Positions 1-64,000 of a DNA stretch of 64,000 nucleotides are shown here, piece after piece (position 1 is the stretch's first letter; each line of letters begins with the position of its first letter). A program made the position numbers and the translations under genes. Origin of the DNA: Pyruvatibacter mobilis (GTDB lineage Bacteria; Pseudomonadota; Alphaproteobacteria; CGMCC-115125); the NCBI RefSeq assembly GCF_012848855.1, contig NZ_CP051630.1, positions 2,955,501 through 3,019,500 on the forward strand, given 5' to 3'. The notes under the pieces were generated by a model, which had not been told where the DNA came from, made no database searches, and saw only the letters and a list, made by a program, of their open reading frames with translations.

Positions 1-297
1 TCGGCCATGGAGATCCGCAAGGGCGGCCAGCTGTTTATGGGCACCTGCGCCCTGTGCCACGGCGCGCTCGCCGTGTCGCCGGGTGTGGCACCGGATCTGC
101 GCTACATGTCCGAAGGCGTGCATGCCAATTTCAAGGACATCGTCGCCAACGGCATTCTTGCCCATTCGGGCATGGCCAAGTTCTCGGACCTGCACACGGA
201 CGAAGAGTTTGACCTGATGTATGGCTACATCGTTGCCCGGGCCCGCGAGGACCGGAAGGCAGCGCTGGCCGCACAGGAAGGCCAGAACGGCGGATAA
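1..297 (+). CDS. C-terminal cytochrome c domain of a probable PQQ-dependent alcohol dehydrogenase (5' end outside window)
   Basis: The reading frame is open from base 1, so this is the tail of a longer gene; the ATG at 7 is probably internal. It contains a c-type heme site CALCH followed by G, then a stretch (APDLRYMS, then GILAHSGMAKF) that resembles the cytochrome c domain fused to the C-terminus of type II quinohemoprotein alcohol dehydrogenases. In that family the domain accepts electrons from PQQ in the periplasm and passes them to the respiratory chain. The PQQ beta-propeller, which would prove the assignment, is not in the window. A free cytochrome c is the alternative. A strong hairpin terminator follows directly. 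Confidence 0.7.
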   Translation, partial: SAMEIRKGGQLFMGTCALCHGALAVSPGVAPDLRYMSEGVHANFKDIVANGILAHSGMAKFSDLHTDEEFDLMYGYIVARAREDRKAALAAQEGQNGG

Positions 298-320
298 TCG
301 TCCATTCACGGAAAAAGAAG

Positions 321-350
321 CGGGCGCCGGAGCAATCCGGCGCCCGTTTT
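321..350 (+). terminator. Bidirectional rho-independent terminator
   Basis: An 11-bp perfect stem (arm CGGGCGCCGGA, loop GCAA) is followed by TTTTCGTTT on the plus strand, and on the minus strand by a pyrimidine tract containing TTTTT. It lies between two convergent genes, the cytochrome domain and the amidase, and can serve both. Confidence 0.85.
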
Positions 351-354
351 CGTT

Positions 355-1713
355 TCAGGACAGGACTGCCTCGACGGCCCGGGCCAGCTGCAGCAGGCGG
401 GCATCGTGGCCCTTCGGGGCCATCAGCATGAGGCCGACCGGCAGGCCTGCCCTGCTGGTGCCGCAGGGCAGGGTGATGGCGCACAGATCAAGCTGGTTGC
501 CGAGGGTGGTGTTGCGCAGGGCAAGCCGGTTGGCACGGTCATAGGCGGGGCCGCCGTCGGCGAGGGCGTCAATTGGCGGCGGGTCGATGGGGATGGCGGG
601 CAGGGCAACGGCATCAAAGCCGGCCATGGCCTCGATGAACTCCCCGCGGATGATTTTCCGTTCACGGACGAGTGTCCAGGCCTCCGCTGCGGTGGGTGCC
701 GCCCCGCCCTCAAAGCGCTTGCGTACCGGCGGGTACATGAGCTCGCCCCTGGCGGTTATCTTCTCCTGCCAGATGGACCATGCCTCGACGGCGGGCAGGG
801 ACAGGCCGCGCTCCCAGGTGAGGGCGTTCATGCGCGCAAGGGCCGGCAGGTCTGCGTGGGTAATTTCGGCGCCTGCACGGGCGATGGCGGCAAGGGCCGC
901 CTGCACGGTTTCGGCAATGCCGGGGTCGCACTCATCGAAGACGATCGCGTCGGGAACGAGGAGCCTGCTGTCCGACAGTCGCAGCTGAGATGCCAGCGGA
1001 TCTGCGTGGCCTGTGAGGAGGCTCCAGATGGCGGCAGCATCGGCGACGCTGCGGGTCAGCGGGCCGATGGTATCGAGGCTCGGGCACAGGGGGACAACGC
1101 CGTCGAGGGGTGTTGTGCCATGGCTCGGTTTGAAGCCGACGACGCCGTTCCATGCCGCGGGAATGCGGACGGAGCCGCCGGTATCGGTCCCCATCGCCGC
1201 AGCGCACATGCCGCGGGCGAGGCTTGCGCCTGCGCCGGATGACGAGCCGCCGGGTACGCGCGCGGTCGCCCTATCATGCGGGTTGGCCGGGGTGCCGAGC
1301 ACCGGATTGATGCCGAGGCCCGAAAAGGCCAGTTCGGTCATCGCGGTCTTGCCCAGGCAGACCGTGCCGCCGGCCCCCAGCCGCCGCAGGGCCAGGGCAT
1401 CGCGGGTCGGTGTGCGGCCCGCCAGCATGGCGGAGCCGGCGCGGCACTCATCACCGGCGCTGTCGAACAGGTCCTTCCATGAGAGCGGAACCCCATCAAG
1501 GGGCGAGCGGGGCAGCCCGCGTGTGGCGCGGTCATGGGCAGCGGCCGCTTCGGCGCGGGCGCGGGCGAAGGTGCGCACATAGAAGACATGCGCGTCCGGG
1601 TCGCCGGCCTCGATTTCGGCAATGAAGGCTTCGGTGGCATCGCGCGCGTCGGTCCTGCCTGAGGCGATGGCGCGGGCAAGGTCGAGGGCGGATAGGGGGA
1701 TGGGGTCACTCAT
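355..1713 (-). CDS. Amidase signature (AS) family hydrolase
   Basis: A 452-residue protein of the usual length for amidase-signature enzymes, which hydrolyse amide bonds with a Ser-cisSer-Lys triad. The triad is visible: Lys80 in LSWKDLFDSAG, the cis-Ser in GGSSSG (155-160), and the nucleophile Ser181 in GTDTGGSVRIP. No signal peptide is seen, so it is probably cytoplasmic. The family includes GatA, but the absence of gatB/gatC neighbours and the divergence of the rest argue for a stand-alone catabolic amidase. It is transcribed alone, divergently from the UbiH-like gene. The substrate cannot be told from sequence. Confidence 0.85.
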   Translation of the reverse strand: MSDPIPLSALDLARAIASGRTDARDATEAFIAEIEAGDPDAHVFYVRTFARARAEAAAAHDRATRGLPRSPLDGVPLSWKDLFDSAGDECRAGSAMLAGRTPTRDALALRRLGAGGTVCLGKTAMTELAFSGLGINPVLGTPANPHDRATARVPGGSSSGAGASLARGMCAAAMGTDTGGSVRIPAAWNGVVGFKPSHGTTPLDGVVPLCPSLDTIGPLTRSVADAAAIWSLLTGHADPLASQLRLSDSRLLVPDAIVFDECDPGIAETVQAALAAIARAGAEITHADLPALARMNALTWERGLSLPAVEAWSIWQEKITARGELMYPPVRKRFEGGAAPTAAEAWTLVRERKIIRGEFIEAMAGFDAVALPAIPIDPPPIDALADGGPAYDRANRLALRNTTLGNQLDLCAITLPCGTSRAGLPVGLMLMAPKGHDARLLQLARAVEAVLS

Positions 1714-1814
1714 GGCGCGCAGCCTAGGGGCTGGCGGGACATTTCGCCACGGGATTGCGCGCCGCCGGTGCTTTGGGCTTGCCGGATGCGGGTCTCTCCG
1801 CCACCTTTCCCCCC

Positions 1815-3083
1815 ATGAGCAGGCTTGATGCAGATGTGGTGATCGCCGGGGGCGGTCTTGTGGGGCTTACGGCGGCGCTGGCGCTGGCCAGCGGTGCGGC
1901 GGGGACACCGTTCAAGGTGATCGTCGTCGACGCGCTGGACCCGGCGAAGGTCGTGGGTGTCGCCTATGACGGGCGCAACTCGTCGATTGCCTATGCGTCC
2001 TGGCGGATGTTCGAGGCGCTGGGCATAGCGACGCGGCTTGAGGGACGCGAGCAGCCGATCAACGATATCCTGGTGACGGACGGCAAGGTGCGCGAAGGCG
2101 CGTCGCCGATGTTCCTGCATTTCGCCGCCGCCGAGATCGCCGACGAAACGGGCGACGCGCCGCTTGGCCATTTCGTCGAGAACCGCCATCTGCGCGAGGC
2201 GCTGCAGGGCGCTGTTGAGGCATGTGACGCGATCGAGCTGATCGCCCCGATGGCGGTGTCCGGTGTTGCCTATGAGCCGGGCCATGTGGCGGTGACGCTT
2301 GCCGATGGCCGGGTGCTGACCGCGAGCCTGTGTGTGGCGGCGGACGGGCGCGGCAGCCCGGTGCGCGAGGCTGCCGGCATCAAGACCATTGGCTGGTCCT
2401 ACGACCAGATGGGCATCGTCACCACCATGGTGCACGACAAGCCGCATGAGGGTGTGGCGCAGGAATATTTCCTGCCCGGCGGTCCCTTTGCAGTGCTGCC
2501 GATGACCGGCAACCGGTCATCGCTGGTGTGGACGGAAAAGACCGATATCGCCAAGGCGATCATGGCGCTGGATGATGCGGGCTTTGCAGCGGAAGCGCAG
2601 AACCGGTTCGGCACCTATCTGGGCCATTGCGCGCCTGAGGGCCCGCGCTGGTCCTATCCGCTGTCATTGCAGCTGTCGCGTGACTATGTCCGCCCGCGGC
2701 TGGCGCTGGTGGGGGACGCCGCCCATGGCATCCACCCGCTGGCCGGGCAGGGCTACAATCTTGGCATGCGCGATGTGGCGGCGCTGGCCGATGTGCTGAT
2801 CGAGGCCCGCAAGGTGGGCCTTGATATCGGGGCGCTGACAGTGCTGGACCGGTATCAGCGCTGGCGGCGGTTCGACAGCACGGCGCTGGCCGTGATGACC
2901 GACGGGCTCAATCGTCTGTTCTCGAATGATATCGGCCCGCTGCGGCTCGCACGTGACCTCGGGCTCGGCCTCGTCAACCGCTTCGGCCCGGCCCGGCGGC
3001 TGTTCATGCGCCAGGCGGCGGGGGCGGTGGGTGAGCTGCCGAGCCTGATGCAGGGCCGCGGCCCGGACGGCAAGGCAGCCTGA
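1815..3083 (+). CDS. UbiH/UbiF/Coq6-family FAD-dependent hydroxylase
   Basis: A 422-residue flavoprotein hydroxylase. The N-terminus has a Rossmann FAD site (GGGLVG, 12-17), and the C-terminal half has the family signature LVGDAAHGIHPLAGQGYN, which separates ubiquinone-biosynthesis hydroxylases from other aromatic hydroxylases. Such enzymes hydroxylate the quinone ring at C1, C5 or C6; the position is not assignable by eye. The frame is open 60 bases further upstream (ATG at 1755), but the ATG at 1815 puts the FAD motif at the normal distance. It converges on the HIT gene with only a few bases between the stops. Confidence 0.87.
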   Translation: MSRLDADVVIAGGGLVGLTAALALASGAAGTPFKVIVVDALDPAKVVGVAYDGRNSSIAYASWRMFEALGIATRLEGREQPINDILVTDGKVREGASPMFLHFAAAEIADETGDAPLGHFVENRHLREALQGAVEACDAIELIAPMAVSGVAYEPGHVAVTLADGRVLTASLCVAADGRGSPVREAAGIKTIGWSYDQMGIVTTMVHDKPHEGVAQEYFLPGGPFAVLPMTGNRSSLVWTEKTDIAKAIMALDDAGFAAEAQNRFGTYLGHCAPEGPRWSYPLSLQLSRDYVRPRLALVGDAAHGIHPLAGQGYNLGMRDVAALADVLIEARKVGLDIGALTVLDRYQRWRRFDSTALAVMTDGLNRLFSNDIGPLRLARDLGLGLVNRFGPARRLFMRQAAGAVGELPSLMQGRGPDGKAA

Positions 3084-3087
3084 CGTT

Positions 3088-3537
3088 TCAGCCCAGCCAG
3101 CCCATTTGCCGTCCGCCGATTATGTGGATGTGCGCGTGATAGACGGTTTGGCCGCCCTGCGGGTTGGTGTTGATGACAAGCCGGTAGCCTGACTGTGCCA
3201 CGCCGTGCTCTTCCGCCATGCGGACCGCGAGGTTGATCATTTCAGCACGGATTGCCGGTGGTGCATCTGCCAGCGAGAAGTAGCGCTTCTTGGGGATCAC
3301 CAGAAGGTGGACCGGGCCTTGCGGGCTGATGTCCTGGATGACGAAGGCGTTGTCGGTTTCGGCCACCCATTTGTCACGCGGGATCGTTTCGAAGGGGCTT
3401 GGCTGTGACAGGCTTTCGGTCTTGATCGCTGGTAGACGCCATTCAGCGGCCCGCCAGAAGATCCAGCTCAGGGGATCAAGTGTCCCGATGGCGAAGGCGG
3501 CCAGGGCAATGAGCGGCCATTTGATCCGTGACAGCAT
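3088..3537 (-). CDS. HIT (histidine triad) family protein with N-terminal membrane anchor
   Basis: A 149-residue protein with the histidine triad HAHIHIIGG at 134-142, the nucleotidyl hydrolase/transferase active site of the HINT branch. Unusually for HIT proteins, a hydrophobic segment (about residues 7-20) precedes the domain, suggesting an inner-membrane anchor. The start at 3537 is preferred over the further upstream ATG at 3588 because a GGGGGA ribosome site lies just before it. It is the last gene of the minus-strand thioredoxin operon. The substrate is unknown, probably a purine nucleoside phosphoramidate or dinucleotide. Confidence 0.85.
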   Translation of the reverse strand: MLSRIKWPLIALAAFAIGTLDPLSWIFWRAAEWRLPAIKTESLSQPSPFETIPRDKWVAETDNAFVIQDISPQGPVHLLVIPKKRYFSLADAPPAIRAEMINLAVRMAEEHGVAQSGYRLVINTNPQGGQTVYHAHIHIIGGRQMGWLG

Positions 3538-3584
3538 GACGGTCCCCCTATGCGGTGCAGCAACCGGGAAACTATCGGCGCCGA

Positions 3585-3962
3585 TCAATCGCGGCTCAAG
3601 CCCTTGGCTTTCAGGTCGAGCAGGTAGGCGTGCATCTTGGCGTCAGCGTCACGGCCCAACTCGTAGAGGTAGTCCCAGGTGAACAGGCCTGAATCGTGTC
3701 CATCGGAAAAGATGATGCGCAGGGCGTAGGTGCCGACTGGCTCGACATTGGTGATCGCCACGTTGCGCTTGCCGGGCACGGTTTTTTTCTGGCCGGCGCC
3801 ATGGCCCTGGACCTCGGCGGAGGGGCTTTCCACGCGCAGCAACTCGGCCGGCAGGGTGAACATTGCTCCGTCGTCAAAGGTGACGGTCAGGGTGCGTTCG
3901 CTCTTCTTGAGCGAAATGTCCGTGGGCCAGGGGCGCGCTCCTGATCGGCCGGTGCCGCTCAT
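3585..3962 (-). CDS. DUF971 / gamma-butyrobetaine-hydroxylase-like N-domain protein
   Basis: A 125-residue protein made of a single DUF971 domain, the small beta-rich domain also found at the N-terminus of gamma-butyrobetaine hydroxylase. The pattern of a basic N-terminus, then FDDG, LPAELLRV and FSDGHDSGLFTWDYL, is characteristic. The family often sits next to Fe-S assembly or thioredoxin genes, and a role in metal or Fe-S handling has been suggested, but no activity is established here. The start at 3962 was chosen because upstream in-frame sequence overlaps the Trm112 gene in another frame. It is in the trx operon. Confidence 0.82.
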   Translation of the reverse strand: MSGTGRSGARPWPTDISLKKSERTLTVTFDDGAMFTLPAELLRVESPSAEVQGHGAGQKKTVPGKRNVAITNVEPVGTYALRIIFSDGHDSGLFTWDYLYELGRDADAKMHAYLLDLKAKGLSRD

Positions 3963-3970
3963 CGCGGGCC

Positions 3971-4204
3971 TCAGGCGCCTGCTTCTTCGTCGGTCAGCTC
4001 GCGGGCTTCTTCCGGCAGCATGATGGGGATGCCGTCGCGGACCGGATAGGCCAGGCGGGCTGCCTTGCTGATGAGTTCCTGCTTGTCCTTGTCGAAGGCC
4101 AGGGTGTCGCGGGTGACCGGGCACACCAGGATTTCCAGGAGCTTGGGATCCACTTCGCCGGCTGCGGCGTGCAGGGTGCTGTCAGCTGCGGTGGTGTCGG
4201 ACAT
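3971..4204 (-). CDS. Trm112-like / UPF0434 small protein (YcaR family)
   Basis: A 77-residue protein with the family core [10 protein letters not shown] and [15 protein letters not shown]. Eukaryotic and archaeal Trm112 activates methyltransferases; the bacterial short form has an unknown partner. Only one cysteine (Cys28) is present, so the zinc site of eukaryotic Trm112 is absent, as is common in bacterial members. It lies between the LON-domain and DUF971 genes in one operon. Confidence 0.85.
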
Positions 4205-4230
4205 GGGTCGGTTCCTTGAAGGGCCGCGCT

Positions 4231-4914
4231 TTATTGCAGCGGTGTTTCGTCGTCAGTCTGGGTTTGTGCCAGCGCCATCTCGGCCAGGGCAATCAAAATC
4301 TGGTTGCGGTGCTCGAGCGTCTCCGCCTCCAGCATGGCCTGCTTTTCCTGCGGGCCAAAGGGCGAAATCATGCACAGGGAGTTAACCAGCGCTTCGTTGG
4401 AGGAGCGGTCGATGGCGTCCCAATCGGCCTGCAGGCCGTTGGCATCAAGATAGCGGCGCAGGATATCGAGCAAGCCGTCGCGGTCCACGTCCAGCTCGCC
4501 GGACCCTGCGGCTAGATCATTGGCGAAGGGGGTGAAATCGGCGCGGACCTGGCGGAAGGGCGTTACCGCGTTGAGTTCCTCCACCACCCGGAAGCGGCAG
4601 ATGCCGGTCAGCGTCATCAGGATGCGGCCGTCATCGGTCTCGTTGAAGGCGGTGATGCGGCCCGCGCAGCCGACGTCGTGGATGTCCGGGCTGGCGCTCG
4701 CATCTCCCTCGCCGAACATGGCACCGGGGCTTTTCGGCTGCACCATGCCGATCAGCCGGTCGCCGGACCTCAGGGCCGCATCCACCATGGCGAGGTAGCG
4801 GGGCTCGAAGATGTTGAGCGGCAGCACGCCACGGGGCAGCAGCAGGGCGCCGCCCAGGGGAAAGACCGGCAGGGTTGCCGGCAGGTCCGTGAGGGTCTGG
4901 TAACGGGAGGCCAT
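4231..4914 (-). CDS. LON substrate-binding-domain protein
   Basis: A 227-residue protein consisting only of the N-terminal domain of Lon protease: [26 protein letters not shown] near residues 15-40 is the diagnostic start. It has no ATPase or protease domain. Stand-alone LON-domain proteins of this size are common in Alphaproteobacteria next to thioredoxin; a role in recognising unfolded or damaged protein is inferred from the Lon homology. It follows the thioredoxin/TPR gene by 59 bases and is probably co-transcribed with it. Confidence 0.87.
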
Positions 4915-4973
4915 AATGCCTTTCTGGTCGCTCTTGCTGCGCCCGCGTGGCGGGCGGCTTCAATCGGGTGCGG

Positions 4974-5933
4974 TCAGCTGAACAGGACGGCGGACAGCTT
5001 GCGCCGGCCGGCCTTGGTGGCGTCGTCCATCGGGCCCCAGGCTTCGAAGAACTGCACGAGCTGCTCGCGGGCCGCTTCGTCATTCCATTTACGTTCCCGG
5101 CGGACGATTTCCACCAGGTGGTCGGTCGCGCCTTCCCGGTCGCCGGCGGCGTTCAGCGCCACGGCGAGGTCAAAGCGGGCCTGGTGGTTGGCGGGATCCG
5201 CCTCGACGGCGGCCTGGAGCGGGGCGAGATCGTCATTCGCGGTTGCAGCACCTGAGCGGGCCACCTCTAGGGCGGCTGCGGCGCCCTTCACATCCGGGTC
5301 TTCGGCAAGCTTGCCCTCGGCAAGGCCGAGCACTTCGGCCGCCCGGTCATGGTCGCCGCTTTCGATGTAGCAGCGGGCGAGGCCGGCGATGGCCTTGGGG
5401 TTTTCGCGGTCTTCCTGCAGGACGGCGGCAAAGGCCTGGGCGGCTGCGCCGATGTCGCCTGCATCCAGCGCGGCCTGGCCGGCCTCGAGCATCTGTTCGG
5501 CCTGGGTGGGGGCCAGCGCGCCGCCGGCAAGCGCCTCGACGAAGCGCTTTACCTGGCTTTCCGGCAGGGCACCCATGAAGCCGTCCACCGGCTGGCCGTT
5601 CTTGAAGGCGAAGACGGCGGGGATCGACTGCACGCGCAGCTGCTGGGCCACTTCCGGGTGCTCGTCGATATTCATCTTCACGAGCTTCACGGCGCCCTGT
5701 GCCTGCTGCACCACCTTTTCGATGATCGGGGTGAGCTGCTTGCACGGGCCGCACCAGGGCGCCCAGAAGTCGACGATGACCGGCGTCTGCATGCTGGCTT
5801 CCAGCACGTCGGCGGCGAAGGTCTGGGTCGTTGTGTCCTTGATCAGGTCGCCGGCGGCCGGTGCCGCGCTGCCTGCGCCCTGTGCGCTGCCCTGAAGGCC
5901 CTGGGGGCCGGTGGCGCCGAGACTGTCACTCAT
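4974..5933 (-). CDS. Thioredoxin-TPR co-chaperone (CnoX/YbbN-like)
   Basis: A 319-residue fusion: a low-complexity Gly/Ala leader (1-30), a thioredoxin domain (about 35-140) with WCGPC (Cys61, Cys64), then a helical TPR-type region to the C-terminus. This is the architecture of E. coli CnoX (YbbN), a redox-regulated holdase that hands substrates to chaperones. Here the canonical WCGPC is kept, so disulfide reductase activity is possible, whereas E. coli CnoX has SxxC. It is the first gene of the minus-strand operon with the LON-domain, Trm112-like, DUF971 and HIT genes. Confidence 0.88.
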   Translation of the reverse strand: MSDSLGATGPQGLQGSAQGAGSAAPAAGDLIKDTTTQTFAADVLEASMQTPVIVDFWAPWCGPCKQLTPIIEKVVQQAQGAVKLVKMNIDEHPEVAQQLRVQSIPAVFAFKNGQPVDGFMGALPESQVKRFVEALAGGALAPTQAEQMLEAGQAALDAGDIGAAAQAFAAVLQEDRENPKAIAGLARCYIESGDHDRAAEVLGLAEGKLAEDPDVKGAAAALEVARSGAATANDDLAPLQAAVEADPANHQARFDLAVALNAAGDREGATDHLVEIVRRERKWNDEAAREQLVQFFEAWGPMDDATKAGRRKLSAVLFS

Positions 5934-6269
5934 TCAAACTGCTCCTGCCGGGCCTGTCGGGTGTGCCCGGCTGTCCTGTCGGTGTGCTTGTCGGTCGATG
6001 GGGCCATATCCGGCGCGAATTTCGCCGGAAGGCGGCCCTTTCCGGACCCTAGATATGGGCATGGGGACCCTTTTGGCTACCCTAGCACGGCACGGGGCGC
6101 GCACCAGAGCGCTGAGGGACGGGGAACGGCTCGCCCGGAGGCCGGGAGGGCGCACTTTTTCGCAGTTCCGGTGCATTGAGCCACTTGCATTCGCGCACAT
6201 CTTGCGCAATAACACCGCTCCCTTGAGACGGGCCTTGCTGCCCGTCCGGCCTTTCAGGCCAGCGTCAGA
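5934..6269. other. Intergenic region upstream of the trx operon and tRNA-Gly
   Basis: No open frame here has coding character. It must carry the promoter of the thioredoxin operon (reading left) and of the tRNA (reading right). TTGCAT near 6186 followed 17 bases later by AATAAC is a weak candidate -35/-10 pair for the tRNA. No riboswitch or clear operator was seen. Confidence 0.4.
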
Positions 6270-6344
6270 GCGGGCGTAGCTCAGGGGTAGAGCACAACCT
6301 TGCCAAGGTTGGGGTCGTGAGTTCGAATCTCATCGCCCGCTCCA
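6270..6344 (+). tRNA. tRNA-Gly (anticodon GCC)
   Basis: The complete cloverleaf can be folded by eye. Acceptor stem GCGGGCG (6270-6276) pairs with CGCCCGC (6334-6340), followed by discriminator T and an encoded CCA. The anticodon arm is CAACC / loop TTGCCAA / GGTTG, with anticodon GCC at 6302-6304. The T loop is TTCGAAT. GCC reads GGC/GGU glycine codons, the major ones in this GC-rich genome. Confidence 0.97.
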
Positions 6345-6414
6345 ATTCTCCTACAACCGGTATTCGTTTCACATTCGCAGGTATAGCTGCGGATGTGCGC
6401 CAGACCCTGCGTGT

Positions 6415-6858
6415 CTAGTAGCGCGGCCCTTCACCACGCAAGGTGTAGAGCGTGTCGCTGACGCTTTGAGCCGAGTCTGTCAGTTTTTCCTCGGTTGCCT
6501 GCTGGGCCTTGATCCACATGGGGTAGGCCTCTTCGAGCTTTTTGCGGCCGGCATCGGTGATGCGGATCGGTTTGGCGCGGCCAGAGGTCTCGGTCATGCG
6601 TTCAACCAGGCCCGCGGCCTCAAGCGGTTTCAGGTTGCGGGACAAAGACGTGCGTTCCATCGACAGGACGTCCGCCAGCGCCGAGATGGCGACAGGCTTC
6701 AGCCGGGCGATCGAGATCAGCAGGGTGAACTGGGTGATGGTGAGACCGCTCTGCCTGAGCGCTGTGTCATAGCGCCGGGTAACGGCGCGGGCGGTGCTCA
6801 GCGCGCGCAGGGCCAGGCAGCGGTCGCCCACATCCTCGATGATCTGTTCGGTGTCCAT
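6415..6858 (-). CDS. MarR-family transcriptional regulator
   Basis: A 147-residue winged-helix protein of the MarR type: recognition region ISALADVLSMERTSLSRNL (about 58-77), wing with RAKPIRITDAGRK. MarR proteins are usually dimeric repressors released by small hydrophobic or phenolic ligands. The start at 6858 was chosen because the upstream extension runs over the operator region. It is transcribed divergently from the RND–LolA-like–DUF1302 operon; two near-identical palindromes lie in between, so it probably represses both itself and the transporter. Confidence 0.88.
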   Translation of the reverse strand: MDTEQIIEDVGDRCLALRALSTARAVTRRYDTALRQSGLTITQFTLLISIARLKPVAISALADVLSMERTSLSRNLKPLEAAGLVERMTETSGRAKPIRITDAGRKKLEEAYPMWIKAQQATEEKLTDSAQSVSDTLYTLRGEGPRY

Positions 6859-6861
6859 TAA

Positions 6862-6906
6862 GTGTAAATACACGCTTGAAGGTCGTCTCACAACGTGTAT
6901 ATACAC
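6862..6906. promoter_or_regulatory. Pair of palindromic operators for the MarR regulator
   Basis: GTGTAAATACAC (6862-6873) and the perfect 12-bp palindrome GTGTATATACAC (6895-6906) differ at one position and start 33 bp apart, about three helical turns. They lie between the divergent MarR and RND start codons; the first is three bases upstream of the MarR start. This layout fits two dimers on the same face of the DNA controlling both genes. Confidence 0.8.
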
Positions 6907-6944
6907 TTCATGACACAGTATCACGCAGTTGGGATCGGGGCGGC

Positions 6945-9344
6945 ATGACCGGCATATCGAGAGCAGAGAGATTTTTTGAGGGCGCGCTGCGCTATTGGTG
7001 GCTGGTGCTGCTAGCAGGCGTTGCGCTGATCGCAGCCACGGCGATGTCGCTGCCCATGCTCACCAAGGACACGTCGGCGGACGCGTTCATCGACGCGGAT
7101 GAGCCGGCGCTTGTCTACAAGGAGCGGGTTGAAGAGATCTTCGGGCTGACGGACCCGATTGTGATCGCGGTGATCAATCGCGGCGAGGACGGGGTGTTCA
7201 CGCCGGACAATCTGGCGCTGGTGGAGCGCCTGACGCGGGCGGTGGAGCGGCTGCCGCAGGTGGACCCTGACCGGGTGGTGAGCCTGGCGACCGAAAACAA
7301 CATCGTCGGCACCGAAGACGGGCTGATCGTTGAGGGGTTTCTTGATCCGGATACGGAAGGCTTTCAAGCACCGCTGGGAACCCGGGCGCGGGCCGAGGAA
7401 GTCAGCGCAGCGATTGCCGATTTTCCGCTTTATCAGGGCGGGCTTGTGGGTCGGCGCGGCACAGCGACCCTGATCATCGCCGAGATCCTTGATGATGACC
7501 TGGCAACCGCTGCTTATGACGCGGTGATGGCGCTTGTGGCGGCTGAGACCATTCCCGAGGGCACGCAGGTGCATGTGGCCGGGGAAGGTGCCGTGGCGGG
7601 GTATCTGTCGACCTATATCGACAATGATGCCAGCCGGCTCAACCCGATGGCGGGGCTCATCATCACCATTGTGCTGCTGGTTGCTTTTGTGAGCCTGCGG
7701 GCGGCCATTCTTCCCAACATCATCGTGCTGGCGACGGTGCTTGGCAGTTTCGGCCTGATGGCGGCGTCGGGCACGTCCTTCTTTGTCATCACCAACGGGC
7801 TGGTGGTCAATCTGATCGGCATCGCGGTTGCGGATTCGATCCATATCCTGTCGGCCTATTACACCGTGCTGCGGGATGATCCGGCGATCAGCAAACGCAA
7901 TGCGGTGGCGCGGGCGATGGCGCAGATGTGGCGTCCGGTGACGCTGACCACCATCACCACGGTTGCGGGCTTTCTGGCGTTGTCCGCCAGCTCCGTCATG
8001 CCGCCGATCAGCGCGTTCGGCCTGTTCGGCGCGCTGGGTGTGGCGCTGGCCTGGCTTTATTCGATGACGCTCCTGCCGGCGCTTCTGACGGTGTGGCCGA
8101 CGCGGCGGATCCCCTATCCGTTCGGGCAGCGCAAGGACGGGACGCAGCGGCGTAACGCTGCAGAGCGGCTGATGACGGCGCTGGGGCGCGTGGTCCTGGC
8201 ATCACCCAAGCCCGTGGTGGCCGCAGGCGGGGTGCTCACCTTGGTTGCCCTGGCGGGGGCCTCGCAGCTGGTCGTCAATGAGGACCGCATCGAAAACTTC
8301 AAGCCGTCCGAACCGGTCTATATGGCTGACAAGGCAATCAATGCGGATACGGACGGGATCTACAATCTCGACGTGCTGATAGAGACGTCGCGGCCGGGCG
8401 GGCTTTATGACCCGGAGATGCTGCGGCGGATCGAGGCGCTGCAGGTCTTCATGGAAAGCCTTGAAGGCGTCGGCGGCACCACGTCCATTGTGGATTATGT
8501 GAAGCAGCTGCACCGGGCCGTGAATGAAGGCCGGCCTGATTTCTACACCATTCCGGATGATGCGGATCTCGTGGCGCAGCTGTTCTTCCTCTATGGCGCC
8601 AGCGCTGACCCGACCGACTTTGAAGAGGAAGTGGACTTTGACTATCAGCGCGCGCTGGTGCGGGCTCAGGTGTCAACCGGTCAGTATACGAACAATAAAG
8701 AGATCGTTCCGGCGCTCGAGGACTATCTGCGCACGACCTTCAACGACGAGGCTGCCACGGCGACAGCCACGGGCCGGATCACGGTGAACTATTACTGGGT
8801 GCGCGGGATCGACCAGTCGACATTGCTGTCGGTGCTGCTGGCCTTTGTGGCTGTTACCGTTGCGGCCATCATCGTGTTCCGGTCGCTGACGGCGGGGCTT
8901 CTCGCGGCGATGCCGGTGGGGCTGTCGGTGCTGCTGGTCTATGCGGTCATGGGGTTTGCGGGGATCCCGCTTGGGGTCGGCACGTCGATGTTTGCGGCGA
9001 TCGCCATCGGCCTCTCCATCGACTTTGCGATCCACGCGCTGGACCGGATCAGGGATATCGGCCGCAGCGAAGGTCTCGGGCCGCAGGCGCTGATGGCGCT
9101 TTATCCGGAGACGGGCCGGGCGCTGTTTTTCAACTTCATTGCCGTTGCCGGCGGCTTCGGTGTCCTGATGACGTCGGACGTGCCGCCGCTGATCAAGTTC
9201 GGCAGCCTGGTTGCTGTTGCTGTCAGCGTCGCGTTCATCGCTTCCGTCACGCTGCTGCCGGCTCTTGTCACTCTTCTGAAACCGAAAGCGCTGCTTGCGC
9301 CCGAACCGAAGGAGGCCGCCCATGCGTCCTGCCCTCAAACTGCT
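6945..9344 (+). CDS. RND-superfamily / MMPL transporter
   Basis: About 800 residues with the classic RND layout: TM1 (about 18-37), a large periplasmic loop, a block of five TM helices (about 235-400), then the same pattern again. The MMPL-like repeats carry acidic membrane residues in GIAVADSIHIL and AIGLSIDFAIH, the region used for proton coupling. This branch is usually linked with lipids or other hydrophobic molecules rather than drugs, and lacks the membrane-fusion partner of AcrB-type pumps. The start at 6945 places the N-terminal helix as usual; an in-frame ATG at 6876 lies in the operator. The stop overlaps the ribosome-site region of the next gene. Confidence 0.87.
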
Positions 9345-10140
9345 TAGTGCTGCCGTCATCGCTGCCACGGCATCGTCTGCCCCTGGCCTGCAGGCCGGTG
9401 CACAGGACGCCATGACCGGGGATGAGATCATTGCCATGGTCAATGCGCGTCCCGATGGTGTGCAAGTCACGCGCAACTTCACGCTGGAACTCACCAACCG
9501 CCAGGGCGATACGCGGCGGGAGGAAACACACGCCTACCGGCGCTATTTCGGCGAGGAGAAACGGACGATCATTTTCTATACGGAGCCGACGCGGGTGCGC
9601 GGGACGGGGTTTCTGACCTTCGACTATCCGGACCCGTCCATCGATGACGACCAGTGGCTCTATCTGCCGGCGCTGCGCAAGGTGCGGCGAATCTCGGCAT
9701 CAGACCGGGGTGATTTCTTTCTGGGTACGGACTTCACCTATGAAGAAATCAAGAAGGAGCAGAAGGTGGAGGCATCCGACTATGTCTTTACCGCGAAGGG
9801 CACGGAGATGGTCGACGGGCGGGAGCTGCTTGTGGTGGAAGGCGTGCCGTCCACAGATGCTGTGGCCCGTGAGCTGGGGGTAAGCCGCGTGGTCTGGCGT
9901 GTCGACCCTGAGATGCAGCTCAGCCGCAAGACGGTTTATTATGACCAGAACGGCAATCTGGCCCGCACGGTGACGATTGAAGGGGTTGAGATCATCGACG
10001 GTTTCATCACCACAACGCAGCTTCTGGCGGAAAACCACAAGACGGGTCACAGCTCGCGGATCAGCTTCTCCGGGACCGACTATGAGGCGGACGTCCCGGA
10101 GAGCCTGTTCAGCCAGGCCCGGTTGCGGCGCGGCCTATGA
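9322..10140 (+). CDS. Outer-membrane lipoprotein-sorting-like (LolA-fold) periplasmic protein
   Basis: A 272-residue protein with a Sec signal peptide (about 1-28, cleavage near LQAGA). The mature part shows the pattern of the 'outer membrane lipoprotein-sorting protein' family: MVNARPDG, then TRVRGTGFLTFDYP, then DDQWLYLPALRKVRRIS. The family shares the half-barrel lipid-binding fold of LolA/LolB. It begins inside the end of the RND gene with AGGAGG ahead of the ATG, and its stop overlaps the next start, so the three proteins are likely made together. A shuttle role carrying a hydrophobic cargo between the RND pump and the outer membrane is inferred. Confidence 0.83.
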   Translation: MRPALKLLSAAVIAATASSAPGLQAGAQDAMTGDEIIAMVNARPDGVQVTRNFTLELTNRQGDTRREETHAYRRYFGEEKRTIIFYTEPTRVRGTGFLTFDYPDPSIDDDQWLYLPALRKVRRISASDRGDFFLGTDFTYEEIKKEQKVEASDYVFTAKGTEMVDGRELLVVEGVPSTDAVARELGVSRVVWRVDPEMQLSRKTVYYDQNGNLARTVTIEGVEIIDGFITTTQLLAENHKTGHSSRISFSGTDYEADVPESLFSQARLRRGL

Positions 10141-11501
10141 CCCGGCGTTTCCCACATTCACCAGGGGCCAGTGCTGCTTGCGTGGCCTGGGCGGGGGCGG
10201 TGATTGCCGCTGCCGCCCTGCCGGGCGGTGTGGCGCGCGCGGCATCTTCCGGGCTTGAGCTGCGGGGGGAAGCCACCCTGCGGACGGCCATCGAGATTGA
10301 AGACGGCGATGTTCAGCTTGGTGAGCTTCTGGTGGAGCCGGAGCTTTCCGGCGAGGTGACACCCGAGATCAGCTGGACGGTGATTGGCCGGCTGCGGATT
10401 GACGCAGCCGATGAGCTGGAGCCGGGCGACCCCGGCCCGCAGGACGGGTTCCGGTCGCCGGTCAATCGGCGGCTGTTCATCGGTGACACGACGGATCTCG
10501 AGTTGCGGGAGGCCTATGCGGATATTTACGCGGGTCAGTGGTTTGTCCGGGCCGGCAAGCAGCAGGTGGTGTGGGGCCAGGCCGACGGGTTGCGGGTGCT
10601 CGACCAGGTCAACCCGCTGAGCTTCCGCGAGTTCATCATGGGGGACTTCGAAGACCGCCGCATCCCGCTGTGGATGGTCAATGCGGAGCGCAGTTTCGGC
10701 GGTGTGACGGCGCAGTTCCTATGGATCCCCGACCACAGCTATGACGAGGTGCCGGCGGACGGCACCTATGCCGTGACCTCGCCGCTGCTGCGGCCGCAGA
10801 TCAGGCCCCAGCCGGGGCAGGCTGTGCGGTTTGCCGAGGCGGACAGGCCGGACAGGCTGATCGTGGATGATGATTACGGGGTGCGTCTGACGGGGTTCAG
10901 CGATGGCTGGGACTGGTCGGTCAACGCGCTTTATGCCTATGGCGACGGGCAGGTGCTGCGGCAGGCGCGGACGCCGCAGGCCGTGACGGTGACGCCGGAC
11001 TATGAACGCACCTTGCTGACCGGCGGGTCTGTCTCGAATGCCTTCGGCAAGGCGACGGTGCGGGCCGAAATCGGCTATGTGACGGACAGGTTTGTCCTTA
11101 CAAATGATCCTCAGGACACGGATGGTATTTTCGAGACAGGTGAGGCCAGTGGTGTCATCGGTCTTGATTATCAGGTGGACGCGGACCTGCTGGTGAGCGG
11201 GCAGGTCTTTGCGGGTGTGCTGACCGATGATGCGCCGGGGCTTGTGCGCGATCAGGTGACGGGCACCGCGAGCCTGCTGGTGCGGCAGGAGTTCCTCAAT
11301 GACACCGTGGAGGTGGAGGGGCTGTTGCTGCAGAGCCTGAACCAGGGAGACGGGCTGGTGCAGCTCGGCGCGACGTACAAGCTCACAGACGCTGTGACAC
11401 TGGCTGCGGGCGCGGATGTCTTTTATGGCAACCGGCAGGGCCTATTCGGCCAGTTCGGTGAGGCAGACCGGGTGACCCTGGCTGTGACCTATGGATTTTA
11501 A
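10137..11501 (+). CDS. DUF1302-like outer-membrane beta-barrel protein
   Basis: A 454-residue protein with a signal peptide (about 1-36) and a body of alternating short beta segments rich in aromatic and acidic residues, ending in VTLAVTYGF with a terminal Phe as in outer-membrane barrels. Segments such as GKQQVVWGQADGLRVLDQVNPL match the DUF1302 family. The ATG overlaps the previous stop (ATGA), a sign of translational coupling. DUF1302 genes are repeatedly found with RND and LolA-like genes, for instance in steroid and lipid catabolic clusters; the cargo is unknown. Confidence 0.82.
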   Translation: MTRRFPHSPGASAACVAWAGAVIAAAALPGGVARAASSGLELRGEATLRTAIEIEDGDVQLGELLVEPELSGEVTPEISWTVIGRLRIDAADELEPGDPGPQDGFRSPVNRRLFIGDTTDLELREAYADIYAGQWFVRAGKQQVVWGQADGLRVLDQVNPLSFREFIMGDFEDRRIPLWMVNAERSFGGVTAQFLWIPDHSYDEVPADGTYAVTSPLLRPQIRPQPGQAVRFAEADRPDRLIVDDDYGVRLTGFSDGWDWSVNALYAYGDGQVLRQARTPQAVTVTPDYERTLLTGGSVSNAFGKATVRAEIGYVTDRFVLTNDPQDTDGIFETGEASGVIGLDYQVDADLLVSGQVFAGVLTDDAPGLVRDQVTGTASLLVRQEFLNDTVEVEGLLLQSLNQGDGLVQLGATYKLTDAVTLAAGADVFYGNRQGLFGQFGEADRVTLAVTYGF

Positions 11502-11529
11502 AGCCGGGTTTTAGCGCTACGCGCCGCCT

Positions 11530-11946
11530 CTAGCTGTCGAGCAGCAGGGCAGGGTCGACGGAAACGGGGCGGGTCATTTTCTCGACGCCGTTTTCGGTGG
11601 CGACGATTGTTTCCGTCGCATCGATGTGTTTCTGGCCCCAGAGGGTGAGCGCCTTCATGACCGGGATGAGGGAGAGGCCCTTGTCGGTAAGCGCATATTC
11701 GTAGCGCACCGGACGCTCCTGATAAGGCCGCTTTTCGATGATGCCATGATCTTCCAGCTTCTTCAGGCGGTCGGTCAGCGTGTTGGTCTGAATGTGTTCG
11801 GCGGACTGGGTGAACTTCTTGAAGGTGCTGGGGCCGAAATAGATCAGGTCGCGCACGATCAGGAGGGTCCACTTGTCGCCTAGCAGGTCCAGCGAGCTGG
11901 CGAGCGGGCAGGACGATCTTTGCTTGAGAGTGCTGGGCTCGGTCAT
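11530..11946 (-). CDS. HxlR-family transcriptional regulator
   Basis: A 138-residue winged-helix protein with the HxlR signature: Cys13 near the N-terminus (SSCPLASSLDLLGDKWTLLIVRDL), then LKKLEDHGIIEKRPYQERPVRYEYALTDKG. Members respond to aldehydes or redox signals; HxlR itself activates formaldehyde fixation and YodB senses quinones via the N-terminal Cys. It reads divergently from the alcohol dehydrogenase operon and probably controls it. Confidence 0.88.
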   Translation of the reverse strand: MTEPSTLKQRSSCPLASSLDLLGDKWTLLIVRDLIYFGPSTFKKFTQSAEHIQTNTLTDRLKKLEDHGIIEKRPYQERPVRYEYALTDKGLSLIPVMKALTLWGQKHIDATETIVATENGVEKMTRPVSVDPALLLDS

Positions 11947-12106
11947 GGGGCTTAGCTGCGTTTTCTTCGTTCCAAATCAAGTGCTGCGGCGCTGCCGGGG
12001 CGGGTGGATTGTGCGGATTTTCAGCCGCCCGACCAGAAAAGTCTTGTGCATCCGAAAACCTCCATGCTAGGTCGCTTGTGTTTTTAAAGTGACTCGCTTG
12101 CGATTT

Positions 12107-12120
12107 ACAAGTCGCCTTGT
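12107..12120. promoter_or_regulatory. Candidate HxlR operator
   Basis: Inverted repeat ACAAG-TCGC-CTTGT in the gap between the divergent HxlR and alcohol dehydrogenase genes. A further half-site-like CTTGTG lies at about 12075. Assignment to HxlR rests only on position and symmetry. Confidence 0.45.
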
Positions 12121-12165
12121 CGAGCACCGTACCGCGATGCCTTCGGGGCGTCCATGGAGGGCCTT

Positions 12166-13215
12166 ATGCGCAGCTTGTTTTTTGAAGACGTGAACCGGCT
12201 TGGGTGGCGGGACATGCCGATGCCGCGGCCGCAGGCGGACCATGAGGCCGTTGTGCAGACAATTGCGGCGACGGCCTGCGTGGTCGACAACATGGTGATC
12301 AAGGGGGTGACGCCCATGGAGCCGCCTTTCGCACTCGGCCATGAGGCGGTGGGCCGGGTCATTGACATGGGTGACGCTGTGACCGGGCTTGCAATCGGCG
12401 ACGTGGTGTCGATCCCCAATCACCGGACCTGCGGCAGCTGCCGGTCCTGCAAAAACCACGACCCTCTGCATTGCGAGCAGGAAGACGCGCCGTTTCCGCT
12501 GCTGCCTGCCTATGGCACGCCGGATGCCTATGGGTTTGGCGGCATGTTCAGCGAAGCGTTCCGGGTGCCGTTTGCGTCGCATGCGCTGGTGAAGGTTCCC
12601 GATACGATTGACCCGCTGGCGGCGGTGGCGGCCGGTGACACGCTGACCGATGCATGGCAGGCGACGGTGCCGCATATCCGCAAGACGCCGGAGGCGCGGG
12701 TGCTGATCACCAGCAATGCGGGCTACGGGCTTTATGCGGCGCAATGGGCGCTGGCGGCGGGCGCGGTCGAAGTCCTTTATGTGGATGACGACCCGACGCG
12801 CATGGCGGTGGCCAAGAAGATTGGCGCGACGACGCTGCAGTGGGAAGAGGGGCTGGAGGTGCCGCCGGTCTACAATGTGATCGTCAATGAGCGCCAGGGG
12901 GCCGAGGCACTGCGGTTCTGCCTGCTGGCGGCCGCGCATGGGGCTGTTGTCGAGAATGTCGTCATCTATCTGGAGGACGTGCCGTTTCCGCTGTTCCAGA
13001 TGCACTTCTCCGGCGTGACCTTCCGCTCGTCCTTCTGTGCCACACGGCTCTATCTGCCCGAGGTGATCTCGGAACTGGAGGCGGGCACGATTGATCCGCG
13101 CGTTGTCGAGTCAGAAATCTTCACCCTGGATGACGCCCCGGACCGTCTCCTCGAGCAGAGCCACAAGCCGATCCTGCTGTTCGATGAAAGCCTGCGTGCG
13201 GAGCCTGCGTCTTGA
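12166..13215 (+). CDS. Zinc-dependent alcohol dehydrogenase (MDR superfamily)
   Basis: A 349-residue medium-chain dehydrogenase. Catalytic zinc ligands Cys38 and His59-Glu60 (GHEAVG) are seen, and the structural zinc loop has Cys89, Cys92, Cys95 and Cys103. A glycine-rich segment AGYGLYAAQWALAAGA marks the NAD(P) fold. The position after the catalytic Cys, normally Gly-Thr/Ser-Asp, is Val-Val-Asp, so the proton-relay Ser/Thr is missing. The start at 12166 is preceded by GGAGGG; an ATG four codons earlier has no such site. First gene of an operon with GST and a thioesterase, facing the HxlR regulator. Confidence 0.85.
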   Translation: MRSLFFEDVNRLGWRDMPMPRPQADHEAVVQTIAATACVVDNMVIKGVTPMEPPFALGHEAVGRVIDMGDAVTGLAIGDVVSIPNHRTCGSCRSCKNHDPLHCEQEDAPFPLLPAYGTPDAYGFGGMFSEAFRVPFASHALVKVPDTIDPLAAVAAGDTLTDAWQATVPHIRKTPEARVLITSNAGYGLYAAQWALAAGAVEVLYVDDDPTRMAVAKKIGATTLQWEEGLEVPPVYNVIVNERQGAEALRFCLLAAAHGAVVENVVIYLEDVPFPLFQMHFSGVTFRSSFCATRLYLPEVISELEAGTIDPRVVESEIFTLDDAPDRLLEQSHKPILLFDESLRAEPAS

Positions 13216-13823
13216 TCCTGCTCTACACGGAGGCGTCCCCGTTCGCCCGCAAATGCCGACTGTGCATCGCGGAGCTGGGTGCTGGGCAGGACATTGCCCT
13301 GCGAGACGTTGGGGCGGTCAGCCCGCTTGCAGCGAATGCAGCCGCCAGCGCGCAGGCGCCGCTGGGCAAAATCCCGGTGCTGGTACGGCCGGGGCAGGCG
13401 GCGCTCTACGACTCACCGGTGATCTGCGAATACCTTGATGCGGTGTGGCAGGGCAGCCTGTTTCCTGCAGACGGCGAGGCGCGATGGCGTGCCCTGGCCC
13501 TTCAGGCCCTGGCGGACGGGGCAATGGAGACAGCCGTCGCCCTCCGCTATGAGGCTGTATTCCGGGGCAACGGGTCCGGCGATGATCCGTGGGTCGTGCG
13601 CCAGACGGCACGCCTCACTTCCGCCGTGGACGCGATGGCGCGGGCCGTGGCGGATTTCGCGCCCGCTCCCACCATCGGGGAGCTCTCCGTTGCCTCGGCG
13701 CTTGGCTATCTCGACCTGCGCTTTGAAGAGATTGCATGGCGCCGCGGGCAGGCTGCGCTGGCGGCGTGGTTCGACAGCTTTGCCGCCCGGCCATCGATGC
13801 AATCAACAGCACCAACACTCTGA
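13212..13823 (+). CDS. Glutathione S-transferase
   Basis: A 203-residue GST: thioredoxin-fold N-domain beginning ILLYTEASPFARKCRL, with the GSH-binding LGKIPVL and DSPVICEYLD segments, and an all-alpha C-domain. It starts with TTG that overlaps the stop of the alcohol dehydrogenase gene (TTGA), suggesting translational coupling. The linkage to a dehydrogenase and an HxlR regulator suggests a detoxification or aldehyde pathway, an inference from position. Confidence 0.82.
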   Translation: MILLYTEASPFARKCRLCIAELGAGQDIALRDVGAVSPLAANAAASAQAPLGKIPVLVRPGQAALYDSPVICEYLDAVWQGSLFPADGEARWRALALQALADGAMETAVALRYEAVFRGNGSGDDPWVVRQTARLTSAVDAMARAVADFAPAPTIGELSVASALGYLDLRFEEIAWRRGQAALAAWFDSFAARPSMQSTAPTL

Positions 13824-13851
13824 CCAACATCACACCAACAGGAGATGGACC

Positions 13852-14295
13852 ATGAACCTGGCTGAAATGAGCGGCCTTGACCTGATGCGGCTGGGCGTGA
13901 GCCTGCCGGGCAATATGGGTGACCAGGGCATTGCCAGCGTCATTCCCATGAAGATCATCGAAGCGGATGAGGGGCGGGTGGTGTTTCTCGCCACCGCCGA
14001 CGCCCGCCATACGAACCCGCTTGGATCCGTACACGGAGGATTTGCGGCAACCGTCCTGGATTCGGCAACGGGCTGCGCGGTTCACACGCTGCTGCCTGCG
14101 GGCGTGGGTTTCGGGACGGTCGATCTCAACGTCAAGATGATCCGGCCGGTTCCTTTCGAGCAGCAGATGCGGGCGGTGGGCGAGGTCATCGACCGGACGC
14201 GGTCGCTTGCCATCTCGGAGGCGACGCTGACGGATATGGACGGAAAGATCTTCGCCCATGCGTCGGCCACGTGCCGGATCATCACCCCGTCGTAG
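13852..14295 (+). CDS. PaaI-family acyl-CoA thioesterase (hotdog fold)
   Basis: A 147-residue single-hotdog protein with the PaaI/YdiI hallmark NPLGSVHGGFAATVLDSATG, whose HGG and Asp lie at the thioesterase active site, followed by TVDLNVKMIRPV. These enzymes hydrolyse aryl- or medium-chain acyl-CoAs. Start chosen from GGAGATGGACC directly upstream. Third gene of the plus-strand operon with the dehydrogenase and GST; downstream it faces the FAD monooxygenase on the other strand. Confidence 0.87.
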   Translation: MNLAEMSGLDLMRLGVSLPGNMGDQGIASVIPMKIIEADEGRVVFLATADARHTNPLGSVHGGFAATVLDSATGCAVHTLLPAGVGFGTVDLNVKMIRPVPFEQQMRAVGEVIDRTRSLAISEATLTDMDGKIFAHASATCRIITPS

Positions 14296-14363
14296 GCCGG
14301 AACGATCCCGCAAAGCCCGTTCGTCGGTGCTCTGCTGCCCGGGACGCAGAAGCCGGGGCGGTG

Positions 14364-15560
14364 TCAGGGTCGGGTGTCTGCGACGACGTCGTAGCCGTAG
14401 ACCCAGTCCTGGCGCATAAGGCCAATGGAGGGGGCGATACGGCCGGCGAGCCACATGGGGCCGTAGGTCTTGAGCCTGCCGAGGGCAGTGCGCTGGTGGA
14501 AGGTTTTCGCGTTGGCGCGGGAGCCGGCCTGGACGGCGGTGGCGCGGGCTTGGCGCCTTGCCTGATAGGCCGTGAGGGCGCCGGGCACGTCAGTGTCGCC
14601 AGAGAGGCAGGCCGCCAGGGCCCAGGCGTCTTCGATGGCCATGGCCGCACCCTGGGCCATGAAAGGCAGCATGGGGTGGGCGGCATCGCCCATCAGGGCC
14701 ACGCGGCCATCGGTCCAGGTGGTGAGGGGCGGGCGGTCGAACAGGGCCCAGCGGAACAGGCCGTCGGCTTCCTCGATCAGCCGGGTAATGATGGGGTGCC
14801 AGCCGGTGAAGTCGGCCAGGGCCTCCTCGCGCGTGCCGGCTTCGGTCCAGCTTTCGGTTGTCCAGTCGTCCCGCTCCACGACGGCCACGAGATTGGCCAG
14901 CGCACCGCCGCGCAGGCGATAGGTGACGGCGTGCTTGCCGCGTCCCATCCAGGCACAGGCGACGGGCGGGGGGGTGTCCGCACCAAGCCGGTCAACCGGC
15001 ACCACGGCGCGCCAGGCGACGTTGCCGGTGAAGGCGGGTTTGTCCGGCCCGAGCATGCAGGTGCGGATGGCGGAGTGAATGCCGTCGGCACCGATAAGGA
15101 CATCGCCGCTGAGTGTCTCCCCGGTTTCAAGCACTGCCGTCACGCCCGCGCCGTCCTGCCCGTAGCGTGTAACAGCCGTGCCGAGGCGGAGTGCACCGGG
15201 GGCGCGGCTGTCGAGCTGCTGGGCGAGACAATCCAACAGGTCGGCGCGGTGGATATGGAGATAGGGGGAGCCCCACCGGTCCACCGCGGTTTTGCCCAGT
15301 GGCGCGTGGAGAAGGCGCATGCCGCTTTCGCCCATGCGGATCTCGATGCCGTCCGGCGTAAACCCCGTTGCGGCCAGCGTCCCGTCCAGACCCAGGGCCT
15401 CGAACACCTTCATGGCGTTGGGGCTGAGCTGCAGGCCCGCCCCGACTTCGGCGAGGTCAGGCGCCTTTTCCAGCACGGTGACGTCCCAGCCATGGGCGCG
15501 CAGGCACAGGGCTGCTGTCAGCCCGCCAATGCCGCCACCGGCAATGAGCGCTTCTGGCAT
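14364..15560 (-). CDS. FAD-dependent monooxygenase (salicylate hydroxylase-like)
   Basis: A 398-residue class A flavoprotein monooxygenase: FAD dinucleotide fold GGGIGG (8-13), the DG motif region GADGIHSAIR, and the second FAD motif GDAAHPMLPFMAQGA. Closest in pattern to 6-hydroxynicotinate/salicylate-type hydroxylases, which hydroxylate aromatic rings with NAD(P)H. The start at 15560 places the FAD motif correctly. It is the last gene of an XdhC–MocA-like–monooxygenase operon, a context that suggests hydroxylation of a heteroaromatic, but no molybdenum hydroxylase subunits are nearby. Confidence 0.85.
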   Translation of the reverse strand: MPEALIAGGGIGGLTAALCLRAHGWDVTVLEKAPDLAEVGAGLQLSPNAMKVFEALGLDGTLAATGFTPDGIEIRMGESGMRLLHAPLGKTAVDRWGSPYLHIHRADLLDCLAQQLDSRAPGALRLGTAVTRYGQDGAGVTAVLETGETLSGDVLIGADGIHSAIRTCMLGPDKPAFTGNVAWRAVVPVDRLGADTPPPVACAWMGRGKHAVTYRLRGGALANLVAVVERDDWTTESWTEAGTREEALADFTGWHPIITRLIEEADGLFRWALFDRPPLTTWTDGRVALMGDAAHPMLPFMAQGAAMAIEDAWALAACLSGDTDVPGALTAYQARRQARATAVQAGSRANAKTFHQRTALGRLKTYGPMWLAGRIAPSIGLMRQDWVYGYDVVADTRP

Positions 15561-15599
15561 CTGGTCTTCGTGCTCCCTCTTCGCGATCCGCACCGCAGA

Positions 15600-16178
15600 C
15601 TACTCCGACATATCATCCCTTGTGTCGATGTCGATGGCCTGGCGGGGGGTGAGCGGGACTGTTGCCGTGTGCGGCAGGTCGAGAAAGACGCGTTTGCCGC
15701 CCTGGTCTCCCTCCAGCCGGGCAAGGTGCGGGAAGGCGGTGCGGCGGAACAGCATGGGCGGCAGCGGCGTGGCTCCGGCCGTGCTTGCCACGGCGTCGAC
15801 GCCTTCAGTCAGGCGGGCCAGCATGGACGTCAGGTGAGACAGGGGCACATGGGGCATATCGGCCAGCAGAATGAGCGCTGCCTCGACGCGGGTGTCCGAC
15901 AGGTGCCTGATGCCGTGGGCCAGCGATGAGCCTTGCCCCTGATCCGCATGCGGATTGATCTGGGTATCTATGCCGTTGTCGCTGAACAGGGATGCGCGGG
16001 CCGGTGCGTGTTCGGGAATGATGGCGAGGGTGGCCGCTGCGTTCAGCGCGGCTGCGAGGCGGGCGCTATGGGCGGCCAGCGGCAGGCCCCCGACCTCATG
16101 CAGGAGCTTGTCGTCCGGGCCGAAACGGCGGGAGGCACCGGCTGCGAGGATCAGGACGCCCAGGCGCGCGGGTGTCAC
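15600..16178 (-). CDS. MocA/MobA-like nucleotidyltransferase
   Basis: A 192-residue NTP transferase: VLILAAGASRRFG (8-20), catalytic Lys24 in DDKLLHEVGG, and the metal-binding LLADMPHV. Such proteins attach CTP or GTP to molybdopterin to form the cofactor of xanthine dehydrogenase/CODH-type enzymes. It overlaps the end of XdhC by four bases, so the two are translationally coupled, a pairing known from molybdenum-hydroxylase maturation. Confidence 0.86.
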   Translation of the reverse strand: MTPARLGVLILAAGASRRFGPDDKLLHEVGGLPLAAHSARLAAALNAAATLAIIPEHAPARASLFSDNGIDTQINPHADQGQGSSLAHGIRHLSDTRVEAALILLADMPHVPLSHLTSMLARLTEGVDAVASTAGATPLPPMLFRRTAFPHLARLEGDQGGKRVFLDLPHTATVPLTPRQAIDIDTRDDMSE

Positions 16179-17119
16179 GCCGTCAGGTCCTTATAGGCGG
16201 AGGCGATCTCCGCCAGGGTGGACACGGCAAGCATCGAGGCGTCGCGGGTGCGCGGGATGAGGCCGATGGGGCCTTGCAGGCGGGCGATCTGATCGCGCCG
16301 GGCACCGTTTGCGGTCAGGGCCTCGCAGCGCAGCTGGTGGGTGCGCCGGCTGCCAACGGCCCCGATCCAGAAGGCGGGGCCGTCGAAGGTCTGCAGCAGG
16401 AGCGGGATTTCCCAGTCCTGGTCATGGAACAGCAGGGCAAATGCCGTCCACGGATCATCGGTCAGGCCGGGCAGGGATTGCGCCGTGGTGAGGCTGATCG
16501 CCGTAAGCCCCTCGGCCCGGGCGCGGGCGAGGGTATGCTCGTCGGGCGACTGAAGGGTGGTGTCAAAGTCACCGGCGGCTGCGAGGCGGGCCAGGGCGAT
16601 GGCTTCCTCGCCCCGGCCGGCGACGCGCAGGGCCAGCTTCGGGGTCAGGTGCAGGCTCAATTTGTCACCATCCCATGAGGTGGTGCGGTCAGCGGGAACG
16701 GGCCCCGCTGTAAACGTGCCGTCGCGGGTTATGGTCAGGCCGGTTTCGGTGCGGGCGGTGAGGGCGTCATGGGTACGGGCCACCGCGTCCGGATCGGTGA
16801 GGGGCGCGACCAGCACATCCATCTGCCCGCCGCAGGGCAGGCGGATATCCATGAAGGGCGAGCCTGCGCCATAGACGAGATAGGCGGCCTTGCCGGTTTC
16901 GATGGCGGCGAGGGCGTGTCCGATGACATCCGCGTCCACACAGCCATTGGAGACGTAGCCCGCTGCCGTGCCGTCGCGCGTGACGGCCATCATGGCGCCG
17001 GGCCAGCGCAGGCCGCCGCCCTGGGTGTGGCTGACCACGGCCAGGGCGCAGGCCTCGCCTGCCGCGAGGCGGGTGCGGGCGAAACCCAGGACGTCTTCGG
17101 CGTGGCTGTAACTCGACAC
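16175..17119 (-). CDS. XdhC/CoxI-family molybdenum-enzyme maturation protein
   Basis: A 314-residue protein with the XdhC N-domain (AVVSHTQGGGLRWPGAMMAV, then GYVSNGCVDADV) and the C-terminal Rossmann domain (FWIGAVGSRRTHQLR). XdhC binds the sulfurated molybdopterin cofactor and delivers it to xanthine dehydrogenase family enzymes. First gene of the operon with the MocA-like protein and FAD monooxygenase. The target enzyme is not in this window. Confidence 0.87.
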   Translation of the reverse strand: MSSYSHAEDVLGFARTRLAAGEACALAVVSHTQGGGLRWPGAMMAVTRDGTAAGYVSNGCVDADVIGHALAAIETGKAAYLVYGAGSPFMDIRLPCGGQMDVLVAPLTDPDAVARTHDALTARTETGLTITRDGTFTAGPVPADRTTSWDGDKLSLHLTPKLALRVAGRGEEAIALARLAAAGDFDTTLQSPDEHTLARARAEGLTAISLTTAQSLPGLTDDPWTAFALLFHDQDWEIPLLLQTFDGPAFWIGAVGSRRTHQLRCEALTANGARRDQIARLQGPIGLIPRTRDASMLAVSTLAEIASAYKDLTA

Positions 17120-17145
17120 GGGGCGGGCGGCCTTTTTGCGGTTGT

Positions 17146-17526
17146 TCAGGCGCGCGCCAGTGTCCGCGCGCCGAAGACGAGGATCACCACCATCACGGCT
17201 TCAACGACAAGCGGCGTGGCGATGCCTTCCGGTGCGCCGGCCATGATAATGCCCAGAACCCGCCCGGTGAGAGCCAGCCCGTAGAGCAGGGCCGCGCCGT
17301 AAAGAGCGGAGGGGCGGCCGGCGAAAAGGCCGAGGGCCGTGAAGATGGCGGCGGCCAGGAAGAAGGCGCCGATATCTCCCCGGAAGGTGTTCCATCCCAT
17401 ATCGGTCAGGTCGGTGCCGAATCCAAGGGCAAGCGCAGCCTGCTCGGGCATGAAGAAGGTCTGCACACCCATCAGCAGCGAAAAGAGCAGGGCGAGCGTG
17501 ACGGTGATACGGGCAATCCAGAGCAT
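17146..17526 (-). CDS. Small four-helix membrane protein (DUF4345-like)
   Basis: A 126-residue protein with about four hydrophobic helices (near 8-27, 48-66, 70-92, 103-122), separated by short loops such as GTDLTDMGWNTFRGDIGAF. This looks like the DUF4345-type membrane family, but the match is by pattern only. No function is known. It is a short distance upstream of the XdhC gene on the same strand and may or may not be co-transcribed with it. Confidence 0.65.
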   Translation of the reverse strand: MLWIARITVTLALLFSLLMGVQTFFMPEQAALALGFGTDLTDMGWNTFRGDIGAFFLAAAIFTALGLFAGRPSALYGAALLYGLALTGRVLGIIMAGAPEGIATPLVVEAVMVVILVFGARTLARA

Positions 17527-17623
17527 GTGTTTCCCCTCGGTCTGGCAATTGTTTGGCGCAGCTTAAGAGTGCCTGTGCCGGTTGGCCATATGGGACCGCA
17601 GGCGTGCGGGGGCGAGGGGCGGA

Positions 17624-18490
17624 TCAGCCGCCGGTGGTGTGTTTTGTGCCGGGGCGTCCGAACAGGCTTGCCCGGAGGTCCGCTGCCGTCCGTGCGGATG
17701 TGATGTCGCGCATCAGGGCGGGCAGTTCCGAGACCCATACCCTGAGCGGATTGACGCTGTCGAAGTCTCTTACAAGTCCATAGCGGGGCGTATGCTCCTC
17801 ACGCTGATAGGTGCCGAAGATGCGGTCCCAGATGATCAGGATGCCGCCATAGTTCTTGTCGAGGTAAAGATCGTCGCAGCCGTGATGGACGCGGTGGTTG
17901 GACGGGGTGTTGAGGATGCCGTCGAGGGGGCCGAGCCTGCCGACAAGCTCCGTATGGATCCAGGTCTGGTAGGCCTGGACCGTCAGTATGCCGAAAAAGA
18001 TGACTTCCGCAGGCAGGCCGGTGAGCAGCAGCGGGATGTGGCAGATGAAGCTCCACACGCCCTCGGCCGGGCCGAAGCGCACGCCGGTGACGATGTTCAT
18101 GTGGCGGGAGGAATGGTGCACGGCGTGCTGTGTCCATAGAAGCCGTACTTCATGGGCGAGCCGGTGTTCCCAGTAATAGGTGAAGTCCGCGAGGACGACA
18201 CCAAGCACGAGGGTGGCTGCGGATATTGGCAGCGCCCAGGTGATGTATGTTTCGCTGATGACCTCATAGGCGACATAGCCGGTGACCAGCAGGACTGTCT
18301 CGACGGCGAGGAAGGGCAGTTGCGTGGAGATGCTGGCCAGCATGTCGAGTAAAGTGCGCCCGGTCATCCGGCGGGTCAGGACGCCCTTGATGATCTCGAT
18401 GGCGAGGATGGCGGCGCCGAAGATGAAGAACACTTCGTCGACAGATGTGGCGAGACGTTCCACCTGTTCATAGGTCATTGCCGTCTGCAT
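17624..18490 (-). CDS. Sterol desaturase / fatty acid hydroxylase family membrane protein
   Basis: A 288-residue integral membrane enzyme with the di-iron histidine motifs of this superfamily: HRLAHE (HX3H), HAVHH, and HRVHHG. The conserved tail DKNYGGILIIWDRIFGTY is typical. Members hydroxylate or desaturate sterols, fatty acids or alkylglycerols with O2. Its start overlaps the end of the TetR gene, so both are one transcript. A second ATG four codons later (18478) has a better-spaced AAGGG and could be the real start. The substrate is unknown. Confidence 0.86.
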   Translation of the reverse strand: MQTAMTYEQVERLATSVDEVFFIFGAAILAIEIIKGVLTRRMTGRTLLDMLASISTQLPFLAVETVLLVTGYVAYEVISETYITWALPISAATLVLGVVLADFTYYWEHRLAHEVRLLWTQHAVHHSSRHMNIVTGVRFGPAEGVWSFICHIPLLLTGLPAEVIFFGILTVQAYQTWIHTELVGRLGPLDGILNTPSNHRVHHGCDDLYLDKNYGGILIIWDRIFGTYQREEHTPRYGLVRDFDSVNPLRVWVSELPALMRDITSARTAADLRASLFGRPGTKHTTGG

Positions 18491-19046
18491 CCCTTGTGGT
18501 GCCGAGCCCGTGGGTCAGGGTCCGCCATGCCAGCGCGGCGGCCTGGGCGGGAGTGGTTTCGCCGCTGCGGACGGATTCCCATCCGGCATAAAGAAGGTGG
18601 TCGAAGGCCTGGACGATCCATGCGGTGGGGACTGTCGCGGCAAAGGTGCCTTCCTGCCTGGCCGCATCGACAAGGTCGCGGGTCTCGCCTGCCTGGCGTT
18701 CGAAGGCGGCGGTGATGGCGGGGTCATCGTCCAGCGGTATATGGGCGAGAAAGCTGTGGCGGTCGCCGAGGGGCACCAGTGCCTCCATGCACCGCTTGAG
18801 CGCGTCCGTGTGGCTGGGGGCACCATGGCAGGCGACCTCGGCGGCGTGGTCCATTTCGGCGATGGCCTGGTGCGCCAGCGCGATCAGCAAGTCCTCGCGG
18901 CTGGCGAAATGCCGGTGCAGGGTGGCGCGGCCGACGCCGGCGTGCTCGGCAATCTCGCTGAGCGAGGCGCCGGGATTGCGGCTCAGGAGTTCGAAGCCCG
19001 CTTCTGCGATGGCCTGCCGGGCGGGAAGCCGTTTGGGTATGGTCAT
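18468..19046 (-). CDS. TetR-family transcriptional regulator
   Basis: A 192-residue repressor with an N-terminal HTH (SLSEIAEHAGVGRATLHRHFA) and an alpha-helical ligand domain. The start codon at 19046 lies inside a perfect 20-bp palindrome, which is probably its own operator. It is followed by the sterol-desaturase-family gene with a short overlap, so it likely controls that gene by autoregulating the shared transcript. The ligand is unknown, possibly an acyl chain given the target. Confidence 0.87.
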   Translation of the reverse strand: MTIPKRLPARQAIAEAGFELLSRNPGASLSEIAEHAGVGRATLHRHFASREDLLIALAHQAIAEMDHAAEVACHGAPSHTDALKRCMEALVPLGDRHSFLAHIPLDDDPAITAAFERQAGETRDLVDAARQEGTFAATVPTAWIVQAFDHLLYAGWESVRSGETTPAQAAALAWRTLTHGLGTTRDADGNDL

Positions 19047-19064
19047 GAGACATATATGTCTCAT
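19045..19064. promoter_or_regulatory. 20-bp palindromic operator overlapping the TetR start codon
   Basis: ATGAGACATATATGTCTCAT is a perfect palindrome. On the minus strand it covers the first codons' upstream edge of the TetR gene, whose ATG ends at 19044. Binding here would block transcription or initiation of the TetR–desaturase transcript. The sigma factor gene starts about 100 bases to the right and could be affected as well. Confidence 0.75.
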
Positions 19065-19161
19065 TTGAGGTATGTTTGTCAACTGTCGACTGTGGCCGGG
19101 CAAACCCGATGGTGTCACCTTTTCCCGGCACCGGCGTCCAATAGGGCAAAGGAGACCTGCC

Positions 19162-19848
19162 ATGCCTGGGCCGACTGCCGCACACCCCATCGACTATGCC
19201 GCCCTGGATGATGCGGGGCTGGTGGCGCGTGCCGCGCTGCGCGATGCCCGGGCGGTGCGGGAGATCACCACGCGCTACAACCAGCGGCTCTTCCGCACGG
19301 CGTGGAGCGTGCTGCGCGACCAGGCGGATGCCGAGGAGGTGGTGCAGGAAGCCTATCTGAAGGCCTTTCGCGGGCTTGATGGATTTGCCGGCCAGTCGAG
19401 CCTGTCGACATGGCTGGTGCGGATTGTTCTCAACGCGGCCGTGGACCGGGGCCGCAGGAAGGAGCGCCGGCGCACGGACCTGCTGGAGCAGGACGTGGCG
19501 GTGCTCGATGCCTATCGGCGGCGGCATAGCCCGGCCGATGCGACCCCGGAGGATGCGCTGATGCGCAAACAGCTTGCCGACAGCCTGAAGAGCGCCATTG
19601 CTCAGCTCGCGGATGACTATAGCAGCGTGGTGGTGCTGCGGGACATCGAGGGCATGAGCGTGCGGGAGACCGCCGAGGTGCTGGGGGTCAGCGAGGACGT
19701 GGTGAAGACCCGCTTGTCACGGGCGCGGCGGCAGCTGCGCAGGATTCTGCTGCCGGAGATTGGCGGCCTGTTCCAGGAAACGCTGCCCTTCGCCGGGGCG
19801 GATTGCGAGCGCATGACCGCGCGGGTGCTTGCGGCGCTTGAGCTCTAG
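19162..19848 (+). CDS. Sigma-70 family RNA polymerase sigma factor (ECF type)
   Basis: A 228-residue factor with regions 2 and 4 only: RDQADAEEVVQEAYLKAFRG (region 2) and LPDDY-like LADDYSSVVVLRDIEGMS followed by VKTRLSRARRQLRR (region 4.2). Start chosen from AAAGGAGACCTGCC. The C-terminal tail (GADCERMTARVLAALEL) is a short extension seen in some ECF groups. No anti-sigma factor follows; instead a ferritin-like protein and a cytochrome c are next in line. Confidence 0.88.
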   Translation: MPGPTAAHPIDYAALDDAGLVARAALRDARAVREITTRYNQRLFRTAWSVLRDQADAEEVVQEAYLKAFRGLDGFAGQSSLSTWLVRIVLNAAVDRGRRKERRRTDLLEQDVAVLDAYRRRHSPADATPEDALMRKQLADSLKSAIAQLADDYSSVVVLRDIEGMSVRETAEVLGVSEDVVKTRLSRARRQLRRILLPEIGGLFQETLPFAGADCERMTARVLAALEL

Positions 19849-19934
19849 CAACGGGCTTCGGCTCAAGGGCCCGGGTCAGGGCCTGAGTGCAGTGCGACGT
19901 ACAAATCATTCAACAAGAGACTGGAGATTCTCAG

Positions 19935-20516
19935 ATGCCGACCATCAAAACGCATTCTTCCACCAGGCGCTCCGTGCTGACAGGTGCGGGCAAGACAATG
20001 ACCCTGGCCGGGGCGGCCATGGCGCTCAATGGGTTTTCTACGGCAGCCTATGCAGCGGATGATGCGTCGGTGGCGCAGGACGTCAGTATACTGAATGCTG
20101 CGATTGCGCTCGAGCATGAGGGCATCGCTGCCTACCAGATCGGTGCCACCAGCGGACTGCTTGATCCGGCGGTCGTCGAGATCGGGCTAACCTTCCAGGG
20201 CCATCACAAGGGGCATCGGGACATCCTTGTGTCGGCCGTACGTGACCTTGGTGGCGAGCCGGTTGCGGAAGAGTCTCTTGATGCCTATGCGGAACAGCTG
20301 GGAGCGGGCGGGCTGGCCACACAGGAAGACGTGCTGCGTCTTGCGCTCAAACTGGAGCGGGGGGCGGCCAATGCCTATCTGAGCCTGATCCCGAGCCTTG
20401 GTGCGGACTATCACAAGGTTGCAGCGCAGATGGCAGGGGATGAAGCCTTCCATGCGGCTATTCTTGCCAACGCGCTGGGTGAGCCGCTGCCCGCTGACGC
20501 GCTGATCTTCGGCTGA
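19935..20516 (+). CDS. Tat-exported ferritin-like domain protein
   Basis: A 193-residue protein with a twin-arginine-type leader (TRRSVLTGAGKTMTLAG) and a four-helix ferritin-like body: ALEHEGIAAYQ, GHHKGHRDIL, LERGAANAYLSL and DEAFHAAI supply Glu and His residues suited to a metal site. The family is often described as DUF4439/ferritin-like; some members are di-iron proteins. The linkage with an ECF sigma gene and cytochrome c suggests a redox or stress role in the periplasm, which is an inference. Confidence 0.8.
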   Translation: MPTIKTHSSTRRSVLTGAGKTMTLAGAAMALNGFSTAAYAADDASVAQDVSILNAAIALEHEGIAAYQIGATSGLLDPAVVEIGLTFQGHHKGHRDILVSAVRDLGGEPVAEESLDAYAEQLGAGGLATQEDVLRLALKLERGAANAYLSLIPSLGADYHKVAAQMAGDEAFHAAILANALGEPLPADALIFG

Positions 20517-20520
20517 TCTC

Positions 20521-20949
20521 ATGAACCGGCATATTTCATCTCGAAGGACGATTAAGCGGGTTCTGCGGGCTGTGCTGGGTGCAGGTGCTGTTCTTGCGAC
20601 GGTGCCTGCACTTGCAGCGGAGCCTGTCACCAGCGATGCCGCGCAGGTGGCAGAGGGTGAGGCGCTGTATGAGGCATTGTGTGCGGCATGCCATGCACCG
20701 GATGCCAACCGCATCGGTCCCGCGCACCGGGAGGTGTTCGGCAGCCGGGCGGGATCGGTAGACGGGTTTTCCTACACGCCTGCATTGCAGTCGCTCGATG
20801 TCGTGTGGGACGAGGAAACCCTTGATCGCTGGCTTGCGGCGCCAGCAGCCATGGCGCCGGGTACCTCCATGGGGGTCAGCGTCCCGGACCCGGATAGGCG
20901 GCGGGCGCTGATTGCCTTTCTGCGCTCCCTGAGCGTGGCGGGGCGCTGA
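20521..20949 (+). CDS. Class I c-type cytochrome
   Basis: A 142-residue protein with a signal peptide (about 1-32), one heme site CAACH (Cys54, Cys57, His58) and a probable axial ligand Met117 (PGTSMGV). The fold order and size match the soluble cytochrome c2 class. It begins four bases after the stop of the ferritin-like gene, so the two are co-transcribed and could exchange electrons. Confidence 0.88.
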   Translation: MNRHISSRRTIKRVLRAVLGAGAVLATVPALAAEPVTSDAAQVAEGEALYEALCAACHAPDANRIGPAHREVFGSRAGSVDGFSYTPALQSLDVVWDEETLDRWLAAPAAMAPGTSMGVSVPDPDRRRALIAFLRSLSVAGR

Positions 20950-21135
20950 GGCGCTCCTGTTGGCTGAGCGCGCCCTTTCTCACAATCCCGTGTAGTGCGG
21001 TTTCGGACCGGGCTGCCCTGATCCTGAATGTTGAAACGGCGGGGGGGCGGTGCCACCTTGTAGGGCGAAACATCGGCGCGGGGCTGCCCGAGGGTGCCCG
21101 AAGCACGGCGCTGAGAGCGAAAGAGGAGCGCCACG

Positions 21136-22008
21136 ATGAGCGACACCGAATACACCCCTCCGAAAGTCTGGACGTGGAACAAGGAAAACGGCGGCCGTTT
21201 TGCCAGTATCAACCGGCCGATCGCCGGGCCGACCCATGACAAGGACCTGCAGGTCGGCAAGCATCCGATCCAGCTTTATTCCCTGGGCACGCCCAATGGT
21301 GTGAAGGTGACGGTGATGCTGGAAGAGCTTCTGGCGAAGGGCCATGCGGGCGCCGAGTATGATGCGTGGCTGGTGAATATCGGCGAGGGTGACCAATTCT
21401 CGTCGGGCTTTGTCTCCGCCAATCCGAACTCGAAGATTCCGGCGATGATGGATCACAGCACCACGCCGCCGACGCGGGTGTTTGAATCCGGCTCGATCCT
21501 TCTCTATCTGGCTGAGAAGTTCGGTGAGTTCCTGCCGACGGACCCGGCGGCGCGGACCGAAACGCTGAACTGGCTGTTCTGGCAGATGGGCAGCGCGCCC
21601 TATCTCGGTGGCGGGTTTGGTCACTTCTATGCCTATGCGCCGATCAAGATCGAATATGCGATCGACCGTTTTGCCATGGAAGTGAAGCGCCAGCTGGATG
21701 TGCTCGACCGCAACCTCGCCGAGCGTGAATACATGGCGGGTGACGAATACACCATCGCCGATATTGCTATCTGGCCGTGGTACGGCGCGGTGGTGGCCAA
21801 TGCGGCCTATGACGCGGCGGAATTCCTCGAGACGCACACCTACAAGAACGTGAAGCGGTGGATGGATCTGGTGGGTGCGCGGCCCGCTGTGCAGCGGGGC
21901 CGCATGGTCAACCGCGTGTTTGGTGATCCGGCCATGCAGCTGCATGAGCGTCATGACGCCAGCGATTTCGATACCAAGACCCAGGACAAGATTGCCGCTG
22001 CGGAATAG
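21136..22008 (+). CDS. yghU: YghU-type glutathione transferase / disulfide oxidoreductase
   Basis: A 290-residue GST of the Nu class. Long N-terminal extension (PPKVWTWNKENGGRFASINRPIAGPTHDK) preceding the thioredoxin fold is the mark of YghU, with NPNSKIPAM and ESGSILLYLAE in the GSH site and DEYTIADIAIWPWYG in the C-domain. YghU has GSH-dependent disulfide and organic peroxide reductase activity. Preceded by AGAGGAG. Transcribed alone, ahead of a hairpin terminator. Confidence 0.9.
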   Translation: MSDTEYTPPKVWTWNKENGGRFASINRPIAGPTHDKDLQVGKHPIQLYSLGTPNGVKVTVMLEELLAKGHAGAEYDAWLVNIGEGDQFSSGFVSANPNSKIPAMMDHSTTPPTRVFESGSILLYLAEKFGEFLPTDPAARTETLNWLFWQMGSAPYLGGGFGHFYAYAPIKIEYAIDRFAMEVKRQLDVLDRNLAEREYMAGDEYTIADIAIWPWYGAVVANAAYDAAEFLETHTYKNVKRWMDLVGARPAVQRGRMVNRVFGDPAMQLHERHDASDFDTKTQDKIAAAE

Positions 22009-22042
22009 GCGGCGCGACTGATCCTGCAAAACGGATTGCGCA

Positions 22043-22080
22043 AAGGGGCCACTGGCGTTCATCGCCGTGGCCCCTTATTC
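22043..22080 (+). terminator. Rho-independent terminator after yghU-like gene
   Basis: Outer stem AAGGGGCCAC pairs with GTGGCCCCTT (22067-22076), with an inner GGCG/CGCC extension around a short loop. Followed by ATTCGTT, a weak U tract. It separates the GST gene from the crotonase. Confidence 0.75.
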
Positions 22081-22112
22081 GTTGGGGGCACTGGACAACC
22101 GGGAGACTTCAG

Positions 22113-22781
22113 ATGAGCGTTTCGCTTGAGATGGACGGCGATGTTGCCGTCATCACCATGAATGACGGCAAGGCCAACGCCGTGAACCCCACCCTGCTCG
22201 ATGCGCTGGAAGCAGCCATGGACAAGGCGGAAGCCGAGGCCAAGGCGATCGTGCTTGCGGGCAAGCCAGGGCTTTTCTCGGCCGGGTTCGACCTCAAGCT
22301 CATGCAGGGCGCGTCGCCTGACGAGGTGAAGACGCTTGTGATGCGGGGCGGGGCTTTTGCGGCGCGGCTTTACGGCAACAAGCTGCCGGTGGTGGCGGCC
22401 TGCACCGGACATGCGATTGCCATGGGCGTTTTCCTGCTGCTGGGGTGTGACACCCGTATCGGTGCGGCGGGCGAGTTCGCCATTGGCGCGAATGAGACGA
22501 TCAACAACATGGTGCTGCCGCAGTTCGGCATCGAGTTGCCGAAGGCTCGGCTGAACCCGCAATATCTTACCGAGGCGGTGATCCAGGCCAAGATGTATGA
22601 CCCGGTGGCCGCAACCACTGTCGGCTACCTGGATCAGGTGGTGGCACCGGAGAAGGTGGTCGAGACGGCGACCGGCGTGGCGGCCCAGCTGGCGCAGCTG
22701 CCCGGCCAGGCCTATGCGGGTAACAAGAAGCTGCTGCGGGCAGAGACGCTGGCCGCGATCGAGGCGAGCCTCGCGGGCTAG
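22113..22781 (+). CDS. Enoyl-CoA hydratase/isomerase (crotonase) family protein
   Basis: A 222-residue crotonase-fold protein, shorter than usual (about 260): it has the oxyanion-hole segments SAGFDLKLM and GHAIAMGVFLLLGCD. The two catalytic Glu of true enoyl-CoA hydratases are not obvious: the second position segment reads NETINNMVLPQFG. It may therefore be an isomerase, hydrolase or a divergent hydratase. The stop overlaps the stop of the MscS gene on the other strand in the sequence CTAG. Confidence 0.8.
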   Translation: MSVSLEMDGDVAVITMNDGKANAVNPTLLDALEAAMDKAEAEAKAIVLAGKPGLFSAGFDLKLMQGASPDEVKTLVMRGGAFAARLYGNKLPVVAACTGHAIAMGVFLLLGCDTRIGAAGEFAIGANETINNMVLPQFGIELPKARLNPQYLTEAVIQAKMYDPVAATTVGYLDQVVAPEKVVETATGVAAQLAQLPGQAYAGNKKLLRAETLAAIEASLAG

Positions 22782-23668
22782 TTGCCGTCGCCGGAGCCCG
22801 TTGCCCCCGCACGGGCGAGGGGCAGCGGTTCCTTGAAGGTGAGCGTGCGGTAGGGGAAGGGGATTTCGATCCCCGCCTCGTCCAGCGCACGCTTGACGGC
22901 GGCCACCACTTCGTCGCGCGAGCGGCGCACATCCAGCGGCGTCGAGCCGGTCCACCAAGTGACTTCAAAGTCGATGCTGGAGGCACCGAAGGCCTGGGCG
23001 AAAATCTGTACCGGCTGATCGCCGCGCACGGTGTCGCAGCCCTTCACGGCGTCGCTGATCACGTCGCGCGAGGTATCCACATCCTCGTCATAGGCAACGC
23101 CGGCCGTGATGGTGACGCGGCGGATGTCGCGGTCGGTGCGGATTTCCACCGGGTTGCGGAACAGCATGCCGTTGGGCATCACCACCAGCTGACCATCGGT
23201 GCGGCGCACATGGGTGTCGCGGATCGAGATTTTCTCCACCTTGCCTTCCACGCCGTCGCACTCGATGTAGTCGCCGATGCGCATGGGGCGGCGGTAGAGG
23301 ATGAGGATGCCCGCCATGAAATTCTCGAACACATCCTTGAACGCAAAACCGATGGCGAGCGAGCCGATGCCCAGCGCTGCGATCATGTCGCCGGGGGTGA
23401 TGGTGGGGAAGACGACAATGGCGGCGATGACGATGCCGCCGAGCCAGATGCCGATGCTGAGAAGGTTGCTCATCAGTTCGACGAGCGAGGCGCGCATGCG
23501 GTTCTGCGGCAGGAGCCGGTGAACCAGCGAGCTTGCGAGTTTCGAGACGGCCCAGGTGATGATGAGGATCACCACGGCCAGGCCGATCTGCGGCAGGAGC
23601 GCGATCAGTCCCCGGAGCATGTCGGTCAGATTGGTGAGAATGATCTCGATCGGCTGAATGTCGTCCAT
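22778..23668 (-). CDS. MscS-family mechanosensitive channel
   Basis: A 296-residue channel with three N-terminal TM helices (about 20-40, 60-85, 92-112); the third is the pore-lining helix with the Gly/Ala-rich pattern IAALGIGSLAIGFAFKD. The beta-domain follows (EGKVEKISIRDTHVRRTDGQLVVMPNG). It gates in hypo-osmotic shock. Transcribed alone and convergently with the crotonase. Confidence 0.9.
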   Translation of the reverse strand: MDDIQPIEIILTNLTDMLRGLIALLPQIGLAVVILIITWAVSKLASSLVHRLLPQNRMRASLVELMSNLLSIGIWLGGIVIAAIVVFPTITPGDMIAALGIGSLAIGFAFKDVFENFMAGILILYRRPMRIGDYIECDGVEGKVEKISIRDTHVRRTDGQLVVMPNGMLFRNPVEIRTDRDIRRVTITAGVAYDEDVDTSRDVISDAVKGCDTVRGDQPVQIFAQAFGASSIDFEVTWWTGSTPLDVRRSRDEVVAAVKRALDEAGIEIPFPYRTLTFKEPLPLARAGATGSGDGN

Positions 23669-23752
23669 TGTCTTGCGCCCGCAGCGTCCCCAAGGAGGGA
23701 AACCGCGGGCGTTGGCGATTGTTCCCGTGCCGCTGTCTCCGGGCGCCCGAGA

Positions 23753-24730
23753 TCAGGCCGGGTGCTGGTGCCAGGTGCCGGTCTTGAGCGAGCGGGGAGA
23801 GAATTCACCGAAGGCAAAGCGCATGGGCAGGGCATCGGGGCGGGTGATGCCGTGATCCAGGGTGAAACGCCAGGCGCGCTGGGCACCGGGGAGCTGATCC
23901 ACCTCCGCACCGCTCCAGATGATCTCGACCGTGCCGGCGAGGTGGACGAGACCGCCGGTGTCGAAATCGGGAAACAGGATGCCGGCGCGCGGGTTCACCA
24001 GCAGATTGCCGAGGGTGTTGAAGAAGAAATTGCCTGCATAGTCAGGCACCAGGAAGGTGCGGTCATCCTCGACCTTGATGAAACCGGCCGCGCCGCCGCG
24101 ATGGGAGACATCGACGCCGCTTTCGGGTTTGCCCGGCTCGCGGCTCTCGGTAGCGGACGCAATGAAGAACGTGTCAGCCTTTTCAATCAGGGTACGGATT
24201 TTTTCATCGAAGCGGGTGAAGGTGTCCGGCGTTTCGGCATGAGGTGCTTTCGGGTCGCGGGTCTCTATCACTTCGCGGGTCTGGATGAATTGCGGGCAGT
24301 TGCCGAAGGACAGGTCGATCTTCAGTTCGAGCGCTGACCGTGTCTGACGTTCCACGTGGGCGGTGAAGCGGTTGCGGCGGCGAGTGTCGAGCTCAATGCC
24401 GAGGCCGCCGACCGGGGCACCGGCATGCAGGGCGGCGAGGGCCGGGTCAGCCGAGGGCAGGGCGGCTGAAAGCGTGAGGTGGGTGTCGTCGGGGCTTGTG
24501 ACAAAGCCCGCGCCGCCCGCCAGAATGGTGGCCCAGGGCTGGCCGCCCGCGTCCTGGGTGCCGAGCACCATGAAGGGGAGGCTTTCGAAGAACTCCCGAT
24601 GCTGATCGGGCATGTGATCGCGGATGAAGTTGCGGCCGATGACCGCCATCTTGTCGGCGACGCCGACGCGGCGCTGGATTTCGATCTCGCCTTCGTGGAA
24701 CGGCGCGGGGCCTTCGGTGATCACGGCCAT
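23753..24730 (-). CDS. Pyridoxamine 5'-phosphate oxidase-like flavin-binding protein
   Basis: A 325-residue protein with a split-barrel FMN-binding domain: an N-terminal region FMVLGTQDAGGQPWATILAGGAGF and a second half beginning FIASATESREPGKPESGVDVSHRGGAAGF. This long two-part form is known as the 'pyridoxamine 5-phosphate oxidase family' and is not PdxH. AAGGAGA precedes its start. Flavin-dependent reduction of an unknown small molecule is likely; nothing more can be said. Confidence 0.8.
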   Translation of the reverse strand: MAVITEGPAPFHEGEIEIQRRVGVADKMAVIGRNFIRDHMPDQHREFFESLPFMVLGTQDAGGQPWATILAGGAGFVTSPDDTHLTLSAALPSADPALAALHAGAPVGGLGIELDTRRRNRFTAHVERQTRSALELKIDLSFGNCPQFIQTREVIETRDPKAPHAETPDTFTRFDEKIRTLIEKADTFFIASATESREPGKPESGVDVSHRGGAAGFIKVEDDRTFLVPDYAGNFFFNTLGNLLVNPRAGILFPDFDTGGLVHLAGTVEIIWSGAEVDQLPGAQRAWRFTLDHGITRPDALPMRFAFGEFSPRSLKTGTWHQHPA

Positions 24731-24816
24731 GGTTGTGTCTCCTTGAGAGGGGGTGACGGGCCCGGAAAGGATGGGGGATGGAGCTTTCCGGACCCGCCGT
24801 CGGCTGGCGGTGGCCG

Positions 24817-25431
24817 TTACGCAGCCAGCGCCACCTTGGTCGCCTTCATCGGCACGAAGCCATCAAGGCCTTCGATCCGCTTGAGCCAGGCGCGGATATG
24901 CGGATAGGGCTCAAGGGAGACATCGCCCTCGGGCGCGTGGGCGATGTAGCTGTAGCCCGCAATGTCAGCGATGGTGGCGGCGGTACCGGCCAGCCAGTCG
25001 CGGCCGGCGAGTTCCTGTTCCATCACGTCGAACAGGCCATAGGCGATGGTCTTGGCGCGCTCGGCATCCAAGGGAGCGCCGAAGATGGTGATGAGACGGG
25101 CGGTCGCGGGGCCGAAGGCAACAGGACCTGCGGCGACGGACAGCCAGCGGGTGACGCGGGCGGCGCCCTCGGCGTCTTCAGGTAGCCAGGTGGCGGTGCC
25201 GTATTTCTTGGCGAGGTAGACGAGGATCGCGTTTGAATCCGACACGATGGTGCCGTCATCGTCGATCACCGGCACCTGGCCGAAGGGGTTGAGCGCGCGG
25301 AACGCCTCCTGCTTGTGCTCGCCGTTGACGAGATCGACATCCACCAGCTCGTGGTCGAGGCCGAGTAGGGACAGGAACAGCTCGACGCGGTGGGCGTGGC
25401 CGGACAGTTCGTGGCGGTACAGCTTGATCAT
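24817..25431 (-). CDS. Glutathione S-transferase
   Basis: A 204-residue GST: N-domain start MIKLYRHELSGHAHRVELFL, GSH-site NPFGQVPVIDDDG and SDSNAILVYLAKKYG, C-domain LAGTAATIADIAGYSYIAHAPEG. AGGAGAG lies before the ATG at 25431. It reads divergently from the LysR regulator, which likely controls it; the same geometry is common for GST genes. Confidence 0.87.
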   Translation of the reverse strand: MIKLYRHELSGHAHRVELFLSLLGLDHELVDVDLVNGEHKQEAFRALNPFGQVPVIDDDGTIVSDSNAILVYLAKKYGTATWLPEDAEGAARVTRWLSVAAGPVAFGPATARLITIFGAPLDAERAKTIAYGLFDVMEQELAGRDWLAGTAATIADIAGYSYIAHAPEGDVSLEPYPHIRAWLKRIEGLDGFVPMKATKVALAA

Positions 25432-25568
25432 GGAATTCTCTCCTGGGCACGCCGGGAAGCCAGGGTGGGCGGCGTGTGGGGAGAAAATGGCGCATGGTCC
25501 GCGCGTTGATAATCCGGATGTTTTGCGAAAGACTGTCCTCATTTCGTTGACAGTGAGGCAGGGACACC

Positions 25569-26462
25569 ATGGATACGCTGGAAGCCATGCGGGTGTTCGC
25601 GGCGGTAGCGGAAGAGGGCAGCTTTTCCGGTGCGGCGCGGCGGCTGGGCATGTCCAAGGCGCTGGCGAGCAAGAAGGTGGGGCAGTTGGAGGAGCAGCTC
25701 GGCGTCCGCCTGCTCAACCGCACCACGCGGCATGTGGGGCTGACGGAGATCGGCGCGGCCTACCGGGAGCGCTGCGCGGCGCTGGTGGCGGAGGTGGACG
25801 AAGCCCATGACATGGTGCGCAGCCGCCATGGGGCGCCGCGCGGGGTGTTGCGCGTGGCGGCGCCGCGGGCATTCGGCGAGGACGTGCTGACGCCGGCACT
25901 GGCCTCGTTCCTCGCGCGCTATCCGGACATCACGGTGGAGATCACGCTGGATGAGCGGCGGGTGGACATCATCGGTGAGGGATATGATGTGGCGGTGCGG
26001 GTGGATGACATGCCTGACTCGAGCCTGATCATCCGCAAGATCACGGATTTTCCCTACAAGATCTGCGCGTCACCGGCCTATCTCGAAAAAGCGGGACTTC
26101 CTCAGCACCCGGATGATCTCGTGAACCATACCTGTATCGTACTGCCGGCGATCAGCCCGACGGCGCAATGGCAGTTTCGCGTTGAGGGGGAGGTGAAGCG
26201 AGTGACCGTGCCGTCGCGGGTGCGGATCAACACGGCGCGGGGCGTGGCAACGCTGGTGCGCCAGGGGATGGGCATCGGGCTGTGTTTGTGGTCCAGCATC
26301 CGCGAGGACCTGAAGGCGGGCCGCCTTGTGGAGGTGCTGGCTGAATACAATGGCTATGAGCGGGCGATCTATGCCGCCTATCCGCACAGCCGTCACCTGT
26401 CAGGCAAGGTGCGGGCCTTCGTGGAGCATCTGATCGAGCATTGCCGGGAAGGCGCGGCTTAG
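25569..26462 (+). CDS. LysR-family transcriptional regulator
   Basis: A 297-residue LysR protein: N-terminal winged HTH (MDTLEAMRVFAAVAEEGSFSGAARRLGMSKALASKKV) and an effector domain from about residue 90. The gap of 137 bases to the divergent GST gene holds its probable binding region, in which no perfect T-N11-A repeat could be picked with confidence. It likely regulates the adjacent GST. Confidence 0.88.
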   Translation: MDTLEAMRVFAAVAEEGSFSGAARRLGMSKALASKKVGQLEEQLGVRLLNRTTRHVGLTEIGAAYRERCAALVAEVDEAHDMVRSRHGAPRGVLRVAAPRAFGEDVLTPALASFLARYPDITVEITLDERRVDIIGEGYDVAVRVDDMPDSSLIIRKITDFPYKICASPAYLEKAGLPQHPDDLVNHTCIVLPAISPTAQWQFRVEGEVKRVTVPSRVRINTARGVATLVRQGMGIGLCLWSSIREDLKAGRLVEVLAEYNGYERAIYAAYPHSRHLSGKVRAFVEHLIEHCREGAA

Positions 26463-26477
26463 GCCCTGAAGACCGGA

Positions 26478-27341
26478 TCAGCCCAAGGGGCGGGCTGAGG
26501 GCAGGCCGGCTGTGGTGATGTCCGGCTCCGTGGCGCGGTAGAATTCGCGGTAGCGGATGAAGGGGATGCGCGGGAAGGCGTGGTGCACGCCGTGATAGTT
26601 CTGCTGCATGTAGGCCCAGGTCACCAGCGTATCGAGCGCGCCGGGGAGCACGATGACACGGGTGTTTTCAAACCGGGCGCGGGCCTTATGCGGGGTGTGG
26701 ACCACATAATCGAACAGGAAGCCCAAGGCCATGGCGGCAAGTGCTGCGGGGATCGCATAGCCGAACAGGGCGAGCTTCCAGTCGACGAACACGGCGACCG
26801 CGATGAGCGCTGCCGTTGAGATCAGCGTATCGCGCAGGCCGACCCAATAGGCGCGGCGCATGCGCTTGTCGTCCCAGTGGCGGCGGCAATAGATGAAATA
26901 GCCGTGGAAGATGCTGAGACAGCGCAAAAGCGTGGTGACGATGTTGCTGCCCTTTACCCAGTGGTCCGGGTCGTGGGCGGGGTCATTGGTGTTGCGGTGG
27001 TGGGTGAGATGGATCGTGCGGTGCATCTCATAGGAATGGCTGAGGAAGAAGGCCGACAGCATGCCGATGGCCTTGTTGATCCAGGCGAGATCCTGCCGGG
27101 TGCCGCTGATGTTCTGGTGCACCGCCTCGTGCAGGGCCGTGTAGCTGAGATAGACGCAGATGAAATTGACGAGGGCGACGGCCCAGAGCGGCATGAGCCC
27201 GAGCGCGCCCAGGGTCATGACGGCGATGATGATTGCCGCGCAGCCGAGCGACAGGGCAACCGTCTGCCAGACGATACCGCGGATCATGGCGGTGGCCGTT
27301 GCGGCCATGTCGTGTGAATGCGCGCGATGTTCCGGCAGCAT
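26478..27341 (-). CDS. Fatty acid desaturase-like membrane di-iron enzyme
   Basis: A 287-residue membrane desaturase with three His boxes: HEAVH (71-75), HLTHH (111-115) and HGVHH (250-254), all needed for the di-iron site, with TM helices around them (about 28-48, 52-72, 175-212). The start at 27341 is supported by GGGAGG six bases ahead; the frame is open up to 27563 without a ribosome site. It acts on fatty acyl, hopanoid or carotenoid chains; the substrate is undetermined. Divergent from the SDR gene. Confidence 0.85.
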   Translation of the reverse strand: MLPEHRAHSHDMAATATAMIRGIVWQTVALSLGCAAIIIAVMTLGALGLMPLWAVALVNFICVYLSYTALHEAVHQNISGTRQDLAWINKAIGMLSAFFLSHSYEMHRTIHLTHHRNTNDPAHDPDHWVKGSNIVTTLLRCLSIFHGYFIYCRRHWDDKRMRRAYWVGLRDTLISTAALIAVAVFVDWKLALFGYAIPAALAAMALGFLFDYVVHTPHKARARFENTRVIVLPGALDTLVTWAYMQQNYHGVHHAFPRIPFIRYREFYRATEPDITTAGLPSARPLG

Positions 27342-27584
27342 GAGTGCCTCCCAAAATCCCGGCTCGATTTCTTCCTGATGCCCCGGCGGGCGGGGTGACG
27401 TAGCGCCTGGAAGGATATCTGGCGCGCGGGGCGTCGGGATCAAATTATTGTACGGAGTTTTACTACGCGATACAGGCCGTGTCATGGCCATTTCCGTTTG
27501 CCGACGGGGGCTTGGGGCCGCTAAGGACAAGGGGAACACAACAGCCGGGCTCAAGACCCGCACGCATTCCAGGGAGACTTCACG

Positions 27585-28364
27585 ATGACCGACAGCATTC
27601 AGCCGCCGCAGTTTTCAACCGACCTGACGGGCCGGGTGGCGCTTGTCACCGGCACGACGTCAGGACTTGGCCGCCGCTTTGCGCAGGTACTGGCCCAGTG
27701 CGGCGCCAAGGTGGTGCTCACCGGGCGCCGGGTGGAACGGCTGGAAGAGGTGAAGGCGGAGATCGAAGGCCTGGGCGGAACGGCGATCGCGCTGCCCCTG
27801 GACATGACCGACGCGGATGCCATCAAGAAGGTGGTTGCGGATGCGGAAGCTGAGTTCGGCACCGTCGATATCCTCATCAACAATGCGGGCGTCCCGGACG
27901 CGCAGCGGGCGCACAAGATGGAGGTCGATCTCATCGACCGGGTGATCGACACCAATCTGCGCGGGCCCTACATCCTGGCGGCTGAAGTGGCCAAGCGGTT
28001 GATTGCGGAAAAGAAGCCGGGCCGGATCATCAATATCGCGTCGGTGGCGGCCTATCGCTATGACGGGCATGGGGCTGCGCTTTACTCGATCACCAAGCGG
28101 GCGATTGCGCGGATGTCCGAAGCGCTTGCGGTGGAGTGGGCGCGCTACCACATCAATGTGAACGGCATCGCGCCGGGGGCCTTCATGACCGAGATGCTGG
28201 AAGGCATGCTGGAGCGGATGGGGGATTTCTCCGAACGGTTCCCGCGCAAGCGGATCTGCACGGCGGAACAGATGGATTCAACGCTTCTGTTTCTGCTGTC
28301 GCCGTCCTCTGAATGCGTGACCGGCACGGTGATTACGGTGGATGACGGGCAGGGCGCGCGCTGA
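27585..28364 (+). CDS. Short-chain dehydrogenase/reductase
   Basis: A 259-residue classical SDR: NAD(P) motif GTTSGLG (23-29), NNAG at 99-102, and catalytic Ser153, Tyr167, Lys171 (YSITK). C-terminal EQMDSTLLFLLSPSSECVTG and VDDGQGAR. A substrate of fatty alcohol or hydroxyacyl-CoA type is plausible from the surroundings, but nothing in the sequence fixes it. Confidence 0.87.
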   Translation: MTDSIQPPQFSTDLTGRVALVTGTTSGLGRRFAQVLAQCGAKVVLTGRRVERLEEVKAEIEGLGGTAIALPLDMTDADAIKKVVADAEAEFGTVDILINNAGVPDAQRAHKMEVDLIDRVIDTNLRGPYILAAEVAKRLIAEKKPGRIINIASVAAYRYDGHGAALYSITKRAIARMSEALAVEWARYHINVNGIAPGAFMTEMLEGMLERMGDFSERFPRKRICTAEQMDSTLLFLLSPSSECVTGTVITVDDGQGAR

Positions 28365-28400
28365 GGCGTGTTCGGCCTGAGGTGACAAGGGGGGCGCGTT

Positions 28401-29240
28401 GTGACGGCCATCAATGAAGATCAGAAGACGTTCTGGAACGGGCAGGGCGGCGAGACATGGGTCTCCGGCCAGGAGGAGATGGACCGCTTTCTTGCTCCGT
28501 TCTCGGATGAATTGATGGTGCATGCCGCGCCCCAAGCCGGAGAGCACGTCCTCGATATCGGCTGCGGGACCGGTGAGACATCGCTGCGGGCGGCAGAAGC
28601 TGTCGGTGCTGACGGTGCCGTGCACGGGGTGGATATTTCCGTGCCGATGCTGGAACTGGCCAAGGCGCGGGCGGCGGCAGCCGGTCTGTCCCAGGCGCGC
28701 TTCAGCGTCGGGGACGCGCAGTCCGACGCGCTGGGTGAGCCTGTTGATCTCGTGATCTCCCGCTTCGGGGTGATGTTCTTCGAGAACCCTGTGACCGCCT
28801 TTGGAAATATCCGCGCGCATGTGCGGCCGGGCGGGCGGATGGTGTTCGCCTGCTGGCAGCCGGTGCGGGAGAATGAGTGGGTGCATGTGGGTCTCGGCAT
28901 TGCCAAGAAGCACGTGGAATTCCCACCGCCGCCGGACCCCTATGCGCCGGGGCCGTTTGCCTTTGCCGACATTGAGCGGACGCTGGGCCTGCTGACGGAG
29001 GCAGGCTGGCGGAATGCCAAGGCCAGCCCGTTTGCGGCCAAGCTCAACCAGGGCGAGACGGCGCGGGACGGGGCTGAGGGGCTGATGCTGCGCGGCCCGA
29101 TTTCGCGGGCGCTGGCAGAGGCGAGCGAGGCGCAGAAGGCCGCCGTGCTGCATGATCTGACCGAGGCACTGGAGGCCAAGATCATTGACGGGGCGGTACG
29201 TCTGGATGCGGCAATCTGGATCGTTTCCGCCGACGCCTGA
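28401..29240 (+). CDS. Class I SAM-dependent methyltransferase
   Basis: A 279-residue methyltransferase of the UbiE/COQ5-like fold. The SAM-binding motif LDIGCGTGETS starts at residue 51; motif II follows at about 115 (VDLVISRFGVMFFENP). A GTG start is preceded by AAGGGGGG. It may act on a small hydrophobic molecule; the target is unknown. It follows the SDR by 36 bases and precedes the truncated hemoglobin. Confidence 0.83.
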   Translation: MTAINEDQKTFWNGQGGETWVSGQEEMDRFLAPFSDELMVHAAPQAGEHVLDIGCGTGETSLRAAEAVGADGAVHGVDISVPMLELAKARAAAAGLSQARFSVGDAQSDALGEPVDLVISRFGVMFFENPVTAFGNIRAHVRPGGRMVFACWQPVRENEWVHVGLGIAKKHVEFPPPPDPYAPGPFAFADIERTLGLLTEAGWRNAKASPFAAKLNQGETARDGAEGLMLRGPISRALAEASEAQKAAVLHDLTEALEAKIIDGAVRLDAAIWIVSADA

Positions 29241-29304
29241 CGGGTGCATGGTGGGGGCCTGCCAATGTGACCGGTGCTGCCGCGCCGGGAAAGGAGGCCC
29301 ACAT

Positions 29305-29775
29305 ATGACCAGACCCGTGCCCGAAACCCATATCCGCAGCGCTGCAGAGCGCCGGGCGGATATTGAAGCCAAGGCCAGGCAGCTGGGGATCGACGACGCG
29401 TTCGTCGACCGGCTGGTCGAGACCTTTTATGGCCGCATCCGTGAGGACGCGACGCTGGGGCCGATCTTCAACAACGCGATTTCAGACTGGGATCCGCACC
29501 TGGCGACCATGAAGGATTTCTGGGCGTCGGTTGCATATAACGCCGGGCGCTATTCCGGCCGCCCGGTGCCGGCGCATCTTAAGCACAAGACCATCCGCAA
29601 GGAGCATTTCGCGGTGTGGCTGGGGCTGTTCCGGGAGGTGCTCGAGGAGATTTCCCCGTCGCCGCTGACGGTCGCCTATTTCATGGAGCGGGCGGAGCGC
29701 ATTGCCCAGAGCCTGCAGCTGGCGATGTTCGGCCTGCCGGGGCTTGGGGAGAAAGCCCCCGCCGCCCGGCAGTAG
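29305..29775 (+). CDS. Group III truncated hemoglobin
   Basis: A 156-residue truncated globin of the third group: FYGRIREDATLGPIF on helix B, DFWASVAYNAGRYSGRP on E, and proximal His on F (IRKEHFAVWLGLF). Group III globins in proteobacteria bind O2, NO or CO, sometimes with peroxide activity. AAGGAGG precedes the ATG at 29305. It converges on the desaturase downstream. Confidence 0.87.
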   Translation: MTRPVPETHIRSAAERRADIEAKARQLGIDDAFVDRLVETFYGRIREDATLGPIFNNAISDWDPHLATMKDFWASVAYNAGRYSGRPVPAHLKHKTIRKEHFAVWLGLFREVLEEISPSPLTVAYFMERAERIAQSLQLAMFGLPGLGEKAPAARQ

Positions 29776-29787
29776 ACGGTGTAAGGG

Positions 29788-30669
29788 TCAGAGCCCGCCC
29801 AGGTCGCAGCCGCGCTCTTCGAGGATGGGCTTCATCTCGCGATAGGCGGGCATGTTCTTGTGCAGCGGGATCGACGGGTGCAGGTGGTGGATGATGTGAT
29901 ACTCCATCCCCAGTGCGCCGTAATTGCCGAGGAAGTACTTGAAGGCGCGGGTGTCCTTGTAGCGGCCGGTCTTGTCGCCGGGGTGGTGCGGGGCCCAGCT
30001 CAGCAGGAGCTGGATATAGGTAAGGCCGATATGGCGCGGCAGCCACCACAGGAGCAGTGCCTCCAGCGCGTAGCCGCTCCATGCCATGACGGCGAGAAAG
30101 CCCCAGTAGAACAGGTTGAGGGCCAGGGCCTCGAGCTTGGCGTCGGACGCGGCCTTGCCGCCGATGCGGTCCACCGCCTTGCCATAGGCGGCGTTGCCGC
30201 CCACCTTGTCGCGGTTGATCCGGCTACGGACGGAATTGAGAACCGACTTCCACCATGTCTCGGCGGTGACGCTGTAATCCGGGTCGAGCTCGGGATTGTT
30301 GGTGTGGGCGTGGTGCTCAAGGTGGGTGAGGCGACCGACCTTGTAGGGGAACACCAGGTGAATGGTGGAGACGTGGCCGACAAGCTCGTTGAGCCAGCGC
30401 AGCCTGCTGCCGGGGCGGGCGATGTTGCTGTGCTGGGCTTCGTGGGACGGCAGGTAGGACAGGGTGATCGACAGGGTGGCAAGCAGGAAGCCGGCCCAGA
30501 GCGGCAGCATGCCTGTGATCACCAGCGGCCAGAGGGCGACCCAGACGGCGAAATTGCCGAGGCCCCAGGCGACGATGCGCCAGGGCGTGCCGCCGATATA
30601 TTTCTTGGCGATCTCGAACTCGAGCTTGCGCAGCTCGATGTCGCGTTCACGGGTGAGGGTCGTGCTCAT
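29788..30669 (-). CDS. Membrane di-iron desaturase/hydroxylase (FA_desaturase superfamily)
   Basis: A 293-residue enzyme with His boxes HEAQH (76-80), HLEHHAH (116-122) and HIIHHLH (258-264). TM helices lie near 42-72 and 185-225. The last box with its following YREMKPILEERGC tail also resembles beta-carotene ketolase/hydroxylase-type members, so the substrate could be an acyl chain or a carotenoid. Its ATG overlaps the stop of a 68-residue membrane protein by ATGA, so the two are coupled. The upstream TetR shares the operon. Confidence 0.83.
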   Translation of the reverse strand: MSTTLTRERDIELRKLEFEIAKKYIGGTPWRIVAWGLGNFAVWVALWPLVITGMLPLWAGFLLATLSITLSYLPSHEAQHSNIARPGSRLRWLNELVGHVSTIHLVFPYKVGRLTHLEHHAHTNNPELDPDYSVTAETWWKSVLNSVRSRINRDKVGGNAAYGKAVDRIGGKAASDAKLEALALNLFYWGFLAVMAWSGYALEALLLWWLPRHIGLTYIQLLLSWAPHHPGDKTGRYKDTRAFKYFLGNYGALGMEYHIIHHLHPSIPLHKNMPAYREMKPILEERGCDLGGL

Positions 30670-30872
30670 AGCCAGCTCCCTTTCAGAACGGCGTAGGTGC
30701 CCCACGCGCCGCCAATGGCGAGGCCGAGGGTGATGGGTGCCAAGCCGAAGGGCCGGGTGATGTCCGCGGCCACCATCAGCTCGGCCAGGACCGGGGCCAT
30801 AAAGGCGATGCCGAACAGGATGGGGCCGATGGCAAAGAGTGCTTTCAGTGTACTCTGGATGGCCGTTGGCAT
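30666..30872 (-). CDS. Small two-helix membrane protein coupled to the desaturase
   Basis: A 68-residue protein with two hydrophobic segments (about 9-30 and 44-62). No family recognised. It lies between the TetR gene and the desaturase on the same strand, and its stop overlaps the desaturase start by ATGA. That arrangement suggests a partner or stabilising subunit of the desaturase, an inference from layout alone. Confidence 0.6.
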   Translation of the reverse strand: MPTAIQSTLKALFAIGPILFGIAFMAPVLAELMVAADITRPFGLAPITLGLAIGGAWGTYAVLKGSWL

Positions 30873-30886
30873 GGTTTCCTCCAGTG

Positions 30887-31501
30887 TCAGGCCCGCGTCT
30901 TGACGGGGGCGGGGCTTTGGGGGGCGATGACGATGTCGATCACTTCATCGCCGATTTCCTTTGGGGTGCGGCCGGCGAACAGGCGTCCGTCAAAGGGGTC
31001 GGCCAGAATTTGTGCCACGCCCTGGGCTGCGGCTGTGGAGAACAGGACCGCGGTCTCAGGCGAATGGCCTTGAAGCCATCCGGCGGCCTGGGCCTCGCGG
31101 GCTGCCTGCAGCAGGCGGGTCATGTAGTCAGTGTGGGCTTTCATCAGGGCCGCATTTGTCCGGGTGCGGACTTCCGGATGGCTCATGGCGCGGTAGTAGG
31201 CCGGATGCTCGAGCGCGAAGCCGACCAGCGCCTTGCCGATGGCGTTGTAGCGGCTCATGGGGTCGGCTCCCGCGGCCTCGGTTGCCGCGTCCAGCGCGGC
31301 GACCAAGAGGGAGAAGCTCTCGGTCGCAAGCGCCTCGATGATGGCCGTCTTGTCCTTGAAATGGCGGGCAGGCGCTGAATGGGAGACGCCCAGATCCCGG
31401 GCAATGGCGCGCAGGCTCAGCTTCTCGATCCCTTCGCGGGCGATGACTTCCGCCGCGCGGGCGAGGATCTGCTTGCGGAGATTGCCGTGGTGATAGGACA
31501 T
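30887..31501 (-). CDS. TetR-family regulator with WHG-like ligand domain
   Basis: A 204-residue regulator: N-terminus MSYHHGNLRKQILARAAEVIAREG and the HTH LSLRAIARDLGVSHSAPARHF are the WHG-domain TetR type. First gene of a three-gene minus-strand unit (TetR, small membrane protein, desaturase), so it probably represses its own operon. The spacing to the next gene is only about 14 bases. Confidence 0.87.
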   Translation of the reverse strand: MSYHHGNLRKQILARAAEVIAREGIEKLSLRAIARDLGVSHSAPARHFKDKTAIIEALATESFSLLVAALDAATEAAGADPMSRYNAIGKALVGFALEHPAYYRAMSHPEVRTRTNAALMKAHTDYMTRLLQAAREAQAAGWLQGHSPETAVLFSTAAAQGVAQILADPFDGRLFAGRTPKEIGDEVIDIVIAPQSPAPVKTRA

Positions 31502-31514
31502 GGGGCCTCACGAT

Positions 31515-31555
31515 ATGTTGACGCTGACAACATGGAACGCGGACGCGATGTTGTC
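31515..31555. promoter_or_regulatory. Three half-site operator cluster upstream of the TetR operon
   Basis: ATGTTG at 31515-31520 faces CAACAT (31528-31533) with a 7-bp spacer, and the fuller GACAACAT (31526-31533) faces ATGTTGTC (31548-31555) with a 14-bp spacer. The three copies of one element sit 12-53 bases upstream of the TetR start, consistent with autoregulation. Confidence 0.6.
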
Positions 31556-31618
31556 AATGCCTACATGTGTGAGGTCCGCATGGGCCGGGTGGGATGTGCG
31601 GAGGGGCTGCGGGGCTGC

Positions 31619-32839
31619 CTAGCGGGCGACGGGCCGGCCGGCCTGGAGAATGTGGGAGAAATTGGCGGCGGGGTCGCCGAGGACGCTGATGTCGTCGAGC
31701 GGGTTGCTGTGGGCGATGACAATGTCACCGGCGGCGCCCGGGGCGATGACGCCGATCTCACCCTCAAGGCGCATCAGCCGAGCATTGACCACATACATGG
31801 CGTGGAGGATCTCTGCCGGGCTCTGCGCTTCGGCGCGGATTAGGAACTCGCGGTTCTGCATGGGCTGGGTCTCACCGATCAGGTCGGTGCCGAAACCCAT
31901 GGTGACGCCAGCGGCCTTCGCGGTTTCAAGCGAGGCGATGCCGGCCTCGGTGACAAGGCGGTTCTTGTCGATATTGGTCTGCGGCAGGCCAAGCTGCTTG
32001 CCCACCTCCTGCATGGCCACATAGGTGACGAGGGTGGGCACCAGCACCGCACCGGCGCGGGCCATGTCGGCGGCGCTGTCACTATCGAGCATGTTGCCGT
32101 GCTCGATAGAGTGGACGCCGTTGGCGACCGCCATGGAGATGGATTCAGGGATATAGGCGTGGGCGGCCACATAGGTACGGCGGTGGGCGGCCTCTTCCAC
32201 CGCGGCGGCGATTTCAGCGGCCGTGTATTGCACGGAATCCAGCGGGTCTGACGGGGTGGCGACGCCGCCTGAGACGTGGATCTTGAGGAAGTCCACGCCG
32301 TCGCGGAGATTGTGGCGGGCGGCCTTGCGGACGGCTTCCGCGCCGTCGGCGACGATGCCGAAGGCGGTGTGGCGCATCTCGCAGGCGCAGGTGGGCACGT
32401 CGCGCGGGCCGCCTTCGGCGTCGGCATGGCCGCCTGTCTGCGACAGCATGCGGCCTGCATGGAAGATGCGCGGGCCGGGAATGGCGCCGGTGCGGATGGC
32501 CCGCATAAGGCCGCGCACATCGCCGCCGATGTCACGCACGGTGGTAAAGCCGCGGGCCAGGGTTTCGCGCGCCAGCCGGGCCATGGCGATGCCGTACTCC
32601 ACCTCGGTCCAGACGGCGAGGCGGCTGAAATCCAGCGTGGCGAGGCGGAAATGCACATGGGCGTCGATCAGGCCGGGCAGCACGAACTGGCCGTCAGCGT
32701 CGATCACAAGGTCGGCGTCGGTTGCCGCGTCCGCATCCAGCCTTGCGATCCTGCCGTCCTCGATCAGCAGGTTGGTCTCGCCGCCCATGGTCATGGTCGC
32801 GGTATCGAGGACGTGGCCGTTGCGGATCAGGGTCTTCAT
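31619..32839 (-). CDS. Amidohydrolase (imidazolonepropionase/prolidase-like branch)
   Basis: A 406-residue metal-dependent amidohydrolase. Binuclear metal ligands are visible: His61 and His63 (DAHVHF), a candidate carboxylated Lys in FLKIHVSGG, His in VAAHAY and EHGN, and Asp in GTDLIG. This combination is the prolidase (Sgx-type) branch that hydrolyses N-acyl amino acids or Xaa-Pro dipeptides. Transcribed away from the TetR operon; no clear partner. Confidence 0.84.
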   Translation of the reverse strand: MKTLIRNGHVLDTATMTMGGETNLLIEDGRIARLDADAATDADLVIDADGQFVLPGLIDAHVHFRLATLDFSRLAVWTEVEYGIAMARLARETLARGFTTVRDIGGDVRGLMRAIRTGAIPGPRIFHAGRMLSQTGGHADAEGGPRDVPTCACEMRHTAFGIVADGAEAVRKAARHNLRDGVDFLKIHVSGGVATPSDPLDSVQYTAAEIAAAVEEAAHRRTYVAAHAYIPESISMAVANGVHSIEHGNMLDSDSAADMARAGAVLVPTLVTYVAMQEVGKQLGLPQTNIDKNRLVTEAGIASLETAKAAGVTMGFGTDLIGETQPMQNREFLIRAEAQSPAEILHAMYVVNARLMRLEGEIGVIAPGAAGDIVIAHSNPLDDISVLGDPAANFSHILQAGRPVAR

Positions 32840-32933
32840 GGGAGCGGCGCTCGCTTGATTGTGGCGGCAAGGCGGATTACCGCTTTGGGGAACGCGATTG
32901 TCCGCACCCTTCTTTCTCTAGTTGAAGACACAC

Positions 32934-33731
32934 ATGCCAACAAGTCTCGAAGCCCTGACCTCCACCGTCACCCGCGAGGGCGACGCCGCTACTTTCACCA
33001 TCACCGATGACTGGCTGCAGGGGCGTGCAGCCTTTGGCGGCCTTGTGGCGGCGCTGGGGCTTCTGACCTCGCGGCACCTGGTGGACGGCTCACGGCGGCT
33101 GCGTGCGTTGCAGACGACGTTTCTCAGGCCTGCGGTGCCGGGGCCGCTGACATTCGAGCCGTCGCTTGAGCGGGACGGGCGCAATCTCACGCAGATGCGG
33201 GCCATCGGGTTCCAGGAGGGCAAGCGGGTGGCGACCACGCGGGCGATCTTCGGGCTGCCGCTTGATGTCGAGGACCGGCTGCCGCCGCCGGTGCGGCCGG
33301 ACGCGCCGGGGCCGGAGACGATCGAGCCTGTGCCCTTTATCGAGGGGCTGATGCCGACCTTCGTGCAGCATTTCGACTTCCGCAAGGTGAGCGGCGGGGT
33401 GCCGTTTTCAGGCTCCACGGAAACCGAAAGCGTCAACTGGCTGCGGGCGAAGGACGGGCAGATCGGCGTCGAGGCGCTGAGCGTGATGTTTTCTGACGCC
33501 ATTGCCCCGCCCGCCCTGGCCCTGATGCCCGGGCCCGCTAAATCAAGCACCACGGCGTGGTCCGTGTCGCTGCTGGAGCCCAAGGGGCCTGTGGATGAGA
33601 GCGGGTGGTGGATGATCCATGCGCGCCTCACCTATCTGCGCGGCGGCTATGGCCATCACACGACGACGCTATGGACGCCGGAAGGCGAGGTGGCCGCGCT
33701 GAGCGAACAGACGGTGGCCGTCTACCCGTAA
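32934..33731 (+). CDS. TesB-like acyl-CoA thioesterase (double hotdog)
   Basis: A 265-residue protein with two tandem hotdog domains: N-terminal pattern DDWLQGRAAFGGLVAALGLL and LQTTFLRPAVPGPLTFEP, and a C-terminal half with WMIHARLTYLRGGYGHHTTT. It matches the thioesterase-like superfamily (4HBT_3). It should hydrolyse medium or long acyl-CoA. A TTG four codons upstream is an alternative start. Followed by the DUF427 gene after 18 bases. Confidence 0.82.
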   Translation: MPTSLEALTSTVTREGDAATFTITDDWLQGRAAFGGLVAALGLLTSRHLVDGSRRLRALQTTFLRPAVPGPLTFEPSLERDGRNLTQMRAIGFQEGKRVATTRAIFGLPLDVEDRLPPPVRPDAPGPETIEPVPFIEGLMPTFVQHFDFRKVSGGVPFSGSTETESVNWLRAKDGQIGVEALSVMFSDAIAPPALALMPGPAKSSTTAWSVSLLEPKGPVDESGWWMIHARLTYLRGGYGHHTTTLWTPEGEVAALSEQTVAVYP

Positions 33732-33749
33732 CCCGAAGGAGCATGCCCG

Positions 33750-34340
33750 ATGAGCGACTTGCCACCCCTGCCGGACAAGAACTGGCTTCTGGCGCAGGTG
33801 GGGCCGTCGCGGGCTGCGTGGGACAGAGCACAGCGTCCGGCACGAATCGAGCCTGCGGGGCCGGGGGACGAATCCGTCTGGGATTATCCGCGGCCGCCGG
33901 AGCTGCGCCCGGCGCCGGGGCGGGTGCGGGTGGTGCATGGGGGCTGCGAGATTGCGTCGAGTGATCGCGCCTTACGGATGGTAGAGACGGCGGGGGCGCC
34001 GGTTTATCTGCTGCCGCCAGAGGATGTGCGGATGGACCTGCTTGTGCCCAATGACCATGTGACGGTGTGTGAGTGGAAGGGGGCGGCGGTTCACTTTGAC
34101 TTGGTGATGCCGGGCGCGCGGGTGGCGGATGCAGCCTTCGCCTATCCGGACCCGCTGGATGATCTGGGACAGGGCTATGGGCGGATTGCCGGGTGGATCG
34201 CGTTCTATCCGGCGCGGGTGGACGCGTGTTTCGTCGGCGACGAGCAGGTCCGGCCGCAGCCGGGCGGTTATTACGCAGGCTGGGTGACGGATGCCATCAA
34301 GGGGCCAATCAAGGGTGATCCGGGTACGGAAGGCTGGTGA
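33750..34340 (+). CDS. DUF427 domain protein
   Basis: A 196-residue protein with a DUF427 fold: VWDYPRPPELRPAPGRVRVVHGG, then ETAGAPVYLLPPEDVRMDLL, and HFDLV. The family is widespread in bacteria and binds an unknown ligand; no function known. Preceded by CGAAGGAG. Likely co-transcribed with the thioesterase. Convergent with the persulfide-dioxygenase-like gene; the two stops meet at 34340/34341. Confidence 0.82.
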   Translation: MSDLPPLPDKNWLLAQVGPSRAAWDRAQRPARIEPAGPGDESVWDYPRPPELRPAPGRVRVVHGGCEIASSDRALRMVETAGAPVYLLPPEDVRMDLLVPNDHVTVCEWKGAAVHFDLVMPGARVADAAFAYPDPLDDLGQGYGRIAGWIAFYPARVDACFVGDEQVRPQPGGYYAGWVTDAIKGPIKGDPGTEGW

Positions 34341-35243
34341 TCACGCACCTGCGGGCCGTACCGGTATCTTGAGATAGGTGGTGCCGTTGGCACTCTCCGG
34401 CGGCAGGTGCCCGGCGCGGATATTGACCTGCACGGACGGCAGAAGAAGCTTCGGTGCGGGCAGGCCCCTGTCGCGGGCCGTGCGCATGTCAACGAACGAC
34501 TCTTCCGCGACACCCTCATGCACATGGATGTTGCCCGCGCGCTGGGCGTCGACGGTGGTCTGCCAGGCATGGTCCGTGCGGCCCGTGTCAGGCAGGTAAT
34601 CGTGGCAGACGAAGATGCGCGTGTCGCCGGGGAGGGCAAGCAGCCGCCGGATTGAGCGGTAGAGCGCGTGTGCGTCGCCGCCGGGGAAATCTGCACGGGC
34701 GGTGCCGTAGTCCGGCATGAACAGCGTGTCACCGACGAAGACGGCGTCGCCGATCAGATAGGAGACGCAGGCCGGGGTGTGGCCCGGCGTGTGGATGACG
34801 GATGCTTCAAGGGCCCCGATGTTGAATGTCTCGCCGTCGGTGAACAGGTGGTCGAACTCGGCCCCGGTGCGGCTCACATCGGGTGCATCGAAGATTGGGG
34901 CGAAGATGGTCTGCACATCGGTGATGTGTTCACCGATGCCGACGCGGGCCCCGGTCCTGTCCTTCAGATAGGGCGCGGCCGACAGGTGGTCTGCATGGGC
35001 ATGGGTTTCGAGAATCCAGGTGATGTCGAGATTGCGCGCGCGGGCGGCGTCCAGCAGGGCGTCAGCGCTTGTCGTGTGGTAGCGGCCGCTGGCGTGGTCG
35101 TAGTCCAGCACCGGGTCGATGATGGCTGCGGCGCGGCGGGTGCCTGCGGGGCCCGGCTCGCTGACCAGATAGCTGACCGTGTTGGTGACCGGGTCGAAGA
35201 AGGCTTCGACATCGGGGCGGGGCGTGTCCGGTATTTGCGTCAT
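34341..35243 (-). CDS. Metallo-beta-lactamase-fold persulfide dioxygenase-like enzyme (Blh/ETHE1 type)
   Basis: A 300-residue MBL-fold protein: iron site THAHADH, then HTPGHTPACVSY, GDTLFMPDYGTARADFPGG and a late His (VCHDY). This matches ETHE1/Blh, which oxidises glutathione persulfide to sulfite. It is divergent from a BigR-like regulator across two operator repeats. In Xylella and Agrobacterium the same gene is the first target of BigR, so it likely oxidises persulfide under sulfide stress. The Cys often present before the DFPGG loop is Ala here. Confidence 0.87.
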   Translation of the reverse strand: MTQIPDTPRPDVEAFFDPVTNTVSYLVSEPGPAGTRRAAAIIDPVLDYDHASGRYHTTSADALLDAARARNLDITWILETHAHADHLSAAPYLKDRTGARVGIGEHITDVQTIFAPIFDAPDVSRTGAEFDHLFTDGETFNIGALEASVIHTPGHTPACVSYLIGDAVFVGDTLFMPDYGTARADFPGGDAHALYRSIRRLLALPGDTRIFVCHDYLPDTGRTDHAWQTTVDAQRAGNIHVHEGVAEESFVDMRTARDRGLPAPKLLLPSVQVNIRAGHLPPESANGTTYLKIPVRPAGA

Positions 35244-35294
35244 GGGGATGTGCCTCCGGATGTGAGGGCGATGCGGTTGCTGCTTGACTCATAT

Positions 35295-35325
35295 ATTAGT
35301 TATCACTAAATTAGCAATATCTAAT
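35295..35325. promoter_or_regulatory. Two tandem BigR/SqrR-type operators
   Basis: Two imperfect inverted repeats: ATTAG-N6-CTAAA at 35295-35310 and ATTAG-N6-CTAAT at 35310-35325, the second copy starting 15 bp after the first. They lie in the A+T-rich gap between the divergent MBL hydrolase and regulator genes. BigR and SqrR operators are also A+T-rich ATTAG-like palindromes, so the assignment to the neighbouring ArsR protein is well supported. Confidence 0.75.
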
Positions 35326-35338
35326 TTATGAGGATGCG

Positions 35339-35686
35339 ATGAGCCAGGCAAAGACAATGCGCCGCCCGGATATCGGCGACGCGGCGCAGGACATGGCGGC
35401 CAAGGCCGCGGAGGCGGCGGCCTTCATCAAGACGGTGTCGAATGAAAAACGCCTGCTTGTCCTGTGCCGGCTGATCGAGGTGGGGGAAGCGCCCGTGGGG
35501 GCGCTGGCAGCCGATGTGGGGCTGTCGCAATCCGCCCTGTCCCAGCATCTCGCCCTGTTGCGGGACGAGGGGATGGTGGCGACCCGGCGGGAAGCGCAAT
35601 CGGTGCTCTACCGCATCTCGGATGACCGCGTGGCGCGGCTCGTCCACCTGCTCCACGACATGTTCTGTGGTGACCGGACCTCCTGA
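35339..35686 (+). CDS. BigR/SqrR-type ArsR-family sulfide-responsive repressor
   Basis: A 115-residue ArsR winged-helix protein with HTH GALAADVGLSQSALSQHLALL. Two cysteines, Cys43 (LVLCRLIE) and Cys110 (DMFCGD), sit at almost the same spacing as the redox pair of BigR/SqrR, which form a tetrasulfide with persulfide. It is divergent from the persulfide dioxygenase-like gene and leads an operon with a rhodanese and a TauE/SafE protein. Derepression by sulfide is predicted. Confidence 0.87.
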   Translation: MSQAKTMRRPDIGDAAQDMAAKAAEAAAFIKTVSNEKRLLVLCRLIEVGEAPVGALAADVGLSQSALSQHLALLRDEGMVATRREAQSVLYRISDDRVARLVHLLHDMFCGDRTS

Positions 35687-35719
35687 CGCCCTAACCCCTC
35701 CCTGTACGGAGTATCTGAC

Positions 35720-36244
35720 ATGAGCCTTCATCCCCTGACGCCTGAAGACGCCAAGCTGCGCATTGCCGGCGGGGCGCGCCTCGTTGATGTGCGCGAGCGC
35801 GACGAACATCTGCGCGAGCGGATCGCGGGCGCTGCCTGCGTGCCGGCGGCACGGGTGCCACAGGATCTCGATGCGGAAGGCAGCGAGATTATCTTCCATT
35901 GCCGCTCGGGCGCGCGGACGGCCGCGCATGCCCCGCAACTGGCGGGTGCCGCAGGCGGTACGGCCTATGTGCTGGCGGGCGGCATTGAGGCCTGGAAGAA
36001 GGCGGGCTTTGAAACCCAGCGCACACCAAAGGCACCGATCGAAATCATGCGCCAGGTGCAGATGACGGCCGGCGGGCTGGTGCTAGCCGGGGTGGTGCTT
36101 GGGGTCGCCGTCGCGCCGGAATTCTTCGCGCTGTCGGCTTTCGTGGGCGCGGGGCTGTTCTTTGCCGGTGCCACGGGCTGGTGCGGCATGGCGAAGCTGC
36201 TGGCGCTGATGCCGTGGAACCGCCAGCCGTCCCTGCTGGGATAG
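35720..36244 (+). CDS. Rhodanese fused to DUF2892 membrane domain (YgaP-like)
   Basis: A 174-residue protein: a rhodanese domain with active-site Cys61 in HCRSGAR (1-100), then a DUF2892 membrane domain with two TM helices (about 113-135, 138-158). This is the YgaP architecture, a membrane rhodanese moving sulfane sulfur. Located directly after the BigR-like regulator and before a sulfite exporter, in a sulfide detoxification operon. Confidence 0.88.
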   Translation: MSLHPLTPEDAKLRIAGGARLVDVRERDEHLRERIAGAACVPAARVPQDLDAEGSEIIFHCRSGARTAAHAPQLAGAAGGTAYVLAGGIEAWKKAGFETQRTPKAPIEIMRQVQMTAGGLVLAGVVLGVAVAPEFFALSAFVGAGLFFAGATGWCGMAKLLALMPWNRQPSLLG

Positions 36245-36250
36245 CGGCGC

Positions 36251-37045
36251 ATGGACGCGCTGCTGGCCGATCCCGCCATGCTCGGCCTCGCCCTTGGGGC
36301 CGGGGCCCTTGTGGGGTTCGTGCTAGGGCTTGTGGGCGGTGGCGGATCGATCCTCGCCGTGCCGCTGCTGCTTTATGTCGTCGGTGTCGAAAGCCCGCAT
36401 GTGGCCATCGGCACGGCGGCGGTGGGGGTGGCGGTCAATGCGCTGACAGGCCTTGCCGCCCATGCGCGGGCAGGCACGGTGAAGTGGCCCTGCGCCATGG
36501 TGTTCAGTGCCGCCGGTGTGCTGGGTGCGGTCGGCGGGTCGAGCCTCGGCAAGGCGGTGGACGGGGCGACGCTGATTGCGGCCTTCGGGGTAGCGATGAT
36601 GCTGATCGGGGTCTGGACGCTGGTGCCCCGGGCCGGTGAGGACCGGCCGGACGTAAGGCTGACGCGGTCCTCGGCCGGTGAGTTGCTGCCGCGGCTCGTG
36701 CCATTCGGATTTCTGGCAGGCGGGGCGGCCGGGTTCTTCGGCATCGGCGGCGGCTTCCTGATCGCGCCGGGGCTGATGGCGGCGACGCGGATGCCGCTGC
36801 GCATGGCGGTGGGAACATCGCTGGTGGCGGTGCTGGCCTTCGGCGCCACGACGGCTGCGAATTACGCGGTGTCGTCGCTGGTCAACTGGCCGGTGGCTGC
36901 GGCGATGATCCTGGGCGGTGTGGCCGGCGGGGTGATCGGGCAGAAGGCATCAAGCGCTGCCGCCGCACGGCATGGGCTGCTGACCTATGTGTTCGCGGCC
37001 CTGGTCATCGGTGTCGGGGCCTACCTGGCCTGGACGGGGATTTAA
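36251..37045 (+). CDS. TauE/SafE-family sulfite exporter-like membrane protein
   Basis: A 264-residue membrane protein with about eight hydrophobic segments and the internal duplication of TauE/SafE: GLVGGGGSILAVPLLLYVVGV in the first half and FGIGGGFLIAPGLMAATRM in the second. In the BigR context it probably exports sulfite or thiosulfate formed by the persulfide dioxygenase. No ribosome site is clear; the ATG follows the previous stop by seven bases. Confidence 0.86.
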   Translation: MDALLADPAMLGLALGAGALVGFVLGLVGGGGSILAVPLLLYVVGVESPHVAIGTAAVGVAVNALTGLAAHARAGTVKWPCAMVFSAAGVLGAVGGSSLGKAVDGATLIAAFGVAMMLIGVWTLVPRAGEDRPDVRLTRSSAGELLPRLVPFGFLAGGAAGFFGIGGGFLIAPGLMAATRMPLRMAVGTSLVAVLAFGATTAANYAVSSLVNWPVAAAMILGGVAGGVIGQKASSAAAARHGLLTYVFAALVIGVGAYLAWTGI

Positions 37046-37060
37046 CGTCGTTCCGCACAT

Positions 37061-37090
37061 AAAAACCCCCGGCTGTACTCGAGCCGGGGG
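37061..37090 (-). terminator. Rho-independent terminator of the P450 gene
   Basis: Nine-base stem (CCCCCGGCT) with a 7-base loop; on the minus strand it is followed by TTTTT. It lies downstream of the CYP153-like gene, with the plus-strand TauE/SafE gene converging. The plus side lacks a U tract. Confidence 0.85.
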
Positions 37091-37154
37091 TCGGGGGCTG
37101 CCGGTAGGGTCAGCTGACGGCTTCCTGCACGAGGCAGGATCGCCGGGGGGCGGC

Positions 37155-38414
37155 TTAAAGCCTGTGCAGCTTGACCGGCAGGGAGGTGTAGCCCTTCACG
37201 AAATTGGATTTTGTGAGGGTGGGATCGCCCATTGCCTCGATGCGCGAGAAGCGCTTGAGGATTTCTTCCCACAGGATGCGGAGCTGAAGCTCGCCGATGC
37301 GGTTGCCCATGCAGCGGTGGATGCCGAAGCCGAAGGACAGGTGGCGGCGGGCGTTCTTGCGGTCGATGATGATCCGGTCCGGGTCATCGAAGATGGCGGT
37401 ATCGCGGTTGCCGGAGACGTACCACATCACCACCTTGTCGCCCTTGCGGATCTGCTTGCCGCCGAGCACCGCGTCTTCGAGCGCCGTGCGGCGCATATGG
37501 GCGAGCGGGGTCTGCCAGCGGATGATCTCGGCGACGGCGTTGTCGATCAGCTTCGGGTCGGCGACCATCTTGTCGAATTCATCCGGGAACAGATTGAACC
37601 CGAAGACACCGCCGGTCATGGAGTTGCGGGTGGTGTCGTTGCCGCCGACGATGAGCAGGGACAGATTGCCCAGGAACTCCTCCGGGGGCATGTTCGCCAT
37701 GGCCGGGTGATGGGTCATCATGGTCAGCAGGTCGATATTGTCCGGCTTGTCCTTGCGGCTCTGCTGCAGGTCGGCGAAATAGGCCGCCATTTCCATCAGC
37801 TCTTCGATGCGCTGCTGCTGGCTTTCAACAACACCGGACCCGGGTTCGGCGGTGGACACGTCCGACCAGCGCACCAGCTTGTGGCGGTCCTCGAAGGGGA
37901 AGTCGAACATGGTGGCGAGCATCTGCGTCGTCAGTTCGATGGAGACGGTCGGCACCCAGTCAAATTCCTCGCCGACGGGCAGGCTGTCCAGCAGGTCTGA
38001 GGTCCGCTGGCGGATCAGCTTGCCGAAATGCTCAAGGTTCTTGGGGTCGGTGATGCCGTTCACGGACTTGCGCTGCTCGTCGTGGCGCGGCTGATCCATG
38101 GCGATGAAGTTCACCGCCTTGAAGTCATTGTCCGGATCATTCTGGATTGCGTCATCGATGATGATGCCGCCGAGATGGGCGTCGGACGAATAGACATGGT
38201 GGTTGGTGTCGACCGCCATGATGTCTTCGTAGCGGGTCACCGACCAATAGGCGCCATAGGGGCTCTCGGCGCAGTAATGCACCGGGTCCTCGGCGCGCAT
38301 CTTGGCGAAGATCGGCAGGTACTCGTAATTCTCCCACAAGACCGGATCAGCAACGTTGGTCTTGGGCGTGAGATCGCGCGTTGTCGGCGGCGTCTGCTTG
38401 AAAGCCTGGCTCAT
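37155..38414 (-). CDS. Cytochrome P450, CYP153 family-like
   Basis: A 419-residue P450: I-helix GGNDTTRN, EIIRWQTP (ExxR) near residue 293, then MRRTALEDAVLGGKQIRKGDKVVMWY, and the heme loop SFGFGIHRCMG with Cys ligand, followed by GELQLRILWEEILKRF. The combination including FDFPFEDRHKL and SNFVKGYTSLPV matches CYP153, bacterial alkane/fatty-acid omega-hydroxylases. The frame stays open beyond 38414, but the real start matches the usual N-terminal length. No ferredoxin or reductase gene is near. Confidence 0.83.
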   Translation of the reverse strand: MSQAFKQTPPTTRDLTPKTNVADPVLWENYEYLPIFAKMRAEDPVHYCAESPYGAYWSVTRYEDIMAVDTNHHVYSSDAHLGGIIIDDAIQNDPDNDFKAVNFIAMDQPRHDEQRKSVNGITDPKNLEHFGKLIRQRTSDLLDSLPVGEEFDWVPTVSIELTTQMLATMFDFPFEDRHKLVRWSDVSTAEPGSGVVESQQQRIEELMEMAAYFADLQQSRKDKPDNIDLLTMMTHHPAMANMPPEEFLGNLSLLIVGGNDTTRNSMTGGVFGFNLFPDEFDKMVADPKLIDNAVAEIIRWQTPLAHMRRTALEDAVLGGKQIRKGDKVVMWYVSGNRDTAIFDDPDRIIIDRKNARRHLSFGFGIHRCMGNRIGELQLRILWEEILKRFSRIEAMGDPTLTKSNFVKGYTSLPVKLHRL

Positions 38415-38513
38415 GGGCTCGTGTCCCCTCCCGTGGACATTGGAATGGCCCTTCTTGTCATGGGCCGTCGTCGCCGGGCCGCCTTTGGCGTGCTCCGGAT
38501 ATATGCGTAGCTT

Positions 38514-38533
38514 AACTCCGCGTTTGCGGAGTT
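38514..38533. promoter_or_regulatory. Palindrome between the P450 and the MFS gene
   Basis: AACTCCGC-GTTT-GCGGAGTT is an 8-bp perfect inverted repeat about 100 bases upstream of the P450 start and 110 upstream of the MFS start. It is a candidate regulator site for one or both divergent genes; no cognate regulator is nearby. Confidence 0.45.
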
Positions 38534-38642
38534 CGCAAGCGGTGTTTTCCCTACGTAAACTGCGGATTGCTGTTGATTTGGCCGGAGCGCGGTGCAAGTT
38601 CAGCGCAGATCCTCGCCATTCCAGCCCCCGGGAGACCCTGTC

Positions 38643-39950
38643 TTGAGCCTGCAAGAAAGCGCCTATGACGCCCTGTTCGGAGATGATGAGGGGCGGGTCT
38701 GCAAGGACATTCCCGAAAGCGCGTGCAACGCCCAGCCGGAGAACGTGTCCGCGCATCTGGTGAGCCTGGCAGCGACCAAGACGGGCGACGGGCTGGCGGA
38801 CCCGAAGCTGATCCTTGCCTGGGTGCTCAACGCGCTGGGGGCACCGGCCTATCTGATCGGCCTCCTGGTGCCGATCCGCGAGGCGGGCGCGCTGGTGCCG
38901 CAGCTTTTTGCGGCGGGGGCGATCCGCAGCCTGCCGGTGCGCAAATGGGCATGGGCGATTGCCAGCCTCGTGCAGGGGCTGTGCGTCGGAGGCATGGGCG
39001 CGGCAGTGCTCATTTTCGACGGGACCGAGGCGGGCTGGGCGATTGTCGGCCTGCTGACGGTCTTCGCGCTGGCGCGGTCGGTGGCGTCGGTCTCCTACAA
39101 GGACGTGCTGGGCAAGACGGTATCCAAGTCCAAGCGCGGCACCACCACGGGTACGGCGGACACGGTGGCGGCCATCGCTGTGCTGGCGTTCGGGCTGGCG
39201 CTCACCTTCAACATCATTGAACGCTCGGTTGAGGTGGTGTCGGCGGCGTTGTTCCTGGGAGCTGCGTGCTGGATCGTTGCATCTGTCGTTTTTTCCACGC
39301 TCAAGGAAGTGCCGGGGGCGACCGAGGGCGGCGGCAACGCCTTCCAGACGGCGCGGGACCAATTCTCCCTGCTGCGGGAGGACGGCCAGCTGCAGCGTTT
39401 CATCGCCACGCGCGGGCTCTTGATTGCCACCGGGCTGGCACCGCCCTATCTGGTGACCATCGCGGCGCAATCGAGCGGCACGGTGCTGACGCAGCTCGGG
39501 CCGTTCATCGTGGCCTCGGGGCTAGCCTCGGCGGTGAGTTCGTTCTTCTGGGGGCGGCTGTCGGACCGGTCGTCGCGGCGGGTGCTGATCTATTCGGCGC
39601 TGATGGGGGCGGCGGCGCTGGCGGTGGCGGTGCTTGTGACCTTCACCGTGCCTGCAAGCCTGATGGCCTATGTGATGTCGGCGGTGCTCTTCATGCTGAT
39701 GATTGCCTATAAGGGCGTGCGGCTGGGGCGCTCCACCCACATCGTGGACATGGGGGACCAGGACACACGGGCGGCCTATACGGCGCTGTCGAACACGGCG
39801 GTGGGGGCGCTGCTGCTGGGGGCTGCGGGCTTCGGCGCACTGGCGTCGCTGGCTGGCACCTGGGTCGTTATTGCTGTATTCGCAGGCATGTGCGTGGCGG
39901 CCGCCGTGGTCGCCCGCGGGCTTGACGAGGTACAGCAGGATGGCGCGTGA
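38643..39950 (+). CDS. MFS transporter
   Basis: A 435-residue major facilitator with about 12 TM helices; the loop WGRLSDRSSRRVLI between halves is an MFS A-like motif. The proposed TTG start follows a GGGAGA site; in-frame codons reach upstream to 38592 without one. It opens an apparent operon: its stop lies 11 bases beyond the next start. Substrate unknown. Confidence 0.83.
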   Translation: MSLQESAYDALFGDDEGRVCKDIPESACNAQPENVSAHLVSLAATKTGDGLADPKLILAWVLNALGAPAYLIGLLVPIREAGALVPQLFAAGAIRSLPVRKWAWAIASLVQGLCVGGMGAAVLIFDGTEAGWAIVGLLTVFALARSVASVSYKDVLGKTVSKSKRGTTTGTADTVAAIAVLAFGLALTFNIIERSVEVVSAALFLGAACWIVASVVFSTLKEVPGATEGGGNAFQTARDQFSLLREDGQLQRFIATRGLLIATGLAPPYLVTIAAQSSGTVLTQLGPFIVASGLASAVSSFFWGRLSDRSSRRVLIYSALMGAAALAVAVLVTFTVPASLMAYVMSAVLFMLMIAYKGVRLGRSTHIVDMGDQDTRAAYTALSNTAVGALLLGAAGFGALASLAGTWVVIAVFAGMCVAAAVVARGLDEVQQDGA

Positions 39951-40758
39951 CCCGGGCATTGCGGCCAATGGCGCGGATAACGGCACCCGCAACGGGACAG
40001 GTAACGGATCCGGCGACTGGACGCCGCCAACGGACCTAACCGAACGGATCAAGCAGGCACTGGTGCCGCCGGCGGTGGATATCCGCCGCCGCGTCAACCG
40101 GGAGCTGCGCAAGGGCGAGGCGGAGTTCGCGCTGGTGCCGCATCTGTGCGCCGCAGACAAGGACGCGATTGATATCGGTGCCAATCGCGGCGTCTATACG
40201 TGGTGGATGGCGCGCTCGGCGCGGCATGTGCACGCGTTTGAGCCGAACCCGAAGATGCTGGGCATCCTCAACCGGGTGCTTCCGGGCAATGCGACGAGCT
40301 ACGGCGTCGGCCTGTCGGACGCGCCGGGGGACGCGACCATGTTCATCCCGCAGCGGCGCAAGGGCTACTCCAACCAGGGCGGCTCGCTGTCCGAGCGCAA
40401 GGCGGAGATCCCGCATGGGGAAGTGCGCGTGGAGACGCGGACGCTCGACAGCTACAATTTCACCAATATCGGCTTCATCAAGATCGACGTGGAAGGTTTC
40501 GAGGCCCCGGTGCTGAAGGGCGCGCAGGAGACGCTTGCGCGCGAGCGGCCCAACCTGCTGATCGAGCTAGAAGAGGCGCATACAGGCACGCCGATTGAAG
40601 CGATGCTGGCCGACATCGAGGCGATGGGCTATCGCGGCCTGTTCATGCGGCGGGGGCAGCTCACCTCGCTAGAGCGGTTCGACCCCGAGGCGCATCACCG
40701 CAATACGGGCGGGCGGGCCGATTATGTGTTCAATTTCATCTTCCTGCCGGTGGGCTGA
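39940..40758 (+). CDS. FkbM-family methyltransferase
   Basis: A 272-residue protein with an Asn/Gly-rich leader and the FkbM SAM fold: AIDIGANRGVYTWWMA, then VHAFEPNPKMLGILNRV, and FIKIDVEGFEAPVLKGA. FkbM enzymes methylate glycan or polyketide hydroxyls. It starts inside the end of the MFS gene by 11 bases, which implies shared transcription. A methyl-sugar decoration is likely given the glycosyltransferase that follows. Confidence 0.86.
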   Translation: MARDPGIAANGADNGTRNGTGNGSGDWTPPTDLTERIKQALVPPAVDIRRRVNRELRKGEAEFALVPHLCAADKDAIDIGANRGVYTWWMARSARHVHAFEPNPKMLGILNRVLPGNATSYGVGLSDAPGDATMFIPQRRKGYSNQGGSLSERKAEIPHGEVRVETRTLDSYNFTNIGFIKIDVEGFEAPVLKGAQETLARERPNLLIELEEAHTGTPIEAMLADIEAMGYRGLFMRRGQLTSLERFDPEAHHRNTGGRADYVFNFIFLPVG

Positions 40759-40874
40759 GGGCACCAAGTGCCTCTCCGACAAGGCGTTTACCGCGTCGGG
40801 CGCAAAATAGGTGCAGGGGGCTGCGAATATGCTAAGAGGCGCTATCTGCGTCTTGTTTAGGGAGCCCGGTATCC

Positions 40875-41609
40875 GTGGCCGACACGCCTGAAAGCCTCGC
40901 CATTTCGGCCGTTGTGCCGGTGAAGAACGAGGCGGACAACATCCTGCCGCTTGTGACCGAAATCGATGCCGCGCTGAAGGAGATCGGTGCGCCCTACGAG
41001 ATCGTCTATGTGAATGACGGCTCGGACGACGCAACGCCGCAGCGGCTGAAGGATGCCCAGGCGGCGTTTCCGGCGCTGCGCATCGTCACCCACTCCAATT
41101 CCTGCGGCCAGAGCCGGGCGGTGGCGACGGGTGTGAAACATGCGCGCGGACGGATGATCGTGACGCTGGACGGCGACGGGCAGAACGTGCCCGGCGACAT
41201 TCCCGGCATGTGGGCCAAGCTAGAGGGGGCTGACGACCTGATGGTGGCCGGCCGCCGGATGAAGCGGCGCGATGTCTGGATCAAGCGGGTGTCGTCGCGG
41301 TGGGCGAACCGCATCCGCGCCCGCCTGCTGCAGGACGATACGCCGGATACGGGCTGCGGGCTCAAGCTGTTTCCGCGGCATGCGTTTTTGGAGCTGCCCT
41401 ATTTCAATCACATGCACCGCTTCCTGCCGGCGCTGATGCAGCGGCACGGCTACCGGGTGACCAATCATGATGTGCAGCACCGCTTCCGCGAGCACGGCAC
41501 GTCGAAATACGGCACGCTGGACCGGCTGGCGGTGAGTATCTTCGATATCTTCGGTGTCATGTGGCTGCAGCGGCGGATGTCGCGGCCCGACAGCATTCAC
41601 GTCGAATAG
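40875..41609 (+). CDS. Family 2 glycosyltransferase (DPM1-like)
   Basis: A 244-residue GT2: SAVVPVKNEADNI, VYVNDGSDDAT, then the metal-binding LDGDGQN. It has no TM tail. The close relatives use polyprenyl phosphate as acceptor. A GTG start is assumed at 40875. The 117-base gap to the FkbM gene holds no clear promoter. Next in line is a VTT-domain protein. Confidence 0.83.
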   Translation: MADTPESLAISAVVPVKNEADNILPLVTEIDAALKEIGAPYEIVYVNDGSDDATPQRLKDAQAAFPALRIVTHSNSCGQSRAVATGVKHARGRMIVTLDGDGQNVPGDIPGMWAKLEGADDLMVAGRRMKRRDVWIKRVSSRWANRIRARLLQDDTPDTGCGLKLFPRHAFLELPYFNHMHRFLPALMQRHGYRVTNHDVQHRFREHGTSKYGTLDRLAVSIFDIFGVMWLQRRMSRPDSIHVE

Positions 41610-41623
41610 CCGGAGGGTCGGGC

Positions 41624-42391
41624 ATGCCGCTGGCGGAACGCATCAAGGCGCGGTTGCGGTCGCTCGATAGCCGGGCCGTCTTCATGATCGGCATCGCGTT
41701 CTTTGCCTTCGGCACGGCGCTGACGCTGATCCTGTTCGGCAGCGCGTGGCTGGCGGTGGAGGGCGAGGGCGACGTGGCGGCGATGCTGGCCGCGGTCGAT
41801 GACCCGGTGCTGGCGCCGCTGGCGGTCATTCTTGTGTATGTGGGGCTGGGGGCGCTGGGGGCGCCGCAATTCCTGCTGCAGGCAGCGGCGATCGTCGTGT
41901 TCGGGCCGTGGCTCGGCTTTGCCTATGCGTGGGGCGCGACCATGGTGAGCTCGTCGGTGTTCTACTGGGCGGGGTTCATCTCCGGCGCGCAGGCGCTGCG
42001 GCGGTTTGCCGGGGTGCGCGTGAATTCCATCAGCGAAGCGCTGGGGCGGCACGGCATCCTGGCGACAGCGGTGAGCCGGGTGGTGCCGACCATGCCGTTC
42101 GTCATTCTCAACATGGCGTTTGGTGCCAGCCACGTGAATTTCGTGCAGTTCCTGATCGGGACCGGGCTCGGCACCATCCCCAAGGTGGCGGTGGTGGCCT
42201 ATGTGGGCGCGAGCCTCGGAGACTTCCTCGCCAGCCGCGACCCGATGGACCTGGCGCTGATGGCGGTGATCCTGCTCTTGTGGATCGGTTTTGCCTGGTG
42301 GCTGCGCCGGGTGATGAAGCGGTCCGGCTGGCAGAAGGCCGTGGAGGACGCGGTGGAGACACCGGAAGAGGCACAGGCGGACGCGAAATAG
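41624..42391 (+). CDS. TVP38/TMEM64 (VTT-domain) membrane protein
   Basis: A 255-residue polytopic protein of the DedA/VTT superfamily: FGPWLGFAYAWGATMVSSSVFYW, the ARG-like segment RFAGVRVNSISEALGRHG, and VVPTMPFVILNMAFGAS. Eukaryotic VTT proteins act as lipid scramblases, and DedA-type bacterial proteins move undecaprenyl phosphate. Preceded by GGAGGG. Immediately after the GT2, so handling of a lipid-linked sugar is inferred. Confidence 0.83.
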   Translation: MPLAERIKARLRSLDSRAVFMIGIAFFAFGTALTLILFGSAWLAVEGEGDVAAMLAAVDDPVLAPLAVILVYVGLGALGAPQFLLQAAAIVVFGPWLGFAYAWGATMVSSSVFYWAGFISGAQALRRFAGVRVNSISEALGRHGILATAVSRVVPTMPFVILNMAFGASHVNFVQFLIGTGLGTIPKVAVVAYVGASLGDFLASRDPMDLALMAVILLLWIGFAWWLRRVMKRSGWQKAVEDAVETPEEAQADAK

Positions 42392-42442
42392 CGTTGGCGT
42401 CCTGGGTCTGATCCGCAGCACGGCTCCTATCCCACTTTGTAT

Positions 42443-42572
42443 CTCTCCGGTTTGACCGGAGGGTCTCCTCTCGTCGCTTCTTGCCGTAGCGATTGTGGAG
42501 GCGGCACGGCTTGAACCGCGTGTGATGTTGCCAACAGCCACAGCGAGTGGGCCCTCCGGTCAAGCCGGAGGG
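42443..42572 (-). repeat. Composite dispersed repeat, copy C (inverted)
   Basis: A 130-bp unit bounded at each end by CCCTCCGG-N5-CCGGAGGG-type palindromes. Its reverse complement shares its first 30 bases exactly with the copy at 60901-61030 and is related through the interior, including GCCGTGCCG and CGGCAAG. Located past the end of the VTT-domain gene. Confidence 0.8.
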
Positions 42573-42606
42573 ATACGGAGTTGGGTGCGGTGTTCGATTT
42601 TCACTT

Positions 42607-42674
42607 TGCCCCTCTCCCCTTGCGGGAGAGGGAGGGGCCCGCGCGCGTTAAGCGTGTGGGAGGGTGAGGGGGCG
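42607..42674 (-). repeat. CCTCTCCCGCAAGGGGAGAGG element, copy 1
   Basis: A stretch including CTCTCCCCTTGCGGGAGAGG. On the minus strand it reads as CCCCCTCACC... then the CTCTCCCGCAAGGGGAGAG palindrome. A related copy lies at 42724-42769 in the opposite direction. Confidence 0.65.
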
Positions 42675-42723
42675 GCAGCGGTGGTGATTGAACTCTGACG
42701 GTGTCGTGGTGGGGAGGGTCATC

Positions 42724-42769
42724 CCCCTCACCCGGTGCTGCGCATCGACCTCTCCCGCAAGGGGAGAGG
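42724..42769 (+). repeat. CCTCTCCCGCAAGGGGAGAGG element, copy 2
   Basis: CCCCCTCACCCGGTGCTGCG ahead of a CCTCTCCCGCAAGGGGAGAG palindrome. Related to the copy at 61095-61142, with shared flanks CGGTGCTG and GACTTT. Confidence 0.65.
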
Positions 42770-42794
42770 TGACTTTCCTCGGGCGTTGGGAGTT

Positions 42795-43835
42795 CTATTC
42801 CGCCGCGTGGGAGGCGACCTGCGGGGTGCTCTCGGGCTTCACTTCGGGGGCTGCGGTGTGGGCGGCCATGGGCTTCATGCCGAGGCGGCGGAGCAGGGTC
42901 TTGTCGTGGTCCTCGCCGGGATTGTCCGTGGTCAGAAGTTTGTCGCCCACGAAGATCGAGTTGGCGCCGGCGAGGAAGCAGAGGGCCTGAAGCTCGTCGG
43001 ACATGTGCTCGCGGCCGGCGGACAGACGCACCATGGAGGCGGGCATCATGATCTTGGCAACCGCGATGGCGCGGACGAATTCGAGCGGGTCGAGGTCTTC
43101 CACCTCGCCGAGGGGGGTGCCGCCGACCTTCATCAGGGAATTGATGGGCACGCTCTCCGGATGCTCGTCGAGATTGGCGAGTTCCATCAGCATGTCGGCG
43201 CGGTCCTTCTGCTGCTCGCCCATGCCGATAATGCCGCCGGAGCAGACATGGATGCCCGCCTCGCGCACATGGGACAGGGTGTCGATGCGGTCATCGAAGG
43301 TGCGGGTGGTGATGATGTCGGTGTAGTAGTCGCGGCCGGTGTCGATGTTGTGGTTGTAGTAATCAAGGCCCGCCTCGCGCAGGCGCTTCGCCTGGACGGC
43401 GTCGAGCATGCCGAGGGTCACGCAGGCTTCCATGCCCATCTCCTTGACGCCTTCGATCATGGCACAGACGGCATCAAGGTCGCGGTCCTTGGGCGAGCGC
43501 CAGGCAGCGCCCATGCAGTAACGGGTGGCGCCGCGCTCCTTGGCCTTGCGCGCCTCAGTGAGCACCTTTTCGACTTCCATCAGCTTGGAGGCCTTGAGGC
43601 CCGTTTCGAACTTGGCGGACTGGGAGCAATAGCCGCAATCCTCCGGGCAGCCGCCGGTTTTGATCGACAGGAGCTCGGACTGCTGGACCTCGTTGGGGTC
43701 GAAATAGCGGCGATGGGCGGTCTGGGCCTCGAAGAGCAGGTCGTTGAACGGCTTGTCGAACAAGGCGAGGACCTCGTCGCGGGTCCAGTCGTGGCGGAGA
43801 TCGGCACGCTGCTCGGCGTTCTGGTGGCTGCTCAT
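42795..43835 (-). CDS. bioB: Biotin synthase
   Basis: A 346-residue radical SAM enzyme with the [4Fe-4S] site CPEDCGYC, the following [10 protein letters not shown], and [18 protein letters not shown] and [11 protein letters not shown] motifs of BioB. It inserts sulfur into dethiobiotin and needs a second [2Fe-2S] cluster. The start at 43835 has an AAGAGG site upstream. No other bio genes are in view. C-terminal extension after residue 318 is rich in Pro, Ala and Glu. Confidence 0.93.
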
Positions 43836-43905
43836 TTCGGGGAACCTCTTAATCGGGTACGCGGGAATTGGCGGCCAGACTACCGGGACGGGCGCGCAAA
43901 TGCGA

Positions 43906-43940
43906 GAGCCCTCAGGCGGGGGGCCTGAGGGCTCGTTTTT
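43906..43940 (+). terminator. Hairpin with T tract on plus strand between two minus-strand genes
   Basis: Twelve-bp perfect stem (GAGCCCTCAGGC, loop GGGGG), followed by GTTTTT on the plus strand. The genes on both sides read leftward (FAD protein, then bioB), so the hairpin lies after the FAD protein stop, but the U tract faces the other way. It may still act as a terminator or as a leader structure ahead of bioB. Confidence 0.7.
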
Positions 43941-43959
43941 CCGTCGCGGAACGGGGGTT

Positions 43960-45393
43960 TCAGGCGGCTTTTTCGCCGTCGATTGCGGCAAGGAACTCCT
44001 GCAGCTTCACGACGGCGGGGACGGCCGCTGTGCGCATGCGCCTGACGATCTCCATCTTCGGCTGGTCATCGGGTGACAGGCCGGCGATGGTGCCGCCGAC
44101 GGCATCCAGCCGGTTGCCGCGCATCCACTCATCAAGTCCGGGCTCCTGAGACCAGGCGTACTGGTTCATCATCGCCGCATGGGTGAAGCGGACGAAATCC
44201 TCGCAGGTGTCGGGCAGGGGAACGACGCCGCACAGGGCGTTCTGCTTGTCTTCGTCATTGCCATAGGCGGCTTCCACATGGGCGATGAGGGCGGCGCTGA
44301 AGACCGGCTGATAGGAGCGGATGAATTGCGGGGTGATCAGCTTGCCCTGGAAGACGGGAACGGGAGGCAGCGCCTGCAGGGCGGTGGCGGAACAATCCAC
44401 GTGGACGGTACCGGGGGTTGTGGGGATCGTGCCGCCATCCAGGATGATCTCGGTGGGGGTGACTTTCTGCACGCGGCCGAGGCGCACCACGTTTTTGATG
44501 CGGCGCAGCTCCTCAAGCTCCATGGGGGAGATGGTGGCGCCGTGGAACATGGTGGGGCGGACAGTTGTGTCCACGCGCAGGAAGTAGCCCGAGGCCTCGA
44601 GCCGGTCGAACATGTCGTCGATGCTGTCAGCGGCGGCGATGGATTCGAACTGGGCGGCCTGGGCGCCGACGGTGTTTTCAAAGAATTCCAGCGTGGGCTG
44701 GGTGTTGGTGCGATCGAGCAGCCAGCCGTCGCGCGACTTGATCCAGGTGATCCTGTCGGGGTCCGTGCCCATTTCGAGCAGCCACAGGCAGGCGTCGATG
44801 CCGGTCTTGCCGCCGCCGATCACCACGAAGCCGTCGGGCGTGGTGTCGAGCCGGGGCAGGGTGTTGAGGGGCATAAAGGTGACGCCGTCGTCGATTGTGA
44901 AATTCGGCGTGTGGGTGGAGGGGACCGATGTCTTGAGGAAGGTGGCGTCGACGATCTTCTTTGTGACGGTGACTTCGTATTCGGTGCCGTTGAGGATCGA
45001 GTGGAAGCGGGCAGTGCCGTCCGTATCCTGATGATCGCACAGGCACATGGGGAAATAGTCCACCCGGCCGGAGGGCAGGAAGCGGTGGCGCATCACCTCG
45101 TCGTAATAGGCCAGCACGTCAGCGCCGGAGGAAAGATCATAAAGGCCCTTGTTGAGGCCCACCTCGTCCTTGAGGCCGTTTGACAGCTCGCGCGAGCTGA
45201 CGCCGTAAAAGGCTGCGGGCTGGTGCAGGGTGACGAAGGGATAGGCGTCGTTCCAGTGGCCGCCGGGCTTGTGGTGGCGGTCCACCATCATGATGCGGGC
45301 GTCGGTCTCGCTGAGAAGGGTGTCGGCGAAGGCCATGCCGACAGCGCCGGTGCCGAGGATGAGGTAATCGGTTTCAAGCTGCGTGGCGGCCAT
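43960..45393 (-). CDS. FAD/NAD(P)-binding flavoprotein (monooxygenase-like)
   Basis: A 477-residue protein with two dinucleotide folds: FAD motif GTGAVG (14-19) and a NADPH-type motif GGGKTG near residue 193. The region [20 protein letters not shown] is like the flavin-containing monooxygenase fingerprint without being classical. Possibly a Baeyer-Villiger or amine oxygenase-like enzyme. Two perfect palindromes lie upstream, next to the divergent TetR gene that should regulate it. Confidence 0.8.
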
Positions 45394-45416
45394 GGGGTGG
45401 CTCCCGGGGTCAATTT

Positions 45417-45463
45417 CATAACGGTGTTATGTTTTGTTTGAACTGAGCCATAACAATGTTATG
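45417..45463. promoter_or_regulatory. Two perfect palindromic operators for the divergent TetR
   Basis: CATAACGGTGTTATG (45417-45431) and CATAACAATGTTATG (45449-45463): the same CATAAC-N3-GTTATG element twice, 32 bp between starts, about three helical turns. Located between the flavoprotein (start at 45393) and the TetR (45501). The likely promoter elements are covered. Confidence 0.85.
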
Positions 45464-45500
45464 AGAGTCAAGTGCTGATGCAGAGAGTGAGTATGCCGCT

Positions 45501-46106
45501 GTGAGTGATGTGATTTCCGGTTCCGGCCAGTCGGCTGCCGCCAAGGGCCGCATTCTGGCGGCGGCCTCCGAGCTCTTTCTCGAGGGCGGGGTGCGGGCAC
45601 TGAGCGTGCGGGCCATGGCCAACCGGGCCGGCGTGTCCACGATTGGCATCTACAGCCATTTCAACGGAAAGCAGGGCATTCTGGACGCGCTTTACATTGA
45701 GGGGTTCGAGCGGGTGTCGGAGGCCATTGATGTCTCCGCGCTTGGCCTGCCGCCGCGGGAGGCCGTGATGCTGGCCGCGCAGCGCTATCTCGACATGGCG
45801 GACCGGAATGTCGCCCATTACCGGCTCATCTTCGGAGAGAGCGGGCAGGCGCATGAGCCGTCGGACGAAGCCAAGGCTGTGGGTGCGCAGGCCTTTGCCA
45901 CCATGGCGCGGCAGGTGGCCAAGCTGTTGCCGCCGGATGCCGACCGGCAGCGGAAGCAGGATGCAGCGCTTGAGGTGTGGGCGCTGCTGCATGGTTATGT
46001 GAGCCTCAAGCAGCACCATGTGTCGCGCATTGTGGACATGGACCAGTGGAAGGCCAAGGCGCTGCGGGTGCTGGCCGTGCTGGTGGATGAGCTGGCGGGC
46101 CAATAG
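45501..46106 (+). CDS. TetR-family transcriptional regulator
   Basis: A 201-residue regulator with GTG start: the HTH is SVRAMANRAGVSTIGIYSHFNGK (about 37-60) and the C-domain is TetR_C-like. It is divergent from the flavoprotein gene; the two identical operators lie in the gap, 38 and 70 bases upstream of its start. Autoregulation plus repression of the flavoprotein gene is expected. Confidence 0.88.
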   Translation: MSDVISGSGQSAAAKGRILAAASELFLEGGVRALSVRAMANRAGVSTIGIYSHFNGKQGILDALYIEGFERVSEAIDVSALGLPPREAVMLAAQRYLDMADRNVAHYRLIFGESGQAHEPSDEAKAVGAQAFATMARQVAKLLPPDADRQRKQDAALEVWALLHGYVSLKQHHVSRIVDMDQWKAKALRVLAVLVDELAGQ

Positions 46107-46213
46107 CAGATACGCTGCGTGCGGATGGGTGCCCGATTGCGTGGTGTCCGGCTCCTGATCCCCTGTTAAGGTCGCCGCTGCATGTGGGCAGATGAGGCTG
46201 CGGGGGGCCGTTC

Positions 46214-47638
46214 ATGACAACCGAAACTGTTTCCGCGCCGGTGTCGGTGCCTGTGTCGGCGACCGGCGGGCCGGTGGCGTCGCGTGCGGGGCAGGTCTCC
46301 TGGGCGCTGTTTGACTGGGCCAACCAGCCTTACTTCACGCTCATCACCACCTTCATCTTCGCCCCCTATTTTGCGGCCACCTATGTGGGCGATCCGACGT
46401 TGGGCCAAGCCCTGTGGGGGCAGACGCTGGGGGTCGCGGGGCTCGTGATCGCCTTTGTGTCGCCGATCCTTGGCTCGATTGCGGATCAGACCGGGCGGCG
46501 CAAGCCGTGGCTGTTTGCGTGCGCGGTGGTGTTTTGTCTTTCGGCGGCGGCGCTGTGGTTCGCGGTGCCGGGGGCAGGCGCGGTCAACCCGCTGCCGATC
46601 ATGGTGGCGGCGGGGATGGCGGCGATCGCCATGGAATTCGCGGTGGTCTTCAACAATGCCATGCTGCCGTCGCTGGTGTCGTCCACCCGCATGGGGACGC
46701 TGTCGGGATTCGGCTGGGGCATCGGCTATGTGGGCGGGCTGGTGGCGCTCATCCTGATGCTGTTCTTCATGGCGGCGAGCGGCGAGACGGGCCTTACGAT
46801 GATCGGCACAGCGCCGTGGTTCGGGCTTGATCCGGCGCTCAACGAAGCGGACCGGTTTGCCGGGCCGATGGCGGCCCTGTGGTTTGCGCTGTTTGTTATC
46901 CCGCTGTTTGTCTTCACGCCGGATGCGGCCGCCACGGGCGTGTCGCCGGGCCGGGCCGTGCGGCAAGGGCTCCGCAAGCTCAAGACCACGCTGGGGCATC
47001 TCAGGCGCTACCGGAATGTGGCGCTCTATCTCGTATCGCGGATGCTTTATTTCGACGGGCTGTCGGCAATCTTCGCGTTTGGGGGCATCTATGCGGCGGG
47101 CATCTTCGGCTGGGAGCTGATGACGCTGGGGCTGTTCGGCATCATCCTGTCGGTGTTCGCCGCGGCGGGCGCGTTTATCGGCGGCTGGCTGGATGACCGG
47201 ATCGGGTCCAAGCCGACAATCCTGATCGCGGTCGCGGGGCTCGTGGTAGCGACGGTGGGGTCGGCCTCCATCGGTCCGGACACGGTGTTTTTCGTGGTGC
47301 CGGTGGCGCCACCTGAAGTGGGGGCTGCGCCGTTCTCCAGTGTGGGGGAACAGATCTATCTTCTGTTCGGCATATTGATCGGGATGGCCGGGGGGCCGGC
47401 GCAGGCGGCAAGCCGCACGCTGATGGCGCGCATGGCGCCGCCCTCCATGATGACCGAGTTCTTCGGTCTTTACGCCCTGTCCGGCAAGGCGACGGCGTTT
47501 CTCGCGCCGCTGGCGATTGCCTGGGCGACCACTGCCTATGCCAGCCAGCGGGCCGGGCTGATCGTGATTGTGGCCTTTCTGGTGATTGGCTTTATGCTGC
47601 TGCTCGGCGTCAGGGAACGCCAGGAAGACGCCATCTAG
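46214..47638 (+). CDS. UMF1/Atg22-like MFS transporter, paralog 1
   Basis: A 474-residue MFS-type membrane protein. It opens with WALFDWANQPYFTLITTFIF, the conserved start of the UMF1 (Atg22-like) family, then TGRRKPWLFAC, and near the C-terminus MMTEFFGLYALSGKATAFLAPL. Atg22 moves amino acids out of vacuoles; bacterial substrates are unknown. First of three consecutive paralogs; separation from the second is 95 bases. Confidence 0.85.
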   Translation: MTTETVSAPVSVPVSATGGPVASRAGQVSWALFDWANQPYFTLITTFIFAPYFAATYVGDPTLGQALWGQTLGVAGLVIAFVSPILGSIADQTGRRKPWLFACAVVFCLSAAALWFAVPGAGAVNPLPIMVAAGMAAIAMEFAVVFNNAMLPSLVSSTRMGTLSGFGWGIGYVGGLVALILMLFFMAASGETGLTMIGTAPWFGLDPALNEADRFAGPMAALWFALFVIPLFVFTPDAAATGVSPGRAVRQGLRKLKTTLGHLRRYRNVALYLVSRMLYFDGLSAIFAFGGIYAAGIFGWELMTLGLFGIILSVFAAAGAFIGGWLDDRIGSKPTILIAVAGLVVATVGSASIGPDTVFFVVPVAPPEVGAAPFSSVGEQIYLLFGILIGMAGGPAQAASRTLMARMAPPSMMTEFFGLYALSGKATAFLAPLAIAWATTAYASQRAGLIVIVAFLVIGFMLLLGVRERQEDAI

Positions 47639-47733
47639 AGAACCATCGCGACAAGATGGGTCCGGACCTTCTGCGTGACCGCGCGGGAGGCCGGCGCAAG
47701 GGATGGGCGTTGCGCCGGGGAGGGCCAGGCTGC

Positions 47734-49209
47734 GTGTCGCAGGATATCACCGAACTACCGATCACACCGTCCACACCGGCCGGTGTGGATGAGCCGGGTC
47801 CGGACAATGTGGCGGCCGATGGCGGCACGCCGGCGGACCGGCGCGGGCAGATTGCCTGGGCGCTGTTTGAATGGGCCCGCAACCCCTATGTGCTGCTGAT
47901 CACGATCTATGTGTTTGCGCCCTATTTCTCCAACCAGGTGGTGGGCGACCCGGTGCAGGGGCAGGCGATCTGGGGCTATATCAACGGCTTTGCGGGGGTG
48001 ACGATTGCGCTGCTGGCACCGTTCCTGGGGGCCATCGCTGATCTCGGCGGCAGCCGCAAGCCGTGGATTGGCGCGTTCACGCTGCTGATGGTGCCGGCGA
48101 TGGTGGTGCTGTGGTTCGCGCTGCCGGATGACGGGGGCATCGGCATTGCGGGAGTGACCGCGGCGATCATCATCATCGCGGTGGCGTATGAATTCTCGGC
48201 GGTGTTTCACAACTCCATGCTGCCGTCGATCGCGCCGCATTCGCGCATCGGGTTTTTGTCCGGGCTGGGGCTGGCGCTGGGCAATCTCGGCGGGCTGCTG
48301 ATCCTCATCTTCATGCTGGTGTTCTTCACCCTGCCGGGCAATGTGCCCTGGGGGTTTGTTCCGGACACGCCGCTTTTCGGGCTCGACCAGTCGCTGTTCC
48401 AGGACAGCCGCATCTCGGGGCCGGTGTCGGGCCTGTGGCTGGCAGTGTTCGCGCTGCCGCTGTTCTTCTTCACGCCGGATGCGGCGCGTAACGCCGTGGG
48501 GCTGGTGGAGGCGATGCGGCAGGGTGTGGCGCGGGTGATGCAGACCTTGCGCAAGCTCAGGCACTACCGGAACGTGGCGACCTATCTGGGCGCGCGCATG
48601 CTCTATAATGACGGTAAGACGGCGGTGCTGATCTTCGGCGGCGTGTATGCGGCCGGGGTGTTCGGCTGGGGCGCGCTGGACATGCTGGTCTATGGCATCG
48701 TGCTGTCGGTGTTTGCTGTGCTGGGCGGGTTTCTCGGTGGCTGGCTGGATGACACGTTCGGGTCCAAGGCGGCGATCCTGACCTCGATCGGCGGCACGAC
48801 GCTGGGCCTGGTGCTGGCCGTGTCGATCACGCCGGAAGAAATCTTCTTCCAGCCCTACCCGGATGCGCAGCCGGTCTGGTCGCTGCCCTTCTTCCAGACA
48901 TTGCCGGAGATGCTTTATCTGGGCGTGGTGCTGCTGATCGCGATTTTCATCACAGCGGCGTATGCGAATTCGCGCACCATGCTGGCGCGCATCGCGCCGG
49001 CCACGATGATGACCGAATTCTTCGGGCTCTATGCCCTGTCCGGCACGGCCACGGCCTTTGTCGCGCCGATCCTGGTGGGCTGGTCGACGGATGTGTTCGA
49101 CAGTCAGCGGGCGGGCTTTGCGTCCATCCTGGTGCTGCTGATCGCCGGCATGGTGGTGATGCTCTATGTGCGCGAGGTACGGGCAGAGCGGGCGCCGGAA
49201 GATCAGTAG
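47734..49209 (+). CDS. UMF1/Atg22-like MFS transporter, paralog 2
   Basis: A 491-residue paralog of the flanking genes: WALFEWARNPYVLLITIYVF at the N-terminus and MMTEFFGLYALSGTATAFVAPI near the end. A GTG start at 47734 has GGGGAGGG nine bases ahead; the frame stays open back to 47656. The insertion PYPDAQPVWSLPFFQTLPEM before the last helices is distinctive. It follows its paralog directly and precedes the third by 12 bases. Confidence 0.83.
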   Translation: MSQDITELPITPSTPAGVDEPGPDNVAADGGTPADRRGQIAWALFEWARNPYVLLITIYVFAPYFSNQVVGDPVQGQAIWGYINGFAGVTIALLAPFLGAIADLGGSRKPWIGAFTLLMVPAMVVLWFALPDDGGIGIAGVTAAIIIIAVAYEFSAVFHNSMLPSIAPHSRIGFLSGLGLALGNLGGLLILIFMLVFFTLPGNVPWGFVPDTPLFGLDQSLFQDSRISGPVSGLWLAVFALPLFFFTPDAARNAVGLVEAMRQGVARVMQTLRKLRHYRNVATYLGARMLYNDGKTAVLIFGGVYAAGVFGWGALDMLVYGIVLSVFAVLGGFLGGWLDDTFGSKAAILTSIGGTTLGLVLAVSITPEEIFFQPYPDAQPVWSLPFFQTLPEMLYLGVVLLIAIFITAAYANSRTMLARIAPATMMTEFFGLYALSGTATAFVAPILVGWSTDVFDSQRAGFASILVLLIAGMVVMLYVREVRAERAPEDQ

Positions 49210-49221
49210 GGGGATGAGTGC

Positions 49222-50679
49222 ATGAGCGAGGGCTGGCCGCGCGGCGAAGAGGATGTGGACCTTGCGGGGCATGCCCCGGATGGGGGCGCGCATGGGGAGC
49301 CGGACAACCAGCCGGATAATCACCGGGCGGGGCAGGTCGGCTGGCTGATGTATGAGTGGGCCAACCAGCCCTATTTCTCGCTGATCACGATCTTTCTGTT
49401 CGCCAATTATTTCGCCAATGTCTTCTATCCCGGCGATGAGGCGACGGGGCAGGCCTATTGGGGCTACACTCAGGCGATTGCGGGGGTGGCGATTGCGCTG
49501 ATGTCGCCGGTGCTGGGGGCGATGGCGGATGCGGCGGGGCCACGCAAGCCGTTCATCGCGCTGTTCCTTGTCGGCGTGTCGCTTGCCTGCATCGGCCTGT
49601 GGAGTGCGGTGCCGGGGGGCGCGGTGCTGCCGGTGATGGCGCTGATCATCCTGGCGTCGATCTCCGCGGAGTTCGTCACCACCTTCGCCAACGCCATGTT
49701 GCCGACGATTGCCACCGAGCGGCGGATGGCGCTGCTGTCCGGCGCCGGGTTCGGCATCGCACAGGTGGCGGGCATCGTGGCGCTGGCGCTGGTGCTGTTC
49801 GCATTCCAGCTGCCGGGCAATGTGGCGGCGGATTTCATTCCCGATGCGCCGCTTCTCGGGCTCGACCGGGCGGCCTATGAGGACGAGCGCATCGTCGGGC
49901 CGCTGGCGGGGCTGTGGTTCCTCATCTTCATGCTGCCGCTGTTCCTCTTGACGCCGGACCAGCCGAAATCCGGACTGGGCCGGGTGGCGGCGGCGCGGCA
50001 GGGCATCCGCCAGCTCGGCGTCACCTTCCGGCGGCTCCGGCATTTCCGCAATATCGCGCTCTATCTCATTGCGCGGATGCTCTATTACGACGGTTGCGCG
50101 GCGGTGTTCATGTTTGGCGGCATCATCGCCGGGGCGCTGTTCGGCTGGGGGGCGCTGGAGCTTGCGGTGTTCGGCATCGTGGTGACGCTGTTTTCCGCCC
50201 TGGGCGGGTTTCTCGGCGGGGTGGTGGACGCGCGCATGGGCAGCAAGCCCACTATCGTCAGTGCCCTGATGGTGGTGATCCTCACCACGCTGGCGCTGGT
50301 GTCGGTTGATCAGGACACGATGTTCTTCGTGATGGAGATCACCCCGCGCGCGGAGGGGGCTGCGCCGTTTTCAAGCACCGGCGAGATCGCCTTTCTGACG
50401 GTGGCCTGCCTGTTCGGGCTCGGAGTGGGACCGGTCATCGCTTCGAGCCGGACCATGCTGGCGCGGCTGGCCCCGCGTGAGATGATGGCGGAGTTCTTCG
50501 GCCTCTATGCGCTGGCAGGCAAGGCAACGACCTTCCTTGCCCCGCTCACAATCGGCATCGTCACACAGGCCACCGGCAACCAGCGGCTGGGGCTTTCGAT
50601 CGTGCTGGTCTTCCTGGTGGCAGGACTTGCGCTGATGCTGTTCGTCCGGGAAGAACGCTCACGCGCCGTGCATGCGTGA
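49222..50679 (+). CDS. UMF1/Atg22-like MFS transporter, paralog 3
   Basis: A 485-residue paralog: LMYEWANQPYFSLITIFLFA near the N-terminus after a polar, Asp/His-rich leader of about 40 residues, and MMAEFFGLYALAGKATTFLAPL near the end. The leader is longer than in the other two. It is 12 bases downstream of paralog 2, so the two are surely co-transcribed. The trio may serve related substrates. Confidence 0.85.
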   Translation: MSEGWPRGEEDVDLAGHAPDGGAHGEPDNQPDNHRAGQVGWLMYEWANQPYFSLITIFLFANYFANVFYPGDEATGQAYWGYTQAIAGVAIALMSPVLGAMADAAGPRKPFIALFLVGVSLACIGLWSAVPGGAVLPVMALIILASISAEFVTTFANAMLPTIATERRMALLSGAGFGIAQVAGIVALALVLFAFQLPGNVAADFIPDAPLLGLDRAAYEDERIVGPLAGLWFLIFMLPLFLLTPDQPKSGLGRVAAARQGIRQLGVTFRRLRHFRNIALYLIARMLYYDGCAAVFMFGGIIAGALFGWGALELAVFGIVVTLFSALGGFLGGVVDARMGSKPTIVSALMVVILTTLALVSVDQDTMFFVMEITPRAEGAAPFSSTGEIAFLTVACLFGLGVGPVIASSRTMLARLAPREMMAEFFGLYALAGKATTFLAPLTIGIVTQATGNQRLGLSIVLVFLVAGLALMLFVREERSRAVHA

Positions 50680-50683
50680 GGGA

Positions 50684-51004
50684 CTATTCCAGCACCACGG
50701 CGGTGCCGCAGGCGGTGGCCATGAGGATGGAGCCGCGGGCGCCGACGACTTCGTAGTCGATGTCGACGCCGACGACGGCATTGGCCCCCATGGCGGCGGC
50801 TGAAGCCTGCATGTCGGCGATGGCGGCTTCGCGGCTTGAGCGGAAGACCTTCTCATAGGCGCCGGAGCGGCCGCCGAAGAAGTCCCGCACGCCGGCGAAC
50901 AGGTCGCGCACCACATTGGCGCCGGTCACGGCTTCGCCCGCGACGAGGCCCTTATACTCGACGATGCGGCGTCCTTCGACGGTGTTGGTGGTGGTCACGA
51001 GCAT
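50684..51004 (-). CDS. YbjQ/UPF0145 family protein
   Basis: A 106-residue protein of the YbjQ type: [56 protein letters not shown]. Putative heavy-metal-binding domain; pentameric in the solved structures. Function unknown. Its stop meets that of the third transporter convergently. The ATG lies close to the end of purH, on the same strand downstream of it. Confidence 0.88.
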
Positions 51005-51031
51005 GGGTGCGGTCTCCGGCTGGCGCTGAAC

Positions 51032-52645
51032 CTAGTGCCGGAAGTGACGCATACCGGTGAGCACCATGGCAAGACCCGCTTCGTCGGCTGCCGCGATCAC
51101 TTCATCATCGCGGATGGAACCGCCGGGCTGGATGACCGCGGTGGCACCGGCTTCAGCGGCACTCAGGAGCCCGTCGGCAAAGGGGAAGAAGGCGTCGGAC
51201 GCAACGACCGAACCCTTGGCCAGGGCTTCGGTAAGGCCCGCTTCCCTGGCGGCGTCTTCCGACTTGCGGGCGGCGATGCGGGAAGAATCCACCCGGCTCA
51301 TCTGGCCTGCGCCGATGCCGACGGTGGCGTTGTCCTTGGCGTAGATGATGGCGTTGGACTTCACATGCTTGGCGACGCGGAAGGCGAACAGGAGGTCGCT
51401 CATTTCCTGCTCGCTGGGCGCGCGCCTGGTGACGACCTTGAGGTCAGCCGGCATGACGCGGCCGGCGTCACGCGACTGCACGAGAAGGCCGCCGGCCACC
51501 GTCTTGGCCGTGAGTCCGGGGGCTGCGGGGTCCGGCAGGCCGCCGGTGACCAGCAGGCGCAAATTCTTCTTCTTGGCGATGATTGCGCGGGCGGCATCGT
51601 CCGCGTCCGGCGCAATGATGACTTCGGTGAAGATGCCGGAGATCTTCTCGGCGGTGGCTGCGTCCAGCGTGCCGTTGAGCGCGATGACGCCGCCGAAGGC
51701 CGAGACGGGGTCGCAGCGCAGGGCTTTCTCATAGGCTTCGACAAGCGAGCCGCCCAGGGCCACGCCGCACGGATTGGCATGCTTGATGATGGCGACGGCG
51801 GGCTGGTCTGCGCCGAACTCGGCGACGCATTCAAAGGCAGCGTCGGTGTCGTTCAGGTTGTTGTAGGACAGCTCCTTGCCCTGCAGCTGGGTGGCGGTGG
51901 CAACGCCGGGGCGCGCGTCGCCCGTTGTGTAGAAGGCGGCTGTCTGGTGCGGGTTTTCGCCGTAGCGCAGGGTCTGGGCCAGGGTGCCGGCGACGGCGCG
52001 GTAGGCGGGGGCCTCGTCTTCCAGCTCGCGGGCGAACCAGTTGGAGATCGCGGCGTCATAGGCGGCGGTGCGCGCATAGGCCTTGGCGGCGAGGCGCTGG
52101 CGCAGGGCGAAGCTCGTCTGGTTGGCGTTGGCGTCCATGTCGGCCAGCACCGCGTCATAGTCGGCGGCATCCACCAGCACGGCGACGCCGTCATGGTTCT
52201 TGGCGGCGGCGCGGATCATCGCCGGGCCGCCGATGTCGATGTTCTCGATGGCGGTTTCGTAGTCGGCGCCTCCATCCCTTTCCTGGGCAGCAATCGTTTC
52301 CTCGAACGGGTAGAGGTTCACCGCCAGAAGGTCGATCGGCATGATGTTGTGCTTGTTGGCGGCTTCCTCGTGCTCGGCATTGCCGCGCATGAACAGAAGC
52401 CCGCCATGGACGCCCGGATGAAGCGTCTTCACGCGGCCGTCCATCATCTCCGGGAACTGGGTGATGTCGGAGACATCCGCCACTTCGAGGCCTGCCTCGC
52501 GCAGGGCCTTTGCCGTGCCCCCGGTGGACACAAGCTCCACGCCGCGCGCGGCAAGCGCCTGGCCGAATTCGACAAGACCGGTCTTGTCGGAGACGGAAAT
52601 CAGCGCGCGGCGGACGGGGCGGAGGGGGGCTTGATGGGTGGCCAT
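51032..52645 (-). CDS. purH: Bifunctional AICAR transformylase / IMP cyclohydrolase
   Basis: A 537-residue protein matching the usual PurH length. N-terminal IMPCH domain ([36 protein letters not shown]), C-terminal AICARFT domain with the KHANPCG catalytic segment and AFGGVIALN. It makes the last two steps of IMP synthesis. The open frame upstream to 52903 is not part of the gene: the ATG at 52645 starts the conserved domain. Downstream member of the rsmB–rpe–heparinase–purH cluster. Confidence 0.95.
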
Positions 52646-52781
52646 GGGCGGAGAACCTCGGGCGGCGTAAGGGAGAAAAGGAATGTGCCGGGCGCGATAG
52701 CATGTTTGCGCCTGTGGACAAAGTCCCCGGCCCCGTGCCGCATGGCGGAATGGTAAAAACCGCATGGCCGGGCGAGGCAGC

Positions 52782-54677
52782 CTAGTTGGACGGGTCATCC
52801 CCGAGGGGCGGCGACATGCCGATGGGGGGCACGGAGGGTTCCGGCTCTTCGGGCGCGAAGGCGTCCTGCTGGGCGGGGGTGTCTTCGTCGCCGCCGGTAT
52901 CACCGCTGTTGGTGCCCAGATTGCGGGTGGTGAGGCGGCGGAAGCTCCATTTCACATGCGCTTCGCCACGGAAAACGTGATGGGTCACGACGATCTGACG
53001 GGCACGGCGGGGCGGGCCCGGCTGGCCCATATAGACCGTTTCCTCAAGCGTCATGTCGGCGTTGCCGCTGGCGCGGAACTGCCAGCCGTCGCCATTGGGC
53101 AGCAGCGCCAGCACCGTGGTGCCGTCATGGGCCAGGGAGGCGCGGACATCCGGGTGCAGATGAAAGCGGATGGCGAAGGATTCCTGCGGCTCCTCGCGGG
53201 AGGTGATGCCGAACGGGTCCCACCAGGGCGCGGCCGGCGGGCGCAGGCGGAACAGGGTGTCTTCGCCGCGGAAGTCATCGCCGTCGGCGGACAGGAACAC
53301 CCGCCGCTCATGTTCAAGGCCGAAGCGCTGGACATAGCCGTCATGGCGCATTTCAAGCCATACGCCGCGCTCCTCTTCGGTGCGGCGGCTTTCAACCAGG
53401 CGCGGGCCGTCCACGAGGCGCGGGCCGAGAATGCGGCGGAGCCAGCGGGCCTGCAGAATGCGCGCCGAGGAAGTGTCGGCAACGGTGACGGTGGAATGGG
53501 CGGCGGTGGCGCGGGCCGCATCCGACCAGGCGGCGGCGTTGGGGGTATCGCCCGCTGCATGGGACGGTCCGCAATTGACCACCAGCCGGTGGCGGCCGGC
53601 GCTCATTTCGAAGGAAAGGCAGCCCGCATGGGCCTGCTGCGCATCGGCAGGCTGGGGCGGGGCGCCTGCATCCACCACCACCAGGGTGCGGCCCGCGGCT
53701 GCGCGCTGGAAGCCTGAATGGGGGGCGAAGCCGAACGGGCGGCCATTGGCATCGTCATGGGCCAGAACCGCGTCCAGCGCGCCCGTTGCGCCCTCGTCGG
53801 CGCCGTTGAACTGGGCCATGCGCCCGTCGCCATGGCGGAAGAAGCGGAGCATGGGCATGGCGCGGTCCACGGCATTGAGGATCGTGCCGGGCACTTCCAC
53901 GTCGCGGGCCATCAGGGCGTCGCGCAGGGCGACAAGGTCAGCCAGCAGGTCGAGCTGGATCTGCGGGTTGCGGCTGACATGGCCGCCATCGGGCAGCAGT
54001 TGGCGGTCAAGCTCACGGGTGACGAGCGCAAGGCCGCGGCCCAGCCGGGCACGGCCCTCGCTGAGGGTGACGCCGGAGATGGCAAGGCCGATGGCCGCCG
54101 TCAGCCGTTTGTGGCCGCGCGGGGCGCGGGCGGCGGTGCGCGACAGGTGGCGGGCCTGGGCGGCCATGTTGCGCAGCAGGTCCGAGCGATAGACGACGTC
54201 CGCCCCATCGAGCAGCAGCTGGCCGTGGGTGGCCCAGCTTATCAGCCGCCGCGCCAGCACATGGGGCTGCCAGCCGGTGCGGTGCCACTGGCTGCAGGTC
54301 TCGAGCCAGGCCGCGGCCAGCGCCTGGGCGGTCTCCGTGCGGGCGTCATCCGGGCAGGCAGCCAGGTGGCGCAGCCAGGCAAAGCCGTGCAGCTGTTCGG
54401 CGAACAGGGCGGAGGGCATGTCGAGGGTGAACAGATGGGCCGGGTCCGCCTGCAGGTGGCCGCCGGGCAGCTCGATCTTGCCGTCTATCAGGGCCTGGCC
54501 GATGCGCGGGTCGGCGGGGCGCAAATCCTGCGGATTGAGGATGATGCCGTCGGGCATGGGCCCGCGCAGGGTCATCCGGTAGGGCCGGGTTGCGAATGCG
54601 AGATCGGCAAGCATACGGCCCGCCAGCCCCAGGGAGCGGGCGGCGGCCTGACCCGTGAGATCGACGGGGCCGCTCAT
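52782..54677 (-). CDS. Heparinase II/III family protein
   Basis: A 631-residue protein with an alpha/alpha toroid N-terminal part and a beta-sandwich C-terminal part holding [16 protein letters not shown] and [19 protein letters not shown]. The layout matches the 'heparinase II/III family protein' present beside rsmB and purH in many Alphaproteobacteria. Lyase activity on a cell-envelope or exopolysaccharide is possible; no signal peptide is apparent, which is odd for a polysaccharide lyase. Confidence 0.84.
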
Positions 54678-54727
54678 ATGCTTGTCAGTCTCCTCTTGCC
54701 GTCAGATCCGTGGGGTCCCGGTCTGCT

Positions 54728-55390
54728 TCAGGCCTCGCCGCGCAGGGCCTTTATGTTGGCCGCATAGGCATCGGGACCGCCCTTGAAGGTGGCCGAGCCT
54801 GCGACCAGCACGTCAGCACCGGCATCCACCACGCGGCGGGCGGTCTCCGCATTGATGCCGCCATCCACTTCCAGGTGAATGTCCCGGCCGGTCGCGTTGA
54901 TGCGCTTGCGCAGCGCTTCGATCTTGCGCAGCTGGCTTTCGATGAATTTCTGGCCGCCGAAGCCCGGGTTCACGCTCATGACGAGGATCAGGTCCACGTC
55001 GTCGATGATCATGTCCACGGCGTCGGCTGGGGTGCCCGGGTTGAGCGACACGCCGGGCTTCTTGCCCAGGGAGCGGATGAGCTGCAGGGTGCGGTGGATG
55101 TGGGGGCCGGCCTCGGCATGGACGGTGATGATGTCCGCGCCCGCCTCGGCGAATTCTTCCACGTAAGGGTCCACCGGCGCGATCATCAGATGCACGTCGA
55201 AGACCTTGTCCGAATAGCCGCGGATCGCCTTCACCACCATCGGGCCGATGGTGAGGTTGGGCACGAAATGACCGTCCATCACATCCACATGGATAAAGTC
55301 CGCGCCGGCCTTGTCGATGGCGGCAACTTCCTCGCCCAGGCGGGCGAAATCGGCGGACAGGATGGAGGGGGCGATTCGGGTCTGTTGCAT
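54728..55390 (-). CDS. rpe: Ribulose-phosphate 3-epimerase
   Basis: A 220-residue TIM barrel. The conserved [17 protein letters not shown]-terminus, [16 protein letters not shown] metal-site strand, [13 protein letters not shown], and EVDGGIN are all present. It interconverts ribulose 5-phosphate and xylulose 5-phosphate. The ATG at 55390 fits the family start; no ribosome site is evident. Between rsmB and the heparinase gene. Confidence 0.95.
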
Positions 55391-55481
55391 GGTCTTGACG
55401 TAGCAGAGCTTCTGGCTGGGCGGCAAGAAAGCCGCTTGAGGTGGCGGTTATGTGGCAGCCGGGTGGTGCGGCCGGGTGGCT

Positions 55482-56939
55482 TCAGGCGGTGCGCTTCAGG
55501 CGGGCGGCGAAGAACCCGTCCATGCCGCCCCGGTCGGCCCAGAAAGTGGGCAGGGTGCGCATGTCGCCCTTGGCGGTGATGGCTTCCGGCAGGCCGGGCA
55601 GGTCATCGGGGCTGAGCGGTGCGCGGGCGAAATCCGGGTGGGTGGCGAGGAATTTCTCGATCTGGCGTTCGCCTTCCTGCGGCTCCAGCGAGCAGGTGCA
55701 GTAGATCAGCAGGCCGCCGGGGGCGGTGAGGGAGGCGGCGCGCTCCAGCAGCTTTTCCTGCTGCTCCACCAGCTTGGCGAGGTCGCCCGGGCGCTTGAGG
55801 ACGGGGATGTCAGGGTGGCGGCGGATGGTGCCGGTGGCCGAGCAGGGCGCGTCCAGCAGCACGAAGGGGGCGGGGGCTGCCGCCTCGTCCGGCTTCCAGG
55901 TCAGCGCGTCGGCAGTGATGACGCGGGCGGTGAGCTGCATGCGCTTGAGATTGTGGGTGACCCGGACAAGCCGGCGGGCTGAACGGTCGAGCGCTGTGAC
56001 GTCGGCGCCGGCTGCGGCCAGTTCCAGGGTCTTGCCGCCGGGGGCGGCGCACAGGTCGAGCACCTGCTTGCCAGCGACATCGCCGAACAGGCGGGCGGGG
56101 AGAGCCGCGGCGGCATCCTGCACCCACCATTGGCCTTCCTTGAAGCCGTCAAGCTGATCCACCCGGCCGCCTTCGGTGAGGCGGACACTGCCGGTGGGCA
56201 GCACCGTGCCGCTGAGGCGCTCGGCCCAGCCCTGGGCTTCCGACATGACCGACAGGTCGAGCGGGGCCTCGGTGAGGTGGGCCGCGGCGATGGCGCGGGC
56301 GGTCTCCTCGCCATAGGCTGAGGTCCAGCTCTCCAGCATCCAGGCCGGCGTGTTGAGGGCGGTCGCGTCCTGGGCGTCGCGCAGGGCCGGGCCCTCGGTT
56401 GAGATGCGGCGCAGGATGGCGTTGATCAGCCCGGCGAAATGGCGGGCATTCTTGTCAGACTTGGCGAGCGCTACGCAGGCACTGACGGTGGCGTGGGGGG
56501 CCACCTCGAGAAACAGCAGTTCAGCAGCCGCCGCCATCAGCACGAAGGGGGCGTTGCCGGATTTCTCCGGCAGGGGCTTGTCGAGGAACTGGCCGAGAAT
56601 ATCGGTGATCTGCCCGTGGCGGCGCAGGGTGGTGGCGGCGATCATGCGGGCGAAGCCGCGGTCGCGCGGGGCCAGCCGCGACAGGGTGCCGTTCACCTCC
56701 TGCTCGGCGGTCAGGGCATCATCGAGGGACTGGCGCTCCTTCAGGACGGCGGTCAGCACCGCCACGGCAGCCCGGCGGGCGCCGAGGCCCGGCGTGCGGT
56801 CGGCAGGCTTGCGGCGCGGGCCGGGCCTGCGCGGGCCGGGTTTGCCGCCGGGTGATTTGCCACCGGGTGACTTGCCGCCGGGCATCTTGCCGGATGCGGC
56901 GCCGGATTTGGGGCGGGAGGAGCGTTTCTGAACTGTCAT
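55482..56939 (-). CDS. RsmB/NOP-family rRNA (cytosine-C5)-methyltransferase
   Basis: A 485-residue protein with a Lys/Pro/Gly-rich N-terminal tail containing repeats of GGKSP (20-35), a NusB-like helical domain (about 48-185), and a SAM fold: LDLCAAPGGKTLELAAAGA, LLDAPCSATGTIRRHPD (catalytic Cys loop), and YCTCSLEPQEGE (second Cys). Two-Cys chemistry is the mark of m5C RNA methyltransferases. The exact rRNA site is likely C967-equivalent by analogy to RsmB. Confidence 0.92.
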   Translation of the reverse strand: MTVQKRSSRPKSGAASGKMPGGKSPGGKSPGGKPGPRRPGPRRKPADRTPGLGARRAAVAVLTAVLKERQSLDDALTAEQEVNGTLSRLAPRDRGFARMIAATTLRRHGQITDILGQFLDKPLPEKSGNAPFVLMAAAAELLFLEVAPHATVSACVALAKSDKNARHFAGLINAILRRISTEGPALRDAQDATALNTPAWMLESWTSAYGEETARAIAAAHLTEAPLDLSVMSEAQGWAERLSGTVLPTGSVRLTEGGRVDQLDGFKEGQWWVQDAAAALPARLFGDVAGKQVLDLCAAPGGKTLELAAAGADVTALDRSARRLVRVTHNLKRMQLTARVITADALTWKPDEAAAPAPFVLLDAPCSATGTIRRHPDIPVLKRPGDLAKLVEQQEKLLERAASLTAPGGLLIYCTCSLEPQEGERQIEKFLATHPDFARAPLSPDDLPGLPEAITAKGDMRTLPTFWADRGGMDGFFAARLKRTA

Positions 56940-57039
56940 GCGGCGCAGCTATAAGCGCGCTTTGCAATGAAGGCAAAGGCTGCGCGCGCCTGCAGCCTGC
57001 ATAGCAGCCCAGCGAGGGGACAGTGAGAGGGACGGGGAC

Positions 57040-57333
57040 ATGAGCCGCTTTACCGCCAACATGATGTCAGCAGACCGGGGAACCGAGGAAAAATACAGTT
57101 TCGAGGGGCCTGATGACCTTCTGTCCAAATCGCCCATCAAGGTGCTCAAGGCGTTCTTCGAGACCGTGGAGGGCGACATCATCCCCAAGGCGGATATCGA
57201 CTACGAGATCAACGCCGCCTTCAAGCGGGACACCGCGATGGGCCCGGTGGTGACGGCCATGGGCACGCTGCACCTGCATGACAATCCGGGCCCGGCCATG
57301 CCGTTCATGGTGATGATCTCGGCTGACGGCTGA
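57040..57333 (+). CDS. Uncharacterised small protein
   Basis: A 97-residue polar protein with no signal peptide or TM helix. It contains VLKAFFETVEGDIIPKADIDYEIN and an N-terminus rich in charged residues. No recognised family. It stands between rsmB (divergent) and htpX (convergent). The stop lies inside a run of GGCTGAC tandem repeats, which put TGA codons in all three forward frames right after it. Codon usage matches the neighbours. Confidence 0.6.
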   Translation: MSRFTANMMSADRGTEEKYSFEGPDDLLSKSPIKVLKAFFETVEGDIIPKADIDYEINAAFKRDTAMGPVVTAMGTLHLHDNPGPAMPFMVMISADG

Positions 57334-57348
57334 CGGCTGACGTCTGAC
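57321..57348 (+). repeat. 7-bp tandem repeat carrying the stop of the upstream gene
   Basis: GGCTGAC repeated four times with one change (the last unit reads GTCTGAC). The seven-base period places TGA at 57324, 57331, 57338 and 57345, covering all three frames. Confidence 0.6.
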
Positions 57349-57363
57349 GGGCACCCTTCCCGA

Positions 57364-58236
57364 TCATCCCCAGGGGCGGGCCTGGGCTGTATCGCCCATT
57401 TCGCCGGCCATCTCGCGCAGGCGGGCCACCCGGTTGGCGGTGTTGGGGTGGGTGGTGAACAGCCCGTCGCGCTTGTGGGCATGCAGCGGGTTGATGATGA
57501 ACAGCTGGGCGGAGGCCGGGTTACGCTCGGCCACGTCGTTGTCGATGCGGCTGGCGAAGCCCTGGATCTTCTCCAGCGCTGATGCGAGCCACAGGGGGCG
57601 GCCGCAGATTTCAGCGCCGATCCGATCGGCTTCGTATTCGCGCGCGCGGCTGATCGCCATCTGCACGAGGCCCGCGGCAATCGGCGCCAGGATCATCATG
57701 GCGATGGCACCCAGAAGGCCCAGCGGGTTGTTGCGGTCCGAGCCGAAGAACAGCGCGAAATTGGCCAGCATGGAGATCGCCCCGGCAAGGGTCGCGGTGA
57801 TGGTCATGGTCAGCGTGTCGCGGCTTTTCACATGCGCCAGCTCATGGGCCATGACGCCCGCCACCTCCTGCGGGGTCAGCCGCGACAGCAGGCCGGTGGT
57901 GGCGGCGACTGCGGCATTTTCCGGGTTGCGGCCGGTGGCGAACGCATTGGGCTGGTCGTTTTCGATGATGAAGACCTTGGGCATCGGCAGGCCCGCATTG
58001 TCGGCGAGCTGGCGCACCATGCGCACAAGGTCGGGGGCGGTTGCCTCATCCACCTGGCGGGCGCCATACATGCGCAGCACCATCTTGTCGGAGTTCCAGT
58101 AGGCAAAGGCGTTCATGCCCAGGGCGATCACGAAGGCGATGGCCGCCCCGCCAATGCCGCCGATCAGGTAGCCGATTCCGAGAAACAGCGCCGTCATGGC
58201 GGCGATCAGGACACCGGTACGCAAGCTGTTGGCCAC
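57364..58236 (-). CDS. htpX: Membrane zinc metalloprotease HtpX
   Basis: A 290-residue M48 protease with the zinc motif HELAH at 131-135 and the later Glu ligand ([12 protein letters not shown]). N-terminal and middle TM helices (about 6-40, 145-165, 178-200). HtpX degrades misfolded inner-membrane proteins. The GTG start at 58236 is preceded by AGGAGAG; the open frame to 58287 would add 17 residues without a ribosome site. Transcribed alone. Confidence 0.93.
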
Positions 58237-58388
58237 TGTCAGTCTCTCCTGTGCAGGCGCAGATTGATCCATCGGCGCACCCGGCATTTTGTCATTCGCC
58301 GCGCGCGTCTTATATGCTCACCCATAGCCGCCCCGTATGGACAAGATATGGCGGGGCGCAGCCCACGCTTCAAGAACATGGATCCTGC

Positions 58389-58649
58389 ATGGCGGACGAC
58401 ACCCGGAACGAGGCCCCGAACGCTGCCCCGAACGCTGCTCCGAACGGGGCAGGCAAGGACGCAGACGCCGGCGCCGAGGCTCCCCGCAAGGACCTGACAC
58501 CGGCGGCCCGGCGGGCCCTTGCCGAAGCCGAAGCGCGCCGGGCGGCGGAGACATCCCGCGACATGCCCACCGAGATCAACGGGCCGGACGGGGCCGAGCC
58601 CACGCGGTTCGGCGATTGGGAACGCAACGGCATCGTGTCGGACTTCTGA
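58389..58649 (+). CDS. DUF1674 protein (SDHAF4-like)
   Basis: An 86-residue protein. The N-terminus has an Ala/Pro/Asn repeat (APNAAPNAAPN) and the C-terminus the DUF1674 core EINGPDGAEPTRFGDWERNGIVSDF. In mitochondria SDHAF4 assists assembly of the flavinated succinate dehydrogenase subunit; the bacterial homologue is inferred to do the same. It precedes the extensin-like gene closely. Confidence 0.88.
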   Translation: MADDTRNEAPNAAPNAAPNGAGKDADAGAEAPRKDLTPAARRALAEAEARRAAETSRDMPTEINGPDGAEPTRFGDWERNGIVSDF

Positions 58650-58651
58650 GG

Positions 58652-59398
58652 GTGGCGCACCGGTCTTTGGTCCTTGCGTCTCTGCGCCGTGGCCTGCGCC
58701 GCTGGTGGCGCACATGGCGCGTGGTGGTGCTGGTGTTCGGCTTCGCGGCGCTCAGCGTGTTCGCCTTTCCCTATCTGCCGGACCGATACGACCCCTCCAC
58801 CCCCATCGACCTCACCACCGAAGCAACCTTCGTCACCCCGCTGAAGCTGGCGCGCATCAACCGCTCCTACCCGGCCTGCGTCAACGCGGTGCGGGCGGCG
58901 GGCTTTAAGGTTGAGGCCGACACCATCGACAGCAGCCGCCCGGGCTGCGGCATGGCGCAGGGCCTCCATCTGAAGCAATCCAATTTCGTCTATGCGGGCG
59001 GTGGCAGCATCCGGCTCACCTGCCCGGTCATGGCGTCGCTGGTGCGGTGGGAACTGCATGTGGTGGCGCCGCTGGCGCGCAAGCATCTGGGCAGCGAGGT
59101 CGCGCGTGTCGTGCATTTCGGCACCTATTCCTGCCGCAATGTGAACGGGGCTCTCACGGGGCGGCTGAGCGCCCATGCGCGGGCGGAGGCCATCGACATT
59201 GCCGGTTTCATCCTTGCGGACGGGCGCGAGGTCTCCCTGCTGCGCGATTGGGACGGCGGCGGCGACAAGGCTGCGTTCCTGCGCGCCGTCCGGGACGGGT
59301 CCTGCGACGTGTTCCGCACCGTCCTGTCGCCTGACTACAATGAGCGGCACCGCGACCATTTCCATTTCGAGCGCGGCCGCTGGGGCATCTGCCGCTAG
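58652..59398 (+). CDS. Extensin-like family membrane-anchored protein
   Basis: About 248 residues with an N-terminal membrane helix (near 20-45) and an extensin-like C-terminal domain: PACVNAVRAAGFKVEADT, CGMAQGLHLKQSNF, the metal-site-like SAHARAEAIDI, and ERHRDHFHFERGRWGICR. The domain shares a fold and His/Asp residues with LAS-family D-Ala-D-Ala or DD-peptidases, so a periplasmic peptidoglycan hydrolase role is likely. The exact start is uncertain; GTG at 58652 is two bases after the upstream stop. Confidence 0.78.
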   Translation: MAHRSLVLASLRRGLRRWWRTWRVVVLVFGFAALSVFAFPYLPDRYDPSTPIDLTTEATFVTPLKLARINRSYPACVNAVRAAGFKVEADTIDSSRPGCGMAQGLHLKQSNFVYAGGGSIRLTCPVMASLVRWELHVVAPLARKHLGSEVARVVHFGTYSCRNVNGALTGRLSAHARAEAIDIAGFILADGREVSLLRDWDGGGDKAAFLRAVRDGSCDVFRTVLSPDYNERHRDHFHFERGRWGICR

Positions 59399-59401
59399 CA
59401 G

Positions 59402-60253
59402 CTAGGCCTTGCCCGCGGCGTCGTCCTGCATGGCGGAGCGGCGGCGCGACAGGGTCAGCGCCAGGTTGGCGGGCACATGACGCAGGATGAACGCGGTCAT
59501 CCGGTTGGCGCGGCCGGGTATGACGGTGGCACGGCCCGCCTCGCTGGCGGCGTGGGTTTCCGCCACCACATCCTTGGCCTGCATCCACATCCATTTCGGC
59601 ATCCGGTCCACGGTCTCCTGCACCCCTGCCGTGGTGTGGAATTCCGATCGGGTGAAGCCCGGATTGACCGCCGTCACATGCACGCCGGTGCCCTCGGTTT
59701 CCAGCGACAGGCTTTCGGACATCTTGATGAGGAAGGCCTTCGACGCGCCATAAAGCGTGTGGCCGATGGTGCCCGGCGCAAGCCCTGCCAGCGATGCCAC
59801 ATTGATGATGCGGCCATGGCGGCGCTCCAGCATGCCCGGTAGCGCCAGGTGGCACAGCTCCGCATAGGCGGTGACCATTACCTGGATGAAGTCCCGGTGT
59901 TCCGTCCACGGATAATCGACGAAGTTGTTGGTCATGCCATAGCCCGCATTGTTGATGAGCACGTCCACCGTCAGCCCGCGGCCGGTGATCTCGGTCCACA
60001 GGCGCTGCGGTGTGGCCGGGTCGGCCATGTCTCCGGCGATCACGGTGGTCGTTATGCCGTTGTCGGCAGCAAGCTGCGCTGCCAGCGTTTCCAGCCGGTC
60101 GGTGCGGCGGGCCGTGAGGATCAGGTCATGGCCGCAGGCTGCGTAGTGTTCGGCAAAGCACTTGCCGATCCCGGCTGATGCCCCGGTGATGAGGGCGGTC
60201 CGGCGGGCGGTGTTGTTTGCATCGGTCACGGGGAAATGTCCATCCTGCTGCAT
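59402..60253 (-). CDS. Short-chain dehydrogenase/reductase
   Basis: A 283-residue classical SDR: GASAGIG near residue 25, NNAG about 98, YGASK about 174. The following KWMWMQAKDVVAETHAASEAGRATVIPG and the C-terminal hydrophobic segment (ILRHVPANLAL) suggest a membrane-associated reductase of the ketoacyl- or 'DltE-like' type. The start is 60253 because AGGAG precedes it; an adjacent ATG at 60256 is also possible. Upstream lies the repeat region. Confidence 0.82.
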   Translation of the reverse strand: MQQDGHFPVTDANNTARRTALITGASAGIGKCFAEHYAACGHDLILTARRTDRLETLAAQLAADNGITTTVIAGDMADPATPQRLWTEITGRGLTVDVLINNAGYGMTNNFVDYPWTEHRDFIQVMVTAYAELCHLALPGMLERRHGRIINVASLAGLAPGTIGHTLYGASKAFLIKMSESLSLETEGTGVHVTAVNPGFTRSEFHTTAGVQETVDRMPKWMWMQAKDVVAETHAASEAGRATVIPGRANRMTAFILRHVPANLALTLSRRRSAMQDDAAGKA

Positions 60254-60349
60254 CATTCTCCTGCCCCCGATTGCACAGCCCCCATCCCGCGCGGTCAAGC
60301 CGGGGTAGGGCCCGCCGCCCATTATTCCTCCCTCACCGTCAGCCCCACG

Positions 60350-60382
60350 CCGTATCCCTCCGGTCAAGCCGGAGGGATACGG
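60350..60382. repeat. Long palindrome, single unit of the repeat boundary
   Basis: Two perfect 14-bp arms (CCGTATCCCTCCGG) around TCAAG. The same inner CCCTCCGG-TCAAG-CCGGAGGG motif bounds the composite repeats, and GGGATACGG is shared with the copy at 42572. Confidence 0.75.
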
Positions 60383-60900
60383 AGAAGGAGCAACACCCAC
60401 GCCAAACCCTCCGCACACGGCATTGCCGTCACGGGCACAGGGGAGAGCAGGACGCGCCCGGCGCTCACGCGGCGCCGGTAGCAGCAATAAACAGATTTGG
60501 GTCGCAAGCCTCAGGCGCGTCCCGCGCGGATGGTTGCCAGCGGTGGCCGGACCGGGGCGGGGCAGGCATTACCCTGCGTGTCCAACCCCGCGAACCCTGC
60601 TTCCACCCTCCACACTTTGGAACGGGCCTGGACGCGGTGGGGCCAGCTTTTTCAGGGCGTGACCGGGTTCGGGACACCACCACCCATCCAATGCGCACCC
60701 GTTACTTGCGCATCGCGGCTGAGCGCGCGCACCCCACGTTCCCAAGGGGCCGCCTCTCGCCCGGCCTTCCGGGCATCCGCCCTCCCACCCAGGTCCGGTC
60801 GGCCCGGCTGCCCGTGTGGCGGGAGGTCATGGCAACGAGTATGCGGCAGGTGGCAGGGGGTGGGGAAAACTTGCCCTCATACCCTCTCAAACTCCCGCAT

Positions 60901-61030
60901 CCCTCCGGCTTGACCGGAGGGCCCACTCGCCTCCGCTGTTGAGCACAGGGTGCGCGGCTCCTGCCGTGCCGGTTCCGCTCATGCTGCGGCAAGGGGCACC
61001 GAGAGTAGACCCTCCGGTCAAGCCGGAGGG
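60901..61030 (+). repeat. Composite dispersed repeat, copy A
   Basis: A 130-bp unit with a palindrome at each end: CCCTCCGG-CTTGA-CCGGAGGG (60901-60921) and CCCTCCGG-TCAAG-CCGGAGGG (61010-61030). The interior contains TGTTGAGCACAGGGTG and TGCCGTGCCGGTTCCG, shared with copy B. Confidence 0.8.
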
Positions 61031-61094
61031 ATGCGGATGATATTCCGAATCTCCATTTGTCATTCCGTAGCTTGATCTCTAATGCCAGAGCATC

Positions 61095-61142
61095 CCCCCT
61101 CACTCGGTGCTGACGCACCGACCTCTCCCGCGAGGGGGGAGA
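61095..61142 (+). repeat. CCTCTCCCGC element, copy 3
   Basis: CCCTCACTCGGTGCTGACGC, then CCTCTCCCGCGAGGGGGGAG. Related to the element at 42724-42769, with shared order and a downstream GACTTT. Confidence 0.65.
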
Positions 61143-61174
61143 TGACTTTGCTCATTCCCTTGCCTTTTCCGTCA

Positions 61175-61302
61175 CCCCTGACTTGATCCGGGGTCTACTC
61201 GCTTTGGCTGTTGAGCACAGGGTGCCCGGCTCCCGCCGTGCCGGTTCCGCGCGCGCTGCGGCAAGCGGCATCGAGAGCAGACCCTCCGGTCAGGCCGGAG
61301 GG
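61175..61302 (+). repeat. Composite dispersed repeat, copy B
   Basis: Its left palindrome reads CCCCTGACTTGATCCGGGG, a different but related hairpin; the right is CCCTCCGGTCAGGCCGGAGGG. The interior matches copy A at most positions (GCTGTTGAGCACAGGGTG, GCCGTGCCGGTTCCG, GCTGCGGCAAG). It lies about 270 bases right of copy A in the same orientation. Confidence 0.78.
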
Positions 61303-61383
61303 GTACGGAGGATGTTTGCCCCCAGAGTTACCATCCCGCGATCCGGTTGCGGGATGGCAGTGCGGCGTGGGGCTTGCCGGGCC

Positions 61384-62241
61384 TCAGGCCTTGAGGCGGT
61401 AGGCATTGCCGTCGTGGATGATGTGCCCCGCCGTGGGGGTGGCCCAGTGGGTGCCCATGATGAGGGTCGGGCTGCCGGCATATTGCCGGAAGAAAGCAGC
61501 CCGGGTGGCGTCAGCCTGTTTCTGATCCGTGTCGAAGCCGGACGACCATTCCGGATGGGCCAGCTGGCAGGGGTGGTGGGTGAGGTCGCCGGTGATGACC
61601 GCCGTCTCGCCCTTTGAGATGATCTCGACCGACACGTGTCCCGGCGTGTGTCCCGGCGTCGGCACCAGCCGTACACCGTCCGTAACCTGATAATCCATCG
61701 GCACCAGGACAGCGAGGCCCGCGTCGAAGATCGGGGCCACGCTGTCGGCCATGATCTGCGCCTGGGCCGCGTCGCCCTCGGCCTCCCAGTGCTCATATTC
61801 GCGTTCGCCCATCAGGTAGCGCGCATTGGGGAAGGTCGGCACCCATTCATCGCCCACCTTCATGGTGTTCCAGCCCACATGGTCCACATGCAGGTGGGTG
61901 CACAGCACGATGTCGACGCTGTCGGGGTGCCAGCCGACATCTTTCATGTGATCGAGAAAGGGCGTCTGCAGATTGTCGAAGAAGGTGCCGGGACGGATCT
62001 TGCCGTTGCCGACGCAGGTGTCCACGACGATGCGGGTCGATGGTGTCTCGATGAGCAGCGCGTGGATCGCGGCGATGATCATGCCGTCATCAGTGGCCCA
62101 GTGGGGCCGCAGCCAGTCGATCTGCTTCACCGCATCCGGATAGGCCGCCTCCACCATGGAGCCCTCGCCGCCGCCGGGCATCGGCCCCTCATATTCCACG
62201 ATCCGCGTGATCGTGATGTCACCCACCTTCCATGTCTGCAT
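61384..62241 (-). CDS. Metallo-beta-lactamase-fold hydrolase (AHL-lactonase-like)
   Basis: A 285-residue MBL-fold protein: CTHLHVDHVGWN, a later His (TPGHTPGHVSVEI), Asp in ITGDLTHHP and a final His in MGTHWATP. The spacing fits the branch including AHL lactonases such as AiiA and related quorum-quenching or pesticide-hydrolysing enzymes. Substrate not assigned. The start at 62241 is at the conserved N-terminus; the frame is open to 62340. Confidence 0.83.
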   Translation of the reverse strand: MQTWKVGDITITRIVEYEGPMPGGGEGSMVEAAYPDAVKQIDWLRPHWATDDGMIIAAIHALLIETPSTRIVVDTCVGNGKIRPGTFFDNLQTPFLDHMKDVGWHPDSVDIVLCTHLHVDHVGWNTMKVGDEWVPTFPNARYLMGEREYEHWEAEGDAAQAQIMADSVAPIFDAGLAVLVPMDYQVTDGVRLVPTPGHTPGHVSVEIISKGETAVITGDLTHHPCQLAHPEWSSGFDTDQKQADATRAAFFRQYAGSPTLIMGTHWATPTAGHIIHDGNAYRLKA

Positions 62242-62333
62242 GGTGCGTCCCGTCCTGTCCCTGCTCACTCTTGCGTGATTGTTGAGGGACATGTGGGGAG
62301 CGCTGAGCGGCTGCGCAAGTTGTGAGGCGGGAA

Positions 62334-62374
62334 GAGGCACGCACCGGCCGGCCCGGTGCGTGCCTCGATTTTTT
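62334..62374 (+). terminator. Hairpin at the end of acs with T tract on plus strand
   Basis: Fourteen-bp perfect stem (GAGGCACGCACCGG, loop CCGGC) with GATTTTTT on the plus strand. The acs stop codon on the minus strand lies at the edge of this T tract. Only minus-strand genes flank it, so the strong U tract is on the non-coding side, as for the hairpin at 43906. Confidence 0.75.
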
Positions 62375-64000
62375 ACGCGCTCTTGCCGCCGAGATTCTGG
62401 CGGTTGTCGATCAGGTCATCGACGACGCCGGGGTCGGCGAGGGTGGAGGTGTCGCCGAGATTGGAGAAATCGTCCTCAGCGATCTTGCGCAGGATGCGGC
62501 GCATGATCTTGCCGGAGCGGGTCTTGGGCAGGCCGGGCGCCCATTGCAGGAGGTCGGGTGAAGCGATGGGGCCGATCTCCTTGCGCACCCACTGGACGAG
62601 CTCCTTCTTGAGGTCGTCCGACGGGTCCTGGCCCTGCTTGAGCGTCACATAGGCATAGATGCCCTGGCCCTTGATGTCGTGCGGGTAGCCGACGACGGCA
62701 GCTTCCGCCACCTTCTCATGCGCCACCAGCGCGCTTTCGATTTCCGCCGTGCCCATGCGGTGGCCGGAGACATTGAGCACGTCATCGACGCGGCCGGTGA
62801 TCCAGTAATAGCCGTCCTCGTCCCGGCGGCAGCCGTCGCCGGAGAAGTACTTGCCTTTGAACTGGCTGAAATAGGTCTCGAAGAAGCGCTTGTGGTCGCC
62901 ATAGACCGTGCGCATCTGGCCGGGCCATGAATCCGCGATGCACAGATTGCCGGAGGTGGCGCCGTGCAGCGGGTGGCCGTCATTGTCCACCAGCACGGGT
63001 TCCACGCCGAAGAAGGGCCGCGTGGCGGAGCCGGGCTTCAGGTCGGTCGCGCCGGGAAGCGGTGAAATGAGGATGCCGCCGGTCTCCGTCTGCCACCAGG
63101 TGTCAACGATGGGGCAGCGCTCATCGCCCACCACCTTGTGGTACCAGAGCCAGGCTTCCGGGTTGATCGGTTCCCCCACCGAGCCGAGCAGGCGCAGGCT
63201 CTTGCGCGAAGTCTTTTTCACCGGCTCGTCGCCTTCGCGCATCAGGGCGCGGATGGCGGTGGGGGCGGTATAGAAGATGTTGACGTTGTGCTTGTCGCAG
63301 ACCTGCCAGCAGCGCGATGAATCCGGATAGGTGGGCACGCCTTCAAACATCAGCGTCGTCGCGCCATTGGCCAGCGGGCCATAGAGGATGTAGCTGTGGC
63401 CGGTCACCCAGCCCACATCCGCCGTGCACCAGTAGATGTCGCCGGGCTTGTAGTCGAAGACATATTGATGGGTCATCGACGCATAGACGAGATAGCCGCC
63501 GGTGGTGTGCAGCACGCCCTTGGGTTTGCCGGTGGAGCCGGACGTATACAGAATGAACAGCGGGTCTTCGGCGTTCATTTCCTCGCACGGGCATTCATGG
63601 TCCACCCGCCCGGCTACCTCGTGATACCAGACATCGCGGCCCTCCTTCATGGTGACGGCGCCGCCGGTGTGTTCGACCACGATGACGCTTTCAACGTCCG
63701 GGCAGCTATCAAGCGCGTCGTCGGTGTTTTCCTTGAGCGGGATCGGGCGGCCGCCGCGTACGCCTTCATCAGACGTGATGACGAAACGGCTGTCGCAGTC
63801 CTGGATGCGTCCGGCCAGCGCGTCCGGCGAGAAGCCGCCGAAGACCACCGAGTGCACCGCGCCGATGCGCGCGCAGGCGAGCATGGCGTAGGCCGCTTCG
63901 GGGATCATCGGCATATAGATGGTGACGCGGTCACCCTTCTTGACGCCCTGATCCTTCAGCACATTTGCGAAGCGCTGCACGTGGTGGTGCAGCTGGGTGT
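62373..64000 (-). CDS. acs: Acetyl-CoA synthetase, C-terminal part (5' end outside window)
   Basis: At least 535 residues of an AMP-forming acetate-CoA ligase: ATP loop [38 protein letters not shown], and the acetylatable Lys in [13 protein letters not shown]. The frame stays open to base 64000 with [14 protein letters not shown], so the gene begins beyond the edge. It activates acetate from fatty acid or alcohol breakdown, in keeping with the many lipid genes. Confidence 0.95.

Follow-up and report, generated by a model that had tools for sequence, protein, structure and literature searches.

The window, a stretch of 64,000 nucleotides, contains at positions 6415–11501 a four-gene cassette in which a MarR gene faces co-oriented RND/MMPL, LolA_like, and DUF1302 genes. 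The family matches of all four proteins exceed the curated cut-offs of the Pfam scan and bear out the operon with its facing regulator that a preliminary description had claimed. The coordinates are collected in Table 1.

Table 1. Features of the cassette and of the variable segment that contains it
Feature	Position	Strand	Matches and remarks
tRNA-Gly (GCC), adjoining start of variable segment	6270..6344	+	Flank common to three congeners ends here
Variable segment with cassette	6356..16174, boundaries approximate	.	Other DNA at this place in congeners
MarR-family regulator, 147 aa	6415..6858	-	PF12802 1.7e-10, PF01047 6.8e-10
Operator-like palindrome 1, GTGTAAATACAC	6862..6873	.	
Operator-like palindrome 2, GTGTATATACAC	6895..6906	.	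Overlaps weak candidate -10 of RND promoter
RND/MMPL (HAE3-like) inner-membrane transporter, 800 aa	6945..9347	+	PF03176 MMPL 6.4e-36
LolA_like protein, 272 aa	9322..10140	+	PF17131 1.8e-46
DUF1302 protein, 454 aa	10137..11501	+	PF06980 4.6e-15

The RND and LolA_like genes overlap by 23 nt without the stop codon, or 26 nt with it, and the LolA_like and DUF1302 genes by 4 nt; the overlaps of 23 and 4 bases given earlier are thus correct, the first being the count without the stop codon. Because the three genes overlap, no gene lies between them. The MarR gene is divergent from the operon and starts at ATG 6858, 5′ of which no SD-like sequence is apparent, while the ATG of the LolA_like gene at 9322 stands directly 3′ of AAGGAGG. 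A mechanical call had placed the RND start at TTG 6876, which sits between both palindromes; it was rejected, since ATG 6945 gives the better family fit. Neither an adaptor (membrane fusion protein) nor a TolC-type channel, as in HAE1 systems of the AcrAB-TolC type, is among the cassette's families, an FtsX-type permease and ABC ATPase of the LolCDE type are absent from it in the family scan, and no COG4447/YCF48-type periplasmic protein was matched among 10 proteins scanned in and around it.

The transporter matches PF03176 in two stretches, with 124.4 bits against a cut-off of 20.5. Its best NCBIfam match, TIGR00921 (HAE3 subfamily), scores 208.1 bits and does not reach the cut-off of 351.9, and for this reason we file the protein as HAE3-like rather than HAE3. 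The HpnN models (99.8 vs 751.85 bits and 55.8 vs 1100) and the BstA model (28.9 bits vs 1400) are likewise below their cut-offs. In an alignment of 58 rows, in which three seed proteins are counted twice, Asp693, which we take to be the proton-relay residue, is conserved in all 53 rows having a residue there, and His697 in 52 of 53. Both are near the tenth hydrophobic helix; His300 is likewise conserved.

The LolA_like protein is probably periplasmic, judging from its signal-peptide-like N-terminus. It matches PF17131 with 158.6 bits (curated cut-off 30) and the DUF1329 profile at positions 126–208 of 368 only, and the family scan lists no classical LolA family for it. An AlphaFold2 model of low confidence (mean pLDDT 53.9) closely resembles 4z48 (Z 13.7) and Porphyromonas gingivalis LolA3 (9tp6, Z 13.2), with E. 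coli LolA entries at Z about 5 against about 13 for the PF17131-like structures, so that by this model the kinship with classical LolA would be one of fold only. Hydrophobic alternation along the strands of the same model, used as a stand-in for a cavity, shows no clear pattern and is marked in few of them, the difference exceeding 2 in 3 of 10. The DUF1302 protein (PF06980, 56.1 bits vs 23.2) is predicted to be an outer-membrane barrel from its own signal-peptide-like N-terminus and C-terminal Phe, a residue that ends 58 of the 64 ORFs with a profile match and a length of 350 aa or more, the window's included. Its AlphaFold2 model, built from three sequences, was set aside (mean pLDDT 31.5). 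No solved relative came up at E 1 or below in a single-sequence search; the one match to a profile of 36 barrels, at E 0.84, is taken as chance.

Control of the cassette by MarR, as proposed in the preliminary description, is supported by the paired palindromes that lie between the two divergent start codons. With its spacing, the pair occurs at one place in the genome, this cassette, against 0 for the reversed control pattern, and the same holds for a 14-base form with one mismatch (one place; control 0). Palindromes of the GTGTATATACAC type are present in the window and at both orthologous cassettes; MarR genes adjoin both of these closest cassettes, and their products are 53% and 44% identical to the window MarR. 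At L056, where the MarR and RND genes are not divergent, sites of this type precede each of them. A candidate RND promoter, TTGAAG at 6876 followed after 16–18 nt by TATATA or TATACA, has 8 of 12 matches; it must be called weak, since in 6 kb the promoter scan yields a single site, which is on the minus strand, against 1.1 in shuffles.

The cassette stands beside a tRNA-Gly gene, and its presence is patchy within one genus. Two congeners, G001 and G003, have other DNA at the place of the variable segment, with both flanks seen; G002 also has other DNA over the 2.7 kb held by its contig, an absence that is less certain in an assembly of 740 contigs and 81% completeness. A search of the window's own segment for a second tRNA-Gly copy was negative, and no integrase is among the segment proteins scanned, which are part of its ORFs. 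Past the cassette the segment encodes an HxlR regulator, a zinc alcohol dehydrogenase, a GST, a 4HBT thioesterase, an FAD monooxygenase, and a MobA-like gene; the first five may hint at xenobiotic handling.

A synteny census shows that the association of the three genes is not due to chance, and the recurrence in other bacteria asserted earlier stands. Among 75 regions around LolA_like genes (one class), RND, LolA, and barrel genes follow in this order in 36, including one whose barrel is a fragment at a contig end (L059) and one whose barrel is 613 nt away (L110); in one more (L100), the RND is fused to the LolA before the barrel. In 50 of the 75 an RND gene adjoins the LolA_like gene or lies on the same strand with a single gene between. 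FtsX/ABC proteins of the LolCDE type stand in place of the RND in 13 regions; in 3 a barrel occurs with no recognised engine, and in 9 the profiles find neither engine nor barrel. These counts take in same-strand neighbours up to 700 nt away, or up to 2500 nt for a downstream RND, and lean towards finding the pattern, since the training of the profiles used first the proteins of the window and its orthologs and later the census itself. The barrels of the 13 FtsX/ABC regions are weak profile matches (E 2e-27 to 2e-6), and the three scanned (L114, L119, and L126) have no Pfam name. A separate search from the RND side found a LolA_like gene beside 26 of 29 loci and a barrel beside 22 of 29.

The two closest orthologous cassettes, with RND proteins 72% identical to that of the window, keep the MarR gene and exactly the 26-nt and 4-nt overlaps, and they stand in different genomic surroundings. 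Over 38 sets the pairwise distances of the three proteins agree (r 0.946–0.968, uncorrected for species relatedness), with 0 of 999 permutations as high. Orthologs, census, and distances together argue for a co-inherited unit whose three proteins would fit the three envelope layers, as had been suggested. The comparison with the Lol pathway also gains from the natural RND–LolA fusion, and it is more than an analogy because this family of shuttles also occurs with FtsX/ABC proteins in the place of the RND. The window cassette shares with LolABCDE a LolA-type fold, but its engine is an RND and its outer-membrane partner a barrel rather than LolB. The analysis gave no support to the Lpt-like (lipopolysaccharide) side of the earlier comparison.

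Related systems have been described. AmeABCD of Castellaniella defragrans unites in one cassette an HAE3-type RND, a DUF1302 outer-membrane protein, and a LolA-superfamily periplasmic protein; it is inducible and acts on hydrophobic substrates, as the window cassette would, and cells from which ameABCD had been deleted accumulated more Nile Red and tolerated monoterpenes less well (PMC6394551). It differs in that AmeB, with 451 aa, is a DUF1329 protein, whereas the window protein belongs to PF17131 and matches DUF1329 only in part; none of the window neighbours scanned corresponds to AmeC (COG4447); and the RND gene is last, not first of three (PMC6394551). In Thalassolituus oleivorans, TOL_3187 joins MMPL domains to a LolA-like domain, with the predicted porin gene TOL_3188 next to it, which parallels the L100 fusion and the window gene order; unlike the window, it is one fused protein, and the porin has no recognised domain (PMC6304351). 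On the n-C28 alkane TOL_3187 rises 42-fold and TOL_3188 is expressed only there, porin export being the authors' proposal for TOL_3187 (PMC6304351). The earlier statement that no cargo is generally assigned is too strong, given monoterpenes for AmeABCD (PMC6394551) and a long alkane for TOL_3187/3188 (PMC6304351). In Pseudomonas putida, PP_0765, PP_0766, PP_2018, and PP_2019, comprising DUF1302, DUF1329, a periplasmic protein, and an efflux transporter, are proposed to form one system resembling the window's, but at two separate loci, judging by the gene numbers, and linked to growth on Tween 20, which requires PP_0765 (DUF1302) and PP_0766 (DUF1329) (PMC10866462). The BstABC sterol transporters also combine an RND with periplasmic and outer-membrane-associated lipid binders, although BstB and BstC belong to families other than those of the window's partners (PMC10942540).

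We consider it somewhat more probable than not that the cassette is a mobile, self-regulated trans-envelope export unit for hydrophobic or amphipathic small molecules, cargo and direction both being deduced. MarR would repress its own gene and the operon through the two GTGTATATACAC-type palindromes, and binding of an inducer would release it. The RND, proton-driven by its family, would extract the substrate from the inner membrane, or from the outer leaflet of that membrane, the LolA-like protein would ferry it across the periplasm, and the barrel would let it go at the outer membrane or pass it through. Probably the cell is thereby relieved of a hydrophobic compound that is toxic or in excess. 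The neighbours of the cassettes suit a sensor-plus-exporter unit: TetR_N is found in 17 of 40 upstream neighbours scanned (of 43; two very short and one very long were dropped by hand) and in 5 of 67 in a second flanking set (the nearest of 184, picked by hand). Beyond it, no family occurs in more than 3 members of any set, including the downstream genes, of which the first 32 of 37 listed were scanned; pseudouridine synthase, GST, cytochrome c, and DUF1971 each occur in 3 of the 67.

Several observations count against export. PF17131 at E <= 1e-15 was found in 2 of 14 control genomes, one being Methanosarcina acetivorans, so the family is not confined to outer-membrane cells, and the 9 census regions lacking both engine and barrel weigh in the same direction. 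Flavobacterium johnsoniae LolA3, which we assume to be of the window protein's family, is described with a more polar binding site and a deletion without phenotype (PMC11885536). The low confidence of the model of the window's LolA-like protein and its few strands of marked alternation are further points against. The COG4447 protein and full DUF1329 of AmeABCD speak against likening it, as an exporter, to the window (PMC6394551).

The relatives in P. putida and Thalassolituus, needed for or induced by growth on a hydrophobic compound, fit uptake too. Barrel, LolA-like protein, and RND might import a hydrophobic growth substrate, or retain it in the periplasm, as the Tween 20 requirement (PMC10866462), the n-C28 response (PMC6304351), and the alcohol dehydrogenase, thioesterase, and FAD monooxygenase of the variable segment would allow. 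We regard such a supply route as unlikely: the ameABCD mutant accumulates more dye (PMC6394551). The neighbour scans show no catabolic family prominent beside the cassettes. Characterised RND relatives, moreover, are exporters.

Slightly less likely still is the carriage of an endogenous lipid (hopanoid, pigment, or unusual fatty acid) to the outer membrane. HpnN and MmpL proteins are among the relatives of the window RND, and acyl chains are known ligands of LolA-fold proteins. That flexirubin loci contain LolA2/LolB2 (PMC11885536) would also agree with this reading. Against a house-keeping lipid stand the patchy presence in one genus and the dedicated MarR; no lipid-making family is prominent nearby, and the HpnN cut-offs are not reached. 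Finally, a role of the LolA-like protein and the RND in protein sorting, whereby they would assist the insertion of a lipoprotein or of the barrel itself into the outer membrane, is highly improbable despite the LolA fold. No fourth gene is present in the cassette to encode such a lipoprotein, the substrates of this class of RND proteins are small hydrophobic molecules, and barrel assembly is the task of BAM. Such sorting is what the TOL_3187 authors proposed (PMC6304351).

Returning to export, most studies of RND pumps deal with adaptor-plus-TolC tubes; here an RND is paired with a LolA-fold protein and a barrel, and elsewhere this family of shuttles accompanies an ABC transporter. It is tempting, though we offer it tentatively and with less confidence than export by the window cassette itself, to see a widespread, undescribed class of engine-exchangeable trans-envelope exporters of hydrophobic compounds. 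A PF17131 shuttle and a barrel would be the constant module, and the shuttle would be loaded by a transporter that is in some cases an RND driven by protons, in others a LolCDE-like one driven by ATP. Such cassettes would often have a sensor of their own (MarR or TetR) and would move between genomes, here into a tRNA-Gly hotspot. If so, bacteria have a general shuttle-based route for hydrophobic compounds through the envelope. The natural fusion, the shared operator-like sites, and the many compact cassettes put this within direct reach of experiment, and solvent tolerance and hydrocarbon biotechnology are possible fields of application.

A further parallel concerns P. gingivalis, whose LolA3 (9tp6) is the solved structure nearest to the LolA_like protein. 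In its PG1175–PG1181 operon and similar operons of Prevotella intermedia, an MMPL transporter adjoins an outer membrane lipoprotein-sorting protein and a local regulator, as in the window; unlike the window, these have a TetR/AcrR regulator, extra ABC ATP-binding proteins, and low-iron induction (PMC10434189). Our guess is that 9tp6 is a product of the PG1175–PG1181 operon.

The association of an RND transporter, a LolA-like protein and a DUF1302 barrel is real and recurrent. The four genes of the preliminary description hold at their coordinates, 4/4 exceeding their Pfam cut-offs. The gene overlaps of 23 and 4 bases are likewise borne out, since the RND and LolA-like genes share 26 nt counting the RND stop codon and 23 nt without it, and the LolA-like and DUF1302 genes share 4 nt. 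The N-termini of the LolA-like and DUF1302 proteins, judged by eye, resemble signal peptides. The DUF1302 protein ends in Phe, a feature with meaning for outer-membrane proteins, as do 58 of the 64 ORFs, 350 aa or longer and itself included, that match the profile. Asp693 of the RND protein is kept in 53/53 alignment rows having a residue there (three seeds counted twice).

Features of the cassette and its surroundings (positions in the window)
Feature	Position	Strand	Remarks
MarR gene	6858 (start) to 6415 (end)	minus	over Pfam cut-off
RND gene	6945-9347	+	over Pfam cut-off
LolA-like gene	9322-10140	+	over Pfam cut-off
DUF1302 gene	10137-11501	+	over Pfam cut-off
Palindrome GTGTAAATACAC	6862-6873		between divergent MarR and RND starts
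Palindrome GTGTATATACAC	6895-6906		between divergent MarR and RND starts
Segment beside tRNA-Gly, other DNA in congeners	6356-16174 (approximate)		cassette + HxlR, ADH, GST, 4HBT thioesterase, FAD monooxygenase, MobA-like genes

With the RND protein as query against genome contigs, each GTDB species being represented by one genome, two relatives were found, each 72% identical, in Henriciella pelagia LA220 (locus L056) and in a MAG labelled Neptuniibacter (L055). Each locus has MarR, RND, LolA-like (71 and 73%) and DUF1302 (60%) genes; the cassette's overlaps of 26 and 4 nt recur in both, and the surroundings differ.

LolA_like (PF17131, E <= 1e-15) has 76 matches in 55 of 289 genomes sampled from the class, 234 being without it, and it also matches in 2/14 control genomes, one of them an archaeon without an outer membrane. 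The regions around 75 LolA_like matches, with the window's own and one from the congener G002 excluded, were then classified. Recurrence in other bacteria, as earlier asserted, is upheld: the order RND-LolA-barrel occurs in 36/75. An RND-LolA fusion followed by a barrel occurs in 1/75 (L100), where Pfam places LolA_like and two stretches of MMPL within a single 1044-aa frame, the next gene being a DUF1302 barely above cut-off. RND-LolA without a recognised barrel accounts for 7/75 (3 of these 7 stop at a contig end), RND downstream of LolA for 6/75, and LolA-barrel without a recognised engine, that is, inner-membrane transporter, for 3/75. With the custom profiles, neither engine nor barrel was recognised near LolA_like in 9/75.

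In the remaining 13/75, LolA stands with FtsX permease(s), an ABC ATPase and a barrel. The order is LolA-FtsX-FtsX-ABC-barrel in eight regions (L112, L114, L115, L117, L120, L122, L123 and L124) and ABC-FtsX-LolA-barrel in five; in the eight operons, the engine beside the LolA-like shuttle is LolCDE-like. Pfam recovers two permeases and the ATPase in L114, one permease in L112, a permease in L119, and a permease and the ATPase in L128, the other regions being assigned from custom profiles. The barrels of this type match the custom barrel profile weakly.

Searched against 398 genomes of the phylum, with two candidates scored per genome, the RND protein has matches at E <= 1e-60 in 52, 39 of them in one family. 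The preliminary description had named a lack of co-occurrence across genomes as evidence against the pathway; LolA_like adjoins RND in 26 of the 29 loci besides the window's own (up to 1.5 kb each side; L152 and L166 run to the end of their contigs), with a DUF1302-like ORF in 22/29 and a MarR match in 5/29. LolA-RND-barrel is a frequent order there. One locus (L184, genome G470) has two back-to-back cassettes flanking a MarR gene, RND-LolA-MarR-LolA-RND-barrel. For the three proteins, pairwise distances are correlated (0.968, 0.964 and 0.946, uncorrected for species relatedness), and the best of 999 label permutations gave 0.33; the 38 sets were the window, L055, L056 and 35 of the 36 RND-LolA-barrel regions, L059 (a barrel fragment) being left out.

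The sequence of the LolA-like protein matches those of 9tp6 (E 1.2e-35), 4z48 and 3bk5. In VIA-align, its poor model (mean pLDDT 53.9) aligns with 9tp6, named P. gingivalis LolA3 (Z 13.2), and 4z48, a DUF1329 family protein (Z 13.7), classical LolA entries ranking lower (Z about 5 to 6). In its core, the RND protein aligns with transporters for drugs, hopanoids and siderophores. The cassette is probably an inducible, shuttle-based exporter.

The recurring unit is partly known already. AmeABCD is the nearest characterised system (PMC6394551); TOL_3187/3188, an MMPL plus LolA-like protein adjoining a predicted porin, is induced on n-C28 (PMC6304351), a DUF1302-DUF1329-transporter system has been proposed in P. 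putida (PMC10866462), and a benzene-degrading culture highly expresses a cluster with DUF1329, YCF48-related and MMPL proteins (PMC13101534). A DUF1302/DUF1329 pair is reported within a phenol hydroxylase cluster (PMC7012976), low iron induces MMPL/lipoprotein-sorting operons (PMC10434189), F. johnsoniae lolA3 showed no phenotype (PMC11885536) and BstABC is described (PMC10942540). Among the literature matches listed (titles and abstract openings, mostly outside subscription journals), none deals with an exchange of RND for ABC next to PF17131 and a barrel; a search of the same library gave no paper containing two of 'LolA-like', 'FtsX' and 'DUF1302'. This analysis adds the synteny count, the FtsX/ABC exchange, the operator-like MarR sites shared with L055 and L056, and the position beside tRNA-Gly.

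L055 has two palindromes of the same kind as the window's, one imperfect, between MarR and RND. In L056, these genes are not divergent, and such sites precede MarR and also RND; a 4HBT thioesterase gene (9308-9916) separates the two. The window segment also has a 4HBT gene, at 13768-14295. The palindrome pair with its spacing, at up to 3 mismatches, has a single occurrence in the 3.33 Mb genome (reversed control pattern, 0), and the 14-base form AGTGTATATRCACT, one mismatch allowed, is likewise found at this site only (control 0), in a search that more degenerate sites would escape. Because each occurs at one genomic place, the MarR regulator appears, from sequence, to be local in action. The second palindrome overlaps a weak candidate -10 element, which would fit simple repression.

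The window genome was compared with its three congeners (G001, G002 and G003), the four genomes of the order that were covered, all of one genus. Upstream of the cassette, similarity to all three extends to the end of tRNA-Gly, and 11530-14295 has 0 matches in them. In G001 and G003, synteny returns at about 16.2 kb; the DNA in between is different, about 15 kb long in G001 and about 42 kb in G003. The G003 insert (L143) carries two partial tRNA-Gly copies (10160-10223 and 14614-14673), not called as tRNA genes; both copy the 3' part of tRNA-Gly, as expected after site-specific integration. In G002, the contig ends 2.7 kb beyond the tRNA, without a match to the window segment, and a distant RND-LolA-barrel set (LolA 28% identical) lies on a different contig. 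We read the segment, on this sequence comparison, as gained at a tRNA hotspot; the alternative is that its absence in the congeners reflects loss there rather than gain in the window genome. Elsewhere in the window genome, DUF1329 has three full-length genes and DUF1302 two (L001, L002, L003, L008, L009), one pair being adjacent, at L009.
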